A stretch of 64,000 bases of DNA, taken from NCBI GenBank assembly GCA_944390715.1, contig CALXQS010000001.1, positions 124,001 to 188,000 of the forward strand, given 5' to 3'. The notes below the pieces were generated by a model. The model saw nothing but the letters and a program-made list of their open reading frames with translations. It ran no database searches and was not told the DNA's origin. Made by a program: the position numbers and the translations under genes. This document shows positions 1 to 64,000 of the stretch, one piece after another. Position 1 is the stretch's first letter. The number at the start of each line of letters is the position of its first letter. This DNA is from an uncultured Duodenibacillus sp. GTDB taxonomy: Bacteria > Pseudomonadota > Gammaproteobacteria > Burkholderiales > Burkholderiaceae_F.

Positions 1-1050
1 AGCAAGACAGGACTTTTGCCGTACCTAACCTTTGAGAATATGGTTGAAGGTCAGGCCAATCAGATGGCATATGCCTCTGGTCTGCAGGTAGCTTCGAGTC
101 CGAAATCCATCTACAACCCTCTTTTCATTTATGGAGGAGTAGGTCTAGGCAAGACTCACCTGATGCACGCCATCGGCAATCGTTTTCTGGCCAATAACCC
201 AAAAGCAAAAATTCTCTGCATATCTGCTCAGCAGTACGTGCAGGAATTTATGGATGTCATGCGCCTGCGCAACCTCAACAACGAAAGATTTTCTGAAGCA
301 ATGCGGCAGTTTGAGGCTCGTTACCGAGGGCTGGATCTTTTGTTGATTGATGATATCCAAAGCTTTGGCGGTCGTGACGGCACGCAAACCAACTTCTTTC
401 TAGCCTTTGAGAACATGGTGCCGCATGGCAAGCAGATCGTGCTCACCAGCGATACTTATCCAAGAAATCTGAAAGAGTTCCAGGAACGCCTCCTGAGCCG
501 CTTAACTCAGGGATTGATTGTGACGGTTGAGCCGCCGGAATTCGACATGCGCGTTCAGATTCTCTTGCAGAAAGCCGAACGTTCTGGTTTAGACATGCCT
601 CGCGAAGTAGCTGAAATCATTGCCAAGAAGCTCAAAAGCAACGTCAGAGAACTTGAAGGTGCTGTTCAGCAAGTTCTGGCCTACACGCGATTTCATCAAG
701 TCGATGTCACCATTGACACTGTCAAGCTTGCTTTAAGAGACATCTTCAAAGCAAGCAGCGTTCCCGTGACGATAGAGGCAATTCAGCAAACTGTTGCCCA
801 GCACTACGGTTTTAAAGTAGCTGAACTCAGTTCAAAATCCAGAAAAGCAAAGCTGGTGAGGGCGCGACAGGTTGCCATCTACCTTGCGCGTGAACTGACC
901 AAAAAAAGCCTCCCTGAACTTGGTGAGCTCTTTGGCGGACGTGATCATGCCACGGTTATCTACGCGTGCAAAAAAATAGCATCTGAACGAAACACGGATG
1001 AAGAGCTCAAATACGATCTGCATCTGTTGGAGCAGAAGATCAAAAGCTAG
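1..1050 (+). CDS. dnaA: Chromosomal replication initiator DnaA (5' partial)
   Basis: AAA+ ATPase that binds DnaA boxes, melts the origin and helps load the replicative helicase. The reading frame is open from base 1, so the true start lies upstream of the window; about 349 residues remain (domains III and IV), and domains I/II are missing. Visible are the Walker A loop GGVGLGKTH near base 135-160, Walker B LLLIDDIQ near 340-360, the sensor/arginine-finger stretch QERLLSRL near 480, and the DNA-binding signature GGRDHATVIYACKK near 935-980. The TTG at base 16 is only an internal codon, not a start. It is followed by dnaN and gyrB, the usual replication gene order. Identification is essentially certain. 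Confidence 0.97.
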   Translation, partial: SKTGLLPYLTFENMVEGQANQMAYASGLQVASSPKSIYNPLFIYGGVGLGKTHLMHAIGNRFLANNPKAKILCISAQQYVQEFMDVMRLRNLNNERFSEAMRQFEARYRGLDLLLIDDIQSFGGRDGTQTNFFLAFENMVPHGKQIVLTSDTYPRNLKEFQERLLSRLTQGLIVTVEPPEFDMRVQILLQKAERSGLDMPREVAEIIAKKLKSNVRELEGAVQQVLAYTRFHQVDVTIDTVKLALRDIFKASSVPVTIEAIQQTVAQHYGFKVAELSSKSRKAKLVRARQVAIYLARELTKKSLPELGELFGGRDHATVIYACKKIASERNTDEELKYDLHLLEQKIKS

Positions 1051-1119
1051 AAAAATCAACGGCATCCAAGTACTTTTTAGAACTACAGAAGCCGTCATTT
1101 TCCATTAAAATCCACAGAC

Positions 1120-1142
1120 GGGCCGAAATTGAGCTTCGGCCC
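1120..1142 (+). terminator. Hairpin between dnaA and dnaN
   Basis: GGGCCGAA (1120-1127) and TTCGGCCC (1135-1142) form a perfect 8-bp stem with a 7-nt loop, followed by ATATTTTG. It lies 29 nt before the dnaN start. It could be a weak terminator or attenuator that sets the dnaA/dnaN ratio; the U-tract is poor, so read-through is expected. Confidence 0.5.
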
Positions 1143-1171
1143 ATATTTTGATTACGAAAAAGGTTGATTTC

Positions 1172-2287
1172 ATGCAGTTCATCAAATGCACGCGCGAGGC
1201 GCTCCTCAAGCCCCTGCAGATCGTTGGAGGCATCGTTGAAGGCCGCCAGACGCTTCCCATCCTGTCCAATATCCTCATTAATGCAAACGGCAGCGAAGTC
1301 AACTTCACAACAACCGACCTAGAAATTCAAATCCGCACCAGCGGTCAGGTCGGCATTGGTTCGGAAACTGTTTCCGCGACTGTTCCTGCGGCCAAGCTTA
1401 TTGCCCTGTTGACGGCATTGCCAAATGCCAATACGGAAGTGACGATGCTCACGGAAGGCAAGAAGGTCGTCCTGCGAGCCAACAACTCGCGCTACACGCT
1501 CTCTCAGATGGCAGCTGAAGAGTACCCTGTACTGCCTATGGCAGAAGTTGAGCATACTTTCACGCTGCCTGCGAATACCTTCAAGCACCTCATGCAGATG
1601 GTGCATTTTTCGATGGCTCAGCAAGACATCCGCTATTACTTGAACGGCATGCTCCTTTCCATTGACAACGGAATGGTTAGGACCGTTGCTACCGACGGCC
1701 ATCGACTGGCTTGCTGCGACGCATCCATTGAACTCAATCTTGAACTCGATAAGCCTATAGAAGCCATCCTTCCGCGTAAAACAGTGCATCAGCTCATCAA
1801 ATTGCTGCCCGATACTGATGAGCCTGTGCAAGTAGAGCTATGCAAAACTCAAGCTCGCTTTACCTTTGGAGCAATTGAGTTTTTGAGCAAGCTCGTCGAT
1901 GGCAAATATCCTGACTACAACAGAGTCATTCCGCAGGGCAACGATAAGATTTTCGTGACCAACCGTGAACAACTGATCGGCGCTCTCAAGCGTGCGGCCA
2001 TTCTTGCCAATGAAAAATTCAAAGGCCTTCGCTGGCTGATTACGCCTGGCAAGCTTCAGATTCAAAGTGCAAACTCCGAAATGGAAGAAGCTGTTGAGGA
2101 AATCGATATCAACTACGACGGAGAAGAACTTGATTTGGGCTTCAATGTGGTCTATTTGCTAGATGTACTCGGCAATCTGAAGAACACTGACGTGCGCTTT
2201 GCTTTTGCAAATAACCAAGGTGCTACTCTTCTGACAATGCCTGAGAGTGAGCAATTCCGCTACGTTCTCATGCCGATGCGCATCTGA
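1172..2287 (+). CDS. dnaN: DNA polymerase III beta sliding clamp
   Basis: Ring-shaped dimeric clamp that tethers DNA polymerase III to its template. The 371-residue product has the usual length and three repeated clamp domains, with the family features GRQTLPILSNIL near the N terminus, ATDGHRLA in the middle, and the C-terminal YVLMPMRI. I chose ATG 1172 because AAAAAGG at 1157-1163 gives an 8-nt spacing and the protein then begins MQFIKCTREALLKPLQ; the upstream in-frame TTG at 1148 lacks a ribosome site. It lies between dnaA and gyrB on the same strand. Confidence 0.97.
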   Translation: MQFIKCTREALLKPLQIVGGIVEGRQTLPILSNILINANGSEVNFTTTDLEIQIRTSGQVGIGSETVSATVPAAKLIALLTALPNANTEVTMLTEGKKVVLRANNSRYTLSQMAAEEYPVLPMAEVEHTFTLPANTFKHLMQMVHFSMAQQDIRYYLNGMLLSIDNGMVRTVATDGHRLACCDASIELNLELDKPIEAILPRKTVHQLIKLLPDTDEPVQVELCKTQARFTFGAIEFLSKLVDGKYPDYNRVIPQGNDKIFVTNREQLIGALKRAAILANEKFKGLRWLITPGKLQIQSANSEMEEAVEEIDINYDGEELDLGFNVVYLLDVLGNLKNTDVRFAFANNQGATLLTMPESEQFRYVLMPMRI

Positions 2288-2337
2288 TGCGCAAGCCTGC
2301 CCAGCAGGTCTGCTCCATAGCCCAAAGCTACTCGTCG

Positions 2338-2368
2338 CGCCAATGCCGGGAACAGCCTGGCATTGGCG
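2338..2368 (+). terminator. 10-bp hairpin between dnaN and gyrB
   Basis: CGCCAATGCC (2338-2347) pairs perfectly with GGCATTGGCG (2359-2368) across an 11-nt loop. No run of T follows, so it is not a textbook intrinsic terminator. It lies 40 nt before the gyrB start and may modulate read-through, mRNA stability or gyrB translation. Confidence 0.5.
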
Positions 2369-2402
2369 TCAGGCTTTCAAATGGGCGAAAGATGATTTTT
2401 GA

Positions 2403-4988
<2,586 letters not shown>

Positions 4989-5003
4989 CATTCATCATTA
5001 AGG

Positions 5004-5030
5004 GCTCGGCCGCAAGACCGAGCTTTTTTT
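5004..5030 (+). terminator. Intrinsic terminator after gyrB
   Basis: GCTCGG (5004-5009) and CCGAGC (5018-5023) form a GC-rich stem followed by seven T (5024-5030). The T-run ends only 13 nt before the ATG of the next gene, so that gene has almost no leader downstream of the terminator. Confidence 0.85.
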
Positions 5031-5043
5031 GAAATTTTGGCTT

Positions 5044-5979
5044 ATGAAGACTACAGACAATCAACTCGTTGTTGCAGTCAGCTCTCGGGCGCTTTTTGAC
5101 TTGGAAGAAGAACACCAAATCTTTGAATCGCACGGCATTGCAGCGTACCGCCGGTATCAAATCGAAAACCGTGATACTCCTTTGCGTCCTGGAGTTGCTT
5201 TTTCCTTTGTTGCCCGCCTTTTAAAGCTCAATGAACTTTTCCCTGGACAGGAACCCTTCCGGGTGGTTGTGCTGAGCCGCAACTCTCCCGAAACAGGACA
5301 GCGTTTCTTCTCGTCCTGTCAATACTATGAGCTTCCTATTAAAGCCGGAGCATTTACTTCTGGACAATCTACGTTTCCCTACATTGAAGCTTTTGATGCC
5401 TCGCTGTTCTTGAGTGCCAATAAGGACAACGTCACGAAAGCCATTAGAAATGGACACCCTGCAGGGCTAGTCCTGCCAGTCGATCCAAGCAGGCTGCACG
5501 AAGATGATGATGATGGCGAACTTCGCATTGCATTTGACTTTGACGGTGTCGTCATTGACGATGCTGCGGAAAGAGAGTTTCAAAAGGACGGCATTGAGGG
5601 CTTTGAACGAATGGAAATAAGTCTCAAAGAAACTCCTCATGACCCAGGCCCTCTCAGCAAACTCTTTCAGAAACTTGCACAATTTCAAGCTCTGGATGCT
5701 AAACGTGGAGAACACGATCCGTATTACAAGCCGGCACTGAGAGTGTCCATCGTCACTGCTAGAGGCTCAGCCTGTGTAGAACGGCTTATAACAACGCTTA
5801 AAGCTTTAGGCATGAGCGCTGCCGAGCTCTTTCTAATGGACGGCCTGCCGAAAAATCGAGTGCTCGAAGTAATGCGTCCTCATATCTTTTTTGATGATCA
5901 AATCACGCATCTGGAAAAGACTGCCAACACCATCCCAAGCGTCCTCGTGCCATTTGGCATCAACAACCTTCCGCAATAG
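5044..5979 (+). CDS. Cytosolic 5'-nucleotidase family protein (PF06189-like)
   Basis: Probable nucleotidase removing the 5'-phosphate from nucleoside monophosphates in the cytoplasm. The 311-residue product looks like the NT5C1-type bacterial family: an N-terminal VAVSSRALFDLEEEH segment, the HAD-like nucleophile motif FDFDGVVIDD at about residues 165-174, and a late FFDDQITHLE acidic motif that would complete the metal site. ATG 5044 is preferred over TTG 5029, which lies inside the T-run of the gyrB terminator. No good Shine-Dalgarno is visible, so it may rely on read-through from gyrB. Substrate specificity cannot be read from the sequence. Confidence 0.8.
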   Translation: MKTTDNQLVVAVSSRALFDLEEEHQIFESHGIAAYRRYQIENRDTPLRPGVAFSFVARLLKLNELFPGQEPFRVVVLSRNSPETGQRFFSSCQYYELPIKAGAFTSGQSTFPYIEAFDASLFLSANKDNVTKAIRNGHPAGLVLPVDPSRLHEDDDDGELRIAFDFDGVVIDDAAEREFQKDGIEGFERMEISLKETPHDPGPLSKLFQKLAQFQALDAKRGEHDPYYKPALRVSIVTARGSACVERLITTLKALGMSAAELFLMDGLPKNRVLEVMRPHIFFDDQITHLEKTANTIPSVLVPFGINNLPQ

Positions 5980-5980
5980 A

Positions 5981-6012
5981 AAAAAACGGGCGGTCAGTCA
6001 GAAGGACCGCCC
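5981..6012 (-). terminator. Minus-oriented intrinsic terminator
   Basis: GGGCGGTC (5988-5995) pairs with GACCGCCC (6005-6012) over a 9-nt loop. The A-run at 5980-5986 becomes a T-run only on the minus strand, so as drawn it stops transcription running leftward toward gyrB; no T-run follows on the plus strand. No minus-strand gene is visible to its right before 10265, so it would block antisense transcription, or act as a plain hairpin 3' of the nucleotidase mRNA. Confidence 0.6.
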
Positions 6013-6203
6013 AATCCAAACCGAAAAAACCGTGCGTCGTCCGTATGCACAGCTGCTGACAAACAAAACAACTGCAGGGCTGCTCGATCAGGTCGCCTCA
6101 AAAGGCTGGAAACATTTCGGGTGATACAATCGGAAGGCTTTCTAGACGGACTACTCGGCCCTTGATGCATCGAGTGCGCATCTGCAAAGGCCGCACCACA
6201 TAC

Positions 6204-8243
6204 ATGCCGACCTTAGATCATTTGCAGCGTTCCTTTCAATGCGGTCGTCTCGTTCTCAAAAACCGCATTACAGCAGCTCCTATCTTTACCGGACTAGAGT
6301 TCAAACCCAACCTCTCAGAACTCACCAAGTTCTACGTTCATTTGGCTGAAGATGGCGTCAGCATGGTCACCATCTGCGCTGGTTTGGTTCACTCTAGCGG
6401 TGCTCCCAGCGACAATTGGCACGTTTTCAATGAAGACATTGATGTACCACGTCACCGCGCGCTGACAAATAAGCTGCAGGAACATTCCTGCAAGGCTGTA
6501 TTGCAGCTTGTACATGCAGGATATGACGCGCAGAGCTGGCCCGCGTGGGGCCCAAACACCATTAAATTTGAAAACAGAGGCAGCATCTGGAGAGCTCCTA
6601 ATCTCGTCATCAAGAGCATCATTCGAGGCTATATAAAAACTGCTCAACTTGCTCAGAAAGCAGGATATTCGGGCGTAGAAGTACATGCTGCTGGAAGAAC
6701 GCTGCCGGCGGCATTTTTGAGCCCGGCGATAAATCACAGACGAGACATCTGGGGTGCTACTCAGCTCGCGCGCTTTAAGTTTGTTCTTGACATTGTGCGA
6801 GGTGTGCGCAAAACCATAGCCCCGAACATGACAATCGGCGTGCGATTTAACCTTATGGAACTCACGCCTCGAGGAGCTGACTGGGAAGAAATATTGAGAC
6901 TTACCCAGATGCTTCGAATTGCAGGAGCTGACTACTTATGTCCGGAATTTGGAGGACCAGAAGACCGAATTCCTACCTATTTGCATCCCACACCCAAAGA
7001 TGTCTGGCTTCCTTCTTGTCAGATCCTTGCAGAGAACACCCCCCTGGCAGTTATTTACAACGAAGATTTGGGATCCCTAGAGGATGCCGCCGAAGCTCTG
7101 GTCTCTCAAGACAATATGCTTGTTGCATTTGGTCGGCCTCTTGTTGCCGACTACCAGTTCCTGCGCAAGTCACAAGGATTGATACAGGCAGATATCCGTC
7201 CCTGGATTGAACACACGGAGTACGCCCGCATTGATGGTCTCAGACGCAAGCACACGCTGTTTTGCTTGACGGCTCCTTTTTCCTTCAACACATATCCTAA
7301 ATCTTTTGTTCCGGCCACCAAAAAGAAGCGCATCGTCGTTTTGGGCGGAGGAATCAGCGGCATTTTTTTTGCTTTAACAGCTGCACGAAGAGGGCATTTT
7401 GTTCAGTTATTTGAAAAACAGGATTTTTTAGGCGGCTCTGTTCGTTTTGTTGAAAAAATAGGACAGTCTGAAAAAATCAAGGCTTGGCTTAAGTTACTTG
7501 AAAATGATCTAAAGTTAGCAGAAGTTGAAGTGCATTTAAACGCAAAAGCAGACATTAACTATCTTATGTCTCTAAAAGGCATAGATCTTGTCGTCAATGC
7601 CACCGGATCTGAACCGGAGATACCCGATATTCCCGGCATTGATTCCTCAAATGTCGTCACTTATGAAGAATTGCTAGGCGACAATCTTCCTGTAGGCAAC
7701 CGAGTCGCTGTTTTAGGCATTAATCCAGTTTCTGTCACTGTCTGCCGCTACCTTCTGGAACAACTCGAAGAATCGGAAATGAGTGCGGAGCAGTGGAGAA
7801 AAGCTTGGGGCATTGGCGATATTCGTTACAACAAGGGAGGAGTACTGGGAGTTGTACCGGAAGTTCCGCCGCCTTTGCGACAGGTTTATTTAGTCGAATC
7901 TCAACGAGGGCAGTTTGCAAATTTAGTAAAAAAACAAACAGACCGTTGGGAACTGCAGTGGCTTTTGATGCGAGGGGCGCAAACAATGCGCGACATCAAT
8001 ATTGAGTCCATTGATAATCATGCGCTTCGAGCAAGTTACGGCGAACGTCATGAAGACCGCTATGCCGTACGTGTTGATCACGTTGTTGTCTGTTGCGGAG
8101 CTGTTCCTAACAGCGAGTTGTCACTCAGATTAGCAATGGCAGGCATTGATGTACTCAATATAGGAGCGGTCACAAGAGAAAGCGGCTATATGTCTCTTTA
8201 TGAGGCAATACATGTATCGATCGAAGCTGCTCTTGATGTGTGA
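6204..8243 (+). CDS. Old-yellow-enzyme/FadH-like flavoprotein lacking Fe-S ligands and catalytic residues
   Basis: The 679-residue product has the two-part layout of 2,4-dienoyl-CoA reductase FadH and related NADH:flavin oxidoreductases: an OYE-type TIM barrel (about 1-330) followed by an FAD/NAD(P) domain with VLGGGISG at 379-386 and a late VVCCGAVPNS. Three family hallmarks are changed. The CxxC...C...C cluster ligands expected near 335-365 are absent (a single Cys at 354). The GYL that carries the catalytic Tyr reads R-T-L at 165-167. The WHEARIP region that carries the catalytic His reads GPEDRIP, with Pro at 252. It is therefore probably not a dienoyl-CoA reductase; a non-catalytic or altered redox role is inferred. 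ATG 6204 is favoured by alignment (MPTLDHLQ); an in-frame ATG at 6165 is the alternative. Confidence 0.75.
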   Translation: MPTLDHLQRSFQCGRLVLKNRITAAPIFTGLEFKPNLSELTKFYVHLAEDGVSMVTICAGLVHSSGAPSDNWHVFNEDIDVPRHRALTNKLQEHSCKAVLQLVHAGYDAQSWPAWGPNTIKFENRGSIWRAPNLVIKSIIRGYIKTAQLAQKAGYSGVEVHAAGRTLPAAFLSPAINHRRDIWGATQLARFKFVLDIVRGVRKTIAPNMTIGVRFNLMELTPRGADWEEILRLTQMLRIAGADYLCPEFGGPEDRIPTYLHPTPKDVWLPSCQILAENTPLAVIYNEDLGSLEDAAEALVSQDNMLVAFGRPLVADYQFLRKSQGLIQADIRPWIEHTEYARIDGLRRKHTLFCLTAPFSFNTYPKSFVPATKKKRIVVLGGGISGIFFALTAARRGHFVQLFEKQDFLGGSVRFVEKIGQSEKIKAWLKLLENDLKLAEVEVHLNAKADINYLMSLKGIDLVVNATGSEPEIPDIPGIDSSNVVTYEELLGDNLPVGNRVAVLGINPVSVTVCRYLLEQLEESEMSAEQWRKAWGIGDIRYNKGGVLGVVPEVPPPLRQVYLVESQRGQFANLVKKQTDRWELQWLLMRGAQTMRDINIESIDNHALRASYGERHEDRYAVRVDHVVVCCGAVPNSELSLRLAMAGIDVLNIGAVTRESGYMSLYEAIHVSIEAALDV

Positions 8244-8650
8244 CTGTCTCCTAGCTTTCCTTGTTTTTTCTGTGTTCTTTGAACTTTTGGGACGTAAAAC
8301 GTTCTGATCTAGTTTTACCTAAAAATAAAATTTTATTGTTAGATACAGTAGTTAATAGATGTGGGAAACTCTGTGAATATCGAGTAAATTTCATTGCAAA
8401 TCAATGGTTTAGTATGTTGATAAACGTGGTGAGAAGTTTTGAGCCTGCTTGTGGATAAGTTGTGTATGAAGGTGAATAACTTGGACAGGTCGAAACCCTC
8501 AACAGAAATTTGCACAAAATGACTGAAGTTTTTAAGTGTGTTTTACACAAGTTGTTCACAGTATCCAGGAAATAGGGGCTTAGTTGGCATCGATGGCGAT
8601 TCGAAAACATCGCTAAAATCGAGCTTGTTTGGAATTTTTTCTTTTTAAAG
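8244..8650. other. Candidate replication origin (oriC): DnaA-box cluster with AT-rich element
   Basis: This 407-nt gap holds no gene. It contains one perfect DnaA box (8450-8458, minus-strand TTATCCACA) and six sites one base away from TTATNCACA: 8372-8380, 8415-8423, 8461-8469 and 8471-8479 in the same inverted orientation, and 8541-8549 and 8552-8560 in the forward orientation. The two groups point away from each other around 8480-8540. To the left is an AT-rich stretch including an 18-nt AT-only run at 8320-8337, a plausible unwinding element. By simple counting, fewer than one such site is expected in 190 bp. DnaA is encoded about 7 kb upstream. I infer an origin or at least a strong DnaA-binding region; the space upstream of dnaA lies outside the window and cannot be compared. 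Confidence 0.65.
8450..8458 (-). promoter_or_regulatory. Perfect DnaA box
   Basis: TGTGGATAA on the plus strand equals TTATCCACA on the minus strand, the canonical high-affinity DnaA box. It lies in the middle of a seven-site cluster. Confidence 0.8.
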
Positions 8651-9442
8651 ATGTCGTCAGACGATTTGTTGCCGTGGTTTTCACCCAAGTTGTCGCCTGA
8701 GGTCTCGCGCGTCATCACGAATTTAGGACGCCGAGCAGTGCTGGAAAGAGGGCAGGCGCTGAGTGCCTCATCCTTTTTCAAACGTTTGGTGTTTGTTCAG
8801 GAAGGCTTTCTTGCTCAAGGGGTGATTAATCCAGGGGGTGGCAATCCCTTCATGCTGACGCTTTCAGGGCCTAGAAGCTTTGGTGCGGCTGCTGGAGTCG
8901 TTGATGCCATGGATAATTTACCTCGACGATATTGGGCGGCCACACACTGCGAGGTGCTGACAATTATTCCTGAAATCCTCTTGAGGTTATCCGAAGTTGA
9001 CGAAAAGCTCAATCAAGAGCTCAGCAGCTACGCAATACGTCATCTCATGAGTGAACGGATGGGGCTGATGCTTTGCCAAGCCGCTTCAGTTGAAGAAAGA
9101 GCTGGCGTTTTTATCGTCTCCAGCTTGATGGTACGTGGTAAATTCTCAGCGGGTAAAACGATAGCATCGTCTCGCTGGATTCGACTTGACGTTCTGCCTT
9201 CCAGAAAACTGACAGCGGCATTGCTGGCCGTAAAAGAGCAACAGCTCAAGGATGTTTTCCGAAACTGGATTTTGGAGGGAACGCTTCGTTTTAATGAGGG
9301 GGCGTTTGATGTCAGAAGCGATATGCTTTCACACTATTGGCGATGGATGCAGCCGTTTGTCCGCATGCATGAAAATATGCCGATAATGGTCGCTCGAGAC
9401 ACACGGCACCTTGAACATCTTGAATTGGATTTGAACCACTAA
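8651..9442 (+). CDS. Crp/Fnr-fold transcriptional regulator (divergent)
   Basis: The 263-residue product fits the Crp/Fnr architecture: an N-terminal cyclic-nucleotide-type beta barrel (about 15-125), a long dimerisation helix (about 128-150), and a C-terminal winged helix (about 195-235, with RKLTAALLAVKEQQLKDVF reading as the HTH and an LRFNEGAFDV wing). The conserved cAMP-binding RGE...RSA signature of Crp and the N-terminal Fe-S cysteines of Fnr are not present, so the ligand is unknown. ATG 8651 follows the candidate origin directly. Its closeness to the DnaA cluster could couple its expression to replication, but that is speculation. Confidence 0.6.
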   Translation: MSSDDLLPWFSPKLSPEVSRVITNLGRRAVLERGQALSASSFFKRLVFVQEGFLAQGVINPGGGNPFMLTLSGPRSFGAAAGVVDAMDNLPRRYWAATHCEVLTIIPEILLRLSEVDEKLNQELSSYAIRHLMSERMGLMLCQAASVEERAGVFIVSSLMVRGKFSAGKTIASSRWIRLDVLPSRKLTAALLAVKEQQLKDVFRNWILEGTLRFNEGAFDVRSDMLSHYWRWMQPFVRMHENMPIMVARDTRHLEHLELDLNH

Positions 9443-9455
9443 GAGAGCAATAAAA

Positions 9456-10118
9456 ATGAGAAAACAAGCAATAGCTGCTTTGATCGGCATCGTTGGTGCC
9501 GTTTTTATCACAAGCGGGTGCGCACCTTTGATTGTGGGTGGAGCTGCTGTGACTGCCGGAGCCACCGTCTCAACAATGACAGATCGCCGTTCAGCCGGTG
9601 CTGTAGTCAATGACACAGTACTTGAAAAGCGCGTTGCTTGGGAAATTTCTCAAGCACTGGGCAAGAGCATTGATTCCCATATCACGGTGACCGCGTATAA
9701 CGGCAAAGTTTTGCTGACAGGTGAAGTGGCCTCTGAGCAGGGACGGGAAATTGCGCAACGCACGGCCTCTCAGAGTCTCGATGTGGCTTCTGTTGTCAAT
9801 GAGCTTGCTGTACTTGAAAACGCAGGCATGATGCAGCGCATGAGTGATTCTTCTCTCGCGACTAAGGTGCGTTCCCGTTTAGTTGGTACTGAGGATGTTT
9901 ATCTAAGCCAAATGAAGGTGGTAGTCGAGCGCGGTGTCGTTTATCTTATGGGTATTGTTACTCCGCAGGAAAACGATCTTGCGCTGGCTGTTGCCGCTCG
10001 CACCAGCGGCGTCATGAAGGTGATTAGCGTCTGCGACGTCATGAGCGCAGAAAGAATTGCCCAGCGTCTGCGAGACATTCAGGTAGAAAATGCAGCCGCA
10101 CAAACGGCGCCTCAATGA
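9456..10118 (+). CDS. dolP: BON-domain outer-membrane lipoprotein, DolP (YraP)-like
   Basis: The 220-residue product has a lipoprotein signal peptide with lipobox ITSGC (Cys21), a short glycine/alanine linker, and two BON domains (about 50-118 and 128-198), the layout of DolP/YraP, which supports outer-membrane integrity in the periplasm. A TDRRSAG segment typical of this family precedes the first BON domain. It starts 13 nt after the Crp/Fnr-like gene on the same strand and may be co-transcribed with it. A bidirectional terminator follows. Confidence 0.85.
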   Translation: MRKQAIAALIGIVGAVFITSGCAPLIVGGAAVTAGATVSTMTDRRSAGAVVNDTVLEKRVAWEISQALGKSIDSHITVTAYNGKVLLTGEVASEQGREIAQRTASQSLDVASVVNELAVLENAGMMQRMSDSSLATKVRSRLVGTEDVYLSQMKVVVERGVVYLMGIVTPQENDLALAVAARTSGVMKVISVCDVMSAERIAQRLRDIQVENAAAQTAPQ

Positions 10119-10143
10119 TTTTCTTGAGTTTGTTTTTTTGAAA

Positions 10144-10217
10144 AAAAGCCGCTTTTTTTTTCATCAGCATGAGCACGAGTGTGTTTGTCTATGGGGGAAC
10201 TTCAAAAAGCGGCTTTT
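10144..10217. terminator. Bidirectional terminator between dolP and lipA
   Basis: The arm at 10144-10157 is the exact reverse complement of the arm at 10204-10217 (core AAAGCCGC / GCGGCTTT), 14 bp with a 46-nt loop. T-runs lie at the outer edges in both directions, so it can serve both the plus-strand dolP gene and the minus-strand lipA operon. Confidence 0.7.
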
Positions 10218-10264
10218 ATAAAACAAGAGGCATGCGCTTGGATTTCGTTGGGAGGGATCGTCGA

Positions 10265-11203
10265 CTACAAGGTTTGAGTACAGTCCATCAAGTCTTGAGC
10301 ATGGTAGCTTGATCGCACGAATACGCCGGCAAAAACTTTTTTAAAACCCATTTTGAGTGCACATGTCTGCCAGCGTTTGAATTCATCAGGCGAGACATAA
10401 CGACGTACCGGAAGATGTGCGTGAGATGGCGCTAAATATTGTCCCAGCGTGAGGATTTCAACCTTGTTGACTAAGAGATCTTCTAGCACTTTGAAGACTT
10501 CCTCATCAGTTTCTCCAATGCCGAGCATCAGTCCGCTTTTTGTATATACGTCAGGACAAAGTTGTTTGAATTCGCGAAGCACGCGCAGAGAGTGTTGATA
10601 GTCAGCGCCGGGGCGAGCAATTTTGTAGAGTGAAGGAACTGTCTCAAGATTGTGGTTGAAAACATCTGGAGGCGTCTGACGGAGAATATTTAAGGCATTT
10701 TCAAGTCTTCCTCTGAAGTCAGGGATCAGTATCTCTATGCGTACGCCGCAGACGCTGGTTCTGAGCGCATGGATGATGCGTGAGTAGTGCAGAGCTCCGC
10801 CATCCGAAAGGTCATCGCGATCGACGCTTGTGACAACGACATACTTAAGATTCATGCGCCTGACTGCTTGAGCTAGCCGTTGCGGCTCCGTAGCGTCAAG
10901 TGGGTCAGGTCTTCCATGAGCAACATCGCAAAATGGACAGCGTCGGGTGCAGACATTGCCCATAACAAGAAAAGCTGCAGTTCCTCGAGAGAAGCATTCT
11001 CCTATATTGGGGCAGGAAGCTTCTCGGCAAACAGTTGAAAGGCGCGCCTCACTTAAAATATCCGCAAGATGTCTGCTGTTTTCTGACATTGAGAGCGCTT
11101 TGACGCGCAGCCATTTAGGTTTAGGAATAGACCTAAAGCTATGGTCGATTCTTATCGGCAGTCTGGCAAACTTTTGGGCGCCTTTTTCATAGAATTCGGG
11201 CAT
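10265..11203 (-). CDS. lipA: Lipoyl synthase
   Basis: Radical-SAM enzyme that inserts two sulfurs into protein-bound octanoyl groups to make lipoyl cofactors. The 312-residue product has both clusters' cysteines: the auxiliary CREASCPNIGEC motif and the radical-SAM CTRRCPFC motif, plus the C-terminal RSSYHA serine that ligates the auxiliary cluster. ATG 11203 is chosen because it shares one base with the stop of the preceding menA gene (a TAATG overlap), implying translational coupling; an in-frame upstream start at 11221 would overlap menA further. It is the last gene of a six-gene minus-strand unit. Confidence 0.95.
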   Translation of the reverse strand: MPEFYEKGAQKFARLPIRIDHSFRSIPKPKWLRVKALSMSENSRHLADILSEARLSTVCREASCPNIGECFSRGTAAFLVMGNVCTRRCPFCDVAHGRPDPLDATEPQRLAQAVRRMNLKYVVVTSVDRDDLSDGGALHYSRIIHALRTSVCGVRIEILIPDFRGRLENALNILRQTPPDVFNHNLETVPSLYKIARPGADYQHSLRVLREFKQLCPDVYTKSGLMLGIGETDEEVFKVLEDLLVNKVEILTLGQYLAPSHAHLPVRRYVSPDEFKRWQTCALKMGFKKVFAGVFVRSSYHAQDLMDCTQTL

Positions 11204-12150
11204 TACAGCCACCCTTGCCAATGAGCAACGACGCCGAGAATTGAACCGATCGTCATCAATAGAGCAAAACGAAGTTCGAGTTTGACTGTACCGAACATCA
11301 CCTCATTGAGCTCTAATCCAGAAAATCTCGGCAATTTTTTTATGAGATCAATTGCCGAAGGAAGGCATAAGAACGTCAATAAGACAAAAATCAGTTCAGG
11401 CTTCATAAAGGCAAGCGCGCCGGCGCAGATGAAGGCAGCCAAGATCATCATGCTGTAGGTATTGCGCATCCCTTTTTTACCCAACACGACGGCCAGTGTA
11501 TTTCTCCCCACTTCTTTGTCGTGTTCGAGATCACGATAATTGTTGACAGCAAGTACTCCTGATGCAATGAAACCCAATGCTGCACCGGCCAGAAGTGCTT
11601 CTATGTCCAGTCGTCCGCATTGCAAGTAGTAGGTACCTCCTACTGCAACAAGTCCAAAAAAGATGAAAACCGTCGCTTCGCCAAAGGGCGTATAAGCAAT
11701 CGGTCTTGGCCCTCCCATGTACATGTAGGCAGCTACTACGGATGTTGCGCTGATCAAGGCCATAATCCAGCCCCCGTAGGCAATGAGATAGATAGTGTCA
11801 AGCACAACAAGAACAGCACAGAATTTAATCGCCCATTCAACCTGGCTGACGGTGAGCCAGCCGTTGGCCGTAGCGCGCGGAAGTCCTTTTCTAGTCGTCC
11901 TCTCAGCTTTCTTTTTCGTGTAGCCTGCGTCATTTTCCATATTGGTGATGATCTGCATTAATAAGGAAAGAGCCATTGTTGCTGCGGCCAGAAGCAGATG
12001 AAATTCATGCCCGGCAGCAGCGGCTATTCCTAGTCCCACGGCAACAGGAGCTGCTGCAACGCCTAGCGTTTTTGGGCGAATGCAGGCAAGCCACGCTCTC
12101 AGACTTCCGGGTTTGGGTTCATTGCTTTGAGGAGAAGCATTAATTGCCAT
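11203..12150 (-). CDS. menA: UbiA-family prenyltransferase, probably MenA
   Basis: Integral membrane prenyltransferase, most likely attaching a polyprenyl chain to 1,4-dihydroxy-2-naphthoate in menaquinone synthesis. The 315-residue product has about eight hydrophobic helices, a first polar loop NMENDAGYTKK (degenerate Asp-rich motif), the MenA-like stretch GGPRPIAYTPFGEATVFIFFGLVAV, split here only as a description of a G-P-R-P-I-A-Y to F-F-G-L region, and the second loop NNYRDLEHDKEVGRNTLA. UbiA or a related specificity is less likely because of the G-P-x-P-x-A-Y segment. It lies between lipB and lipA, overlapping lipB by 11 bp and lipA by 1 bp, which is an unusual place for a quinone gene. 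Confidence 0.8.
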   Translation of the reverse strand: MAINASPQSNEPKPGSLRAWLACIRPKTLGVAAAPVAVGLGIAAAAGHEFHLLLAAATMALSLLMQIITNMENDAGYTKKKAERTTRKGLPRATANGWLTVSQVEWAIKFCAVLVVLDTIYLIAYGGWIMALISATSVVAAYMYMGGPRPIAYTPFGEATVFIFFGLVAVGGTYYLQCGRLDIEALLAGAALGFIASGVLAVNNYRDLEHDKEVGRNTLAVVLGKKGMRNTYSMMILAAFICAGALAFMKPELIFVLLTFLCLPSAIDLIKKLPRFSGLELNEVMFGTVKLELRFALLMTIGSILGVVAHWQGWL

Positions 12151-12796
12151 GTTGTTCGAGCAGAGAAAGAAGGTTACTAAGTAAACGATCTGTGACAGAT
12201 TTTATGTCGACGCTGCTTTCCAATGAGCGCATGTCGGTCATGCGAAGAGATTTGTATCCGCACGGAGTGATGGCGGCAAACGGCGTTAGGTCCATGTCCA
12301 CATTCAGAGATAGGCCGTGATACGTGCATCCGTTGGACAGATGTACGCCGACAGAAGCGATCTTTGCTAGTTCTGCAAATTCTCCAAATCCGCCTGCGCA
12401 GTGAACGTATACCCCAGGAGCCTTGGGATGAACAAAGGCGTCGATTCCGAATTCTTCGAGAGTTCTAACGGCGGATTCTTCGAGTATTTGAATGTATGTT
12501 TTAATATAAATGCCGCGTTGTTTTAGGTGAAGCAGCGGATAAATGACAATTTGGCCCGGACCGTGGTAAGTGATGTCGCCTCCACGATCAACAGAAACAA
12601 CCTCTATGCCATTGATTGATGTCCGAGTCTCGCCGAGTAATGGGGACTTTCCCATCGTATAGACCGGAAGGTGCTCGACGAGCCATATTTCATCTTGCAC
12701 TGCCTCATGATTCGCTCTAGCAAAGCGCTTCATGGCTTCATAGACCGGACGATAAGCCTGCAGACCCAAATTTCGTACGAAGACTGAGGGGAGCAT
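12140..12796 (-). CDS. lipB: Octanoyl-ACP:protein N-octanoyltransferase
   Basis: Transfers octanoate from acyl carrier protein to the lipoyl domains of 2-oxoacid dehydrogenases and the glycine cleavage H protein, the step before LipA. The 218-residue product keeps the catalytic Lys145 (KIASVG) and Cys179 (TPCGY) and the conserved RGGDITYHGPGQ box with His79. One oddity is VHLSNGCTYHG where many family members have a KVSRWVTYHG-type segment; the key Lys and Cys are intact. It lies 14 nt after ybeD and overlaps menA. Confidence 0.95.
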   Translation of the reverse strand: MLPSVFVRNLGLQAYRPVYEAMKRFARANHEAVQDEIWLVEHLPVYTMGKSPLLGETRTSINGIEVVSVDRGGDITYHGPGQIVIYPLLHLKQRGIYIKTYIQILEESAVRTLEEFGIDAFVHPKAPGVYVHCAGGFGEFAELAKIASVGVHLSNGCTYHGLSLNVDMDLTPFAAITPCGYKSLRMTDMRSLESSVDIKSVTDRLLSNLLSLLEQHGN

Positions 12797-12810
12797 GCCG
12801 AGAAGACAGC

Positions 12811-13107
12811 CTAAAGAACAACTTTCACCAAAGGATGGCTTGTGAGCATCATGTAGATGCTGTCGAGCTGGGCGCGGCTGACGGCATGGATTGTGACGGT
12901 CAAAGCTGTGTACTTGCCTGTTTTTGAGTGTGCCGAAGTGATTGTTGCAATATCAAAATCGGGAACAATTTCACGTACGGCTGCTCCGATGATTTGGGCA
13001 AATTGTGGATGGCTTAGTCCCATCACCTTAATGGGGAAGTCGCACGGAAACTCAAGAAGACTGTCTTGTTCCTTAATGCGGTCATTGTCATGCCGGTTTT
13101 CGTTCAT
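12811..13107 (-). CDS. ybeD: UPF0250/YbeD-family protein (DUF493)
   Basis: The 98-residue product matches the small YbeD family, which has a ferredoxin-like regulatory (ACT-like) fold: LLEFPCDFPIKVMG near the N terminus and TVTIHAVSRAQLDSIY toward the end. Its function is unknown, but it is commonly found between dacC/dacA and lipB, exactly as here. It starts 11 nt after the PBP5-like gene. Confidence 0.88.
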   Translation of the reverse strand: MNENRHDNDRIKEQDSLLEFPCDFPIKVMGLSHPQFAQIIGAAVREIVPDFDIATITSAHSKTGKYTALTVTIHAVSRAQLDSIYMMLTSHPLVKVVL

Positions 13108-13118
13108 AACTTTTTTCG

Positions 13119-14378
13119 CTATTCGTCAGAAGCCTGCAAGGCTGATTTATTGTGAGATTTTTCAAGTTTTTGAGGTATATGGGGCATTTCGTTATTTTGT
13201 GATGGCTTGATGCGTAGTCTTACAGAATCGACGAAGCGACTTAAAAAGCTCCCCATTCCAACATCATGCATGGCAACGAGCTCAAAATCAGCAACCGGCT
13301 TGTCTCGAAAATAAACATGCAGCGTGCCGATTCGATCACCCTCACTGACGGGGGCAATAACCGGAGCCATATATTCCAATTCTGTAGAAAAACCACCGGT
13401 ACCTCTCGAAACTATATCCTGCCGGCGAACGGTAACCCAGATCGGATGAAAGGTGCCGAGCTCAAGTTTTTCTCGGTTTCCCGTCAAGATGTCAACTTTT
13501 TTAATAGTTGATCCAGCTTTAAACAGAAGAATTGTTTCAAACTCCAAGCGACCAAATTTGAGCAGAGACAACATGTCGTTGGTAGCAAGATCCGCGTTTG
13601 CTCCTCCAATGAGTACGGCAAAAATATCGCGCGGCATCGCTCCATCATTTCCGATGGGGGCTCTATGCCAGCTGCTGATGAGATCCGTACTGTCAGCACT
13701 ACTCATCATGCCGGTGATGTCATCCCCTTTCCAAAGCATGAGGTTGCGGTTTCGTTGTGTATGATTTGTGAAAACAAATTCTTTTTGAGAAAACCAGGAA
13801 AATTGCTCTGGATGGCGGCGATGCATCTCAACAGCCAAAACAGCAAGATCCTTTGCTGAAGTGCGCTGATTCTGCGCTGCAATAGGAGAAACAAAGCGAG
13901 AGTTCGTCATTCCTATGGCTCGCGCCGTTGCATTCATTTTTTCGACAAAGGCTTCCACGCTGCCGGCTAAGTGAGCTGCGACAGCAAGAGAAGCATCTTC
14001 AGCGGCAACTACTGCAATGCCGTTTAAGAGCATCTTTAGAGGGGTTGTTTCTCCAGCCACAAGATAAAGGCGTCGAGAACTCAATGGCCGAAGACTGTCC
14101 TGAGCGCTAATAGTCACCGGAGCCTGAAGCTTTTCCTTGTCGTCGCCGATGATTTCCAGTGCAGTAAAAAGCGTCATCAGCTGAACCAAATCTCCTGGAT
14201 CTATTTCTTTTTCTGCGCTAGAGCTAGCCATGACATAGCCGCTTGCTCCATCTATGACAATCCATGCCTTTGGTTGCGCGTGCATGACAGGCAACTTCGG
14301 CCCTGCCGACAAAACAGGGTTTGAAAGCAAACAAAGGCCGGCAGAAAAGATCAGGAAAAGGCGAAACAGAAAATGCAT
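13119..14378 (-). CDS. PBP5/DacC-family D,D-carboxypeptidase homologue with all catalytic motifs lost
   Basis: The family trims the terminal D-Ala from peptidoglycan stem peptides in the periplasm. This 419-residue product has a signal peptide (cleavage likely after VLSAG, about residue 25), the peptidase S11 domain (about 35-275) and a PBP5 C-terminal domain ending in an amphipathic helix (about 300-400), so the fold is complete. The active-site motifs are not: the SxxK position reads D63-L-V-Q66, the SxN position reads A125-A-E127, and the KTG position reads I221-T-G. Surrounding landmarks (DP..L..LMT, EDASLAVA.H.AGS.EAFV..MN) make the alignment unambiguous, and the frame is intact. It is very likely catalytically dead. 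ATG 14378 gives a clean signal peptide; the longer in-frame start adds an unneeded extension. Confidence 0.85.
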   Translation of the reverse strand: MHFLFRLFLIFSAGLCLLSNPVLSAGPKLPVMHAQPKAWIVIDGASGYVMASSSAEKEIDPGDLVQLMTLFTALEIIGDDKEKLQAPVTISAQDSLRPLSSRRLYLVAGETTPLKMLLNGIAVVAAEDASLAVAAHLAGSVEAFVEKMNATARAIGMTNSRFVSPIAAQNQRTSAKDLAVLAVEMHRRHPEQFSWFSQKEFVFTNHTQRNRNLMLWKGDDITGMMSSADSTDLISSWHRAPIGNDGAMPRDIFAVLIGGANADLATNDMLSLLKFGRLEFETILLFKAGSTIKKVDILTGNREKLELGTFHPIWVTVRRQDIVSRGTGGFSTELEYMAPVIAPVSEGDRIGTLHVYFRDKPVADFELVAMHDVGMGSFLSRFVDSVRLRIKPSQNNEMPHIPQKLEKSHNKSALQASDE

Positions 14379-14388
14379 GGGCCTAATT

Positions 14389-15018
14389 TTACAAAAACGC
14401 AACGGCACTCGAACAAACACGCTCGAGCATCGCAAGCTTGCCGCTAAAGGAGTGATTGGCGGCGGGAATCACGGTTACGGGAAGCTCCTGCAAATTCGCC
14501 CATGCCAGAACATCCGACAATGGGACGATCTCATCATGCTGTCCATGGATAAGAAAGGTACGCACTGCAGGAGCCATAAAGTTGTATTTATTTACGGCAG
14601 TTCCGGCAAAAATGAGCGCTGCCGGTCTGCGAACTTCGCTGGCAAGGCAGGCAATGTAGGTACCAAAAGAAAATCCTCCAAAAATGACACGGCCGTTTGC
14701 TGGAAGCATTTCAGCGATGCCGCGTATTTCGAAAGAGGCTTCAATGACGCGAAGAAAGTCTAAAACTTCTCCAGCTCCTCCTTCGTACGATCCCTCGCTT
14801 GCACCAGCTCCGCGAAGATTGGGGCGTACGACGATATAGCCTGACGAAACAAGACTTTTTGAGAATGTGCGGATGACTTTATGATCTTTGGTACCGCCTG
14901 CGCTTGTCAAGGGATGTGCTAAAAAGGCGATGCCGCTTGTGCAGACATCGGGGATATCAAGGCTGGTCTCAAGCAAACCTGCCGGTCCGTCAATTTGAAT
15001 GGTATGCGTCAGGGGCAT
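14389..15018 (-). CDS. Alpha/beta hydrolase (COG2945-like)
   Basis: The 209-residue product is a compact cytoplasmic alpha/beta hydrolase with the nucleophile elbow G-F-S117-F-G, the late acid Asp162 (HGQHDEIVP) and His189 (ANHSFSG). HPLTSAGGTKDHKVI and RPNLRGAGASEG are typical of the COG2945 group. The substrate is unknown. ATG 15018 is chosen by homology to the usual short N terminus; a longer in-frame start at 15144 would overlap the divergent birA gene. It is the first gene of the minus-strand unit that continues into the PBP5-like, ybeD, lipB, menA and lipA genes. Confidence 0.8.
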   Translation of the reverse strand: MPLTHTIQIDGPAGLLETSLDIPDVCTSGIAFLAHPLTSAGGTKDHKVIRTFSKSLVSSGYIVVRPNLRGAGASEGSYEGGAGEVLDFLRVIEASFEIRGIAEMLPANGRVIFGGFSFGTYIACLASEVRRPAALIFAGTAVNKYNFMAPAVRTFLIHGQHDEIVPLSDVLAWANLQELPVTVIPAANHSFSGKLAMLERVCSSAVAFL

Positions 15019-15044
15019 CAAGAAAAGTTCACACTTAAAACAAA

Positions 15045-15884
15045 ATGTTGCTCGGAAATTGTAATAAGCCGCTCGAGGCTCTGCTTGAAAAGATTCTTCA
15101 CAGTGATGAGTTCGCCTGTGTGAAATGGCACGTCCAAGTCTCAAGCACGCAGGATCTTGCCAAAAATTTTATTCGTGAAAGCACATGCAAAACCAGCGCA
15201 GTTTTTGTTGCGGATTCTCAGACCTCAGGACGCGGCACGAGGGGCAGGATCTGGCATGCTCCAGCCGTGAACCTCATGATGACGGTGGTGGCGCCTCTGG
15301 CCGTGTCGCTTAACCAAACCTCTGGACTGACTTTAGCGGCAGGAGCGGCTGCCGTTGAGGTGCTTCGAGCAATATGCCCGAAGGTCAGCATGAAGTGGCC
15401 TAACGACCTATGGCTCAACGATGGAAAACTTGCCGGAATTCTGTGTGAAACATGTCGGACTGCATCAGGTCATTTGCATGTAGCTGTCGGCATCGGCGTT
15501 AATATAGCGATTCAAGATAAACTGAAGAAGCATCTTCTGGAAGCGGGATATCCTGCATCTAGTCTTTTTACTCTGGCTGACTTGCCAAAAGATGTTGACA
15601 TCGTTCGCGTACACACAGCTGCGAGGCTTGCGCTGGCTCTTCGCAGGGCGGTGTGCGAGTTTTCATCCGACACCATAAGCGGCATTGCGTCACGGTGGGA
15701 TGGTTTTGATGCTATGTTGGGACAGCAAGTTTGCTTTATTTCGGACGACGGCAGAATGACGCAGGGCATTGAGCGCGGCATTACGCAAAACGGAGAGATC
15801 GTCATTGACGACAACGGCATCCGGCGCGTTTTCAGCAATGGTTCCTTGAGGCCGGCTGCAGGAAAGGCAGCACCCGTTTGTTAA
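15045..15884 (+). CDS. birA: Biotin--[acetyl-CoA-carboxylase] ligase (no repressor domain)
   Basis: Activates biotin with ATP and attaches it to biotin carboxyl carrier protein. The 279-residue product contains SSTQDLAK, SGRGTRGRIWHAP (biotinyl-AMP loop, close to GRGRRGRxW) and KWPNDLWLNDGKLAGIL, then a small C-terminal cap domain. It lacks the N-terminal helix-turn-helix of E. coli BirA, so it should be an enzyme only, not a biotin-operon repressor. Its ATG lies only 26 bp from the divergent hydrolase ATG, so the promoters must overlap coding sequence or each other. The next gene, coaX, begins 12 nt after its stop. Confidence 0.93.
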   Translation: MLLGNCNKPLEALLEKILHSDEFACVKWHVQVSSTQDLAKNFIRESTCKTSAVFVADSQTSGRGTRGRIWHAPAVNLMMTVVAPLAVSLNQTSGLTLAAGAAAVEVLRAICPKVSMKWPNDLWLNDGKLAGILCETCRTASGHLHVAVGIGVNIAIQDKLKKHLLEAGYPASSLFTLADLPKDVDIVRVHTAARLALALRRAVCEFSSDTISGIASRWDGFDAMLGQQVCFISDDGRMTQGIERGITQNGEIVIDDNGIRRVFSNGSLRPAAGKAAPVC

Positions 15885-15896
15885 GGTATAAAACAA

Positions 15897-16655
15897 GTGA
15901 CTGTTATTTTGCTTGACTTAGGGAATACCGCCCTGAAATGGTCTCCTCTAGGAGAAGAGGAGTCACCTAGAACGTTCGTGCACAACGGTGCAGATGTTGT
16001 GCCTGATGAGATCTTCAACGAGTGGTTGGAGTTAAAGCCAAAACATATCATTGGCTGCATGGTTTCCAGTGAAAATCTGGCGTTGGCTTTGACGAAATTT
16101 TTCAATCAACACCGCATTGAGTGGGAGTGGATGCACTCCCAGCAGGTGTTTGATGGTCCTTTTAAGCTGCGCAACTGCTATGAAGATTATCGCCAGCTTG
16201 GCAGCGACAGGTGGTACGCTGCTATTGGAGCAGCGTCGCTTTATCCTGGCCAAGCTTTGGTTGTCGTGCATATGGGGACGGCAACAACGGTCGATACCGT
16301 GCTGCCTTCTGACGAGGGACTTGAATTTAAGGGGGGAAGAATTTTGCCGGGACCGGTCATGATGTACCGTTCTCTGGTCAACCATACTCGCTGCCGTCCT
16401 AAAGGGGCTGGACGCTACAGTGATTTTCCTCGCAATACAACCGATGCAATTTCAAGCGGAATTTTGGATGCTCATCTAGGCGTCATTGAGCGAGCGCTTG
16501 CCTGTGTGCGCAACGTCGGATTTGAAGGCAAGCTCATATTTGCCGGAGGTGCAGCTCCATTGCTTGCCCCCTATATCACGAAGGAATTTCCAGGGGCTGT
16601 ACTCAAGCACAATTTGGTGCTTCGGGGACTAGGCATGTTTGCTGGGCATTCTTAA
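15897..16655 (+). CDS. coaX: Type III pantothenate kinase
   Basis: Phosphorylates pantothenate, the first step of coenzyme A synthesis. The 252-residue product has the ASKHA-fold motifs LLDLGNTALKW (N terminus), GSDRWYAAIG, HMGTATTVD and GGRILPGPVMM. A GTG start at 15897 is supported by an AAGG that overlaps the birA stop codon, with about 10 nt spacing. The birA-coaX-SPOR order is common in Burkholderiales. Confidence 0.92.
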   Translation: MTVILLDLGNTALKWSPLGEEESPRTFVHNGADVVPDEIFNEWLELKPKHIIGCMVSSENLALALTKFFNQHRIEWEWMHSQQVFDGPFKLRNCYEDYRQLGSDRWYAAIGAASLYPGQALVVVHMGTATTVDTVLPSDEGLEFKGGRILPGPVMMYRSLVNHTRCRPKGAGRYSDFPRNTTDAISSGILDAHLGVIERALACVRNVGFEGKLIFAGGAAPLLAPYITKEFPGAVLKHNLVLRGLGMFAGHS

Positions 16656-16684
16656 GCAGAAGAATCAACGAATAGGATCTGCTC

Positions 16685-17359
16685 ATGCGTTTGTGGCTTA
16701 ACTCATTGCTTTTGGCTTGCATTGCGGCAGGCGTTGCAGTGATCTACACCGATGCGCAAAAGCCAAGCGCCGATGTTCAGACCAACACGGGCATCCCGTT
16801 GCGCGTGAACATGATTGACGAAGAAAAGCTAAAAAGTGATTTGGCTGATGGGCCGCAAGAAGATTTTCTTCAGACGCAAGGGGCAGTTGATTCTTCTTGC
16901 TTTGTTTGGGGACCATTTGAGACTCGAGACCTTAGAAAACTGGAAGGAACGCTTGAAAAGCAGCGGCTGACGCAGAAAATGCAAATTTCTGATCGATTTC
17001 TGCCTGACCGCTACATAGTCTACTTAGGCCCCTACGTCAACGAAGTTGCGGTGCGTGCGTTTGTAAAGCAGTTTCGACAGCAAGGCTTTAAAAGCGTCAG
17101 GCCGATCATTCGGGGCGATCTTGCTTTCGGGGTTGAGATAAAGGCTTTTGAAAGCCGCAAAGCAGCTCAAGAATACTTGGTTTCGGGCAAGGCGCCTGAC
17201 GTCAAGGGACTGCGTGTCACCAACAGGCTCGGAGAGCCTTCCAGTCAAGTGGATCTGGTTTTTCGTGGGCTTACCGACAGCGAAAGAGAGAGGCTGTTTT
17301 CCATATGGAAAAAGCACCCGGAAACAAAGCTCAAGAGTTGTGCGTACTACGGTTATTAG
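16685..17359 (+). CDS. SPOR-domain membrane-anchored protein
   Basis: The 224-residue product has one N-terminal signal anchor (about residues 4-22) and a single SPOR-like domain (about 70-145, CFVWGPFETRDLRKLEG...YIVYLGPY). SPOR domains bind glycan strands stripped of stem peptides, often at the division septum. It follows coaX by about 30 nt and overlaps the convergent HIT gene stop by 4 bp. Confidence 0.75.
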   Translation: MRLWLNSLLLACIAAGVAVIYTDAQKPSADVQTNTGIPLRVNMIDEEKLKSDLADGPQEDFLQTQGAVDSSCFVWGPFETRDLRKLEGTLEKQRLTQKMQISDRFLPDRYIVYLGPYVNEVAVRAFVKQFRQQGFKSVRPIIRGDLAFGVEIKAFESRKAAQEYLVSGKAPDVKGLRVTNRLGEPSSQVDLVFRGLTDSERERLFSIWKKHPETKLKSCAYYGY

Positions 17360-17805
17360 CAAGCAGATGCTGTCTGATTGTTCCGCAGGGCGTCGAGTTG
17401 TTTGGGAAGAATTTTCAGCAGACGTTCTGCCGCAGATTTTCTATGCTTGAAGTGTTCAAGCGGCATTTCCTGATGCTTTGCCGACCAAATTGAGTCAGGG
17501 AAAAAAGCATCATCCTTCCAACGACTGATGATGTGCCAGTGCACGTGCGGAACCATATTGCCCAAACTGGCCAGGTTGATTTTGTCCGGACAAACGATTT
17601 CTCTCATGTTTTTTTCTATGAGCATGAGAATTCTAAAAATATAGGCACGTTCATCTTCCGACAAGTCCGTCATTTCGGCTTTGTGCTGAGTGCTTATGAC
17701 GCGAATGAAGCAAGGCAATGCTTCGTTCGAGGCATCAATAACGTATACGAGATCATCGCGCCAGATTTCACGAGGGTGGTGTGCTGTACAAAGTTCACAA
17801 TTCAT
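17356..17805 (-). CDS. HIT-family hydrolase
   Basis: The 149-residue product has the histidine triad HVHWH with His87, His89 and His91, and the N-terminal C-x2-C pair (CELC) seen in many HIT proteins, which hydrolyse nucleotide phosphoramidates or dinucleoside polyphosphates. Its longer C-terminal tail (about 110-149) contains no recognisable motif. It overlaps the end of the SPOR gene and lies 67 nt downstream of the large FAD oxidoreductase gene on the same strand. Confidence 0.88.
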   Translation of the reverse strand: MNCELCTAHHPREIWRDDLVYVIDASNEALPCFIRVISTQHKAEMTDLSEDERAYIFRILMLIEKNMREIVCPDKINLASLGNMVPHVHWHIISRWKDDAFFPDSIWSAKHQEMPLEHFKHRKSAAERLLKILPKQLDALRNNQTASAC

Positions 17806-17872
17806 GAGATCTCAGCGCGCCGGCTTATGCAGTTGTGCAAGGCGCGCGCCGCCTCCTTTTTCATCACTTTCG

Positions 17873-20800
17873 TCAAACAAGTACTTTTTCAATGCCGCCT
17901 TCATCAAGAGCCTTGGCAACGAAGCTGGACAACCACGCATCTCCGAGTCTTAAGTGAGCCATTTCGACAGCTAAAAATTCTGCTTTGGTGCCGGATGAGC
18001 CGTTGTAGCGGCTTAAGCCCTGCAGACAGCCGGGGCAAGCCGTGAGAATTTTGACTGAGCCGTAAAATCCGCCAGCACAGAGCCGATTCTTGTTTTTAGC
18101 AATATCTTCCTCTTTTCTGAAGCGCACCTGCGTGGCAATATCAGGTCGGGCAACAGCAAACGTACCTGATTCTCCGCAGCATCGATCGGTGAGAAGAATT
18201 TGAGAACCATCTGCTGGGTGTACAAGCTCATTGACCGTTTTTACAGGGGCCGGAGCAGCAAATGGGGTATGGCAAGGATCATGAAAGAGATACCGAACGT
18301 TGTCAGATCCTGTAACAGAGATCCCTTTTTCAAGCAGGTAATCATGTATGTCCAGCAAGCGGCAGCCCGGGAAAATTTCCTCGAAGTGATATTCCTTGAG
18401 CTGCTTCATGCAGGTTCCGCAGGAGACGAGGACAGTTTTAATGTCAAGATAGTTGAGAGTATTGGCCAGGCGATGGAAAAGCACACGATTGTTGGTCACG
18501 ATTTTTTCTGCCAACTCGTGCTCTCCAGATCCGATCTGCGGATAACCGCAGCACAAGAACTTTGGCGGAAGAACCGTCTGTACGCCGATATCGTACAAAA
18601 GTGCGAGCACGGCCAGACTCACTTCCGGATAAAGGCGTTCGTTGCCGCAGCCAGGGAAATAAAACACGGCTTCGGCATCCACTGCAGAAGGCTTGCGAAT
18701 AATAGGCGCTGTCGACTGATCGTTCAATCCAAGGATGGCTCGCATCGTGTGCGGCAGCCTCGGAGAAGGAAGCTTGCGGTTGACAAGCGAAACCGTGTAT
18801 TCGACCATTCCCGGTTTGCCTATCGTGCTTTTTGGATGCTGCAGAGCGGCTTTGGAAACGGGCGACAGGAGGTCGCTGGCGATTCTCTGCGCCTTGAAGC
18901 CCCACTGTACAAGGCCTTTTCTAGTTGCTTCTACTGCTCCATTGCTGGTTATCTCTAAAAACTTCATGCCTGCTGCTTTAGCAGCCGGCGTGCCGAGCTC
19001 GCCCATGCGATGAAGCAGGTTTCGAATCAAAATCGTGACTTCGCCAAAATTGATTTTGACCGGACACGGCGTACGGCACTTCATGCAAAGAGTGCAGTGT
19101 TCGCCGAGATCCTCTAGTGCCTGAAGGTGAAGCTTGGACAAACCTCTGCGGGTTTGGCTTTCATAGAGAATGGATTCAATCAGCAGGCTTGTGGCAAGGA
19201 TTTTATTTCTTGGAGAATACAAGAGACTCGCCCGCGGCACATGCGTCGTGCACTTTGATTTGCATTTTCCGCAACGCAGGCAGTTTTTAATGGCATCGCT
19301 GATGGCCTTGACCTGCGTTTGCTGCATGATGAGAGATTCAGCGCCGAGCAAATTGAAGCTGGGCGTATAGATGCGTCTTAAATTGATGTCGGCTTCAAGT
19401 TTGCCTCGATTGAAAACGCGGCTTGGGTCCATGCTGTGCACATAGGTGTGGTAGTCGGCAAGTAGAGATTTATCTAGGAACTCTATTTTCGTCAGACCGA
19501 TGCCGTGTTCTCCGCTGATGGCGCCGCCGAGTTCAATGGCCTTTTCCATGACCATTCGCACGGCAGCAACGCCCTTTTGCATCATGGAGTAATTATCTGA
19601 GTTGAGCGGAATGTTTGTGTGTACGTTGCCATCTCCGGCATGCATATGCAGAGCGATGAAAACACGCCCGCGCAGTACTCGGTCGTGAATGGAATCGATT
19701 TCTGTACGTACCTTTTCAAATACGTCGCCGGAGAAAATGCGAAAGAGTTCGCTGCGGACTTCTTTTTTCCACGAAATGCGCAATTCTCGATCGTAGACAA
19801 TGTCAAAGAGCGTGCATCCAGCGTATTTCCTTTTGAGTTTGGGAGTGATGAGCTTGGCAAGTGAAGTATTTTCGACGGCTGCAGACTCAAAGGGTTTATC
19901 AAGATTATTGAGAGTGTAGAGCCAGTGCTTGCGCACATCTGCGAGAAGATGCCTGGCAGCCGGGACAGAATCGGCAAGCAGCGTTTCCTTGGCGACTCCC
20001 GCGGTCATTGACGGCTTGCCTAGGGATATGTAGCCGCTCAAATAATCGTCGACAGCTTCAAGCATCTCCAATTTGTTTTCAATCGAGCAGCAGATGTTGA
20101 AGCGCTCGCAGGCAAGCGTATAGTCGCCGATTTTGTCAAGCGGAATGACGACGTCTTCATTGAGCTTAAAGGCATTGGTATGCGCACTGATGGCGGCCGT
20201 GCGGCTTCTCTCGTGCCAGAAGCGGAAACGCTCCTCATCTGTTCTGGCAATGAAGCCTTCGCAGTCTGCGCGTGATATGCACATTTTTACTACTTCGGCA
20301 GTGATCCGCTCAAGAGCGCTCAAATTGTCCGAAACGATATCTCCGACGAGAACCATTTTGGGATAGTCGCTTCGGGCGCTTTTAACTGGGTAGTTCACGG
20401 CGTGCAGATAGCGGTCGTCAAGGTGTTCCAGACCAGCCAACATGCACCCTTGAGGATGCGTGTCCAAAAAGCGAGTGATGTCGACAATGGCGGGCCCCGC
20501 GAGCTTGGCGGCACCGAAGAATTCCAGACAGACCGTACGCGTGTATTTGGGCATGCGGTGCAAAATCCACGTCGCCGATGTGATCAGACCATCGGTTCCT
20601 TCTTTTTGTACAGCGGGCAGACCTCCCAAATACTTGTTGGTCACGTCTTTGCCGAGCCCTTTTTTTCTAAAAATGGACCCCGGCATTTCGATGATGCGCT
20701 CGCTTAGAACTCGAGCACTTGAAGGATCGGCCGATTTTCCGTCCTTGACCGTCAGCTTCCAGCGAACAAGATCTTGCTTATGGATCTTGCCCAGGTTGTG

Positions 20801-21817
20801 ATTAAGTCTTTCAACTTCAAGCCAATTGCCATCAGCGGTGACCATGCGGTAGCTTGCCAGATTGTCGACGGCCGTTCCCCAAAGAACGGCTTTTTTGCCG
20901 CCTGAGTTTTCTGCAATGTTGCCGCCGATTGTTGAACTGTCAGCGCTGGCAGGGTCAACAGAAAAGACAAGTCCGTCAAGTGCTGCCGCTTCGGTTACGC
21001 GACGGGTGACTGCTCCGGCTCCTGTATGAATGACGTAGACGTTCCGATTAACTTCTGGAAGCTTTGTAAGATATGGGCGACTAATATGGTCAAGTTTTTC
21101 AGTGTTGATAACCGCGCTCATTTCACTCATGGGCACGGCGCCGCCCGTATAACCGGTACCGCCGCCACGCGGAATGATGACCAACCCTAGAGAGGTGCAT
21201 GCACGCACCAGCGCGGGAATTTCCGACTCACTGCCGGGCGTGATGACGACGAACGGATATTCAATGCGCAAATCCGTGGCATCGGTGACATGCGCCGCAC
21301 GCATAAAAGGATCAAAGTGAATGTTGTCCTCGTTTGTGCAGTGCTTGAGCGTTTTGGAGACTTTTGCTCGCAGCGCCTTGATTCGCGGGAAACTAGCCTC
21401 AAATTTTCTAACCGCCTTGTAGGCCATGCTCAGCAGCTGCACAACTTTTGCGTCTCGTTCGGGATGCTGCAGGTCTCGGCGTTTGTCAATTTCTTTTAAA
21501 CGATGCTCCAGGGCTTCCAAGAGCAGTTTGCGGCGCTCTGCATTGATTAGCAGATCTTCCTGAAGATAGGGATTGCGGTACACGACCCAAATGTCGCCCA
21601 GCACTTCGTAAAGCATGCGAGAGCTGCGACCAGTGCGGCGTTCGCCTCTGAGTTCGAGCAAAAGGTTCCATGCCTTTTCTCCGAGCAGACGGATCACAAT
21701 CTCACGATCCGAGTAGGAAGTGTAGTTGTAGGGAATTTCTCGGATACGCTCAGGAAAATTTTTATTTTGTCCAGAGACGGCGTTTGGTTCGATGTTGTGA
21801 GGTGTCGTGTTGTCCAT
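17873..21817 (-). CDS. Giant FAD-linked oxidoreductase with two Fe-S centres and CCG domains (DUF3683/GlcD-GlcF fusion)
   Basis: The 1314-residue product fuses what are usually separate subunits of a glycolate/D-lactate-type dehydrogenase. In order it has an N-terminal DUF3683-like region (about 30-165), an FAD-binding type 4 domain with [11 protein letters not shown] near 215, an FAD-oxidase C-terminal domain with [14 protein letters not shown] near 750, two 4Fe-4S motifs ([11 protein letters not shown] near 843 and [11 protein letters not shown] near 904), and two CCG domains (CCGYPQIG near 1087 and CCGESGTF near 1212). It probably oxidises a 2-hydroxy acid and passes electrons to the quinone pool; the substrate is not determinable here. 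ATG 21817 (MDNTTPHN) is preferred over an in-frame start 60 nt upstream. Confidence 0.85.
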
Positions 21818-22146
21818 GAGCAGGGTCTCAAAACCGAAGTCAGAAAAGGGTTCGAAAATAGTGATCAACGACCGCAAAGAATGCCATTTTTGATTTTACT
21901 TCCACTAGGGCAAAACCCATACTCCGTTTAGATTAAATCAGTGGATCTGAAGTTATTGCTGGCGTAAGCCGCTTTGAGAACCTTGTTCTGGAAAATGTTC
22001 GATAGATTAATAAGCTCGCGCGGCAGCGTGTCGAGGAAAACAAAAAATACAGGGCTTGCCCCTCTGAGCCCGCATGTTCCTCTCTGGCAGCCTAGGCTGC
22101 GGCGTGAAAAATTGTTGAATAAGAAAAAATTTAGGGAGACGACGTT
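21818..22146. promoter_or_regulatory. Divergent promoter region between the FAD oxidoreductase gene and gltB
   Basis: No gene fits in this 329-nt gap, which must hold the promoters for both flanking genes. It contains a 14-bp perfect palindrome, GCAGCCTAGGCTGC (22087-22100), 46 nt before gltB, and an AGGGAG ribosome site (22133-22138) with 8-nt spacing to the gltB ATG. I see no convincing -35/-10 pair. Confidence 0.5.
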
Positions 22147-25100
22147 ATGGCAAGTCTTCAAGCCATGCGGCAAGAAGCTGCCGCAAGGGGGCTCTATTGC
22201 CCTGAAGCTGAAAAAGATGCTTGCGGCGTTGGTTTTGTAGCCAACATAAAGGGAAAAGTTTCTCACAAAGTGATTGAGGATGCGCTGTTGATTTTGCGCA
22301 ATCTGGATCACCGTGGTGCCGTTGGAGCTGATCCGCTTTTTGGTGACGGCGCCGGCATTCTCATTCAAATTCCAGACAGCTTTTATCGTGAGGAACTGTC
22401 AAAGCAGGGAATTGCGCTGCCGGCTCCCGGCGACTATGGGGTAGGCATGATTTTTTTGCCTCGTGAGCCAGCTTCGCGGCAAGCCTGCGAGCAGGAACTT
22501 GAGCGCATGGTAAAAAAAGAGGGACAGGTCTTGCTCGGCTGGCGAGATGTTCCTGTCGACACTGCTATGCAGATGAGCCCTGTTGTGCGTGAGTCGGAGC
22601 CCGTGGTACGGCAGATATTTATCGGACGCGGACCGGATGTCATGGTGCAGGATGCGCTCGAAAGAAAGCTGTACGTGATTCGCAAAAGTGCCTCACACCG
22701 CATCCGCTCATTAAATCTCAAGCATGGAGCCGAATACTTTGTGCCCTCCATGAGTACTCGCACTGTGGTCTACAAAGGGCTTTTGCTGGCCGATCAGGTT
22801 GGACGCTATTACAAAGACTTGCTGAATCCTGCCTGCAAGAGCGCCATCGCTGTCGTACACCAGCGTTTTTCAACCAATACGTTTCCTGCTTGGGCTCTCG
22901 CTCACCCATACCGATATGTCGCGCACAACGGGGAAATCAATACGGTCAAAGGAAACTACAACTGGATCTGTGCTCGTGAAAACGTATGGAAATCTGCTGT
23001 TTTGGGCGATGATGTCAAAAAGCTTGTTCCGCTTATCTACGAAGGGCAGTCGGATACGGCAAGTCTTGATAATGCTGTAGAGCTTTTGGTGATGGCCGGC
23101 TATTCTCTGCCGCAGGCCATGATGATGCTTGTGCCTGAAGCGTGGGAAAAATCATCAACGATGGATCCCGACAGGCAGGCTTTTTATGCGTACCATGCGC
23201 CGATGATGGAGGCTTGGGACGGACCTGCTGCGCTTGTCTTCACCAATGGCGCGCAAATAGGCGCCATGCTCGATAGAAACGGGCTGCGCCCGGCTCGCTA
23301 CATCGTCACCGACGACGATACCGTCGTGCTTGCCTCGGAAGTGGGAGTGCTGCCGATTCCGGAAAGTCGCATTCGACGCAAGTGGCGTATTGAACCGGGC
23401 AAAATGCTTTTGATTGATACGGTTCAGGGACGCATTATCGGCGATGATGAAATTAAAAATCAGGTGGCTCTCGATAAGCCGTACCGCGAATGGGTCGAGC
23501 GACTTAACTTGAGACTTGCTGATCTTACGAATACGCAAAAAGAGGAACAAGAAAGCATCCTTGGTACTATTGGTGAAGAGCGTCTGGCTGAGCTGCAGCG
23601 AATTTTCGGCATGACGCAGGAAGACGTTGATGTTGTTTTAATGCCGATGGCCGTCAAAGGGGTTGAGCCTACGGGATCGATGGGAAATGACGTTTCTCTT
23701 CCCGTACTTTCAAAGCAGAACAAGTCGTTTTTTTCGTATTTCAAGCAGCTTTTTGCTCAGGTAACCAATCCTCCTATTGATCCGATTCGTGAAGAACTTG
23801 TGACCAGTTTGGTGAGCTTTATTGGTCCTAAGCCCAACCTGCTTGATGTCAATAATGTCAATCCCCCGAGACGCATCGAAATTTTGCAGCCGGTGCTTGT
23901 AGACGACGACATGGCCAAACTTCGCTCAATTGATGAGCATACGGCCGGCAAATTTAAAAGCTGTGAAATTGACATCACCTATCCCGCTTCATGGGGGGCT
24001 GACGGAGTTGAAGCTCATCTGGCAAGCCTTTGTGCTCAGGCTGTTGATGCTATCGGCGAGGGCTACAACATCCTGATTGTCAGTGATGAGAAAGTCTGCC
24101 GAGACCGCGTCGCTGTTCCAGTGCTGCTGGCTGTCAGCGCTTTGCACCAGCATCTCATTCATGAGGGGGTGCGGACGAACGTAGGGCTGGTCGTCAACTC
24201 AGGAGCAGTATTTGAAACGCATGACTTCGCGCTTTTGCTTGGCTATGGCGCCGAGGCTGTGCATCCGTATCTGACTCTTGCCACTATCCGCAAGCTTGCA
24301 CCATTGAGCGGGGTGTCTCCCGATGAAGCCGTTTCGCATTATGTGAAGGCTGTTGGAAAAGGACTCACCAAGGTGATGGCCAAGATGGGAATTTGCACCG
24401 TCATGAGCTATCGCGGAGCGCGCATTTTTGAGGCAATCGGCTTAAAGAGCGATTTTGTGAATCAGTATTTTCACGGCACGTCAAGCAAGATTGAAGGCAT
24501 CGGGCTTTTTGAAGTCATGCAGGAGGCCGTTGACAGACATCAAGCGGCGTACGCCGAGAGGATGGCGCCAAAGGGGGAACTGCCGACAGGGGGAGAATAT
24601 GCCTGGCGTTCCGACGGTGAGGAACACATGTGGACGCCGGAGGCGATCGTAAAGCTTCAGCGGGCATCTCGTCAGAAGAATTATCAAACCTACAAGGAAT
24701 ACGCCCGCATCATCAACGATCAGAGCCGTCGTCAAATGACGCTGCGAGGCCTGCTGCGGTTTAAGACGGAAGTTTGTACGCCGGTACCGATAGAAAAGGT
24801 TGAACCAGCAAAGGAAATTGTGCGCCGTTTTGCAACGGGCGCGATGAGCATGGGGTCCATTTCAGCTGAGGCGCACGCCACGTTGGCTGTAGCGATGAAT
24901 CGAATCGGCGGCAAGAGCAACACAGGCGAAGGAGGCGAGGATCCTCGGCGTTATGAGCAGGAGCTCAAAACAGGCCGTTCACCCGTGAAAAAAGGCATGA
25001 AGCTTGCCGATATTCTCGGAAAAGAGCGCATTGTGGCCGATATTGAGCTCGAAGAAGGAGACAGTCTGCGGTCGCGCATCAAGCAGGTCGCAAGCGGTCG

Positions 25101-26832
25101 GTTCGGCGTCACAGAACAATATCTTGCCAGTGCTGACCAGATTCAAATCAAAATGGCGCAGGGAGCCAAACCTGGTGAAGGAGGTCAGCTTCCTGGACAT
25201 AAAGTGTCTGAATACATTGCCGAGCTGCGCTGCTCAGTGCCAGGCGTGGGACTTATTTCCCCGCCACCGCACCATGACATCTACTCGATTGAGGATCTCG
25301 CACAGCTTATCCACGATCTAAAAAGTGCAAACAGCTCGGCCGATATTTCTGTGAAGCTTGTCAGTGAGTCTGGAGTAGGAACGGTTGCGGCTGGCGTGGC
25401 AAAAGCCAAGGCTGATCACATCGTCATTTCAGGGCATGACGGAGGCACCGGAGCCAGTCCGATATCTTCGATCAAGCATGCAGGAAGTGCCTGGGAGATG
25501 GGCCTTTCAGAGACGCAGCAGACGCTCGTGATCAACAACTTGAGAGAGCGGGTCGTTTTGCAGGTTGACGGGCAGATCAAAACGGGCCGTGATGTCGTCA
25601 TTGGCGCCTTGCTGGGTGCCGATGAATTCGGTTTTGCTACGGCGCCTTTGGTAGTTGAAGGCTGCTTGATGATGAGGCAGTGCCATCTCAATACATGTCC
25701 AGTCGGCATCGCTACGCAGGATCCTGAGTTGAGAAAGCGCTTTAAGGGAAAGCCGTCGAGCGTTGTGAACTACTTTTTCTTTGTGGCAGAGGAAGTGCGT
25801 GAAATCATGGCCGAGCTTGGCATCTGCCGCTTTGAGGACTTGATCGGCAGAAGCGATCTTCTGGCGCAGCGAGAGGATGTACGCAATTGGAAGGCTCAGG
25901 GCATTGAGCTTTCAAAACTTCTTTACAGACCGCAGGTTCCCTCTCAGCTCGTTCGCCACAGTGCCTCGCAAAACCATGAACTCGAAAAAAGTCTGGATGC
26001 ACGCATTCTGCATGAGATTTCCTCGAGCATTGTCTCGGCACGGCAAGTGCGGCTGGAGCTTCCCATCAGCAATGTGGATCGAACTGTAGGAACGCAAATC
26101 GCACATGCCATCGTGCGGCAGCATGGCGCCAAGGGGTTGCCTGAAGGAACGATTCATCTGCTTTTTAAGGGGACGGCAGGACAGTCTTTCGGTGCCTTTG
26201 CCGTTGCGGGTATGACGCTTGAGCTCGAAGGCGACGCAAATGACTACGTTGGCAAAGGGCTTTCAGGCGGGTGCATCATCGTGCGTGCCAACAAAGATTT
26301 TCATGGCAAAGCGGAGCAAAACATCATCGCAGGCAATACGATGCTTTACGGCGCCACCAGCGGAGAGGCTTTTTTTAACGGCGTCGTGGGCGAGCGCTTT
26401 GCAGTTCGGCTGTCAGGCGCAAATGCCGTTGTAGAGGGAACGGGCGATCATGGCTGCGAATACATGACGGGAGGAACCGTCGTCGTTCTTGGAGAAACGG
26501 GGCGCAACTTTGCCTCCGGCATGTCGGGCGGCGTGGCTTTTGTCTTTGATGCACAAGGAGATTTTGAGTCGCATTGCAATACTGCGATGGTCGCTCTTGA
26601 GCGCGTCATGAGCAGTGAGGACCAAAAGCGCACGAGCGATCCTCGATGCTGGCATGCTGGGCGAACCGATGAGGAACTTTTAAAGGATCTCATTTCTAAG
26701 CATGCACGGCTTACTGGTTCAAAGCTGGCCGAAGAGCTGCTCGAACATTGGCAAAACGTGCGGTCTCATTTTGTCAAAGTCATGCCGCTGCAGTATAAGC
26801 AGGCGCTTTTAGTCAAGGCTGGGCTTATTTAA
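22147..26832 (+). CDS. gltB: Glutamate synthase (NADPH) large subunit
   Basis: Makes glutamate from glutamine and 2-oxoglutarate together with GltD. The 1561-residue product has an N-terminal glutamine amidotransferase domain whose mature catalytic residue should be Cys26 (ACGVGFVA) after removal of a 25-residue propeptide. A central domain follows, then the FMN-binding synthase domain with the GEGGEDP and [12 protein letters not shown] motifs, the 3Fe-4S cysteines in [15 protein letters not shown], and a C-terminal beta-helix GXGXG domain ([21 protein letters not shown], glycine-rich). A strong ribosome site precedes the ATG. gltD follows after 15 nt. Confidence 0.97.
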
Positions 26833-26847
26833 GAAGGAGATGATTCC

Positions 26848-28347
26848 ATGACAAGACAAAATCTCGAGCCGGCCAAAGCGCAGCGCATCGAATTCGGTCA
26901 TCAAAGCATTCAGGAGCGCATCAAGCATTTCAAGGACTTTACGATTGCGCTCACCGATGAACAGATTCAAGTACAGGTGCGGCGTTGTCTGCATTGCGGA
27001 ACGCCTTTTTGTTCCGCCAGCTGCCCCCTTCATAATCGCCCAGTGGACTTCAACCGATTGGTGCGCGACGGGAAATGGAGAGCTGCCTGGGAGTGCTTGA
27101 ATGCAACAAACAGTTTCCCGGAGTTCACCAGTCGTGTCTGTCCGGCAATTTGCGAGGCTGGCTGCACGCAGTATTACTTGGAAGATGCTGCCGTAGGCAT
27201 TAAAACGGTCGAGAGAGCCATTATCGACCGTGCTTGGCTTTCGGGTTGGGTGAGGCCGGCGGTCGCACAGCAAAAAACAGCAAAACGCGTGGCTGTGGTC
27301 GGTTCCGGGCCGGCGGGTTTGGCTTGTGCACAGCTTCTTGCGCGGGCGGGGCACGATGTTGTGGTGTATGAAAAAAATGCACGTGCCGGAGGACTGCTGC
27401 GCTATGGCATCCCTGACTTTAAGCTTGCCAAAGAGCTTGTTGACCGTCGCATTGAGCAGATGCAGGCAGAAGGCGTGAAATTTGAACTGGCAACGGCGGT
27501 GGCTGTTGAGAAGTTTCCTTTAGGGGTGCACAGCGATGCATGCAAGGTGATCGAAGCCGATGAGCTGCGCAGAAATTTTGATGCTGTAGTGCTTGCCTGT
27601 GGGGCAGAAGTGCCGCGAGATCTCTCCGTTGAAGGGCGCCAGGGCAAGGGAACACATTTTGCATTGGAGCTTTTGCAGGGGAAAAACAAGGTGCTTGCCG
27701 GAGAGATTAGGCAAGCTCCGGTGTCGGCTAAGGGGTGCGATGTTGCCATTATCGGCGGAGGCGATACGGGCAGCGATTGTGTGGGCATTGCCAGACGCCA
27801 GGGTGCTGGAAAAATTTACCAAATTGACATCAGCCCTTGCCCGCCAGAAAAAGAAGATAAAGAACTGACCTGGCCTGATTGGCCTTATAAGCTGCGCACA
27901 TCGACCTCTCAGCAGGAGGGATGCGAGAGGCTTTGGAGTACGGCCACTAAGCGGATTCTTCTGAACGACAATGGAGAGGTCCGCGGCATTGAGTGCGTCA
28001 AGCTTGATTGGAGTGTCGATGAGCATGGGCGCAGGATCTCAAAAGAGGTTTCAAATTCTCGATTTGAAATTGCTGTTGGTCGTGTTTTTATTGCCATGGG
28101 GTTTCTGCATGCCGTGCCGTCTTTGCTTGATGCGTTTGGCGTGCAAACAGACGCTCGTGGAAACGCTCAAGCGCAGATCGAGACGGGAGAGCATCCGTTT
28201 GCAACGTCCGTTGATGGAGTTTTTGCTTGCGGAGATGCCAGAAGCGGACAGTCTCTCGTGGTGCGCGCCATGAGTGAAGGCCGGCGGTGCGCACGAGCCG
28301 TGGATCTTTACCTTATGGGGACAACGGACATGCCGCCATGGCGTTGA
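26848..28347 (+). CDS. gltD: Glutamate synthase (NADPH) small subunit
   Basis: Supplies electrons from NADPH through FAD and 4Fe-4S clusters to GltB. The 499-residue product has the N-terminal cysteine motifs CLHCGTPFCSASCP and CPAICEAGC, an FAD-binding VVGSGPAGLACAQ (about 150-162), and an NADPH-binding IIGGGDTGSDCVG. AAGGAG lies just upstream of the ATG, and the short spacing to gltB indicates one operon. Confidence 0.97.
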   Translation: MTRQNLEPAKAQRIEFGHQSIQERIKHFKDFTIALTDEQIQVQVRRCLHCGTPFCSASCPLHNRPVDFNRLVRDGKWRAAWECLNATNSFPEFTSRVCPAICEAGCTQYYLEDAAVGIKTVERAIIDRAWLSGWVRPAVAQQKTAKRVAVVGSGPAGLACAQLLARAGHDVVVYEKNARAGGLLRYGIPDFKLAKELVDRRIEQMQAEGVKFELATAVAVEKFPLGVHSDACKVIEADELRRNFDAVVLACGAEVPRDLSVEGRQGKGTHFALELLQGKNKVLAGEIRQAPVSAKGCDVAIIGGGDTGSDCVGIARRQGAGKIYQIDISPCPPEKEDKELTWPDWPYKLRTSTSQQEGCERLWSTATKRILLNDNGEVRGIECVKLDWSVDEHGRRISKEVSNSRFEIAVGRVFIAMGFLHAVPSLLDAFGVQTDARGNAQAQIETGEHPFATSVDGVFACGDARSGQSLVVRAMSEGRRCARAVDLYLMGTTDMPPWR

Positions 28348-28856
28348 TGAGAACAAAAGCAATTGTTGCGTTTGCATATTGCCAGGTCAACACGAAGCGT
28401 ATCGGACAACGATTGCTTCTTTTGACCTGGCAGTCCACAGTGTCGCCAACCGGATAAAACAGCGAGACTCTAGAGGGAAAGTCCAAAACCACGCCGCTAG
28501 CCTTATTGGTGAGGAGCATGGTGCTCTGCGCTGTGAATGCAGCAAGATCGCCTTTGCCGTGATTGGAAGCTGTTTGATACATAAATGGCTAGCTGTTGCC
28601 TGGGAATAAGCGGACATTTTCAGATCTCTGATTGCGAATTGCCGGCGCTTGTCTTTCAGAAATTTCAGATGACTGCGAGCAAAAATTTTTTCAAGATTTG
28701 CGGAAAAGCAGTCTTGCTTTGTTTGATGAGAGGATTTGTTCATGGATTTTGAGATTTTTTTCGGCTCCCAAGATCCCTAAATGCTCGTATATTTAAGAAC
28801 TTCCCCAACAACATGAATAACGCTCCAGTTCCTCGGTTTGGAGCAAGGAAAAGAAA
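28348..28856. other. 509-nt intergenic region between gltD and ilvA
   Basis: I find no convincing protein gene here. The left part holds a long imperfect inverted repeat (28380-28432, entered separately). The right part becomes AT-rich and includes a TATATT at 28788-28793 that could be a -10 element for ilvA, without a clear -35. Two overlapping minus-strand frames (28313-28582 and 28387-28743) have no recognisable features. The region could encode a small RNA or a decayed gene. Confidence 0.5.
28380..28432 (+). repeat. Long composite stem-loop downstream of gltD
   Basis: The outer arms TGCCAGGTCAA (28380-28390) and TTGACCTGGCA (28422-28432) are perfectly complementary over 11 bp. Inside them GAAGC (28394-28398) pairs with GCTTC (28415-28419) and ATCG (28401-28404) with CGAT (28410-28413), leaving a 5-nt loop. 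That gives 20 base pairs in 53 nt. No U-run follows, so it is not a classic intrinsic terminator; an mRNA-protecting 3' hairpin, Rho-region structure or small-RNA element is possible. Confidence 0.65.
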
Positions 28857-30401
28857 ATGGCATCGACAACTGAACAAAATCGCCAGGCATACCTGCGTCG
28901 CGTGCTTACTGCACGCGTCTACGACGTGGCTCATGAAACGCCCTTGGATGAGGCAAAGAAGCTCTCCAAGCGCATTGGCAACAAGGTGCTTTTAAAGCGC
29001 GAAGACACTCAGCCGGTGTTCTCGTTCAAGCTTAGGGGCGCTTTCAACAAGATGGTGCATTTAACGGCTGAAGAACGTGCTCGGGGCGTAATTTGCGCCT
29101 CTGCCGGAAATCATGCGCAAGGTGTGGCGCTGGCAGCCCGCAGATTGGGCTGCAGGGCGGTCATTGTGATGCCTGTAACGGCTCCGGCGCTTAAGGTTGA
29201 AGCAGTGCGCAATCTTGGCGGCGAGGTGGTGCTGGTCGGCGAGAGCTTTTCTGATGCTGCGCAGCATGCTGAGAAGATGCAGCAGGAAGAGGGGTTGAGC
29301 TTTGTGCATCCCTTTGATGATCCGTATGTGATTGCGGGGCAGGGAACAATCGGCATGGAAATTCTTCGCCAATATCAGCCCGGAGATCGCACGCGGCCCG
29401 ATGCCATTTTCGTTCAGATCGGAGGAGGCGGTCTTGCTGCGGGCGTCGCCACGTACATCAAGGCAATTTATCCGGAAATCAAAGTGATCGGAGTGGAAAC
29501 CAAGGACTCCGATGCCATGAAGCGTTCGCTTGATGCAGGCGAAAACATTACTCTCGAAGACGTCGGGCTTTTCTCTGATGGAACTGCCGTCAAGCGCGTT
29601 GGCGACGAAACGTTGATGTTGTGCCGAGAAAATCTTGACGACATCATTCTTGTTGACAGTGATGAGATTTGTGCTGCCATCAAGGATGTGTTTGAAGATA
29701 CGCGAACAATCGTCGAGCCTTCCGGAGCGCTTTCTTTAGCTGGACTCAAAGCTTGGGCGCGTCGTGAAAAGGCGGTGAATAAAACGCTCATTGCCATTAC
29801 TTCCGGCGCGAATATGAATTTTGATCGTCTGCGCTTTGTTTCTGAGCGTGCAGAGTACGGCGAGCAGCGCGAGGCGATCTTCGCTGTTACGATTCCCGAG
29901 GAGAGAGGTTCGTTTAGGCGTCTGTGCAAACTTGTCGGCAGCCGCAGCGTGACCGAGTTCAATTACCGCATCAGTGATCAGGAGAAGGCATATATCTTCG
30001 TCGGCATTCAGACGGCAAATTCTCACGACGCTGATGAGCTGGTGCATGTTTTTGAGAATTCAGGCTTTCCGACATTGAACCTCACGCATGATGAGCTCGC
30101 AAAGCTTCATCTGCGCCACATGATCGGCGGACACAGCAAGCTTGCCACCAACGAGCATTTGCTTCGTTTTGAATTCCCCGAGCGCCCGGGTTCTCTGATG
30201 AAGTTTTTAACTTCTTTGGCTCCGCAGTGGAACATCTCGCTTTTCCACTACCGCAACAACGGAGCCGACTTCGGCCGTATTTTCGTCGGCATCCAGGTTC
30301 CCCCGGAAGATGATCAGCTTTTCAAGGAGTTCCTGCATGCTCTCGGCTACAGATACTGGGAAGAGACGGACAATCCTGCCTGCAAGTTCTTCTTGAGTTA
30401 A
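28857..30401 (+). CDS. ilvA: Threonine ammonia-lyase, biosynthetic
   Basis: PLP enzyme converting threonine to 2-oxobutanoate, the committed step of isoleucine synthesis. The 514-residue product has the PLP lysine Lys58 (VFSFKLRGA), the phosphate-binding GGGGLAAG loop, and two C-terminal ACT-like regulatory domains (about 330-405 and 425-510), the length of the isoleucine-inhibited biosynthetic form rather than the short catabolic TdcB. AAGGAAAAG precedes the ATG. A strong terminator follows. Confidence 0.96.
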   Translation: MASTTEQNRQAYLRRVLTARVYDVAHETPLDEAKKLSKRIGNKVLLKREDTQPVFSFKLRGAFNKMVHLTAEERARGVICASAGNHAQGVALAARRLGCRAVIVMPVTAPALKVEAVRNLGGEVVLVGESFSDAAQHAEKMQQEEGLSFVHPFDDPYVIAGQGTIGMEILRQYQPGDRTRPDAIFVQIGGGGLAAGVATYIKAIYPEIKVIGVETKDSDAMKRSLDAGENITLEDVGLFSDGTAVKRVGDETLMLCRENLDDIILVDSDEICAAIKDVFEDTRTIVEPSGALSLAGLKAWARREKAVNKTLIAITSGANMNFDRLRFVSERAEYGEQREAIFAVTIPEERGSFRRLCKLVGSRSVTEFNYRISDQEKAYIFVGIQTANSHDADELVHVFENSGFPTLNLTHDELAKLHLRHMIGGHSKLATNEHLLRFEFPERPGSLMKFLTSLAPQWNISLFHYRNNGADFGRIFVGIQVPPEDDQLFKEFLHALGYRYWEETDNPACKFFLS

Positions 30402-30453
30402 GAAGTTTGAGGGGTCGAATATTTTGTTCGGCTTCTCTTGCGGCGGCGTCTTG

Positions 30454-30489
30454 ATCAGGCCGGCAGCGGCAATGCTGCCGGCCTGATTT
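30454..30489. terminator. Strong bidirectional terminator after ilvA
   Basis: ATCAGGCCGGCAGC (30454-30467) and GCTGCCGGCCTGAT (30474-30487) form a perfect 14-bp stem with a 6-nt loop, followed by TT. It abuts the stop codon of the convergent small gene and could terminate both. Confidence 0.85.
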
Positions 30490-30745
30490 AGTTGGATGGG
30501 GTTCGGATCAAATGTCCAGGGTTGCGAACCGGCTGATCAACGAGTCGGTATATTCCTGCCTCGTCCTCAATCAGGTCGTAGCCCCATTTGACGTTGCCCC
30601 GCATATCCTCGAGCCAGACGGCTTGCGGCAAGTCATATTCGTCGAGGTAGCTGTTGATGAAGCTTTCAGCCTCAAACGGGGTGGCAAAATTTTCCCAAAA
30701 ATCGCCGTAGTCGACGATGACCTGAACGACCAAGTCTCTGCGCAT
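30488..30745 (-). CDS. Hypothetical protein, 85 aa
   Basis: A small acidic protein (MRRDLVVQVIVDYGDFWENF at its start) with no family I recognise. It is predicted soluble, with several aromatic residues (W, Y, F) and an alternating hydrophobic pattern suggesting a small alpha/beta fold. It lies 12 nt after the M20 peptidase on the same strand and is probably co-transcribed with rlpA and the peptidase. Coding is supported by the clean spacing and a terminator right at its stop codon. Confidence 0.6.
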   Translation of the reverse strand: MRRDLVVQVIVDYGDFWENFATPFEAESFINSYLDEYDLPQAVWLEDMRGNVKWGYDLIEDEAGIYRLVDQPVRNPGHLIRTPSN

Positions 30746-30757
30746 GATTCGTTTCTC

Positions 30758-32167
30758 CTACTCTTGCATTGCGGCAATGATGCCGGCAACGGCGCATGTA
30801 AGTTTTTTGAGATAGGCGAGGTTGAGCATTTCATCAGGTCCGTGGGCGTTGGAATGTGGGCCTAAAACGCCTGTGACAAGGTACTGTGCTTGCTGTCCGA
30901 AAAAACTTTCCATCAGGCTGAGAATGGGAATGGAGGCTCCCTCGCAGCTGCAGGCCCCAAGATTTCCAAAGCACTCAAGGCTTGCTGCGTCAAAAGCCTG
31001 CGCAAACCAAGATTTTTGAGCTGGAGCATTCCATCCTGGACCATATCCTGCGTCTGAGATCGTCACGGTGCAGCCAAAGGGGGGATCACGAGTGAGTTCA
31101 GAGGCAAGTCCGTCAAGAGCTTTTTTCTCATCAACTCCAGGCGGTAAGCGTACCGAAAGCCGCAAACTTGTTTCAGAACGAAGGACATTGCCGGCATCTT
31201 GCAGTGCTGGCAAACCGCTGGCTCCGATGACGCAAAGCTGAGGCTTCCAACCGCGAAGCACCAGGGCTTCGAAAGGATCATTTGTTTTTGCGTGCGTCGT
31301 GCCGCTCCAAGGAAAATCGGCAAAGATTGCCTGGCCGAGAATAGCCGCACAGCGACGCATCTGCTCAATGCGTTCTGATGGGATTTCGGTGTTGAGTTCT
31401 GGCGCGGGCATTTCGCCTGTTTGGGAGCACTCAATGCGTTCGAGGAGCGAACGCGCTATGGCAAACGAATCCGGCACGATGCCGCTTGCAACGCCCGAAT
31501 GTACGCCATGCTCAAGTACGCGTACTGTCAACGTGAGTGCTGCGGCGCCGCGAAAGCTCGTCGAATTCCACAAGCGGTCATAGTCGCAGCATGTGCCGTC
31601 CATGACGACAACCAGTCCAACGCGGCCGAGACGGGGGGCCGCAATTTTCATCCAGTGCTCGAAATCAACTGACTCGCACTCTTCAGCAGTCTCGTATAAG
31701 CCCACAGCCCGTGCCCGCGGCGTGCCTGAGCGATCAAGTGCGGCTAGGGCCGTAAGCGCTGCGTAAAAGTTGTAGCCGTCATCGGCTGCGCCTCGTCCGT
31801 AGAGGCGCTCTCCCTCAAGCGATGGCTCAAACGCCGAGCGGCCGTTGCTCCAGCCTGAACCTTCGGGCTGTTTGTCGAAGTGGCCGTAGAAGAAGACGCT
31901 TGAGGTTGTTTCGCTGCTTGTGGCGGGAATCTCAAAGAAAAGTGCAGGCGAGCGGCCATGCTGCCGAAGAACTTCGAAAATTCCATCAGGGAAAAGTTTT
32001 TTTCCCCACCGGGCGGCATCTTCGCAGGCTTTTAGCAGAAAGCCGTTTTGCTCCCAGCAGGGATCAAATCCAACGGATTTGGCCGGCAGCTTGATGAATT
32101 CTGAAAGTGCTTCGAGCGCATCCGTGCGCCAAAGCCTTTCAACGGTCTCTTCAATAACGGGATTCAC
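30758..32167 (-). CDS. M20-family metallopeptidase (dipeptidase/carnosinase-like)
   Basis: Zinc-dependent peptidase of the M20 family, likely cleaving dipeptides or acting as a carboxypeptidase. The 469-residue product shows the metal and catalytic set: His96 and Asp98 (YGHFDKQP), Asp129/Asp130 (GRGAADD), the catalytic E-E pair in ETAEEC (162-163), Asp190 (VVMDGT) and a late His in LGPHSNAHGPDE. The dimerisation (lid) domain is around 215-340. There is no signal peptide, so it acts in the cytoplasm. It lies 18 nt after rlpA. Confidence 0.88.
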   Translation of the reverse strand: MNPVIEETVERLWRTDALEALSEFIKLPAKSVGFDPCWEQNGFLLKACEDAARWGKKLFPDGIFEVLRQHGRSPALFFEIPATSSETTSSVFFYGHFDKQPEGSGWSNGRSAFEPSLEGERLYGRGAADDGYNFYAALTALAALDRSGTPRARAVGLYETAEECESVDFEHWMKIAAPRLGRVGLVVVMDGTCCDYDRLWNSTSFRGAAALTLTVRVLEHGVHSGVASGIVPDSFAIARSLLERIECSQTGEMPAPELNTEIPSERIEQMRRCAAILGQAIFADFPWSGTTHAKTNDPFEALVLRGWKPQLCVIGASGLPALQDAGNVLRSETSLRLSVRLPPGVDEKKALDGLASELTRDPPFGCTVTISDAGYGPGWNAPAQKSWFAQAFDAASLECFGNLGACSCEGASIPILSLMESFFGQQAQYLVTGVLGPHSNAHGPDEMLNLAYLKKLTCAVAGIIAAMQE

Positions 32168-32185
32168 TTTTTGTCTTTTCCTGTG

Positions 32186-33532
32186 TCAGGGAAGTTGCTT
32201 GGGAACAGGCTCGGCAATGGCGTATGCGCTAGCGCCGAGAGCAGTGCTTACGCGCCGTGCCAGAGCAATAGCTTCCTGCCGAGAAGGGGCATTTCCCACT
32301 ACAACTCGATAGACAGTGCCTGTATCAATGACGCGCACGGAGCCGAAGGCAACCTGTTGCTGAGAGAACATCATTTCGGCATGGGCGGCTGCAGCCTTTG
32401 CATTGTCGGCAACGCCAAAGGCGCCTAACTGCACGGTCCATCCGGTCATGACGGCAGCTGTGTCGTTTGACTGGGCTTTTTGGGCGTCAATGGCGTTTTG
32501 TTCGGCCACGATCGCACTGATGGGATCGGCTGAGTCGGCGGCGTTGGGGGCGGGCGCTTGTGAAGCCTGAGCGGCGTGGTAGTTCTCAATTGCCGCGGCT
32601 TCATCTGTGCCAGTTTCCTCGACGGTCAGGCTGATGCTGACGGCGGGTTCTCCGGGGTCGGTCGTTTCGGCAACGACTGCGTTCATCTCATCAATTTGTT
32701 CGGATTGAGCCGTGACAGGTGTGCGTTGAGCTGGTTGAGCGGCAGCTGCGGCAGGTACGTGCGTCTGAGTTTGGGAGACGGGCCTTGCAGCAGTCGTTTG
32801 CCGTGCAGGTGAAGTTGAGTATGAATTAGAGCGAGAAGCCGTGCTTGAAGTCGCGGTTGTCGAGGTGCTGCCCGAAGAGCTTTTCTGCGAACTTGTCCAA
32901 GTATTGGAGCGTGAGCTTGAAGAGCGTTCGGCAATGCTTGAGACGACAGCAGCGGCAACCAGGGTGGCATCGGACGAATTGGTCGAAGGAATGCGCCCGG
33001 CGGCAATATCTTTTCTCGTGATGCGCTCAACCCGAACACGTGTGGTGCCCTCTTTCTGGTAGCCGAGACGTACGGCTGCGGCGTAGCTCAAATCAATGAT
33101 GCGTCCGCGCAGAAATGGTCCGCGGTCATTGACGCGCACGATGACGGAACGCCCGTTTTTCAGGTTGGTGACGCGGGCATAGCTCGGAAGTTCCATGGTC
33201 GGGTGTGCGGCTGACAGCTCATACATGTCGTAGATTTCGCCCGTGGAGGTTTTTTTTCCATGGAACTGCTTGCCGTACCAGCTGGCTTCGCCGACTTGAT
33301 TCATCGGTTTGTCGCCTGTCACGGGAACATAGCGTTTTCCCATGACAGTGTAGGGGCGGTTGGCCCACTTATGAGGTTGTTCGACTTTGATGGTAATTTC
33401 ATCGGATCCCAAAGCCTTGAGGTGGCCTAGAGCAGACGGCGGGCCGTCGTTGTCAAAATAGCCGCCTTCGCTCGAACCAAGAGAGCAGCCGGCAAGCACC
33501 GCGCAGACGGCCAGAGACAAAAGATAGCGCAT
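32186..33532 (-). CDS. rlpA: RlpA-family septal lipoprotein (lytic transglycosylase) with SPOR domain
   Basis: RlpA proteins are outer-membrane lipoproteins that bind, and in some species cleave, denuded glycan strands at the septum. The 448-residue product has a lipobox VLAGC (Cys16), a double-psi beta-barrel domain (about 80-165) with GEASWYG, TSTGEIYD, SAAHPT and VRVNDRGPF including the Glu, His and Asp positions used by active RlpA, a long Ser/Thr/Ala/Gln-rich linker (about 195-365), and a C-terminal SPOR domain (about 372-440). It is the first gene of a minus-strand unit with the M20 peptidase and the 85-aa protein. Confidence 0.9.
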   Translation of the reverse strand: MRYLLSLAVCAVLAGCSLGSSEGGYFDNDGPPSALGHLKALGSDEITIKVEQPHKWANRPYTVMGKRYVPVTGDKPMNQVGEASWYGKQFHGKKTSTGEIYDMYELSAAHPTMELPSYARVTNLKNGRSVIVRVNDRGPFLRGRIIDLSYAAAVRLGYQKEGTTRVRVERITRKDIAAGRIPSTNSSDATLVAAAVVSSIAERSSSSRSNTWTSSQKSSSGSTSTTATSSTASRSNSYSTSPARQTTAARPVSQTQTHVPAAAAAQPAQRTPVTAQSEQIDEMNAVVAETTDPGEPAVSISLTVEETGTDEAAAIENYHAAQASQAPAPNAADSADPISAIVAEQNAIDAQKAQSNDTAAVMTGWTVQLGAFGVADNAKAAAAHAEMMFSQQQVAFGSVRVIDTGTVYRVVVGNAPSRQEAIALARRVSTALGASAYAIAEPVPKQLP

Positions 33533-33688
33533 GGATTCAATAGCTTGTCAAAATCAGTGAATCGGAAAAGATGCCGCCTGGACAAAACAACAGATGCACG
33601 GCGACGCTGGAGCCAAGTTTTCCTACTATAGCGCAAGGAACTATTGCGTATGCTTCAGAAAAGTACTGCAAGAGGCGAGAAAATTGAA

Positions 33689-33705
33689 ACTTTTCCTAGA
33701 AAAGT
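33689..33705. promoter_or_regulatory. Operator-like inverted repeat upstream of gatC
   Basis: ACTTTTC (33689-33695) and GAAAAGT (33699-33705) form a 7-bp inverted repeat with a 3-bp centre, in the 243-nt divergent region between rlpA and gatC and 70 bp before the gatC start. A TTGAAA at 33684-33689 overlaps it, but no well-spaced -10 is seen, so promoter assignment is tentative. Confidence 0.3.
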
Positions 33706-33775
33706 CTCCATAAAAATCAAGAAAGGCGCTAAATTTTCAGCTTTGTTTTGTTTTGCATTTTGCAGGTACTGAGTT

Positions 33776-34063
33776 ATGTCCCTTGGAATGGACGACGTTC
33801 GCCGCATTGCAGAGCTTGCTCACATTGATATTGATGATGAGCAGGCGCAGAAAATGCAGGTCGAACTCAATGATATTTTTAAGATGATCGAGCGCATTCA
33901 GGCTGTGGATACCGAGGGCGTCGAGCCGATGATGCATCCGCATGACGGCGTTCAGCGTCAGCGTGACGATGTTGTTGTGTTTGGCGATGACCGTGAAGAA
34001 AACATGAAGAACGCTCCCGAAGAGTATGACGGCATGTTCCTCGTGCCTCAGGTCATTGAATAA
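33776..34063 (+). CDS. gatC: Aspartyl/glutamyl-tRNA amidotransferase subunit C
   Basis: Small structural subunit that holds GatA and GatB together in the transamidase. The 95-residue product is a typical Gat[18 protein letters not shown] at the start, a helix, then an extended acidic tail ending in FLVPQVIE. It is the first gene of gatCAB. Confidence 0.95.
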
Positions 34064-34095
34064 CTGCGCGAGCAACTGAAATAGGCACAAGAAAA

Positions 34096-35553
34096 ATGTC
34101 TGAAACTACTTTTCATACTGTTGTGGAGCTGTCCCGAGCGCTCGCAGCGCGTAAGGTCAGCGCAGAGGAGCTTGCCCGCGAATACCTCGGCCGCATTGAA
34201 AAGCACAAGGATCTCAACTGCTTTTTGGATGTCCGTCCAGAGGAAACTTTGGCAGAGGCTCGAGCCGCGGATCAACTTATTGCTGAGGGAAAGGCAGGTC
34301 GATTGACCGGCATCCCGATTGCACACAAGGATATTTTCGTCACTCGCAAATGGGCATCAACAGCAGCCAGCAAAATGCTTGAGGGCTATATGAGTCCGTT
34401 TGACGCTACGGTTGTCAACAAGCTGCGCGCTGCTGGCTTAGTGACGCTTGGCAAACTCAACTGCGATGAATTTGCCATGGGGTCGGCCAACGAAAATTCC
34501 GCCTACGGCAAGGTGTACAACCCTTGGGATCCCAACGCCGTTCCAGGTGGCAGTTCCGGCGGGTCTTCGTCCTGCGTGGCGGCAGGTCTGGCGCCTATAG
34601 CTACGGCCACAGACACCGGCGGCTCTATCCGTGAACCAGCATCTTTTACCGGCGTAACCGGCGTCAAGCCGACGTATGGCCGTCCCAGCCGACTGGGCAT
34701 GATTGCCTTTGCCAGCTCGCTTGATACGGCCGGACTTATGGCCCATACGGCAGAGGACATTGCATGGGTGCTGGGTGAGATGGTGGGCTACGAACCATGG
34801 GATTCGACGAGTGAGAACATGCCCGCCGAAGATTTTGCTCGTGATCTCAACAAGGGGGTCAAGGGCATGCGTTTGGGCGTGCCCCGTGCATGGTTTACAA
34901 ATGAGCTCGACGGCGAAGTTGCAGCGGCGGTCGAAAACGTCATTGAGGAGTATCGCCGCCAAGGTGCCGAAATTGTCGATATCGAGCTGCCCAACGCTGG
35001 TCTTGGCGTTTCGGTCTACTACGTCGTGGCTTGTGCCGAGGCGAGCTCGAACTTGTCGCGCTTTGATGGAGTTCGCTACGGCTACCGGGCAAAGAACTAC
35101 ACCGACATTCAGGATATGATCAAAAAGAGCCGCAACGAAGGCTTCGGTGCGGAACCAAAGAGGCGCATTTTGATTGGAACCTACGTGCTCTCGCACGGCT
35201 ACTATGACGCCTACTACATCAAGGCTCAGAAGGTTCGCCGTCTGATTGCGCAGGAGTTTGATGCGGCCTTTGAGAAGGTCGATGCCATCGTAAGCCCGGT
35301 GACGACGACGACGGCATACGATTTTGGCTCCAAGAGTGATCCAGTGTCGGCCTATATGAGCGACCTCTATACGGTTCCGGCTTCGCTTGCTGGATTGCCG
35401 TGCATGAGCATGCCCTGCGGCATGCACTCCAACGGTCGTCCGATCGGTGTTCAGATTACTTGCCCTCGCTTTGCCGAGGCCCGCATGCTGGGCGTGGCTC
35501 ACGCCTGGCAGCAGGTTACCGATTGGCATAAGCGCCATCCCCATGGTTTTTAA
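34096..35553 (+). CDS. gatA: Aspartyl/glutamyl-tRNA amidotransferase subunit A
   Basis: Amidase subunit that releases ammonia from glutamine for conversion of Glu-tRNA(Gln) or Asp-tRNA(Asn). The 485-residue product has the amidase-signature Ser-cisSer-Lys triad: Lys78 (IPIAHKDIF), the GGSSGGSSS loop and the nucleophile in [11 protein letters not shown]. It lies 32 nt after gatC. With no asnA/asnB or glnS in view, which tRNA is served cannot be decided. Confidence 0.97.
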
Positions 35554-35573
35554 GAGAGTGTGAAGACAGAGTT

Positions 35574-37025
35574 ATGCAGTGGGAAGTAGTGATTGGTCTG
35601 GAGACGCATGTTCAGCTGTCGACGGACTCTAAGATCTTTTCGGGGGCATCTACGGCTTTTGGGGCGCAGCCCAATACGCAGGCCTGTTACATTGATCTGG
35701 CCTTGCCGGGAGCGTTGCCTGTGTTGAACCGCGGTGCCGTGGAGCGTGCTATTCGCTTCGGTCTGGCCATAGGCGCGGAGGTTGCCGAAAAGTCGGTTTT
35801 TGACCGGAAAAACTATTTCTACCCTGATTTGCCCAAGGGGTATCAGATCAGTCAGTTTGATCTGCCCGTGGTCAAAGGAGGGCAGGTGAGCTTCAGGGTC
35901 GAGCCCAAGGACGGCGAGCCCTACATGAAAACCATCAATCTCACGCGCGCACACCTTGAAGAAGATGCAGGAAAGAGCAATCACGGCGTTCAGCCGCGCA
36001 AGTCTGGCATCGACTTGAACCGTGCTGGAACACCTTTGCTGGAGATTGTGACCGAGCCGGAACTCAGAAGTTCGGCTGAAGCTGTCGGCTATGCCAAGGC
36101 TTTGCACGCTTTGGTGGTCTGGCTTGGCATTTCGCACGGCAACATGCAGGAAGGAAACTTCCGCTGCGATGCCAATGTGTCGGTGCGTCCTATGGGCGAG
36201 ACCAAGTTCGGCACGCGCTGTGAAATTAAGAACCTCAACTCCTTCAAGTTTTTGCAGGAAGCAATCGACTATGAGGTGCGTCGTCAGATCGAAGTGATTG
36301 AGGCCGGCGGCAAGATTGTGCAGGCTACGCGTCTGTACGATCCTGACAATGGTGAAACACGAGAAATGCGAACCAAGGAAGATTCCATGGATTATCGCTA
36401 TTTCCCGGATCCAGACTTGCTGCCGTGCATTATTTCTTCCCAATGGAAGGAGCAGGTGGCAGCCAGCATGCCTGAGCTGCCTGCGCAGATGCGCGAGCGC
36501 TTCATGCGTGAATACGGTTTGTCGGAGTATGACGCCGACGTGCTCACTTCAAGTCGTGATGTTGCCGACTACTTCTGCGCTGTGAGCAAGAGCGCTCCAG
36601 ACAAGAAGATTGCAGCCAATTGGGTAATGGGAGAAGTAGCGGCCAGCGTGAATGCAGCTGAGGGCATGACTTATGCCGAGGCCCCTGTGTCGGCAGCCGT
36701 GCTTGCAGATATCCTCAAGAGGCTTGCTGACGGCACGATCAATGCCAAGGGAGCCAAGCGCATCTTTTCACTCATTTGGGAGGGGGCGACAGAGGGTGTT
36801 GATGCCTTGATCGAACGGGAAGGCTTGAAGCAGATTTCGGATGCTTCTGCTCTTGAAGGCATCATTGATGACGTCCTCAAGAACAATCCCAAGATGATCG
36901 AAGAGTTCAAGGCAGGCAAACAGAAAGCCTTCAATGCGCTCGTGGGACAGGCTATGAAGGCAACGCGAGGCAAAGCTAATCCCAAGCAGGTCAACGAAAT
37001 TCTCTCCCGCAAACTGCAGGGATAG
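35574..37025 (+). CDS. gatB: Aspartyl/glutamyl-tRNA amidotransferase subunit B
   Basis: Activates the tRNA-bound Glu/Asp with ATP and accepts ammonia from GatA. The 483-residue product shows the GatB signature ([12 protein letters not shown] at the start, [43 protein letters not shown]) and a C-terminal YqeY-like helical tail that binds tRNA. It lies 20 nt after gatA; an intrinsic terminator follows. Confidence 0.97.
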
Positions 37026-37044
37026 ACGATGTTGACGGGGTGAC

Positions 37045-37101
37045 AAAAGAGAGCCAACAGCTCTGCAGAATAAACGGCAGGGCTTGCGGCTCTCTTTTTT
37101 T
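37045..37101 (+). terminator. Intrinsic terminator after gatB, abutting the next start
   Basis: AGAGAGCC (37048-37055) pairs with GGCTCTCT (37088-37095), extended by A/T pairs, followed by a T-run to 37101. The ATG of the DUF805 gene begins at 37105, three bases after the T-run. Confidence 0.8.
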
Positions 37102-37104
37102 GGC

Positions 37105-37554
37105 ATGAAAGACGCACTAGCGTATCTTTGCGGTCAAGTTCTGCTTTTTGACCGTACAAAGCTCGGACGCGTAAAACGACAAAACTTTTGGCTGACAATG
37201 GCCGCATATGCTGTGATATACGCAGCAGCGTTCGTCTTGCCTTTTGAGATCGGATTCAGACTGCAGGTTGAGCCTGACGGGCTCTACATGAAGGTCTTTC
37301 TTCATGGGTGGCTGGTCTTTTTCTTCTTTTCCATTGCGCCAGTGGTGAGGCTAACGCGCAGGCGGCTGCATGATGCTGGATACAGCGGGTGGTGGATGCT
37401 GTTGGCCGTCATGCCTGTTGTCGGTTGGGCGGCTGTAAGCATATTGCTTTGTTTGCCCTCCGCACCGCTTGGCAAATATGACCGTTTCGTCGAAGAAGGC
37501 AGAAAGAAGCTGCGGACTTCCGCAATAGATGGAGATTCCGCAGCCTTCTTTTGA
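37105..37554 (+). CDS. DUF805 membrane protein
   Basis: The 149-residue product matches DUF805 integral membrane proteins: an N-terminal FDRTKLGRVKRQNFW motif (in place of F.GR..R..FW), about four hydrophobic helices (about 33-52, 65-83, 98-118), and the RRLHDAGYSGWWMLL motif that is the family hallmark. Its function is unknown. ATG 37105 directly follows the gatB terminator and lacks a Shine-Dalgarno; TTG 37084 lies inside the terminator stem and is unlikely. Confidence 0.82.
   Translation: MKDALAYLCGQVLLFDRTKLGRVKRQNFWLTMAAYAVIYAAAFVLPFEIGFRLQVEPDGLYMKVFLHGWLVFFFFSIAPVVRLTRRRLHDAGYSGWWMLLAVMPVVGWAAVSILLCLPSAPLGKYDRFVEEGRKKLRTSAIDGDSAAFF
37505..37552 (+). terminator. Terminator embedded in the DUF805 3' end
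   Basis: AGAAGCTGCGGA (37505-37516) pairs with TTCCGCAG plus CTTCT (37537-37549, one bulged C), followed by TTTT. It overlaps the last codons and stop of the DUF805 gene. A second small hairpin (GCTCAC/GTGAGC, 37558-37573) follows before the convergent pyrE stop. Confidence 0.6.
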
Positions 37555-37596
37555 TTGGCTCACGTAGGTGAGCGCAGCTTTTCAGCTGGGAAGCTC

Positions 37597-38274
37597 TTAG
37601 GCTCCGTATTTAGCACGGTATGCGGCGACGGCTTCGCGATAGGGGCGTGCAGCCTGAGCAGCGGGCGAGTCCTGATCCATAAATTCCAACAGATCGTTTA
37701 AGTTGGCAATGCTGACGACGGGCATGGAGAATGTCTTTTCAACATCCTGTACGGCAGAAGTTTCCGTCATGACCTCGGCATTGCCGCCTCGTTCCTGGCG
37801 GTCCAGAGCAATCAGCACGCCGCTGGGCGTTGCGCCTGCGGCGCGGATGAGACTGACCGATTCGCGAACAGAAGTACCCGCGCTAATGACGTCGTCAATG
37901 ATGACGACGCGTCCTTTCAGAGGAGAGCCGATGACCGTGCCGCCCTCACCATGGTCCTTGACTTCCTTGCGGTTGAAAGCCCAAGGAACATCGCATCCCA
38001 AGCGGGCGAGATTCATGGCGACCGTGGCGACCAGCGGGATGCCTTTATAGGCCGGACCAAAGAGCATGTCGAATTCGATGCGGCCTGCTTTTTTTGCTTC
38101 CAGCAGCGCCTGCGCATAAAACGCTCCGAGGCGGTCAAGAAGGCTGCCGGTGTTGAAAAGTCCGGCATTGAAGAAGTATGGGCTCATGCGGCCTGCCTTT
38201 GTTTTGAATTCACCAAAACGCAGAACATTTGCCGTCAGGGCAAATTCGATGAATTGGGCTTGATTCGAGGACAT
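37597..38274 (-). CDS. pyrE: Orotate phosphoribosyltransferase
   Basis: Converts orotate and PRPP to orotidine 5'-monophosphate in pyrimidine synthesis. The 225-residue product has the PRPP-binding [13 protein letters not shown] motif, GPAYKGIPL and the [13 protein letters not shown] flexible loop. ATG 38274 ([11 protein letters not shown]) matches the usual N terminus; an in-frame start 21 nt upstream is an alternative. It is divergent from xth. Confidence 0.96.
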
Positions 38275-38392
38275 GATGGATAAAAAAGAAGACAAAAATT
38301 GTTGGCGCGCAGCACCTCGAAGCCACCGAGCTTGAGGCGCACTGAAGCTAAAATTTTAGGACATTTGCAAATTTTCTAGGGAGTTGGAAAAA

Positions 38393-39169
38393 GTGCTTCG
38401 CGTCGTGACTTTTAACGCCAATGGGATTCGTTCTGCCGCCGACAAAGGTTTTTGGAACTGGTTTGAGGCCCAGGGCGCGGATGTGTTGTGCGTTCAAGAG
38501 CTCAAAGCTCAGCAAGCAGATCTTAAGCCCGAAGTGCGCGAACGCAAAGGCTATGAGTGCTGGATGCACTGCGCGCAAAAGCGTGGGTATTCCGGCTGCG
38601 GGCTATGGTCTCGGCTGAAGCCTCAGAGCGTGCAGACGGGTTTTGGCATTGAGGAGTTTGACAATGAAGGACGCTATGTTCGAGCTGACTTCGAAAAGTT
38701 GTCAATTATTTCCGTCTATTTTCCTTCCGGGACGTCGGGAGATGATCGACAAGCGGCGAAATATCGATTTTTAGACGCTTTTAGGGATCATTTGCGTGAA
38801 CTTCGTTTGTCGGGACGAGAAATTCTTGTATGCGGGGACGTCAACATTGCGCACAAGGAAATTGATATTAAAAATTGGAAGGGAAACCTGACGCACTCCG
38901 GCTTTCTGCCTCAAGAAAGGCAGTGGGTGAGTGATTTTTTAGAAAAAGACGGCTGGCATGATGTTTTTCGAGAACTGGATCCAAGGCCTGAGCAATATAC
39001 CTGGTGGAGCCAGCGAGGGCAGGCAAGGGCTAAAAATGTCGGATGGCGCATCGACTACATGTTCGGCACTGCGGGCATAGCAGCGCAGGCAATCAAGGCG
39101 TTCATTTATAAAGAGGAGAAGTTCTCAGATCACGCACCACTTGTCATTGATTTCAATACGGACGGCTAA
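38393..39169 (+). CDS. xth: Exonuclease III / AP endonuclease
   Basis: Repairs abasic sites and trims 3' ends of DNA. The 258-residue product has the family residues: Asn in FNANG (7-11), Glu36 (CVQELK), GDVNIAH, and the C-terminal FSDHAPL catalytic motif. The start is GTG 38393, supported by AGGGAG at 38378-38383 with 9-nt spacing; the in-frame TTG 38384 directly abuts that ribosome site and is less likely. rsuA begins 2 nt after its stop, so the genes are co-transcribed. Confidence 0.93.
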   Translation: MLRVVTFNANGIRSAADKGFWNWFEAQGADVLCVQELKAQQADLKPEVRERKGYECWMHCAQKRGYSGCGLWSRLKPQSVQTGFGIEEFDNEGRYVRADFEKLSIISVYFPSGTSGDDRQAAKYRFLDAFRDHLRELRLSGREILVCGDVNIAHKEIDIKNWKGNLTHSGFLPQERQWVSDFLEKDGWHDVFRELDPRPEQYTWWSQRGQARAKNVGWRIDYMFGTAGIAAQAIKAFIYKEEKFSDHAPLVIDFNTDG

Positions 39170-39171
39170 AT

Positions 39172-39864
39172 ATGCGGCTCGAGCAGATTCTTTTTACGCA
39201 AGGGTTCGGAACTCGACATGAATGCCGCGGCTTGATTTCGCTTGGTCGTGCGGCATTTCGTTCAGAGGTGCTCAGGGATCCTGACGCCGAAATAAATGAA
39301 GAGGGGCTACTTTTCTCTGTTGATGGAGAAATTTGGCCTTATTACGAAAAGGCGCTTATCGTCATGAATAAACCTGCGGGCTATGAGTGCTCTCAAAAGC
39401 CTACGCACCATCCAAGCGTCATGACGCTTTTGCCTGCGCCGCTGCGTCGGCGCGGCTTGCAGCCTGTAGGCAGGCTGGATGCCGACACAACGGGGTTGTT
39501 GTTGCTGACTGATGATGGTGCGCTTTTGCACCGTCTCACGCACCCTAAACGACATGTTGGAAAGCGTTATCGAGTCGCGTGCAAGCATCCGGTTTCGGAG
39601 TCAATTGTCCAAAGACTGGAGCAAGGCGTTCTTCTTGTTGACGAAAAAATGCCGTTAATGGCGACAAACGTGGCTAAAAAGAGTGACAACGTGCTCGAAA
39701 TGACGATAACAAGCGGCAAGTATCATCAAGTCAAGCGCATGATCGCCGCGGCTGGAAATCGTGTCGAAGCGCTCGAGCGCATCAGCTTCGGCAAGCTTGC
39801 TCTTCCTGCGGACCTTGAGCCCGGGAAATGGCGCTGGGTGTCGTCTCCCTCAGAGGTGATCTGA
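39172..39864 (+). CDS. rsuA: 16S rRNA pseudouridine synthase, RsuA family
   Basis: Isomerises a uridine in 16S rRNA (U516 in E. coli). The 230-residue product has an S4-like RNA-binding N terminus (about 1-55) and the catalytic motif GRLDADTTG with Asp103, then KRYRVACKHPVSE and GKYHQVKRM typical of the RsuA/RluB/E/F group. RsuA rather than RluE is inferred from overall similarity and is the less certain part. Confidence 0.85.
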   Translation: MRLEQILFTQGFGTRHECRGLISLGRAAFRSEVLRDPDAEINEEGLLFSVDGEIWPYYEKALIVMNKPAGYECSQKPTHHPSVMTLLPAPLRRRGLQPVGRLDADTTGLLLLTDDGALLHRLTHPKRHVGKRYRVACKHPVSESIVQRLEQGVLLVDEKMPLMATNVAKKSDNVLEMTITSGKYHQVKRMIAAAGNRVEALERISFGKLALPADLEPGKWRWVSSPSEVI

Positions 39865-39882
39865 TAGATCGGGAGACCAATC

Positions 39883-41232
39883 GTGGTTTGGCAGAATAAA
39901 TGGCAGACGCTCAAGCGCTCGCTTGGAATTTACCGACATCCGATAGCTGTGCGGATGTTCTTTTTAGGTTTTTCCTCTGGTCTGCCCCTTTTGCTGGTTT
40001 TCGGCACCCTTTCTTTTTGGATGCGAGAGTCGGGAGTCGATTTGAAAACCATCGGCTTTATGAGTTGGGCAGGATTGTGCTGGGCTCTCAAGTGGGTATG
40101 GGCGCCGCTTGTCGACAGACTTCCGATTCCTGTCCTTACGCGCCGTCTGGGGCGGCGCCGAGCTTGGCTTATTGCAGCGCAGACCATGCTTATTGCCAGT
40201 CTTGCGGGCATGGCGATGACCGATCCTGCTTCGCATTTGCCTGTGATGGCTGCGCTTGCCGTAGCAACTGCTTTTAGCGGTGCGACGCAGGATGTGGCGC
40301 TTGATGCGTACCGCATTGAAAGCGGTTCGGAAAAAGAGCAGGCTGCGTTTTTGGCAACTTACCAAACAGGCTACAGGCTGGCAATGATTTGGGCTGGTGC
40401 CGGAGCGTTGGCTGTTGCAGCTGCGGCTGAAGAATCGATGCTGGGAGGGTGGCGCACAGCGTATCTCGTCATGGCCGCCAGTGCTTTGGTCGGTCCGGTT
40501 GCCGTACTCATGAGTCCGGAACCGCCAAAACCGACAGAAGTAAGAAAAAGAGCATCTGCGCATGGTCTGGCTGCATGGATTTACTCAGCGGTTTTTTTGC
40601 CTTTTCTTGATTTTTTCAAGCGCTTTGGCTGGTGGGCTTTGGTGATTTTGCTATTGATCGCAACCTACCGAATCAGCGATGTGGTTATGGGAGTCATGGC
40701 CAATCCTTTTTACGCTGATTTGGGCTTCAGCAAGCAGGAGGTTGCCGCCGTCAGCAAAGTATTCGGCGTTGTCATGACGCTTCTTGGTGCTTTTGTGGGA
40801 GGCATTGTGGCCGTGCGCATCGGTGTGATGCGCACCCTTTTTCTTGGAGCAGTTCTTTCTGCCGCTACCAATCTTTTATTTGCTGTGCTTGCATTGCGCG
40901 GCCATGACATGCTGTTTCTTGTCTTCACGGTCAGCGCAGACAATCTGGCTGCAGGCATCGCTTCGGTAGCTTTTCTCGCCTACCTCTCCGGCTTGACGAA
41001 TGTAGCCTATTCGGCAACGCAGTACGCGCTTTTTTCCTCTGTCATGCTGGCGCTGCCGAAGTTTCTAGCAGGTTTTTCAGGAGCCGCAGTCGAATCACTC
41101 GGCTACAACGGCTTTTTCACTGCGACGGCCTGCTTGGGCATTCCTGTTCTTTTTTTGGTGGCAGCGGCCTCTTATGTCAGGCGAAAGCTGCCGTCTGAAC
41201 CAGCCGGCGGCGGATCGCAGCGACAGCGCTGA
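39883..41232 (+). CDS. ampG: AmpG-type muropeptide permease (MFS)
   Basis: Inner-membrane transporter importing anhydromuropeptides for peptidoglycan recycling. The 449-residue product has about 12-14 hydrophobic helices, the N-terminal FLGFSSGLPLLLVFGTLSFW pattern, ALKWVWAPLVDRLP and the GATQDVALDAYRIE motif characteristic of AmpG. A GTG start (39883) is preceded by GGGAG. Third gene after xth-rsuA. Confidence 0.9.
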   Translation: MVWQNKWQTLKRSLGIYRHPIAVRMFFLGFSSGLPLLLVFGTLSFWMRESGVDLKTIGFMSWAGLCWALKWVWAPLVDRLPIPVLTRRLGRRRAWLIAAQTMLIASLAGMAMTDPASHLPVMAALAVATAFSGATQDVALDAYRIESGSEKEQAAFLATYQTGYRLAMIWAGAGALAVAAAAEESMLGGWRTAYLVMAASALVGPVAVLMSPEPPKPTEVRKRASAHGLAAWIYSAVFLPFLDFFKRFGWWALVILLLIATYRISDVVMGVMANPFYADLGFSKQEVAAVSKVFGVVMTLLGAFVGGIVAVRIGVMRTLFLGAVLSAATNLLFAVLALRGHDMLFLVFTVSADNLAAGIASVAFLAYLSGLTNVAYSATQYALFSSVMLALPKFLAGFSGAAVESLGYNGFFTATACLGIPVLFLVAAASYVRRKLPSEPAGGGSQRQR

Positions 41233-41248
41233 AGAGGAATTTTCAGCG
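41227..41248. terminator. Short hairpin between convergent ampG and UPF0149 genes
   Basis: CGCTGAA (41227-41233) pairs with TTCAGCG (41242-41248). It overlaps both stop codons in the 10-nt convergent gap; U-tracts are weak on both strands. Confidence 0.4.
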
Positions 41249-41902
41249 ACGACGCGGCGGCTTGCGGGCCGCTGCTTTTTTTGTCGTGCTCTGCATGCGC
41301 TCGATGTCCTCTGCCCGCGTGACCTCGGCAATCTCCTGCACGCAGGCGGTCAGATCCGCCAAGGCTTCATCAAGATCGGCGAAAGCCATGTCCTCTTCAA
41401 TGGAGGCGGCAACTTCCTGCTCGTCATCCGGCGTGTTTTCATCGGGGGATTCGTAGCGGAGCACTCCGACAAGAGCTGCTTGAACAGCCTTGGAAGTGTT
41501 CTTCATAAGTTCCGGCCAGTTTGAGCATGCCAAAGCAAACCCGTCGGCAAAGGGATGCAGCGCATCAAAGGGATCGTCCGGATTTTCCGGTTCATCTTCG
41601 AAAATGATCGGATCAATCGGTTTTTGCGTGAGGATCAGCTGTTCTATTTCAGCCCCGCGTGCAAGCACGAGCTTTCTTAACTCGTGCTGCATTTCTTCAC
41701 TGGCAAGGCTTGCTCGAGTGCGCCCTTCAATGTCAAAGACCAATCCGATCCAGTCTTCAATGCGCGGCGGATGCCTTAAGAGCGCGATGGCGGTTAGGTA
41801 GCCGTCGAGCGTGTCCGGCTCCATCGGAACAAAAGGTTCGGGGATGGATGCAAGCAGCTCTCCGAGACGATCAATGTCTTCAAGCGTTAGCGCGCGAGTC
41901 AT
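41243..41902 (-). CDS. UPF0149 (YecA/YgfB-like) family protein
   Basis: The 219-residue acidic product matches the UPF0149 family: LDGYLTAIALLRHPPRIEDWI near residue 32, an acidic centre (DEPENPDDPFDALHPFADGFA) and a basic C-terminal tail (KKAAARKPPRRR). The zinc-binding SEC-C tail of some YecA proteins is missing. Its function is unknown. It lies 26 nt after ptsI and is probably the last gene of the PTS operon. Confidence 0.8.
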   Translation of the reverse strand: MTRALTLEDIDRLGELLASIPEPFVPMEPDTLDGYLTAIALLRHPPRIEDWIGLVFDIEGRTRASLASEEMQHELRKLVLARGAEIEQLILTQKPIDPIIFEDEPENPDDPFDALHPFADGFALACSNWPELMKNTSKAVQAALVGVLRYESPDENTPDDEQEVAASIEEDMAFADLDEALADLTACVQEIAEVTRAEDIERMQSTTKKAAARKPPRRR

Positions 41903-41928
41903 GGTGGTGAAATCCTTATGAACGAATA

Positions 41929-43851
41929 TCAGGCGGCGGCCGATTTGGCCTGCGGCATGGGATAGACAAGACAGGCGGCAAGCTCTTTGGCCTGCGGGTC
42001 GCCGCAGGCAAGAAGATGTTCATGCACGATGTTGCGCACGCTCGAGCAGGTGTCGCATCGACGAAGCCGCTTTATCAGGTCGGCAGCCTGAGCTGCACTG
42101 TAAGTTAAGAGCTTTTCTTTCAAAGGCAAGAGTCGGGCACAATCCATGGAGAAGTTTCTCAGCCCCATGCCCAGCAAAAGCTTGGCGTAAATCGGGTCGG
42201 CGGCAACCTCGCCGCATACGCTGATTTCCTTGCCGGCTCGATTGGCTGTTGAGATGGTTTTCGAGAGAATTGAAAGTACGGCCGGGTGCATGGGATCGTA
42301 GATTTGACTCACAGAGGCGTCTTCTCGATCAACGGCAAGCATGTACTGAATCAAGTCATTTGTACCGATGCTGACGAAATCGAGTTTGCGCAAAAAAATT
42401 GGGAGCGAAATGGCAACGGCAGGAACTTCAATCATGCCGCCTAAAGAGACTTTTTGTGCATACGGTACGCCGCGGTCCTTGAGCTCCTGCTGGGCTTTTT
42501 TTAGGTACTCGGTCACAATCTGAATTTCGGATACGCGCGAAAGCATTGGGATGAGAATGCGCACGTTTCCGTCACAGGCTGCGCGCAAAATGGCGCGCAG
42601 CTGCGTCAGAAAAAGTTCGGGGAACCCGAGCGAAAAGCGAATGGCGCGTTGACCGAGCGCGGGGTTGACGACAGCAGATCCCGCATCATAGCCAATGCTT
42701 TCGAGAGCTTGGTTGGAAGGCATCTTGTCGCCGCCGAGATCGGCTGTTCGGATTGTGACGGGTTTGCCCTTCATGGAACGTACGACGCGGCGATAGGTTT
42801 CGTATTGCTCGTCTTCGCTTGGGAGTACGGGCCGGTTCATGAAGAGAAATTCAGAACGAAACAAGCCAATGCCGTCGGCGCCGTTGTTGACGGCATCGCG
42901 CACATCTTCAGGCAGAGCGATATTGGCAAACAAATGCAAAACTTCGCCGTCGGCTGTAGCTGCCGGCGTGCTTTTGAGTTCCTTGAGTCTTGCGCGTACA
43001 GCCTTCAGCTGCTGGATTCGATTTGAGATTCTCGGCAGCAGCTCGGTTTCTGGGTTGACGATAAGAAGACCTCGATCAGCATCAAGCAAGAGCACATCGT
43101 CGTTTTCGATTCGCTCTCTGGCTCCGGTAACATGAACAAGGGTTGGAATTTCAAGCGAACGCGCCAAGATGGCCGTATGCGAGGTAAGCGACCCATTTTC
43201 AATCACCAATCCGGTGATGGAGATGTCGCGACGCCGTTTAAGAATTAAAACGTCTGCCGGACTCAAGTCTTCAGCTACAAGGATCACGGCACTGTCGCGC
43301 ATGGCTTGCGTAACGGTGTCGGCAGGGCGTCTGCGGCCTGTCAGCACGCGCTGCACGCGCTCAACAACCTGTGCAATGTCTTCGACGCGTTCGGCCAGAT
43401 AGTCGTCATCGAGTTCTTCAAAGGCTCGACGCAGATCTTCAAGCTTAATCGAGAGGGCCCATTCGGCATTAATCAGACGATCGCGAATAATGTCCTGCGT
43501 ATCCGTGATGAGCGATTCATCCTTAAGGATCTGGCAGTGCATTTCGATGAATGCAATGGCCTCAGGAGGAGCATCGCCATGGGAGGAGTTTTCAAGCAGT
43601 TCTGTGAGTTCTTTTGCGACGGTATTGATTGCTGCGCGCAGGCGCGTAAATTCTGCACGCGTCTGAGCCTTTTCGATTGAAAAATGAGGGACTTCAAGTT
43701 CGCCCTCGCCAAGCTGCTGTGCGTAGCCAAAAGCTACGCCGCTGCAGACCTTTGTTCCTGCAAGGGAGAAAGACTCAATACGAGCGGATGCTTCTTGCTG
43801 TACTTCTTCGGGAGCGGCATCTGCGAGGACTTTTTCGACTTCTTCGGGCAT
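41929..43851 (-). CDS. ptsI: PTS enzyme I (phosphoenolpyruvate-protein phosphotransferase)
   Basis: Takes phosphate from phosphoenolpyruvate and passes it to HPr. The 640-residue product is about 65 residues longer than E. coli EI, with an acidic 24-residue N-terminal extension before SLAGTKVCSGVAFG. It has the phosphohistidine site His225 (SLTSHTAILAR), GIGLFRSEFLFM, and the active-site Cys in SVCGEVAADP. It starts 3 nt after ptsH. No EIIB/EIIC permease lies nearby, so the pathway looks regulatory. Confidence 0.95.
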   Translation of the reverse strand: MPEEVEKVLADAAPEEVQQEASARIESFSLAGTKVCSGVAFGYAQQLGEGELEVPHFSIEKAQTRAEFTRLRAAINTVAKELTELLENSSHGDAPPEAIAFIEMHCQILKDESLITDTQDIIRDRLINAEWALSIKLEDLRRAFEELDDDYLAERVEDIAQVVERVQRVLTGRRRPADTVTQAMRDSAVILVAEDLSPADVLILKRRRDISITGLVIENGSLTSHTAILARSLEIPTLVHVTGARERIENDDVLLLDADRGLLIVNPETELLPRISNRIQQLKAVRARLKELKSTPAATADGEVLHLFANIALPEDVRDAVNNGADGIGLFRSEFLFMNRPVLPSEDEQYETYRRVVRSMKGKPVTIRTADLGGDKMPSNQALESIGYDAGSAVVNPALGQRAIRFSLGFPELFLTQLRAILRAACDGNVRILIPMLSRVSEIQIVTEYLKKAQQELKDRGVPYAQKVSLGGMIEVPAVAISLPIFLRKLDFVSIGTNDLIQYMLAVDREDASVSQIYDPMHPAVLSILSKTISTANRAGKEISVCGEVAADPIYAKLLLGMGLRNFSMDCARLLPLKEKLLTYSAAQAADLIKRLRRCDTCSSVRNIVHEHLLACGDPQAKELAACLVYPMPQAKSAAA

Positions 43852-43854
43852 GGA

Positions 43855-44124
43855 TTATTCGTCCTCTCCGAATTTGGACTGAAAAAGCGCGCAAATGGCC
43901 TCAAGAGCAGCAGCATCGCTGCGGCCCTGCGTTGTGATTGTGAGCTCATCTCCGCACTTGGCAGCAAGCGTCATCACTGCCAGAATAGACTTTGCATCAA
44001 CAGCCTTTGTCCCTTTTTGGATGGTGACGGAGCATTCAAACAAATTGGCGGTTTTGGTCAACAATGCAGCCGGCCGGGCATGCAGACCGAGTTTGTTGGC
44101 AATGGTGACGGTGCGGGAAGTCAT
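43855..44124 (-). CDS. ptsH: Phosphocarrier protein HPr
   Basis: Small phosphocarrier between EI and EIIA proteins. The 89-residue product has His15 in GLHARPA and Ser46 (DAKSILAVM), the residue that HPr kinase would modify; no HPr kinase gene is in the window. ATG 44124 is chosen by alignment; an in-frame ATG at 44178 would overlap the EIIA gene. It lies 25 nt after the EIIA gene and 3 nt before ptsI. Confidence 0.95.
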   Translation of the reverse strand: MTSRTVTIANKLGLHARPAALLTKTANLFECSVTIQKGTKAVDAKSILAVMTLAAKCGDELTITTQGRSDAAALEAICALFQSKFGEDE

Positions 44125-44149
44125 GAAAAAGAGCCGTGGTGAATGAAGA

Positions 44150-44539
44150 TTACGCAATTTCAGGATTGATGCTGACAATGCCGGCTCGACGGATCATGTC
44201 GGCAAGCGTCTCGACCGGTTCATCAATATGGCACAGCGCCGTCAAAACCATCGGCAGGTTAACGCCAGAGATGACAACATCCTGAGTTCCGGCAAGCGAT
44301 TCAGCAATATTGGAAGGAGTAGCGCCGACAATGTCGGTGAAAATAATGGCAGGTCTACCGCTTGCGTCAAGCCGACTGCGAATGTCGGCGGCCGTCTCTT
44401 CGGCGTCGGCATCGGCAGGCACGTCGCAGGCTTCAATGCGGCCGCCTGTGCGATTGTCGTAGCTGTAGACGTGCATAGCACAGTTTTTCAGGGCGCTTGC
44501 CAAAGGATCATGAGCGATAATGAAGATGGATGTAGACAC
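44150..44539 (-). CDS. PTS EIIA component, mannose (Man) family
   Basis: The 129-residue single-domain protein has the EIIA-Man fold markers: FIIAHDPLASAL with the phosphorylated His10, and FTDIVGATPSN. In Burkholderiales such stand-alone EIIA-HPr-EI sets lack sugar permeases and are thought to signal PEP or energy status. It is first in the EIIA-ptsH-ptsI-UPF0149 order. Confidence 0.88.
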   Translation of the reverse strand: MSTSIFIIAHDPLASALKNCAMHVYSYDNRTGGRIEACDVPADADAEETAADIRSRLDASGRPAIIFTDIVGATPSNIAESLAGTQDVVISGVNLPMVLTALCHIDEPVETLADMIRRAGIVSINPEIA

Positions 44540-44620
44540 GGTGTAGGTCAGATGAATTCCGATGTTCCGAAGTCTACATGACCGGCGAGGAGGCTGGAGC
44601 TGGGCAGAGTGAATGTGTAT

Positions 44621-44646
44621 TCATTTCGGAAACACTTCTGAAATGA
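44621..44646 (+). promoter_or_regulatory. Leader hairpin upstream of the DUF1840 gene
   Basis: TCATTTCGGAA (44621-44631) pairs with TTCTGAAATGA (44636-44646) over 11 bp including one G-U pair, with a 4-nt loop. It lies 16 nt before the GGGAGGA ribosome site, in the divergent region between the PTS operon and the DUF1840 gene. It could be an operator or a 5' mRNA hairpin. Confidence 0.45.
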
Positions 44647-44675
44647 CAATCAATAAGCAAAAAGGGAGGAAAAGC

Positions 44676-45062
44676 ATGTCATTGTTGGAGTTCAGGTCCC
44701 CTGCGGCCGGTGGTTTTTTTATGATGCCGGAAACTTTTGCGTCAGTCTGCAAGGTGATCGACAGGCCTTATGCCGAATCAGGCTGCTGGCTGCCTGAGTA
44801 TCAAGCTGCCATCATTGAAAAGCTCGAGGCGGAAGTTGCCCGAGAGAAAGTTTTGCTGGAATCTATCAAGAAGCGCGAACGCGAGCGTGAACTCGCCGGA
44901 CGACGAGTTTTTAAATCTTTTGAAGAAGAAGAGCAGGAAGAAGAGGAAAATAAAAAAGCCAAAGAGCGCGTGAGTTTTGCCATGCGCGTCTTTCCGTTGC
45001 TTGAAATGCTGCGCGCGGCTCAAAAAAAACAAGTCAAGGTTATGTGGGGCGTGCCTTATTGA
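44676..45062 (+). CDS. DUF1840 family protein
   Basis: The 128-residue product resembles the small beta-proteobacterial DUF1840 family: MSLLEFRSPAAGGFFMMPET at the start, a helical middle (EYQAAIIEKLEAEVAREK), a Glu/Lys-rich stretch (about 85-105) and the conserved end VSFAMRVFPLLEML followed by VMWG. ATG 44676 has a strong GGGAGGA 6 nt upstream; the longer in-frame start at 44613 lacks one. Function unknown. It is convergent with trkH, 8 nt apart. Confidence 0.75.
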   Translation: MSLLEFRSPAAGGFFMMPETFASVCKVIDRPYAESGCWLPEYQAAIIEKLEAEVAREKVLLESIKKRERERELAGRRVFKSFEEEEQEEEENKKAKERVSFAMRVFPLLEMLRAAQKKQVKVMWGVPY

Positions 45063-45070
45063 CCGTGTGC

Positions 45071-46543
45071 TTAGAAGCGCCAGAAGGTGCGGGTAAAAAG
45101 AACGAAGACTGTTACAAGTTCAAGTCGGCCGATCAGCATTAAGAAGGTGCACAGCCAAAGCTGGGCATCCGAGAGAACGGAGAAGTTTGAGTACGGGCCG
45201 ACGATGCCAAGTCCTGGTCCGAGGTTGGTGATGCAGGCAACGGTTGTTGAGATGGCGCTCATCAAATCAAGGCCCGTGATCATCAGTACGAGCGTGACGA
45301 AAACAGAGACGCCAAGCCAGAGCACCATAAATGAGAGGGCCGAAAAGATCACGGAATTATTTACAACGGTGTCGCCGATGCGAAGTGGTTCGACGGCTTT
45401 TGGATAAAGCGTTAGAGTGAATTGGCGCGTAGCCTGACGAAACAGGATGATGGCGCGCATCATCTTCATGCCGCCTCCGGTGCTCCCTCCGCAAGTGGCG
45501 AAGCAGGCCACGCAAAACATCAGCATGGGAGCAGCTGCCGGCCACAGGCTGAAGTCTGCCGTCGCAAAGCCTGAAGTGGAGATGATGCTGATGGTATTGA
45601 AGGCAGCGTAGCGAAGCGCTGTCAGAGGATCGTCGTAAATGCCTCTGTCGTAGAGAATGGCCGTGACTATTGCCACCATGATGAGAACAGTCAGCAGCCA
45701 TGCGCGGCATTCAAGACTGCGCAGGTAGCCAAGGGGAGATTTGGCGCGCCAGGCTACGAAATGCAATGAGAAGCTGATGCCGCAGATGGTCATGAAGAAC
45801 ATGCCGATCATTTCAATGTCAATGCTGTTCCAGTAGCCGTAGCTCGCGTCGTGCGAAGAGAATCCGCCGAGACTGACTGTAGAGAAAGCGTGCAGTATGC
45901 TGTCGAAGGTGCTCATGCCGGCAAGGCGAAAAGCAAAAGCGCAGGCAAGACTCAGACAAAGGTAAATAGACCACAACCCCTTGGCAGTATCAGCAATGCG
46001 AGGCGTCAGACGAGCCTCTTTCATGGGGCCGGAAAATTCTGCCTTGAAGATCTGCGAGCCGCCAACGCCCAGCGCAGGCAAGATGGCAACAGCAAGAACT
46101 AGGATTCCCATTCCCCCGAGCCAGCTCAAAAAGCAGCGCCAGAAATTGATGGATTCAGGCAGTTTGTCCAGGTTTTCAAGTACAGAGGCGCATGTTGTCG
46201 TCGTGCCGCTCATGGCCTCGAAGAAGGCGTAGGTGAAGTTAATGCCGGGAATGCCCAGATAGAGCGGGATGCTGGCAAAGAGCGGGATGGCGACCCAGAT
46301 GAATGTTGCCAGCAGAAAACCGTCTCGCGGCATCAGTTCCCGCCGATCCTTGCGGGTGAGAACTAAAAAGAAAATGCCGGTGATAAAGCAGACGAAAGCG
46401 CCTGTCAAAAAGCCGTCTTCGGCGCCATCTCGGTAGCCAACCGACACCATGTAAGGCAGCAGCATGATGAAGGCAAAGGAAATCAGCACCGGCGCGGTGA
46501 TGTTTAAAACAGGAAAAAGAATGTAGCGCAGGGAGTGAAGCAT
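45071..46543 (-). CDS. trkH: Trk potassium uptake protein TrkH
   Basis: Potassium-translocating subunit of the Trk system in the inner membrane. The 490-residue product has about 10-12 membrane segments and four pore-loop repeats, the first SGTTTTCASVLENLDKLP, with WLGGMGILVLAVAILP nearby and later STVSLGGFS and SGFATADFSLWP. It is last in the fmt-to-trkH minus-strand series, 16 nt after trkA. Confidence 0.95.
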   Translation of the reverse strand: MLHSLRYILFPVLNITAPVLISFAFIMLLPYMVSVGYRDGAEDGFLTGAFVCFITGIFFLVLTRKDRRELMPRDGFLLATFIWVAIPLFASIPLYLGIPGINFTYAFFEAMSGTTTTCASVLENLDKLPESINFWRCFLSWLGGMGILVLAVAILPALGVGGSQIFKAEFSGPMKEARLTPRIADTAKGLWSIYLCLSLACAFAFRLAGMSTFDSILHAFSTVSLGGFSSHDASYGYWNSIDIEMIGMFFMTICGISFSLHFVAWRAKSPLGYLRSLECRAWLLTVLIMVAIVTAILYDRGIYDDPLTALRYAAFNTISIISTSGFATADFSLWPAAAPMLMFCVACFATCGGSTGGGMKMMRAIILFRQATRQFTLTLYPKAVEPLRIGDTVVNNSVIFSALSFMVLWLGVSVFVTLVLMITGLDLMSAISTTVACITNLGPGLGIVGPYSNFSVLSDAQLWLCTFLMLIGRLELVTVFVLFTRTFWRF

Positions 46544-46559
46544 GATTCAGAAGGCAACG

Positions 46560-47969
46560 TTAGAAGAAGCCCACGTCGACGGCAAAGAGCTTTTCGACTT
46601 GAGGGATGGTGCGTTTGTTGGGAACAAAGACGATGACGCTGTCTTCAGATTCAATAGTGAGATTGGGTGTTGCGATAAAGACTTCCGGTTCCAATGTTGA
46701 CGGGTCTTCGCGCACAACGGCTGCGATCGATACGCCTTCAGGCAACGCGAGTTCACCAATGCGCTTGCCGACGACTTTGGAGCTCTTTTTGTTGCCGTGC
46801 GCGACAATTTCAAGTGCCTCAGCTACGCCGCGTCGCAACGAATAGGCTGCTTGAACGTCGCCATGTCGTACGTGTCGAAGCAGTTCTCCGATTGTTGCCT
46901 GCGTGACAGAAACAGTGATGTCGATTTGCGAGCCTTGCATCAGGTTGCTGAAAGTTGCACTGTCGGTAAGTGCGATGACGCGACGCGCCCCCATCTTCTT
47001 GGCAAGAAGCGAGCCCATGATGTTGGTTTCATCATGACGGCTTAGGGCAATAAAAAGGTCGCATCGATCAATTCCTGCACTTTCAAGCACTTCTTCGTCA
47101 ATGATGGAGCCTTCGATGAAAAGCGTATTTTTCGGAGCCTCGGAAGCAAGTTTTTTGCACAGGTCTCGATCCGTATCCAGAATGTTGATTTCGTAGTTTC
47201 GGCGCGAATCAGGACCATTGAGCTTGTGCGCGAGCTGAAGCGCAAGGGGGATATCCCCGCCGACAATAATGCGGCGGATCGATTTCTCGTGGTGGCGAAG
47301 TTCCGAAATCACGCGGCGAACATCTCGGCCGGGGGCAAGAGCAATGACCTCGTCTCCGCTTTCAATCACCGTGTCTTCAGTCAGATCCAGTCGGCGGTTG
47401 CGGCGAAAGACGGCAATAATGCGGGCTGGTACCCTGGGCAAATGCACAGCCAGATCTCCTGCCGGTCGTCCGACCAGAGGACTGCCGGCAACGGTGCGCA
47501 CGCTAAAGAGCATGGCTCGCCCTTCGGCAAAGTCAATAATCTGCAGCGCTTCAGGAAATTCGATCAACCGCAGAATTGATTCTGTGAGTGCTTCTTCGGG
47601 CCAGATGGAGCTGGTAATCTGAAAACCTTCTTCGGCCATCAGGCGAGGGTACTGTCTGAGCTCACTGTTGCGCACGCGAGCAATGCGGGTGGGAATGTTG
47701 AACAGTCTCGAAGCAAGCAGACAGACGGCCATGTTGGTTTCATCGCTTGCCGTTACAGCCACAATCATGTCGGCATCTTCGGCACCGGCCTGACGCAGAA
47801 CGCTTGGAGAAGTGGCGCTGCCGACAATGCCCCGCAGATCAAGTCTGTCTTGCAGTTCTTCAATGCGTGCAGGATCGGTGTCAACGACTGTGATGTCGTT
47901 GGCTTCATCAACTAAAGATTCGGCGACCGAACGGCCGATACGGCCAGCACCAATAATGAGAATCTGCAT
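46560..47969 (-). CDS. trkA: Trk system NAD-binding regulatory subunit TrkA
   Basis: Cytoplasmic peripheral subunit that gates TrkH in response to nucleotides. The 469-residue product has two RCK-N/RCK-C tandems: IIGAGRIGRSVAESL at the start, a first TrkA_C near 140-220, a second RCK-N (IIVGGDIPLALQLA) near 235 and a final TrkA_C. It is paired with trkH and preceded by an NtrYX-type two-component system. Confidence 0.95.
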   Translation of the reverse strand: MQILIIGAGRIGRSVAESLVDEANDITVVDTDPARIEELQDRLDLRGIVGSATSPSVLRQAGAEDADMIVAVTASDETNMAVCLLASRLFNIPTRIARVRNSELRQYPRLMAEEGFQITSSIWPEEALTESILRLIEFPEALQIIDFAEGRAMLFSVRTVAGSPLVGRPAGDLAVHLPRVPARIIAVFRRNRRLDLTEDTVIESGDEVIALAPGRDVRRVISELRHHEKSIRRIIVGGDIPLALQLAHKLNGPDSRRNYEINILDTDRDLCKKLASEAPKNTLFIEGSIIDEEVLESAGIDRCDLFIALSRHDETNIMGSLLAKKMGARRVIALTDSATFSNLMQGSQIDITVSVTQATIGELLRHVRHGDVQAAYSLRRGVAEALEIVAHGNKKSSKVVGKRIGELALPEGVSIAAVVREDPSTLEPEVFIATPNLTIESEDSVIVFVPNKRTIPQVEKLFAVDVGFF

Positions 47970-48042
47970 ACAACGCGGCTCTCAAAGAGGCTTTCGAGAG
48001 CCGAAAAATCAGGTTGATCAATGCTCGGAGTGCGGCGGCTGA

Positions 48043-48753
48043 TTAATTTTGCACGTCGGATTCCTCGCCGTCTTTGTGCTGGGGATGACGCACGATTTCC
48101 ATGTTGAGTGCCTTGAGTTTTCTGTAAAGGTGCGTTCTTTCAAGCCCAGCATGGCGTGCAACGCGCGTCATTTGGTAGGACTCATGGCGCATCAGCGCCA
48201 GCAAATAAGCTTTTTCCGTCGTTTCCCGAACCTCCCGCAGCGTTTTGCTGAAGTCAATCACCATGTCGGCGCCGGGAACCACGAGCTTGGGCATCTCTTC
48301 TTGCTTTTCCTGGGCGTCAAAATTCACGGGCTGAGTCGGCTGAACTTGTACGGCAGCCGGCTGATACTTGGAAAAGGCGCTGATGCGATTTTTGACGTCG
48401 AGGCCGTGGCGAACGGAATCAAGGAGCTTTTGCATGGAAATAGGTTTTTCCAGAAATGCCAAAGCTCCGAATTTTGTGGCTTCAACCGCTGTTTCGATGG
48501 TTCCGTGACCGCTCATCATAATGACCGGACAGTTGAGCATTTTGCGCACACCCCATTCTTTGAGAAGCGTAATGCCGTCCGTGTCCGGCATCCAAATGTC
48601 GAGAAGAATCAAATCGAACTGCTCCTGCGACATCAGAACGCGTGCGGCTTCGGCGTTTTCCGCGGCATACACCGTGTAGCCTTCCTCGTCGAGAATCTCG
48701 GAAAGTAGTTCTCGTATGCCTATTTCATCGTCGACAATCAGAATTTTGGCCAT
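48043..48753 (-). CDS. Response regulator: receiver plus Fis-type HTH, no AAA+ domain (NtrX-like)
   Basis: Partner of the sensor kinase encoded 74 nt upstream. The 236-residue product has a receiver domain (1-120) with phospho-acceptor Asp52 (LILLDIWMP) and Lys103 (FLEKPIS), a flexible linker (about 120-170), and a C-terminal Fis-type helix-turn-helix (about 185-222, VARHAGLERTHLYRKLKALN). The central AAA+ ATPase with its GAFTGA motif, which lets canonical NtrX activate sigma-54, is absent, so it should act as an ordinary DNA-binding regulator. Confidence 0.88.
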   Translation of the reverse strand: MAKILIVDDEIGIRELLSEILDEEGYTVYAAENAEAARVLMSQEQFDLILLDIWMPDTDGITLLKEWGVRKMLNCPVIMMSGHGTIETAVEATKFGALAFLEKPISMQKLLDSVRHGLDVKNRISAFSKYQPAAVQVQPTQPVNFDAQEKQEEMPKLVVPGADMVIDFSKTLREVRETTEKAYLLALMRHESYQMTRVARHAGLERTHLYRKLKALNMEIVRHPQHKDGEESDVQN

Positions 48754-48827
48754 AGGGTTCTTGCGTCCTTTTGCGAGTGCTCAAAGCTAAGCTTTCGGCA
48801 ACCGTCTCAAACAAGCATCCTAACATA

Positions 48828-51029
48828 TCAGGAATTTTGTACAACGGATGACGGATCCTCGATTTTAGGCTCTAAACATGGAAAAACGATGACAATCTGG
48901 GCGCCGAGTACATCTCCCTTAAGATCTGTGCGGTTGCCGAGAGTGATGCGGGCATGGTGCTCTTCGATAATTTTCTTGACCATAGGCAGCCCAAGTCCCG
49001 TGCCTGTAGGCTTGGTGGTTGTGTACGGCTCAAAGGCTCGCGCCAGAATGTTGGGCGAAAATCCCGGGCCGTTGTCCTCAAGAACAACTCGAATGGCTTC
49101 GACTTTGCCGTCGGGACGACGTACCCCTGTGCTCGAAAGCCGAATTTCAACGCTTTCTTGTCCTGCCGTTGCGTCTATGGCGTTGCTGATGATGTTGTGC
49201 AGCACTTGCCTCAGCTGACCGGCGTCGCCGGCAATCTTGGGCAGGCCCTGCTCAAGCGCCATGGAAAGCGGCGTGCCGGCAGTGCAGTAGAAGTCCTCGA
49301 GCTCGCGGAAGAAATTGTTCAAATCCATGGGTTCGAGAACAGCTACCGGCAGTTTTGCATAATCACGAAAATCGTTGACCATCTGCTTCATGGCGTCGAC
49401 TTGCGTGATAATGGTGCGGCTTGTGCGGTGCAGCAGCGAGGCATCTTTTTCACTGAGTTTGTCGGCAAGCTTCATTTCCAGCCGTTCGGTAGCAAGACGA
49501 ATCGGCGTCAGGGGATTTTTAATTTCGTGAGCCAGACGTCTTGCGACCTCTCCCCAAGCGACGGCTCGCTGGGCCTCAAGCACGGCGGAAATGTCATCAA
49601 AGACAATCACCCAGCCTCGACGACTGGCGCCGGTATCGAGACGTGCCGCGCGAATGAAGAGGAAAATGGAGGCATCCATGCCGTGCTTCGGCAGTTCAAG
49701 CTCAAAGCGGATGTCTTTTCCCTTGTCTGCAAGCTGGATTTCATCGGTAAGCGCACGGGCGAACTCGGAAACAACGGAAGTGAGAGGAACCCCGCTGGCA
49801 AGATTGGTCACGCCCAAGATGCCGGCAGCGGAAGCGTTCGTCAGCTTTACCGTAAGACGATCGTCGGTAACGATGACGCCCGATGAAAGGTTGTCGAGAA
49901 TAAGCTCAAGGTTGGCGCGGGCTTGTTCGGCTTGCTTTTTCTGTTTTTCAATGGTGGCTCGGGCTTCTGCTACTTGAGCAATCATGACATTGAAGGATTG
50001 CGTAAGTGCGTTGATTTCGCTCTTTCCGGCGAACTCTTTGATTGGACGCAGGTCGCCTTCGGCCACTTTGCACGTGCCTTTGGCAAGCTGCATGACGGGC
50101 GCAGATATGTTTCTGGCAAATGTCAGAGCAAGAGCCACCGCCCCGAGAACCGCAAGCACCATCGTCAAAGTGAGCGTGACGCCGTAGATGTTCCTCAAGC
50201 CTGAGCGGGCCAGTACCAGTTCTTGGTAGTTGCGATAGCCCTGGATGAGATCAAAGGTGTGTCCGGCCAATTCGCGAGGAATTAGCTGCGAGAGCTGCAG
50301 AAAGCTCGACGGCTTGAGGCTTGTGGACATCTCAAGAGGCACCAAAGCACGAATGCGAAGCAAGTCGTCGGACTCAAGCTGATCGCCTTCGAGCATGTAA
50401 ATGCCGTTGTTGACTGCAGCCTTGTCAAGCTGTTCAACGGTAGGGCGATCAATAATGGTAGAGGCCGTCGGAGAAAAAGAGCTCAGCAGAATTTCTCCGG
50501 TAGGCGAAAAGACGATCGCTGAGGCGGCATTGGTCGTCTCGCGCATTCTGTCGAGCGCGACCCCTCGATCAGCCTGCGAGGTGGCGTTGATGATCGATGC
50601 AATGCGCAGCGCGGTCTGTCGTAGATTTTTCTGCTCGCGGTCAATGATTTCGCTTGAAAAAGTAACGCCGGAATCAAGCGCTTGCTCAATGCGAACGTCA
50701 AACCAGGAATCGATCGAGCGACCAATGAATTGATTTGACACCATGTAGATGAGCAAGCAGGGCAGAATGGCGGTTGCCGACATCATCAAGGCCAGGCTGG
50801 CTGTCATTTTTGAGCCGAATACGCCTTTTTTGAAGCGCTTGACCATTCGGTACGTGACGGCAACGACGAAAGCAAACAGAGTAAGTGTTGCGAAAATATT
50901 GATGACAAGCAGCACCGGAAAATAGCGTTCGAAATCCGCAGAGTTCGAGCCGCCGGCTGCGAGTGTTATCAATAGTCCAGCGCCGAGTGCAATGGCCGAG
51001 AAAAAGACGATCCGTAGCCAGTTGAGCAT
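48828..51029 (-). CDS. ntrY: NtrY-type sensor histidine kinase
   Basis: Membrane kinase of an NtrY/NtrX-like pair. The 733-residue product has several N-terminal membrane helices (about 5-25, 38-62, 78-100), a periplasmic region, another helix (about 283-305), a HAMP domain (about 305-360), a PAS domain (about 372-485), His501 in the dimerisation box RRLAHEIKNPLTPI, and an ATPase domain with N-box IISNAIDA and G-box TGLGLPM. The likely signal is redox or nitrogen status by analogy only. It lies 14 nt after the DUF4390 gene. Confidence 0.92.
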   Translation of the reverse strand: MLNWLRIVFFSAIALGAGLLITLAAGGSNSADFERYFPVLLVINIFATLTLFAFVVAVTYRMVKRFKKGVFGSKMTASLALMMSATAILPCLLIYMVSNQFIGRSIDSWFDVRIEQALDSGVTFSSEIIDREQKNLRQTALRIASIINATSQADRGVALDRMRETTNAASAIVFSPTGEILLSSFSPTASTIIDRPTVEQLDKAAVNNGIYMLEGDQLESDDLLRIRALVPLEMSTSLKPSSFLQLSQLIPRELAGHTFDLIQGYRNYQELVLARSGLRNIYGVTLTLTMVLAVLGAVALALTFARNISAPVMQLAKGTCKVAEGDLRPIKEFAGKSEINALTQSFNVMIAQVAEARATIEKQKKQAEQARANLELILDNLSSGVIVTDDRLTVKLTNASAAGILGVTNLASGVPLTSVVSEFARALTDEIQLADKGKDIRFELELPKHGMDASIFLFIRAARLDTGASRRGWVIVFDDISAVLEAQRAVAWGEVARRLAHEIKNPLTPIRLATERLEMKLADKLSEKDASLLHRTSRTIITQVDAMKQMVNDFRDYAKLPVAVLEPMDLNNFFRELEDFYCTAGTPLSMALEQGLPKIAGDAGQLRQVLHNIISNAIDATAGQESVEIRLSSTGVRRPDGKVEAIRVVLEDNGPGFSPNILARAFEPYTTTKPTGTGLGLPMVKKIIEEHHARITLGNRTDLKGDVLGAQIVIVFPCLEPKIEDPSSVVQNS

Positions 51030-51043
51030 GACGAGGCCCGTTT

Positions 51044-51622
51044 TTAGGCTAGAGGCTTGGTGATGCGCACGGGAATCCAGTCGCTGTCAAGGTCCCAGTC
51101 GGAGTTCCCGCCGATCGTCACCTGCAGCGGTTTGGGCAAACGCGAAGCATCAAGCCGCATGCGAACTTCGACCTCGACATCATCTGCATCAGCTGCAACA
51201 GAGGCATCGGCGATGCGCCAGTCGCGGATGATCCGCACAAGCGGCAGAACTTGATCGAGAGAGTCGAAGGTACGGGAAAGTCCGCCGAAAGACAGACGGT
51301 AATTGCGGGCAAGAGGGCTGAAGCTCACGCGCTGCACGAGCTCCGTCTCAACCAAATCCTTGTCAAGCCAGTACCAGCGCTTTTTCTGCAGCCGTGCTTC
51401 ACAGACAAAATAAAGAGCAATGCCACGCCGCAGACTTTCGATAAGAGTAATGGCCAGATCAAATTCCCAGTGGGCCGTAAGATAAATGCCGTCGGAGCGC
51501 TTTTGCACTTGCGCCTGCATGAGTTCAATTCCATCGCCGGCGGCGTGCGCGTACGCAAACGGCCACGTCGCGAATGGAGCGGCGGCGGCTGCGGCGCAAA
51601 GTGTTCGGCGGGAAATCATCAT
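51044..51622 (-). CDS. DUF4390 family exported protein
   Basis: The 192-residue product matches DUF4390, usually encoded between rsmB and ntrY. It has a signal peptide of which SRRTLCAAAAAAPF resembles a twin-arginine signal rather than a plain Sec one, then a beta-rich domain (VRLDLTAHWEFDLAITLIESLRRG-like pattern at about 45-70). Either of two adjacent ATG codons could be the start. Function unknown; likely periplasmic and perhaps linked to the sensor NtrY. Confidence 0.8.
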   Translation of the reverse strand: MMISRRTLCAAAAAAPFATWPFAYAHAAGDGIELMQAQVQKRSDGIYLTAHWEFDLAITLIESLRRGIALYFVCEARLQKKRWYWLDKDLVETELVQRVSFSPLARNYRLSFGGLSRTFDSLDQVLPLVRIIRDWRIADASVAADADDVEVEVRMRLDASRLPKPLQVTIGGNSDWDLDSDWIPVRITKPLA

Positions 51623-51638
51623 CGGTTCAGCAACAAAA

Positions 51639-52964
51639 TCAGTGTTTTAGCAAAAGCGCGTAAAAAAAGCCGTCGTGAACGGGAGCAATGCCGGGAAATG
51701 ACTCTTGATCGTTCTCGCTTGCGGCCAGAGTCAGCATCAAGGGAGCATGCTCGGCGACAGGCGCCAGCTTGGCTTCCGGATGCCGGGACAAAAAGTTTTT
51801 GATCTGATTCTGTCCTTCTTCCTCAAACACCGAGCATACGACATAGAGAAGTTTTCCGCCAAACTTTACAAGCGGCCAAAGTGCTTCAAGAAGTCTTTTT
51901 TGTTGTTTTGCGAGCTCATTGATGTCGCTGGGGCGGCGGGAAAAGACGATGTCCGGATGCCGTCTGACAATGCCGCTTGCTGTGCAGGGCGCATCAAGCA
52001 GAATTGAATCAAAAGGATTGCCGTCGTACCAGCAGGAGATGTCGGCAGCGTCGCTTGTGCGTACATCGGCTTGCAGTCCCAGACGGACAAGATTTTCATG
52101 AATGCGTCCGCAGCGTGTCGAATCAACCTCCAAAGCAGTGACGCTGCAGTCAGCCAGCTCCAGCAGGTGAGCGGTTTTTCCTCCGGGCGCAGCGCACGCA
52201 TCGAGAATTCTTTGGCCGTTTTGAGGGGAAAGAAACTGTGCTGCCAGCTGCGCGCCGGCGTCTTGAACGCTGACAAGACCTTCAGCGAAGCCCGGAAGCT
52301 CAGACACAGGCACCGGACTTTCAAGCATGACGGCAGAATGCCCTAGAGGCACAGTGCGCAGGCCGGCAGTTTGCGCCAGAGCACGCCAGTCGTCTACCGT
52401 TGTTTTCCTGCGATTGACGCGTACGGTCATCGGAGGGCGCTTTTGCGCTAGAGCCATCATTTTGTCTGCCTTGTCAGAGCCCAATGCTGCGCGCAGTTTT
52501 TCAATCCACCAGGCAGGAGCATTGAAACGAACTTCCTCATGCTTAAGGGCTTTGGCGCATAACGAGTCGCGCTCGCGTGTAAAGCGCCTCAAGCAGGCAT
52601 TGGCAAAGCCTGCGGCTCGAACATTGATGCTTTTGACGGCCTTCACTGCTTCATTGCAGATGACGTAAGACTTTTGCGGCGACTCGTAAAGTTCCGCAAG
52701 AGATACAAGCAAAATGGCTTTTACCTGCGCCTCGGGCGGGCGTTGAGCGAGCATTGAGAGGACGGTCTGCGCAAGCATGTGCCGGCGCGTAGCCGTATAG
52801 ACGAGAGCCTGGCAGGCGGCTTTTTCCTGGGGCGTGACGTCGCGGCACGAGGCTTCAAGCGCTTTTTCAAGAGAAGCGCCGGCATTCATGAGGCTTCTGG
52901 CCGTTGCTGCGAGCACGATGGCGCGCGCCAGCGCTGCTGAAGTTTTGGTCGTATGTTCAGTCAT
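51639..52964 (-). CDS. rsmB: 16S rRNA m5C967 methyltransferase
   Basis: SAM-dependent methyltransferase acting on 16S rRNA C967. The 441-residue product has an N-terminal NusB-like domain (about 1-145) and a Rossmann methyltransferase domain with ACAAPGGKT-type motif CAAPGGKTAHLLE, DAPCTASG and the nucleophile Cys in VVCSVFEEEG. It begins 6 nt after fmt; this fmt-rsmB pairing is widespread. Confidence 0.95.
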   Translation of the reverse strand: MTEHTTKTSAALARAIVLAATARSLMNAGASLEKALEASCRDVTPQEKAACQALVYTATRRHMLAQTVLSMLAQRPPEAQVKAILLVSLAELYESPQKSYVICNEAVKAVKSINVRAAGFANACLRRFTRERDSLCAKALKHEEVRFNAPAWWIEKLRAALGSDKADKMMALAQKRPPMTVRVNRRKTTVDDWRALAQTAGLRTVPLGHSAVMLESPVPVSELPGFAEGLVSVQDAGAQLAAQFLSPQNGQRILDACAAPGGKTAHLLELADCSVTALEVDSTRCGRIHENLVRLGLQADVRTSDAADISCWYDGNPFDSILLDAPCTASGIVRRHPDIVFSRRPSDINELAKQQKRLLEALWPLVKFGGKLLYVVCSVFEEEGQNQIKNFLSRHPEAKLAPVAEHAPLMLTLAASENDQESFPGIAPVHDGFFYALLLKH

Positions 52965-52970
52965 TTAGGA

Positions 52971-53927
52971 TTAGGCCAACACATCGCCCGGTTTGAGCGG
53001 AAAGCATTGCAAAAAAGAAGCGGCAGGCATTTCGGGTTTGCCGGCTTTTTGCAGTTTTGTGCATTCAAGCGCTCCCGAACCGCAGGCAACGACAAGTGTT
53101 TTGTTTGTGCTGAGCACTTCGCCAGGAGTTCCGTGACCAGCGACCGGACGAGCTGCCCGCAGTTTGAAGACTTCTTCGCCAAAGCAGGCTGTCATGTAGG
53201 GGAACGGGGTAAATGCACGCAGTCTGCGGTCAATTTCCTCTGCGCTCATCGTCCAGTCGACGGGACTTTCGGATTTAAGAATTTTTTCTGCGTAGGTAAC
53301 GCCGTCTTCTGGTTGGGCTGTGCAGGTTAGTTCTGAAGCATGTTCCAGAGCATCAACAACCAGGTCTGCTCCAATTTTTGCCAGTCGCTCGGTGAGGCTT
53401 TGCGCGGTGTCTGTGTCTGAGATGGGGGTGGACGCGCGACAGATCATGGGACCCGTGTCAAGACCGGCCTCCATTTTCATGAGCGTCACGCCTGTGCTGG
53501 CGTCTCCAGCCATAATCGCGCGCTGAATAGGGGCCGCGCCGCGCCAGCGAGGCAATAGCGAAGCATGGATGTTCAGACTTTTAATGGAGCCGTCAGCACC
53601 TATGCCGGCTGCAGCGTCCAGGGCGCGTTGAGGCAAAATGAGCCCGTAGGCGGCAACAACCAAAAGTTCTGCGCCGCAGGCTTGAAGTTCAGACAATGCT
53701 GCTTCGGCCGTTTCAGGGTTGCGCTTGACGGAGAGTGTTTCAGGGGTGATCACCCGAAGGCCGTGAGCGAGAGCCAACTCTTTGACGGCGGATGCTTTGA
53801 GCTTCATGCCGCGGCCGCTGGGCCGATCGGGTTGAGTAAGAACCAGAACGATCTCATGGCCTGCCTCAAGCAGAGCCTGGAGTGCGGCGGCAGCAAAAGG
53901 CGGTGTTCCTGCAAAAGCGATGCGCAT
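52971..53927 (-). CDS. fmt: Methionyl-tRNA formyltransferase
   Basis: Formylates initiator methionyl-tRNA. The 318-residue product has IAFAGTPPFAAAAL at the N terminus, the formyl-THF and catalytic motif LNIHASLLPRWRGAAP, a C-terminal OB-like domain and ends PLKPGDVLA. ATG 53927 (MRIAFAGTP) is the homologous start; the upstream in-frame Met adds 17 unlikely residues. It is separated from def by an inserted plus-strand hydrolase gene. Confidence 0.96.
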   Translation of the reverse strand: MRIAFAGTPPFAAAALQALLEAGHEIVLVLTQPDRPSGRGMKLKASAVKELALAHGLRVITPETLSVKRNPETAEAALSELQACGAELLVVAAYGLILPQRALDAAAGIGADGSIKSLNIHASLLPRWRGAAPIQRAIMAGDASTGVTLMKMEAGLDTGPMICRASTPISDTDTAQSLTERLAKIGADLVVDALEHASELTCTAQPEDGVTYAEKILKSESPVDWTMSAEEIDRRLRAFTPFPYMTACFGEEVFKLRAARPVAGHGTPGEVLSTNKTLVVACGSGALECTKLQKAGKPEMPAASFLQCFPLKPGDVLA

Positions 53928-54082
53928 AATGTTTTTGTCCTCGGAAAGCCTCGATGAAAACGACAAGGTTGAGTGCAATTTTATCGGGCTGCTGCGGGTC
54001 TCGATACAATAACGGCGGCCAACCGATTAAAAAGATGTTTGGCCGGATGACGAAAAATTGCTGCTCTCCTAGAGAAAGGACT

Positions 54083-54973
54083 ATGTCTACAGATCGCGGT
54101 TTATTGAGCTACCACACATACGGCGACCCTCGTATGCCTCCCGTCATTTTGTTGATGGGACTGGGACTGCCTGCGGCAGGCTGGCCGCGCGGTTTTCTTG
54201 AAAGACTCGTCCAAAAGGGCTTGTATCTGATTGCTCCCGACAACAGAGACAGCGGTGCTAGTCCGGTCTACACCGAGCAGGTAACGACGGCCAAGCTTCT
54301 GACAAGCATTGTGCGCTACGTTGTGGGAGGAACAGTGACGGCCGAGTATCGGCTCGAAGATATGGCTCGCGATGTCGAAGATCTGATGCATGCTCTCAAC
54401 ATCAAGCGTGCGCATATTGCGGGCGTATCTTTAGGCGGAATGATTGCGCAGGTGTTTGCAGCGCGTGCGCCTCATCGAACGCTGTCGCTGACTTGCATTT
54501 CGACGGCAACCGGCAATCCCCGTACTGGCCTGGGAAACCTTTCGGCTATCCGTGCGCTGCTGCAAAAGCAGCCTGAAGGCACCGATGATGAATCTTTGCG
54601 CAACTATTTTCGTTTTGTGATGGGGGTAATCGGCACGCAGGGCGAAATCTACGACGATTCGTTTTTTGACGGGATCATCAAGGTGACGCGCGAAAACGGC
54701 ATCACCGAAGAATGCCGTTCGCGGCAGCTGATGGCAATTCTTGCAAGCGGAGATCGCAGAAATCAGCTCAGACAGCTTGTCACGCCGACGCTGGTGATTC
54801 ACGGCACGGCCGATCCGCTTCTGCCGTTTCGAGCAGGAAAGGAAATTGCCTCCTGCATTGAGGGTGCGCAGATGCTGCCGGTTGAAGGCATGGGGCATGA
54901 TCTGCCGCAGCAGCGGCTGGATATGATCACCGAGGCAATTGCAGAGCATTGCTACAGCCATGCTCTGCGCTGA
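54083..54973 (+). CDS. Alpha/beta hydrolase
   Basis: The 296-residue product is a classical alpha/beta hydrolase: oxyanion region LLMGLGLPAAGWP, nucleophile elbow G-V-S116-L-G-G, late acid in HGTADPLLP and catalytic His in GMGHDLP. It resembles esterase-like proteins such as those annotated 3-oxoadipate enol-lactonase-like, but the substrate is not clear. ATG 54083 is preceded by AGAAAGGA and a TACAAT at 54005-54010 that may be its -10. It sits in opposite orientation between def and fmt, which are normally adjacent. Confidence 0.82.
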   Translation: MSTDRGLLSYHTYGDPRMPPVILLMGLGLPAAGWPRGFLERLVQKGLYLIAPDNRDSGASPVYTEQVTTAKLLTSIVRYVVGGTVTAEYRLEDMARDVEDLMHALNIKRAHIAGVSLGGMIAQVFAARAPHRTLSLTCISTATGNPRTGLGNLSAIRALLQKQPEGTDDESLRNYFRFVMGVIGTQGEIYDDSFFDGIIKVTRENGITEECRSRQLMAILASGDRRNQLRQLVTPTLVIHGTADPLLPFRAGKEIASCIEGAQMLPVEGMGHDLPQQRLDMITEAIAEHCYSHALR

Positions 54974-54982
54974 GGTGCGGCG

Positions 54983-55516
54983 CTACTCTGCGTCTGCACG
55001 TTTGGCTGCGCGCGCTTTTTCCTTGCGCAGCTTGGCTAGCTTGGTTGCGGCACGCTGCTTTTTGAGCATGCTCAGATGATCGATGAACACGACGCCGTCT
55101 AAGTGATCAAGTTCGTGTTGAGCACACACGCTCATGAGCTCATCGCACTCAAGTTCGCAGTGTTCGCCCTGAAGGTTTTGATACTTGATCTTGACGTGAG
55201 AGGGACGCTTGACCTTTTCGTAAATGCCTGGCAAAGACAGACAGCCTTCCTCGCACTCGACAAGTTCTCCAGAGCTTGCTTCAATGAACGGATTGACTAA
55301 AACCTTAAGGTCGTTTTTTTCCTCCGAAATGTCAATGACAACCATTCGGATGAGCTCGCCGACTTGGTTGGCGGCAAGACCCACGCCGGGGGCGGCGTAC
55401 ATGGTCTCAGCCATGTCGGCGGCAAGTTTGGCCAGTTTTTCATCAAACTGTTCGACAGGCACGGCTTTCTGGGCCAAACGGGGATCCGGATATTGAACAA
55501 TAGGCAGCAAAGCCAC
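54983..55516 (-). CDS. def: Peptide deformylase
   Basis: Removes the formyl group from new proteins' N termini using a metal ion. The 177-residue product has motif 1 GVGLAANQVG (Asn where Pro is usual), motif 2 EGCLSLPG with Cys92, and motif 3 QHELDHLDG with His134, Glu135 and His138. The start is GTG 55516 with GGAG about 8 nt upstream; a longer in-frame ATG start at 55555 adds a non-homologous extension. It is divergent from dprA. Confidence 0.95.
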   Translation of the reverse strand: MALLPIVQYPDPRLAQKAVPVEQFDEKLAKLAADMAETMYAAPGVGLAANQVGELIRMVVIDISEEKNDLKVLVNPFIEASSGELVECEEGCLSLPGIYEKVKRPSHVKIKYQNLQGEHCELECDELMSVCAQHELDHLDGVVFIDHLSMLKKQRAATKLAKLRKEKARAAKRADAE

Positions 55517-55614
55517 GGTACATCTCCAAACGAGTCGCCATGCGCAGCAATGCAAAAACGCGCGTGTCCGATGAGATGATCATCGCTCTCGGGGGCGGCT
55601 CAAAATAAAATATC

Positions 55615-56532
55615 GTGAATAGACAATTGCCGTCAGGCGACAAAATCTTTGTAATCCAGCAAAAAGTGCACCGTAAATCACAGCAGGAACTTAAGTGGCT
55701 GCAGCTAATGCTGTGCGCCAATGAAATCGGCCTCGAGGGACTGAGACGGCTGACGGAAGTCTATGGTTCGTTGGACGACATTGTACGTGCCGGCAGACGC
55801 AAGGTGGGCGAAATCGTAGGAAAAGAAGCTTCTCAAAGACTTTTTTCCCAAGACAAGTACAAAGAGTTTGACGAGGTTTGCCGATGGCTTGCCGCGGTTG
55901 AGGGTTCAGATGTTGTGACATGGAGCGATCCCGATTATCCGAGAGAGCTCCTTGTCTCTGACGACTCTCCTGCCGTGCTTTACCTCAGGGGCAGACGAGA
56001 GCTGCTTGCTCGGCGTCGTTTTTACCTGATCGGCACACAGCATCCAGACGCAGAAGGAAAATTGAATGCCGCCGCCTTCGGCGAGGCTATCGCACGGCGA
56101 GAGGTTTTGGTAACGGGTCTTGAGGCTGGGATTGATCGTGAGGCAGCAGCAGCTGCGGCGGCTTCCGGCGGTTCGGTGATCGCGGTACAGTCGACAGGTC
56201 CAGACAGACTGTACCCGCGTGAATGCAGAGATCTTTTTCACCAGATTGCAGACATCGGACTTGTTGTTTCGCCTTTTGCGCCGGGAACGAGCTTCACGCC
56301 GGAAAATGCAGCGCTGCAGCGGACAGTCTGCATGTTGATGAGCAGCGCGCTCGTCGTCGTACAGGCAGAAATCAGATCTGAAGCGCTAAAGATGGCGCAG
56401 GCGGCAGCAGAATCAGCAAAAGACGTCTATACAATTCCGGGCTCGATACACTGCGCTCTCTACAAGGGCAATCACAAACTGCTGCGGGAAGGTGCCGGAC
56501 TTGTGGAAAGCATCCATGATTTGGGCCTTTGA
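55615..56532 (+). CDS. dprA: Divergent, short DprA-like DNA-processing protein
   Basis: DprA loads RecA on incoming single-stranded DNA in transformation. The 305-residue product has an N-terminal SAM-like segment (about 25-70) and a Rossmann DprA domain with TGLEAGID (167-174), DRLYP (197-201) and IPGS plus GNHKLLREGA. Key positions are eroded: the GSR loop reads GTQ (140-142), the FPxRNR motif reads as far as L-Q-R (234-236), and the SG motif reads S-E. The usual C-terminal winged helix is missing. The GTG start is uncertain; TAAAAT lies just 4 nt upstream of it. Confidence 0.75.
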   Translation: MNRQLPSGDKIFVIQQKVHRKSQQELKWLQLMLCANEIGLEGLRRLTEVYGSLDDIVRAGRRKVGEIVGKEASQRLFSQDKYKEFDEVCRWLAAVEGSDVVTWSDPDYPRELLVSDDSPAVLYLRGRRELLARRRFYLIGTQHPDAEGKLNAAAFGEAIARREVLVTGLEAGIDREAAAAAAASGGSVIAVQSTGPDRLYPRECRDLFHQIADIGLVVSPFAPGTSFTPENAALQRTVCMLMSSALVVVQAEIRSEALKMAQAAAESAKDVYTIPGSIHCALYKGNHKLLREGAGLVESIHDLGL

Positions 56533-56621
56533 AGCGGCGCAAAACGCAACAGGCTGACAACTGCGAGCATGTGCGCCTCTTGTCAAAAGATGCGGCCTGC
56601 GGTTATGCTGAAAAAAGAAAG

Positions 56622-56647
56622 GCGCATGAACACGGTTGTTCGTGCGC
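56622..56647 (+). terminator. Hairpin between dprA and topB
   Basis: GCGCATGAACA (56622-56632) pairs with TGTTCGTGCGC (56637-56647), 11 bp with one G-U pair and a 4-nt loop CGGT, flanked by AGAAA and TTTCT. It lies 35 nt before the topB start and may terminate dprA or affect topB expression. Confidence 0.6.
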
Positions 56648-56682
56648 TTCATTTCTGCAGAAAAATACTTAAAAATCAAAAA

Positions 56683-59205
56683 ATGAAGACTCTGATCATT
56701 GCGGAAAAACCTTCGGTGGCTACAGATATTGCTCGAGTGCTGGGCGGAATGAAAAAAACGGGCGACTACTACGAAGGCGAACAGTACGTCGTTGCAAATG
56801 CGCTCGGTCATCTGCTCGAACTTGCTTGCCCGGAGAAATACGAAGTCAAGCGAGGGAAATGGACATTTGCACATTTGCCCGTGCTTCCGCCAACATTTGA
56901 TTTGAAGCCGATTGCCAAAAGCGGAGAGAAGCTCAAAAATCTCGCAAAACTGATCCGGCGCAAAGATATCGGTGAAATCATCAATGCATGCGACGCGGGA
57001 CGTGAAGGCGAGCTGATTTTTCGGTACATCATGCAGGCGACCAAGGCCAAACAGCCGATCAAGCGGTTGTGGCTGCAGTCAATGACGCCGGCTGCCATAC
57101 GCGAAGCGTTTGATCATCTGCGCACTGATGAAGAAATGCAGACGCTGGCTGCAGCAGCAAAAAGCCGTTCGGAGGCTGATTGGCTGGTCGGCATCAACGG
57201 AACGCGCGCCATGACAGCCTTCAATAGTCTTGACGGCGGGTTCTTTTTGACAACTGTGGGCCGCGTGCAGACGCCTACATTGGCCATTGTCGTGCGCCGG
57301 GAAAATGAAATTCGAGCTTTCAAGCCTCGAGACTATTGGGAAGTTAAAGCCCAGTTCGCGGTTGCGCAAGGAAGTTATGAAGGGCGTTGGTTTGATCCTG
57401 CATTTAAAAAAGATGCGCTCAAGCCGGAGCTTCGAGCCGAGCGAATTTTCGATGGCAAGATGGCCGACGACATCGTCAGCCGCTGCAAGGGAAAAACGGC
57501 AGAGGTGACAGAGACAAGCAAGCGCACGACGCAGCTTTCTCCTCAGCTTTTTGATCTCACCAGCCTGCAGCGCGAGGCGAATACTAAATTCGGCTTTTCG
57601 GCCAAGACGACGCTGGCAATTGCACAGGCGCTTTATGAAAAGCATAAGGTGCTGACTTATCCTCGCACGGATTCGCGCGCACTGCCCGAAGATTATCTTT
57701 CGACGGTCGAGCAGACGCTCTCGATGCTTTCGGCGAGCGATGCCTACGAGCCGTTTGCTCAGAAAATTCTTTCCAGCCGCTGGGTAAAACCCAGTCGGCG
57801 CATTTTCGACAACTCCAAAATCAGCGACCACTTCGCCATCATCCCAACGCTGCAGCCCGTGAAGACGGTACTCTCGGAAGCTGAGCACAAGGTCTACGAC
57901 CTTGTCGTCAAACGGTTTATGGCGGTGTTTTACCCTGCTGCCCAGTACGACGTGACGACGCGCATCTCTAAAGTCGGCGCAGATCATTTTAAAACGGAGG
58001 GCAAGGTGCTTGCCTTTGCGGGCTGGCTGGAAATTTACGGTCGATCAACAGCTGGTGACGGCGCGGAGATGCTGGTGGCGCTCAATGGTGAAAAAACGGC
58101 TCAGACAACAGCCATTGCTGCGGCAAAGCTTCAGACCAAGCCGCCTGTGCGTTATACGGAAGCAACCTTGCTTTCGGCTATGGAGGGAGCAGGCAAGCTT
58201 GTCAATGATGAAGAGCTTCGCGATGCAATGGCTGAAAAGGGACTGGGAACGCCGGCCACGCGTGCAGCGATCATTGAAAATCTGATTGATCAGCACTACA
58301 TGCAGCGCGAGGGGCGCGAATTGCGTCCTACGGCGAAGGCTCAGCAGTTGTTTGCGTTGATTTCAGGGCTCGGCATCGGCGTGCTTTCGGATCCGAAACT
58401 TACCGGCGAGTGGGAGTACAAGCTCAGCCAAATTGAGAAGGGAAAGCTTACGCGGGAAGCTTTTATGCGAGAAATTCGTGAGATGACCACTCGCATCGTT
58501 GACTCGGCCAAGACGTATGAAGGCAATACGGTGCCGATTGAGAATCCTGCGCATCTTAAGGCTCGCTGTCCGAAGTGCGGCGGCGAAGTCGTGGAAAATT
58601 ACCGCCGTTACGCCTGTACGCGACAGGGATGCGACTTCAGTCTGCCTAAACATCCTGGCGGCCGAACGTTTGAGGTTGAAGAGGTCGAAGAGCTGCTGCG
58701 CAATGGTCAGATCGGTCCGCTGACTGGCTTTATCAGCAAGATGGGAAGACCATTTTCCGCCGTATTAAAGCTCAATGATGAGTTTAAGCTTGCTTTTGAT
58801 TTCGGCGATGCATCGGAAAATTCAGGCGAAGAGGTCGACTTAAGCCAATATCCGGTTGTTGGCAAGTGTCCAAAGTGCGGAGGACGGGTGCTTGAAGCTC
58901 CGACAAGCTACGTCTGTGAGCACGCCGCGGGAACGCGCACGTGCGATTTCCGTTGCGGGCGCATTATTTTGAAGCAGTCTGTTGACAGAGAGCAGATTGA
59001 AAAAATTCTGAACGAAGGCAAGTCCGATCTTCTTCAGGGGTTTGTCTCAAATCGCAACGGCCGTAAATTCAAGGCATATCTGGTGCTTGACAAAAAGACG
59101 GGAAAAATCGGCTTTGAGTTTCAGCAACGGGAAGCAGAAGCTGCCGGCACAACAGTGAAAAAAGCGGCTGTGCGCCGTGCGACAGCTAAGAAAACAGCGG
59201 CTTGA
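56683..59205 (+). CDS. topB: DNA topoisomerase III
   Basis: Type IA topoisomerase that resolves and decatenates DNA. The 840-residue product has TOPRIM motifs IIAEKPSVA and DAGREGE, catalytic Tyr326 in LTYPRTDSR, KGLGTPATRA, and C-terminal cysteine-rich topo-C repeats (CPKCGGEVVENYRR near 625, CPKCGGRVLEAPTSY near 725) ending in a basic Ala/Lys tail. It is longer than E. coli TopB (653 aa), as in many Burkholderiales. ATG 56683 (MKTLIIAEKPS) fits homologues. Confidence 0.94.
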   Translation: MKTLIIAEKPSVATDIARVLGGMKKTGDYYEGEQYVVANALGHLLELACPEKYEVKRGKWTFAHLPVLPPTFDLKPIAKSGEKLKNLAKLIRRKDIGEIINACDAGREGELIFRYIMQATKAKQPIKRLWLQSMTPAAIREAFDHLRTDEEMQTLAAAAKSRSEADWLVGINGTRAMTAFNSLDGGFFLTTVGRVQTPTLAIVVRRENEIRAFKPRDYWEVKAQFAVAQGSYEGRWFDPAFKKDALKPELRAERIFDGKMADDIVSRCKGKTAEVTETSKRTTQLSPQLFDLTSLQREANTKFGFSAKTTLAIAQALYEKHKVLTYPRTDSRALPEDYLSTVEQTLSMLSASDAYEPFAQKILSSRWVKPSRRIFDNSKISDHFAIIPTLQPVKTVLSEAEHKVYDLVVKRFMAVFYPAAQYDVTTRISKVGADHFKTEGKVLAFAGWLEIYGRSTAGDGAEMLVALNGEKTAQTTAIAAAKLQTKPPVRYTEATLLSAMEGAGKLVNDEELRDAMAEKGLGTPATRAAIIENLIDQHYMQREGRELRPTAKAQQLFALISGLGIGVLSDPKLTGEWEYKLSQIEKGKLTREAFMREIREMTTRIVDSAKTYEGNTVPIENPAHLKARCPKCGGEVVENYRRYACTRQGCDFSLPKHPGGRTFEVEEVEELLRNGQIGPLTGFISKMGRPFSAVLKLNDEFKLAFDFGDASENSGEEVDLSQYPVVGKCPKCGGRVLEAPTSYVCEHAAGTRTCDFRCGRIILKQSVDREQIEKILNEGKSDLLQGFVSNRNGRKFKAYLVLDKKTGKIGFEFQQREAEAAGTTVKKAAVRRATAKKTAA

Positions 59206-59245
59206 TCGTGTGAGTTTTTAGAGCTTTTTCAAAGCCGCAATAAGA

Positions 59246-59280
59246 AGACGCCCGCAAGTCGTGCCGATCTGCGGGCGTCT
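59246..59280. terminator. Terminator between convergent topB and the CNNM-like gene
   Basis: AGACGCCCGCA (59246-59256) pairs with TGCGGGCGTCT (59270-59280), 11 bp with a 13-nt loop, flanked by AAGA and TTCTT so it could act on both strands. Confidence 0.75.
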
Positions 59281-59296
59281 GTTCTTGAAAGCGGCC

Positions 59297-60625
59297 TCAA
59301 GACGGCCTTGCATCGAGCGCGGCCTTCGGCGGCTCGGAGCCCTTGAGGCGGGTGACCAGCACCTGGTCGACCTTGTTTGCATCAACGTCAATGACTTCGA
59401 AGCGGTATCCGCTCCAATCGATGCGGTCGGTCCGCTTTGGGATTTTTCGCAACATGTACATCATGAAGCCGGCGACGGTTTCGTAGTTTTGCGAGTCCGG
59501 CAGTTCGTCAAGTTCAAGTGTGTAGACAAGATCTACCGTCGGAGTGGCACCGTCAACGAGCCAGCTGTTCTCATCTCTTTCCACGATTTGCGACTCTTCG
59601 GGCGTCAGAACCAGATCTCCCATCACGGTACTCATGACATCTTCCAGTGTGAGTACGCCGACCACTAGCGCATATTCATTGATGACGACTGCAAAATCCT
59701 CTCGTGACCGCTGAAAGACTTCCAGTATTTCCGATAGGGTCAAAGTATCGGGAACGAACTGAACTGGCTTGATGAGGCCTTGTTCAGTGACGGATATGGA
59801 TTTGCCGTCCAGCAGACGGTGAAGGATGTCCTTGCTGTCAATGCAGCCGATCACATGATCAATGTCTTCGTTGCAGACCAGAATATGATGGTGGGTGTTT
59901 TTGTTGATGGTCTTGCGCACGCTCTGTTCATCCTGATCAATAGTGACGTAGACAACAGATTCTCGTGCGGTCATGGCCGTCGTGACAGGACGATTCTCAA
60001 GATTAAAGACGTTTTCAATGACGGCCTGTTCTCCCGGGGCGATGACGCCGGCATTGCCGCCAGCAATCACGGAAGCCAGTATGTCGTTGGTTGTGATCTT
60101 GTCGCGCGGCTTGAGCGGGATGCCCAAAAGACGCATCAGGCCATTGGAAATTCCTTCAAGAATCCAAACGAGGGGCCCAAGAATTTTGCTTAGGAATCCC
60201 ATTGGGCGCACGCAGAAAATGGCATTTTTCTCAGGATTGTTCATAGAGAGCCGCTTGGGCAGCAAGTCCGAGAAAATGACAAAAGCCAGCGTGATGATCA
60301 GAAATGAAGTGATGAAGCCTGCATTGTCAGCAATTGCAGGCGGCATGATGTAGCGATAAGCAAAGGCGAAATAAGGGGAGAAAATAGACTCGCCCACGAT
60401 GCCACCAAGAATTGCCACCATGTTGGTGCAGATTTGAATGACGGAAAAGTAGCGTCCAGGATTGGTTTTGATGCGCAAAGCAGTCTGGGCGCCTTTGATG
60501 CCGTCTTCGGCCATGGCGCTCAACCGAATCTTATTTGCTGCAGCCAGGCTGATTTCGGCAAAAGAAAAAAAGCCGCCCAACAAAACCAAAAGCAACAAAC
60601 ACAAAATCTGCGAAGAACCAGACAT
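59297..60625 (-). CDS. CNNM/CorC-type transporter (DUF21, CBS pair, CorC_HlyC)
   Basis: The 442-residue product has an N-terminal DUF21 membrane domain with about four helices (SFAEISLAAANKIRL at about 22-36), a CBS pair (about 205-335) and a C-terminal CorC_HlyC domain (about 350-435). Members export or influence magnesium/cobalt, and some were annotated as hemolysins. ATG 60625 is preceded by AAGGA; earlier in-frame Met codons extend into a region without homology. Confidence 0.9.
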   Translation of the reverse strand: MSGSSQILCLLLLVLLGGFFSFAEISLAAANKIRLSAMAEDGIKGAQTALRIKTNPGRYFSVIQICTNMVAILGGIVGESIFSPYFAFAYRYIMPPAIADNAGFITSFLIITLAFVIFSDLLPKRLSMNNPEKNAIFCVRPMGFLSKILGPLVWILEGISNGLMRLLGIPLKPRDKITTNDILASVIAGGNAGVIAPGEQAVIENVFNLENRPVTTAMTARESVVYVTIDQDEQSVRKTINKNTHHHILVCNEDIDHVIGCIDSKDILHRLLDGKSISVTEQGLIKPVQFVPDTLTLSEILEVFQRSREDFAVVINEYALVVGVLTLEDVMSTVMGDLVLTPEESQIVERDENSWLVDGATPTVDLVYTLELDELPDSQNYETVAGFMMYMLRKIPKRTDRIDWSGYRFEVIDVDANKVDQVLVTRLKGSEPPKAALDARPS

Positions 60626-60929
60626 AAAAATCCTTAAAAAACAACAACTTTGGGATTTTAGCAGAGTGTTTTTCGGCTCTTTTTCAAATGCAGTTTCTGC
60701 AGGTCGATCAAGCGAGTCTGACATATGCGCCGGCAGCCGGATCGACATCTGTTTTTCTTGGAGAAACTGCTCAGAGCCCTTGATTAATGCTAAGAGCAGG
60801 CTTCGGTGCTGCACTTTTATTTTGGGAGTTAAGGCTTGATTCGATAGACTGAGCAGTTAAGTTAAAGCAATGTCGGCGCCTTAAATTATTTTTGTGCAAC
60901 CAGGCGGCGCCAGCAAGGAGAATTTGCAA
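60626..60929. other. Intergenic region before aapJ
   Basis: This 304-nt divergent gap contains no gene and must hold the promoters of aapJ and the CNNM-like gene. A possible -35-like TTGATT at 60836-60841 is followed by TTAAGTTAAA around 60857-60866, but the fit to a consensus promoter is weak. AAGGAG at 60915-60920 is the aapJ ribosome site. Confidence 0.4.
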
Positions 60930-61949
60930 ATGAACATCAAAGCTCTGGGGGTGGCAGCCTCTCTTGCCGTTTTGTCGATTTCTGCCGTTCAAGCCGGTCC
61001 CGTGCTTGATGCCGTCAAAGCGCGCGGCCACGTTGTATGCGGCGTCAATACGGCAGCGCCGGGATTCTCGAATGCCGATAGCAAGGGGGAATGGAAGGGC
61101 CTTGACGTAGATATTTGCCGCGCTGTGGCAGCGGCGGTTCTAGGGGATTCGACCAAAACGAAGTTTGTGCCTCTTTCTTCACCGCAGCGTTTTACAGCTT
61201 TGCAGTCTGGAGAAGTCGATCTGTTGGTGAGAAACACAACGTGGACGCTGACCCGCGATGCTTCCATGGGGGCCGTGTTTGCAGCTGTTAGCTACTACGA
61301 TGGTCAGGGTTTCATGGTCCCCAAGAAGCTTGGCGTCAAGAGTGCCAAGCAGCTCAACGGCGCCACGGTTTGCCTGCAGTCCGGCACGAGCTCTGTGCAG
61401 ACGTTGGCTGATTATTTTGCTGCCAACAAGATGAAGTACAAGCCGGTGATGTTTGATACGACCGAGGCCACGCAAAGCGCTTTTCTTTCTGGCCGCTGCC
61501 AGGTTTATACGACCGATATGAGCGACCTTGCCGGCGCACGTACGCGTGCCCGCAATCCTGGTGATTTCGTTATTCTTCCTGAGACCATTTCCAAGGAGCC
61601 GCTCGGCCCGTCCGTACGCCGCGGCGATGATGAATGGTTCCAGATCGTTCGCTGGTCGTTCTATACGATGGTCGAGGCTGAAGAAAATGGCGTCACGAAG
61701 GCCAATGTTGATCAGATGCGCTCTACCAGCAAGAGTCCGCAAGTGATGCGCCTTGTGGGAACGGGAGACGATACGGGCAAGCTGCTTGGGTTGGATAAGG
61801 ACTGGTCGTATCGCATCATTAAGCAGGTCGGCAACTATGGTGAGAGCTGGACGGCTAATTTCGGCCCCGATACTCCTCTGAATTTGCCGCGCGGCCTCAA
61901 TAATTTGTGGACGAACGGCGGCTTGATGTACGCCATGCCGATTCGTTGA
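60930..61949 (+). CDS. aapJ: Amino-acid ABC transporter substrate-binding protein
   Basis: Periplasmic binding protein of a glutamate/glutamine/aspartate-type (AapJ/BztA) importer. The 339-residue product has a signal peptide (cleavage after AVQA, about residue 22), two lobes with GLDVDICRAVAAAVLGD, RFTALQSGEVDLLVRNTTWT-like specificity region (about 92-110), and a C-terminal PLNLPRGLNNLWTNGGLMYAMP-type ending. ATG 60930 has AAGGAG 9 nt upstream. It is the first of aapJ-aapQ-aapM. Confidence 0.93.
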   Translation: MNIKALGVAASLAVLSISAVQAGPVLDAVKARGHVVCGVNTAAPGFSNADSKGEWKGLDVDICRAVAAAVLGDSTKTKFVPLSSPQRFTALQSGEVDLLVRNTTWTLTRDASMGAVFAAVSYYDGQGFMVPKKLGVKSAKQLNGATVCLQSGTSSVQTLADYFAANKMKYKPVMFDTTEATQSAFLSGRCQVYTTDMSDLAGARTRARNPGDFVILPETISKEPLGPSVRRGDDEWFQIVRWSFYTMVEAEENGVTKANVDQMRSTSKSPQVMRLVGTGDDTGKLLGLDKDWSYRIIKQVGNYGESWTANFGPDTPLNLPRGLNNLWTNGGLMYAMPIR

Positions 61950-62017
61950 TTGAGGAAGCACTCATTCGCTGAAAATTTTTCAGAATGCGCCGTGCGTGCG
62001 TTCTGAAGAGAGCGCGT

Positions 62018-62073
62018 GAAAGGAAAGCGGCCTGAGAGCCTGGAAGAAGCCGGCTCTTGGGGCGCTTTCTTTC
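62018..62073 (+). repeat. Long stem-loop between aapJ and aapQ
   Basis: GAAAGGAAAGCG (62018-62029) pairs with CGCTTTCTTTC (62063-62073) with one bulged base, and AGAGCC (62035-62040) pairs inside with GGCTCT (62052-62057). There is no U-run after it. Such hairpins after a binding-protein gene usually protect the upstream mRNA so that more binding protein than permease is made; that role is inferred here. Confidence 0.6.
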
Positions 62074-62170
62074 GCTATGGCGCAGTTGCAAAATGCAAAA
62101 TCGGCTCGTCTTATAATTAGCAACCCTTTATTGCCTTTCCGGGAAGCAGAACCAAGGAGAAAAACGTTAT

Positions 62171-63349
62171 ATGCCGCAGACTGAACGAACATCCCACATG
62201 CAGGGCGACGAGGCTTTTCGCCGCAGGGAAAAGTCGCGGCGTCTGACGCAGTGGACGATGCAGGCGTTTGTGCTTGCTGTGCTGGTAGGTTGCATTTGGC
62301 TGCTTGCCAACAATATCGGGGCCAATCTGGAAGAGCGCAATATTCGCAGCGGGTTTGGTTTTTTGCAGAATTCGGCCGGCTTTGACATTGGCGAAGCGCT
62401 GATTCCCTTTACTTCAACAGATTCTGTGCTGAAGGCTTTTGCCAACGGCGTACTCAATACGGTGCGCGTGGCTTTTTTTGCTTCAATCTCGGCACTGATT
62501 CTGGGCGTGCTCGTCGGCTTGATGCGGCTGGCTTCGCATCCGATCCTGCGCTTGCTGGGCACAGCCCATGTTGAGTTCTATCGCAATATTCCGCTTATTA
62601 TTCAGCTTTTTGCGATCTACATGCTCATCACCGAGCTTTTGCCGATGAGCACTGAACCTGTTCGTTTCGGCAGCTGGGCTCTGCTTTCCAAGGCTGGCCT
62701 TTACATCGCAGTGCCGCAGCAGACGACGCTGGCTCTTTTGGCAGCGGTCATTTCTGGCGTGCTGGCAGCCTGCCTGATTCGGGAAATATGGAGGCGGCGT
62801 GTGACGGATCTCGTCGCCGCGCTCATCGGTCTCGGGGGCGGGGCGGTTGTGATGATTCTCGTCTGGTGTCTGTTCGGTGTTGTTGGGGGCTGGAGCAAGC
62901 CCGTTGTTTCCGGCTTCATGACGGAGGGCGGATCGGCGTTGTCGCCAGAGTTTTTGGCGCTTTGGCTGGGATTGACGACGTTTACTTCGGCAGCCATTGC
63001 TGAAATTGTTCGTGCAGGCGTGCTCGCGGTAAGCGGCGGGCAGTGGGATGCAGGCATGGCTTTGGGGCTGACGAAGGTGCAGACCATCAGCTACATCGTT
63101 TTTCCCCAATCGATGCGGCTGGCTATTCCGCCGCTGACCAGTCAATTTATGAATTTGACGAAAAATTCATCGCTCGCTGTCGTGATTGGTTATCCGGATA
63201 TCGTTGCTGTGGGCAACTCTTCAATCAATATCACGGGACAGGCGCTTGAAGTGATCGTCATCATCATGGCCGTGTATCTTTTCCTTAATCTCATCATCAG
63301 TCTTCTGATGAATACGCTCAATGCGCGCGTGATGCGCGCCCCGCGCTGA
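62171..63349 (+). CDS. aapQ: Amino-acid ABC transporter permease
   Basis: Inner-membrane permease of the AapJQMP family. The 392-residue product has about eight membrane segments and the EAA-like cytoplasmic loop (GMALGLTKVQTISYIVFPQSMRLAIPP, described here as a G-to-P region near 295-320) that contacts the ATPase. AAGGAG lies 11 nt before the ATG. It follows aapJ after a 221-nt gap holding the stem-loop. Confidence 0.9.
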   Translation: MPQTERTSHMQGDEAFRRREKSRRLTQWTMQAFVLAVLVGCIWLLANNIGANLEERNIRSGFGFLQNSAGFDIGEALIPFTSTDSVLKAFANGVLNTVRVAFFASISALILGVLVGLMRLASHPILRLLGTAHVEFYRNIPLIIQLFAIYMLITELLPMSTEPVRFGSWALLSKAGLYIAVPQQTTLALLAAVISGVLAACLIREIWRRRVTDLVAALIGLGGGAVVMILVWCLFGVVGGWSKPVVSGFMTEGGSALSPEFLALWLGLTTFTSAAIAEIVRAGVLAVSGGQWDAGMALGLTKVQTISYIVFPQSMRLAIPPLTSQFMNLTKNSSLAVVIGYPDIVAVGNSSINITGQALEVIVIIMAVYLFLNLIISLLMNTLNARVMRAPR

Positions 63350-63378
63350 TGCGAACGACGAAAAGGAGCATGAAAGTT

Positions 63379-64000
63379 ATGCAGCCCACTGTTTTCGATC
63401 GAATCCGTGCGCGGTTTTTCTATTCAAACTCAGCAACGGGCATTACCGTTGTATCCGTATTTTTATTGGCTGTAGCGGCCTTTTACCTTGTTGACTGGGG
63501 AATTCTGAGCGCGGTTTTTCGTGCAGATCATGATGCCTGCTACCAAGCGCGCGGCGCGTGCTGGGGCTTTGTCGCTGAAAAGTGGCGGCTGATCCTGTTC
63601 GGGCGGTACCCATATGAAGATCAATGGCGGCCTGCGCTGGCAACTTTTGCCATTGTTGCCATGCTGATCGTTTCGGCCTGGCCGCGCATGTGGACGCGGG
63701 TGGGAGCAAAAATCGCATTGTGGGGCTGGGCAGCAGCGCTGCTGATTTTCTTCGGCTTGATGTACGGCGGTTTTTGGGGGCTCGAATTCGTCGCAACGGA
63801 CAGCTGGGGAGGCTTCCCGTTGACAGTGATTCTGACGCTGCTCGGCATCGGGGTGTCCACGCCGATCGGCATCGTGCTTGCTCTGGGGCGACGCAGTTCG
63901 CTGCCCGTCGTCAAGCTGTTGAGTACCGGCTATATTGAGCTTGTGCGCGGCGTGCCGCTTATCACGGTTTTGTTTGTTGCAAGCTTTATCTTTCCGTTGC
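63379..64000 (+). CDS. aapM: Amino-acid ABC transporter permease (3' partial)
   Basis: Second permease subunit, running off the window end (207 codons seen). It has the N-terminal membrane helix (about 20-38), the periplasmic stretch YQARGACWGFVAEKW and LFGRYPYEDQWRP typical of AapM/BztC, and later membrane helices to the end. ATG 63379 is preferred over ATG 63370 because AAGGAG at 63363-63368 then has 10-nt spacing. The ATPase gene aapP is expected just outside. Confidence 0.9.
   Translation, partial: MQPTVFDRIRARFFYSNSATGITVVSVFLLAVAAFYLVDWGILSAVFRADHDACYQARGACWGFVAEKWRLILFGRYPYEDQWRPALATFAIVAMLIVSAWPRMWTRVGAKIALWGWAAALLIFFGLMYGGFWGLEFVATDSWGGFPLTVILTLLGIGVSTPIGIVLALGRRSSLPVVKLLSTGYIELVRGVPLITVLFVASFIFPL

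Follow-up and report, generated by a model that had tools for sequence, protein, structure and literature searches.

Our in silico analysis identified, with high confidence, the intergenic gap at 8244–8650 as the chromosomal replication origin (oriC) of the genome containing the window, the 64,000-nt stretch of DNA analysed here (bases 124001–188000 of a 203,124-bp contig from a 46-contig, 2.21-Mb draft genome). Among named entries of a genome collection, this gut bacterium is most closely related to uncultured Duodenibacillus (Sutterellaceae, Burkholderiales). Bacterial origins usually flank dnaA. In this genome oriC very probably lies about 8 kb past dnaA, an unusual place that is common to related genera, and is made of standard parts. 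The initial annotation had proposed this gap as a candidate oriC, and we found that box clustering, the position of the GC-skew minimum and conservation in relatives support the proposal. The gap combines the features by which a DnaA-dependent bacterial oriC is recognized: a non-coding cluster of DnaA boxes, an adjoining AT-rich element, a skew switch and conservation. The surrounding genes are:

1–1050, plus strand: 3' part of dnaA (ORF), whose start is 315 bp before the window
1172–2287, plus strand: dnaN (ORF, synteny)
2409–4988, plus strand: gyrB (ORF, synteny, tree)
5044–5979, plus strand: 5'-nucleotidase family gene (Pfam PF06189, E 2e-109)
6204–8243, plus strand: OYE-like FMN oxidoreductase gene, the left neighbour of the gap (Pfam PF00724), absent from this place in several relatives
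8651–9442, plus strand: distant Crp/Fnr-like regulator, the right neighbour (weak Crp/FNR fold match), origin-linked in three genera
9456–10118, plus strand: BON-domain lipoprotein gene (Pfam PF04972), the gene found most constantly beside the origin in different genera

The Crp/Fnr name that the right neighbour received in the initial annotation is plausible but weak: the gene at 8651–9442 has no Pfam or NCBIfam match, and what speaks for the name is a low-confidence model of its product, in which the C-terminal part resembles the Crp/FNR winged helix.

The gap has a G+C content of 35%, against 52% for the 64-kb window, and contains seven DnaA boxes within 189 bp, one perfect and six with one mismatch. 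A scan of the window recovered all seven at the place first reported, in two oppositely oriented groups, and the accompanying A/T-only run at 8320–8337 is exact. The elements of the gap are:

8244–8650: intergenic gap with the proposed oriC, on the basis of box count, G+C content and conservation in nine genomes of the genus
8320–8337: A/T-only tract TAAAAATAAAATTTTATT, proposed core of the DNA unwinding element; the same place is AT-rich in most relatives
8341–8359, plus strand: TAG-rich, DnaA-trio-like stretch, degenerate here (AGATACAGTAGTTAATAGA); the genus consensus is AGTAGnTAGTAGA, beside box A
8360–8368, minus strand: degenerate DnaA box A (TTTCCCACA), with two mismatches, abutting the trios; its TGTG core is near-invariant in nine genomes
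8372–8380, minus strand: DnaA box 1 (ATATTCACA), 0–2 mismatches in nine of nine genus genomes
8399–8411, plus strand: IHF-consensus site WATCAANNNNTTR (AATCAATGGTTTA), a perfect consensus between boxes 1 and 2
8415–8423, minus strand: DnaA box 2 (TTATCAACA), 0–2 mismatches in nine of nine genus genomes
8450–8458, minus strand: DnaA box 3, perfect (TTATCCACA); relatives vary, with 0–4 mismatches
8461–8469, minus strand: DnaA box 4 (TCATACACA), from the one-mismatch scan and genus alignment
8471–8479, minus strand: DnaA box 5 (TTATTCACC), from the one-mismatch scan and genus alignment
8541–8549, plus strand: convergent DnaA box 6 (TTTTACACA), from the one-mismatch scan and genus alignment
8552–8560, plus strand: convergent DnaA box 7 (TTGTTCACA), 0 mismatches in six of nine genus genomes

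Dinucleotide shuffles of the 407-bp gap contained a mean of 0.59 one-mismatch sites and a maximum of 5, and none of 5,000 shuffles reached 7. Over the whole window we counted 33 one-mismatch boxes against 34 expected, so it is their clustering, not their number, that stands out. Outside the cluster, the most that any 190 bp of the window contains is two boxes, and the most in any 300 bp of the 203-kb contig is three.

Next to the boxes, the TAG repeats match the definition of DnaA-trios, 3'-GAT-5' beside a DnaA box (PMC8287927), in orientation and place in the genus alignment. A basal unwinding system (BUS) is defined by at least three DnaA-trios no more than 16 bp from a DnaA box. The repeats in the window are degenerate and score no better than chance against shuffles (p = 0.49); about nine relatives gave p values of 0.006–0.03, which are not independent because the genomes are related. 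The IHF consensus has four matches in the 64 kb compared with 2.1 expected, and most genomes of the genus fit it with no more than one mismatch at the position aligned with the site in the gap. A search of the genome for IHF genes returned HU/IHF-family matches that were all under the himA cut-off. Folding the AT region as single-stranded DNA revealed nothing unusual (z = -0.2).

Alignment of nine genus genomes showed that the order of the parts is kept: AT tract, TAG repeats, boxes A and 1, IHF-like site, box 2, boxes 3–5 and the convergent pair. Conservation is highest in boxes 1, 2 and 7 and in the core of box A, and boxes 3–5 vary. Loss of the boxes in close relatives had been named in advance as evidence against the candidate; we found the cluster retained at the same place, with single boxes diverging. 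The pattern TAGATGTGGGAAACTCTG proved too specific for tracing the origin past the closest genomes. These comparisons bear on whether the boxes might have no part in replication and instead serve as operators for the Crp/Fnr-like gene next to them, or belong to a promoter under DnaA control. In favour of this, the gap lies directly upstream of that gene, which is linked to the origin in three genera. The cluster nevertheless stays in five genomes that do not have the gene (G019, G059, G060, G009 and G008), where the BON gene alone follows, and such a function leaves unexplained both the skew break described below and the AT tract with its trio-like repeats. We therefore give this explanation next to no probability.

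To locate the skew switch, we computed GC skew over the full 203-kb contig and over stretches of relatives. The cumulative skew of the contig forms a single V, falling for 131 kb until window position 7319, where it reaches its minimum 1.1 kb short of the box cluster, and then rising to the contig end. The initial annotation had held that a skew minimum and coverage peak elsewhere, for example upstream of dnaA, would count against its candidate; the skew minimum is at the candidate. A two-segment fit placed the break at contig position 131337 (window 7337), with the perfect box 1.1 kb to its right. Compared with this best break, the fit worsens by 8.5 log units if the break is set at the boxes, by 21.8 if it is in the dnaA–dnaN gap and by 23.6 if it is in the rpmH–dnaA gap, so that the boxes fit about 15 log units better than the rpmH–dnaA gap. 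Because the best break falls inside the oxidoreductase gene, we infer that local coding bias probably shifts it off the boxes. Gene orientation was uninformative as a measure of strand bias, with 53% and 51% of genes on the plus strand on either side.

Neither gap flanking dnaA in this genome contains the box cluster that defines a dnaA-adjacent oriC. The dnaA–dnaN gap has no DnaA boxes in the window scan, as the initial annotation had noted in finding no comparable sites there. The rpmH–dnaA gap, just outside the window, has one box with one mismatch, and no box was found in the same gap of G017 and G015. Many relatives, indeed most, keep one perfect box before dnaA. A single box in this position would fit dnaA autoregulation, a function inferred from its place. 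Five parS-like sites at contig C1:116485–118489 are the sole ones in the genome (a control pattern gave 0 matches); they lie upstream of dnaA, 14–16 kb from the box cluster and 5.5–7.5 kb before the window. This parS cluster marks the region as origin-proximal and favours neither side of dnaA.

We considered whether the true oriC might be the rpmH–dnaA gap, about 9 kb to the left, with the cluster acting, in the manner of datA or DARS, as an accessory DnaA-binding site for titration or reactivation of DnaA. The perfect box retained by most relatives and a real cluster in that gap in several genomes of genus g16 would agree with this. The lone mismatched box in the genome of the window does not. 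For six contigs or regions, moreover, a skew break in the rpmH–dnaA gap scored 15–58 log units below the best break, and for G057 it scored 13 below. The most direct comparison came from two rearranged genomes, G013 and G015, in which the BON gene has the opposite orientation with respect to dnaA and is preceded by menA, and the box cluster lies beyond both, 11–12 kb past dnaA and not directly after the oxidoreductase gene. In these genomes the skew minimum has moved away from dnaA together with the boxes: it is within about 70 bp of the midpoint of the displaced cluster in G013 and 77 bp away in G015 (221 bp by the fit). Placing the break at the old gap position was 30 (G013) and 7 (G015) log units worse than the best fit, and placing it in the rpmH–dnaA gap was 48 and 16 log units worse. 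Of all the evidence for the boxes as markers of the origin, this tracking of the displaced boxes by the minimum is the strongest. An oriC upstream of dnaA is very improbable.

In genera g2, g14, g15, g16 and g17, too, a box cluster precedes the BON gene, in many cases separated from it by the Crp/Fnr-like gene. In g14 and g16 a local skew minimum lies near the cluster, in agreement with longer stretches of G051, G053 and G062. Sampled along the complete chromosome of G057 (g16), skew changed sign in two places only, the region from dnaA to the cluster and a point near 1.3 Mb; locally, the break that fits best in G057 lies to the left of the cluster, about 6 kb away, and is less sharp than in G051, G053 and G062. 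The 20-kb local skew minimum in g2, g15 and g17 was located away from the box cluster, which in these three genera marks no more than a candidate origin.

Several g16 genomes have a second box cluster in the rpmH–dnaA gap (L055, L054, L049 and L047, about 3570–4000; L053, about 3858–3905; oriented coordinates), which could be part of a bipartite origin, a relic or a site of dnaA autoregulation. Bipartite origins with looping occur in Helicobacter pylori and Bacillus subtilis. By analogy, boxes upstream of dnaA and those in the gap could act jointly, with the intervening DNA looped out, and five g16 genomes (G051, G054, G056, G061 and G062) do have clusters on both sides of dnaA–dnaN–gyrB. The resemblance to H. 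pylori lies in these box clusters flanking the dnaA block; the block here differs in consisting of dnaA–dnaN–gyrB and the nucleotidase gene, and the genome of the window is without an upstream cluster. Its upstream gap contains one weak box, that of G017 and G015 none, and dnaA autoregulation accounts for a lone box before dnaA. A bipartite origin thus has only a small chance of applying to the genome of the window.

A single origin in the gap suggests how initiation might proceed. The sequences themselves show which elements are present, in what order and how well conserved, as well as where the skew switches; for loading, bending, melting and fork direction we draw on known origins. DnaA-ATP would load on two sets of boxes, the tandem pair A and 1 and the array 2–5, and an IHF-type bend at 8399–8411 would join this array to the convergent pair, boxes 6 and 7. 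A DnaA filament may then run from box A along the TAG-rich strand at 8341–8359 and melt the adjoining A/T tract, where the helicase would be loaded and from which two forks would depart in opposite directions. If the origin is at 8.4 kb, the leftward fork would meet dnaA, dnaN, gyrB and the 5'-nucleotidase and OYE-like oxidoreductase genes head-on, since these five genes (window 1–8243) are on the plus strand to its left.

This layout resembles that of known origins. The Escherichia coli oriC lies beside mnmG/mioC, about 42 kb from dnaA. By layout of parts, the proposed origin is similar: it is apart from dnaA, its proposed AT-rich unwinding element adjoins the boxes, a putative IHF site falls between boxes 1 and 2, and the boxes form two groups of opposite orientation; the neighbouring genes differ. 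An oriC in another gene context is found in many bacteria, E. coli included (reviewed in PMC4285127). The arrangement of tandem boxes, 5'-TAG-3' repeats and an AT tract, in the same order and on the same strand, recalls the basal unwinding system of B. subtilis (PMC8287927) and is clear in many relatives, G051, G054 and G057 among them. The proposed origin is unlike that system in that the trios in the window are degenerate and that, in the genus, it is the weaker box that lies next to the trios, hardly any spacer intervening. For chromosome 1 of Burkholderia cenocepacia, from the same bacterial order, the origin features named are DnaA boxes, an AT-rich block and an IHF site, and the exact origin position was described as uncertain because these are dispersed (PMC4948915); the features here are compact, within 240 bp. 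We found no description of an origin of Sutterella, Parasutterella or Sutterellaceae in the open literature, although DoriC predictions may exist. The gap offers a compact, testable origin for a common group of gut bacteria. It also shows that, in rotating such genomes or estimating growth rates from peak-to-trough ratios, one should be wary of assuming that oriC is at dnaA.

How the origin came to be at this position can be addressed only tentatively. One scenario, possible though doubtful, is that an origin once next to dnaA was shifted 6–9 kb downstream in the ancestor of a Sutterella-like clade, leaving dnaA–dnaN–gyrB head-on to replication, and that some relatives with two clusters are intermediates or have true bipartite origins. 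A GyrB tree grouped g1, g2 and g14 firmly; the placement of g16, g15 and g17 and the root were uncertain. In the high-GC genera of the family (g3, g4, g6, g11, g12 and g18), boxes are few and nearly all near dnaA, and skew is noisy, so that the direction of relocation rests mainly on this uncertainly rooted tree. Related genera differ in whether their clusters precede dnaA, follow it or flank it, a series that would allow one to study how an essential origin relocates.

Separately, we observed an inverted pair of perfect DnaA boxes, 52 bp apart, on contigs C26, C18 and C8 (L138 881–941; L139 about 1691–1751; L140 about 2496–2556). The pair on C26 directly follows a short helix-turn-helix-like ORF and is perhaps part of a mobile element.

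Follow-up and report, generated by a model that had tools for sequence, protein, structure and literature searches.

What PBP5 (DacA) does beyond trimming D-Ala, and what purpose its C-terminal domain serves, are unsettled matters that the locus described here addresses. In E. coli the C-terminal region has activity-independent roles, and the enzymatic and scaffolding sides of a single protein are not easily separated. The locus lies in a stretch of 64,000 nucleotides from an uncultured Duodenibacillus sp. (contig CALXQS010000001.1, positions 124,001 to 188,000; the window below) and encodes P0001, a PBP5-family protein in which an earlier note, made from the letters alone, had read all three penicillin-binding motifs as replaced. 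Is such a protein a gene product in decay, an altered enzyme, or a protein kept for a role other than catalysis, and through which of its parts would it then act?

Results

P0001 is encoded by a minus-strand open reading frame starting with an ATG at 14378, and its frame, strand, signal peptide, S11 domain and PBP5_C domain are as first described (Table 1). Both domain matches lie over the Pfam cut-offs (PF00768, E 3.4e-35, residues 35–224; PF07943, E 3.5e-13, residues 280–373), and the order of signal peptide, S11, PBP5_C and C-terminal helix is that of PBP5/DacA of E. coli and P. aeruginosa, a low-molecular-mass class C PBP of MEROPS family S11. An AF2 model (pLDDT 84.9) compares with PBP6 and PBP5 at Z ~39–40 and rmsd 2.0–2.8, the closest structural match being E. 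coli PBP6a/DacC (3itb, Z 40.0, rmsd 2.0), which indicates that the PBP5 fold is retained. The gene sits in a conserved block, hydrolase-dacA-ybeD-lipB-menA-lipA with birA-coaX divergent, and shares the hydrolase-dacA-ybeD-lipB context with intact betaproteobacterial DacA. By its S11 and PBP5_C architecture, its neighbourhood and its fold, it is a syntenic, vertically inherited DacA/PBP5 orthologue; xenologous replacement of dacA is ruled out by the conserved synteny.

Table 1 Coordinates of dacA, its domains and former motifs, and its neighbours in the window.
Feature	Position	Strand	Basis
dacA orthologue, putatively catalytically dead PBP5, 419 aa, P0001	13119..14378	(-)	
Putative N-terminal signal peptide (residues 1-25), probably cleaved behind ...PVLSA	14304..14378	(-)	sequence; AF2 helix 2-18
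S11 (penicillin-binding) domain, residues 35-279, fold kept, catalytic residues gone	13542..14276	(-)	Pfam PF00768; AF2 vs PBP6/PBP5
Former SxxK box, reads D63-L-V-Q66	14181..14192	(-)	alignments
Former SxN box, reads A125-A-E127	13998..14006	(-)	alignments
Former KTG box, reads M225-S-S227 (not I221-T-G)	13698..13706	(-)	alignments
A265 codon, at the substrate-carboxylate-binding Arg position (presumed PBP5 R248 equivalent)	13584..13586	(-)	alignment
PBP5_C stalk domain, residues 280-373, most conserved part in dead clade	13260..13541	(-)	
C-terminal anchor-like helix, residues 378-390, core SFLSRFVDSVR	13209..13247	(-)	AF2 helix; hydrophobic moment comparison
ybeD (DUF493), directly downstream of dacA	12811..13107	(-)	
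lipB, operon neighbour, synteny anchor	12140..12796	(-)	
alpha/beta hydrolase gene, conserved on the upstream side of dacA; start codon uncertain	14389..15144	(-)	

None of SxxK, SxN and KTG, the motifs of an active S11 D,D-carboxypeptidase, is found in P0001. The first two are replaced by D63/Q66 and A125/E127 in alignments to 46 homologues, to PDB PBP5 and to 101 orthologous sequences, as the earlier note had called them; in the 46-homologue alignment columns S63, T65, K66, S125 and N127 are all at least 90% conserved. For KTG that note was right about the loss and wrong about its place, since the I221-T-G that it named is the column of the conserved [VI]-D-G just upstream of the box, four residues away. 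The region aligns as V-D-G-M-K-T-G-H-T against I-T-G-M-M-S-S-A-D, and the KTG column is M225-S226-S227 in the alignments to the 46 homologues and the 101 sequences. The arginine that binds the substrate carboxylate, present in 53/53 intact orthologues, is A265 in P0001, a column which we take to correspond to R248 of PBP5. P0001 lacks the nucleophile, the two catalytic lysines, the SxN residues and this arginine, and is accordingly predicted to undergo no acylation by D-Ala-D-Ala or β-lactams. Sequencing error, chance or an accident in one strain is ruled out, because the same losses recur in independently assembled species: a separate, 85%-identical assembly has the same residues, and all species of the genus lack the three motifs. 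The closest relative with a name, at 84–85% identity, is likewise an 'uncultured Duodenibacillus sp.'.

The loss is common to the window's genus (g1), with the three motifs absent in 10/10 sampled species and an intact orthologue in none of the ten. That P0001 still hydrolyses D-Ala-D-Ala or some other substrate by means of substitute catalytic residues is scarcely credible: an acidic residue at position 63 is conserved in the genus, but the general base is lost together with the residues on the oxyanion side and those that bind the carboxylate, and the clade has no common replacement set. When the survey was extended to the window's GTDB family (f1, 67 genomes), all three motifs were found to be absent from every one of the 32 DacA-bearing genomes of a gut clade made up of g1, g2, g7, g15, g16 and g17; within this family SxxK and KTG are retained in g5 and g13, two g5 sequences reading SAS at SxN.

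Order-wide, all three motifs are kept in 71 of 121 orthologues. The 101 distinct sequences comprise 53 with all three motifs, 38 with none and 10 with some, counts that are not frequencies because low PBP5_C scorers were over-sampled on purpose; a further 20 orthologues divide into 18 intact and two degraded. In an RpoB tree, from which G033 (g7) was left out for want of an RpoB match, the sampled dead members of f1 form one clade (100/99), and the fully dead f17/g34 lies elsewhere, beside its partly decayed sister g73. A second full loss of the three motifs, in family f17, is independent of that of the f1 clade, and f2, f18 and f23 show partial decay distinct from both. The intermediate sequences suggest an order of loss, in which the KTG lysine turned to methionine and SxN was lost first (f2, f17/g73), and SxxK later (f17/g34, f1). 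Degraded DacA proteins of other families read AALTQLM/KAG (L393, G108), SLTRLM/ETG (L394, G214), SLAKLM/ATG (L395, G144) and AHLTKLM/ATG (L285, G088). Genomes G144 and G214 have two PBP5_C genes each, and the copy adjoining dat is the degraded one.

Between the window genome (G000) and G006, dacA has a dN of 0.092, a dS of 1.40 and a dN/dS of 0.066, to be compared with 0.027–0.205 for neighbouring genes, 0.063 for PbpG and 0.141 for DacB (pairs with saturated values, pS > 0.74, were excluded). By domain, the ratio is 0.28 in the signal peptide, 0.052 in S11, 0.027 in PBP5_C and 0.11 in the C-terminal tail. Frames are open in 32/32 gut-clade genomes; the G002 match has one reported in-frame stop, next to an open frame of 388 aa. 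Purifying selection and open frames bear out the view that this is not a decaying gene, selection in this pair being far from relaxed. Loss of the catalytic residues throughout the clade together with purifying selection on the protein is the pattern of a pseudoenzyme. Neutral decay, once DacB had rendered DacA redundant, is by comparison quite unlikely. S11 erodes in several genera, close pairs within g16 show a higher dN/dS (0.18–0.24, purifying yet weaker) and g14 has lost DacA outright, all of which would suit such decay; against it stand the open frames and the ratio of 0.066, a PBP5_C domain over the Pfam cut-off in all 32 genomes, an operon place kept throughout the clade and the independent retention of a dead protein in family f17.

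Apart from P0001, the window genome (100% complete) encodes a single S11 protein, the PbpG-type endopeptidase (PBP7), with intact SVTK, SDN and KTG; it also encodes one S13 DacB (PBP4) with intact motifs. Both are periplasmic serine low-molecular-mass PBPs like P0001, from which they differ in having kept their motifs, and as PbpG is the only other S11 protein there is no second intact DacA in the genome. The DacB motifs are intact in all 27 genomes checked (SxxK, SxN, which is SDN in G048, and KTG), so that decay has struck DacA specifically. Genomes of g2 (97–98% completeness) have no S11 protein besides the dead DacA, and the one further low-molecular-mass PBP found in them is DacB. DacA has been lost altogether in g6, g12 and g14 and is therefore not universally required in the family. 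No dead-DacA genome has a YkuD L,D-transpeptidase; this absence is uninformative as a cause, being shared by many f1 members outside the clade.

Constraint within the protein has shifted towards PBP5_C and the C-terminal helix. Among intact enzymes, identity is higher in S11 than in PBP5_C in 99% of 1378 pairs, and in the dead clade it is higher in PBP5_C than in S11 in 91% of 496 pairs, figures that describe a pattern and carry no significance test, as the pairs are non-independent. The S11 score falls from ~216 bits to 151–0 bits in the dead clade, and PBP5_C scores 42.5–71.2 bits in its 32 genomes. S11 has become unrecognisable in several genera: in six genomes (G053, G057, G058, G062, G048 and G063) the protein at the dacA position has a PBP5_C and no S11 match, and proteins of this kind measure 299–406 aa in several species. 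Four g16 proteins (L256, L255, L254 and L257) are near free-standing PBP5_C proteins at the dacA position, with S11 unrecognisable. The anchor-like C-terminal helix is still recognisable in the dead clade (GSFLSRFVDSVRL in g1, GSFLSRFIDTLRL in g16), including the proteins that have lost S11, and the predicted helix 378–390 of P0001 has a motif common to relatives. The hydrophobic moment of the tail (0.68 in P0001) resembles that of intact enzymes and exceeds the shuffled mean, lies inside the shuffled 95% range and is non-significant alone. The inversion of constraint is not yet seen in f17/g34, which would fit a younger loss there.

These data also bear on the possibility that the old pocket was repurposed, so that S11, though dead, would bind some ligand, such as a peptidoglycan stem, and leave it uncleaved, as a sensor or pseudo-receptor. 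We consider this unlikely. The column of the SxxK serine is acidic (D or E) in 10/10 species of the genus, N127 has become E in 7/10, the fold is kept and S11 remains constrained between G000 and G006, where the domain may thus contribute in the window's subclade. Pocket residues nevertheless vary between genera (D/E, N, S/P/A/G), the arginine that grips the substrate carboxylate is lost, and in g15, g16 and g17 S11 as a whole erodes or shrinks while PBP5_C persists. Of the roles first proposed for P0001, the structural or scaffolding one is therefore upheld and narrowed by the shift of constraint to PBP5_C and the C-terminal helix; ligand binding by the old pocket is less supported, given the erosion of S11 in sister genera.

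The operon place is not wholly that of a normal dacA. The gene does lie directly upstream of ybeD-lipB, as had been stated, but dat (D-amino-acid transaminase), which sits between dacA and ybeD in intact relatives, is missing, and in the window a gap of 13108–13118 is all that separates dacA from ybeD. A whole-genome protein search found no dat in g1, g2, g15, g16 and g17 genomes, and in g7 the sole match is a relative with 30% identity. The operons of the decayed f17/g34 and f18 likewise lack dat, those of f17/g73, f2 and f23 have it, and some DacA-less genera (g6, g12 and g18) keep the gene. DacA releases D-Ala, which Dat would use up, so that loss of dat is expected in a lineage that no longer trims; this co-loss is confounded by genome reduction. 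In several g1, g2 and g16 species (L279, L280, L281, L282, L283, L277 and L278) ybeD has no lipB and lipA next to it and is followed directly by a MenA-like gene.

The window also shows an apparent loss of the elongasome. Only 243 bp (33533–33775) lie between rlpA and gatC, where the MreB-positive relatives L399, L400, L402 and L404 have a block of 5–6 kb, identified by Pfam in L402 as RodA, PBP2, MreC and MreB; this mreB-mreC-mrdA-rodA block is missing from the interval in the window, and MreB was not found in the window genome, in most of g1 or in any of g2. The dead DacA could then guard shape or division specifically in elongasome-less lineages of coccoid growth, where it is best preserved (median S11 score of 125 bits without MreB and 11 bits with it). 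We regard this as very improbable, as the correlation is phylogenetically weak, resting on few independent events, and MreB-positive genera also carry a dead DacA.

Discussion

By the tests that its sequence allows, P0001 is a natural, clade-wide pseudo-PBP5: it is a DacA by descent that fails those for an active S11 carboxypeptidase. We favour, with somewhat more confidence than doubt, the reading that it is a membrane-anchored scaffold acting through PBP5_C and its anchor, with trimming left to DacB. A DacA/PBP5 inherited vertically in a Duodenibacillus-like gut betaproteobacterium would have become a pseudoenzyme, which is presumably exported and then anchored in the membrane by its C-terminal helix, as PBP5 is. 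Lacking SxxK, SxN, KTG and the substrate arginine, and with dat gone from beside its gene, it differs from PBP5/DacA and, its catalytic residues being gone, would neither be acylated by D-Ala-D-Ala or β-lactams nor be expected to bind penicillin or act as a D,D-carboxypeptidase. It would be retained for a non-catalytic function seated mainly in PBP5_C and the membrane anchor, and D,D-carboxypeptidase activity would fall to DacB, whose motifs are intact. From these features we infer a scaffold role, most likely one in which peptidoglycan synthases are held at the inner membrane or given their position there; which synthase may be the partner is speculative, as it is drawn by analogy from E. coli. 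PBP2 is probably not the partner in the window's species, given the missing mreB-mreC-mrdA-rodA block and the failure to find MreB in the genome.

The E. coli analogy rests on DacA and DacC, which bind PBP1a, PBP1b, PBP2 and PBP3 largely via their C-terminal membrane-anchoring region, dispensable for activity and needed for most phenotypes (PMC10269652). The 'C-terminal' deletions in that work took out the membrane-anchoring region and not PBP5_C itself (PMC10269652). PBP6a/DacC, whose cellular role needs its C-terminal region and not activity alone (PMC10269652), is an active enzyme, which P0001 is not expected to be. The laboratory mutant PBP5(S44G) of E. coli may be likened to P0001, as it is full-length, exported and dead, and alters cell shape by its mere presence (PMC5596342). 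It is also mislocalised, being absent from septa, and does not complement (PMC2909392). PBP5(S44G) carries a single, harmful substitution, whereas P0001 represents a natural, fixed, multi-residue loss under purifying selection. Our search of the open-access literature found no paper joining pseudoenzymes with peptidoglycan and penicillin-binding, and nothing relevant on Sutterella peptidoglycan, the dacA-dat-lipB arrangement or MreB in this group.

Evolution has separated the two functions that are hard to part in E. coli: all three motifs were lost independently at least twice, the cases number dozens of species, and they grade from a single lost lysine up to a lost domain. The dead DacA proteins are a natural separation-of-function set. 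A broader proposition, which we hold tentatively and at a little less than even confidence, is that PBP5 has two separable functions, that gut Burkholderiales repeatedly dropped the enzymatic one, and that in some genera the protein is now in effect a free-standing, anchored PBP5_C, a domain that would by itself serve as a conserved organiser for the synthesis of the wall. The dead DacA proteins should not be labelled D,D-carboxypeptidases in annotation, and the peptidoglycan of g2 is predicted to be made with DacB as its sole low-molecular-mass carboxypeptidase.
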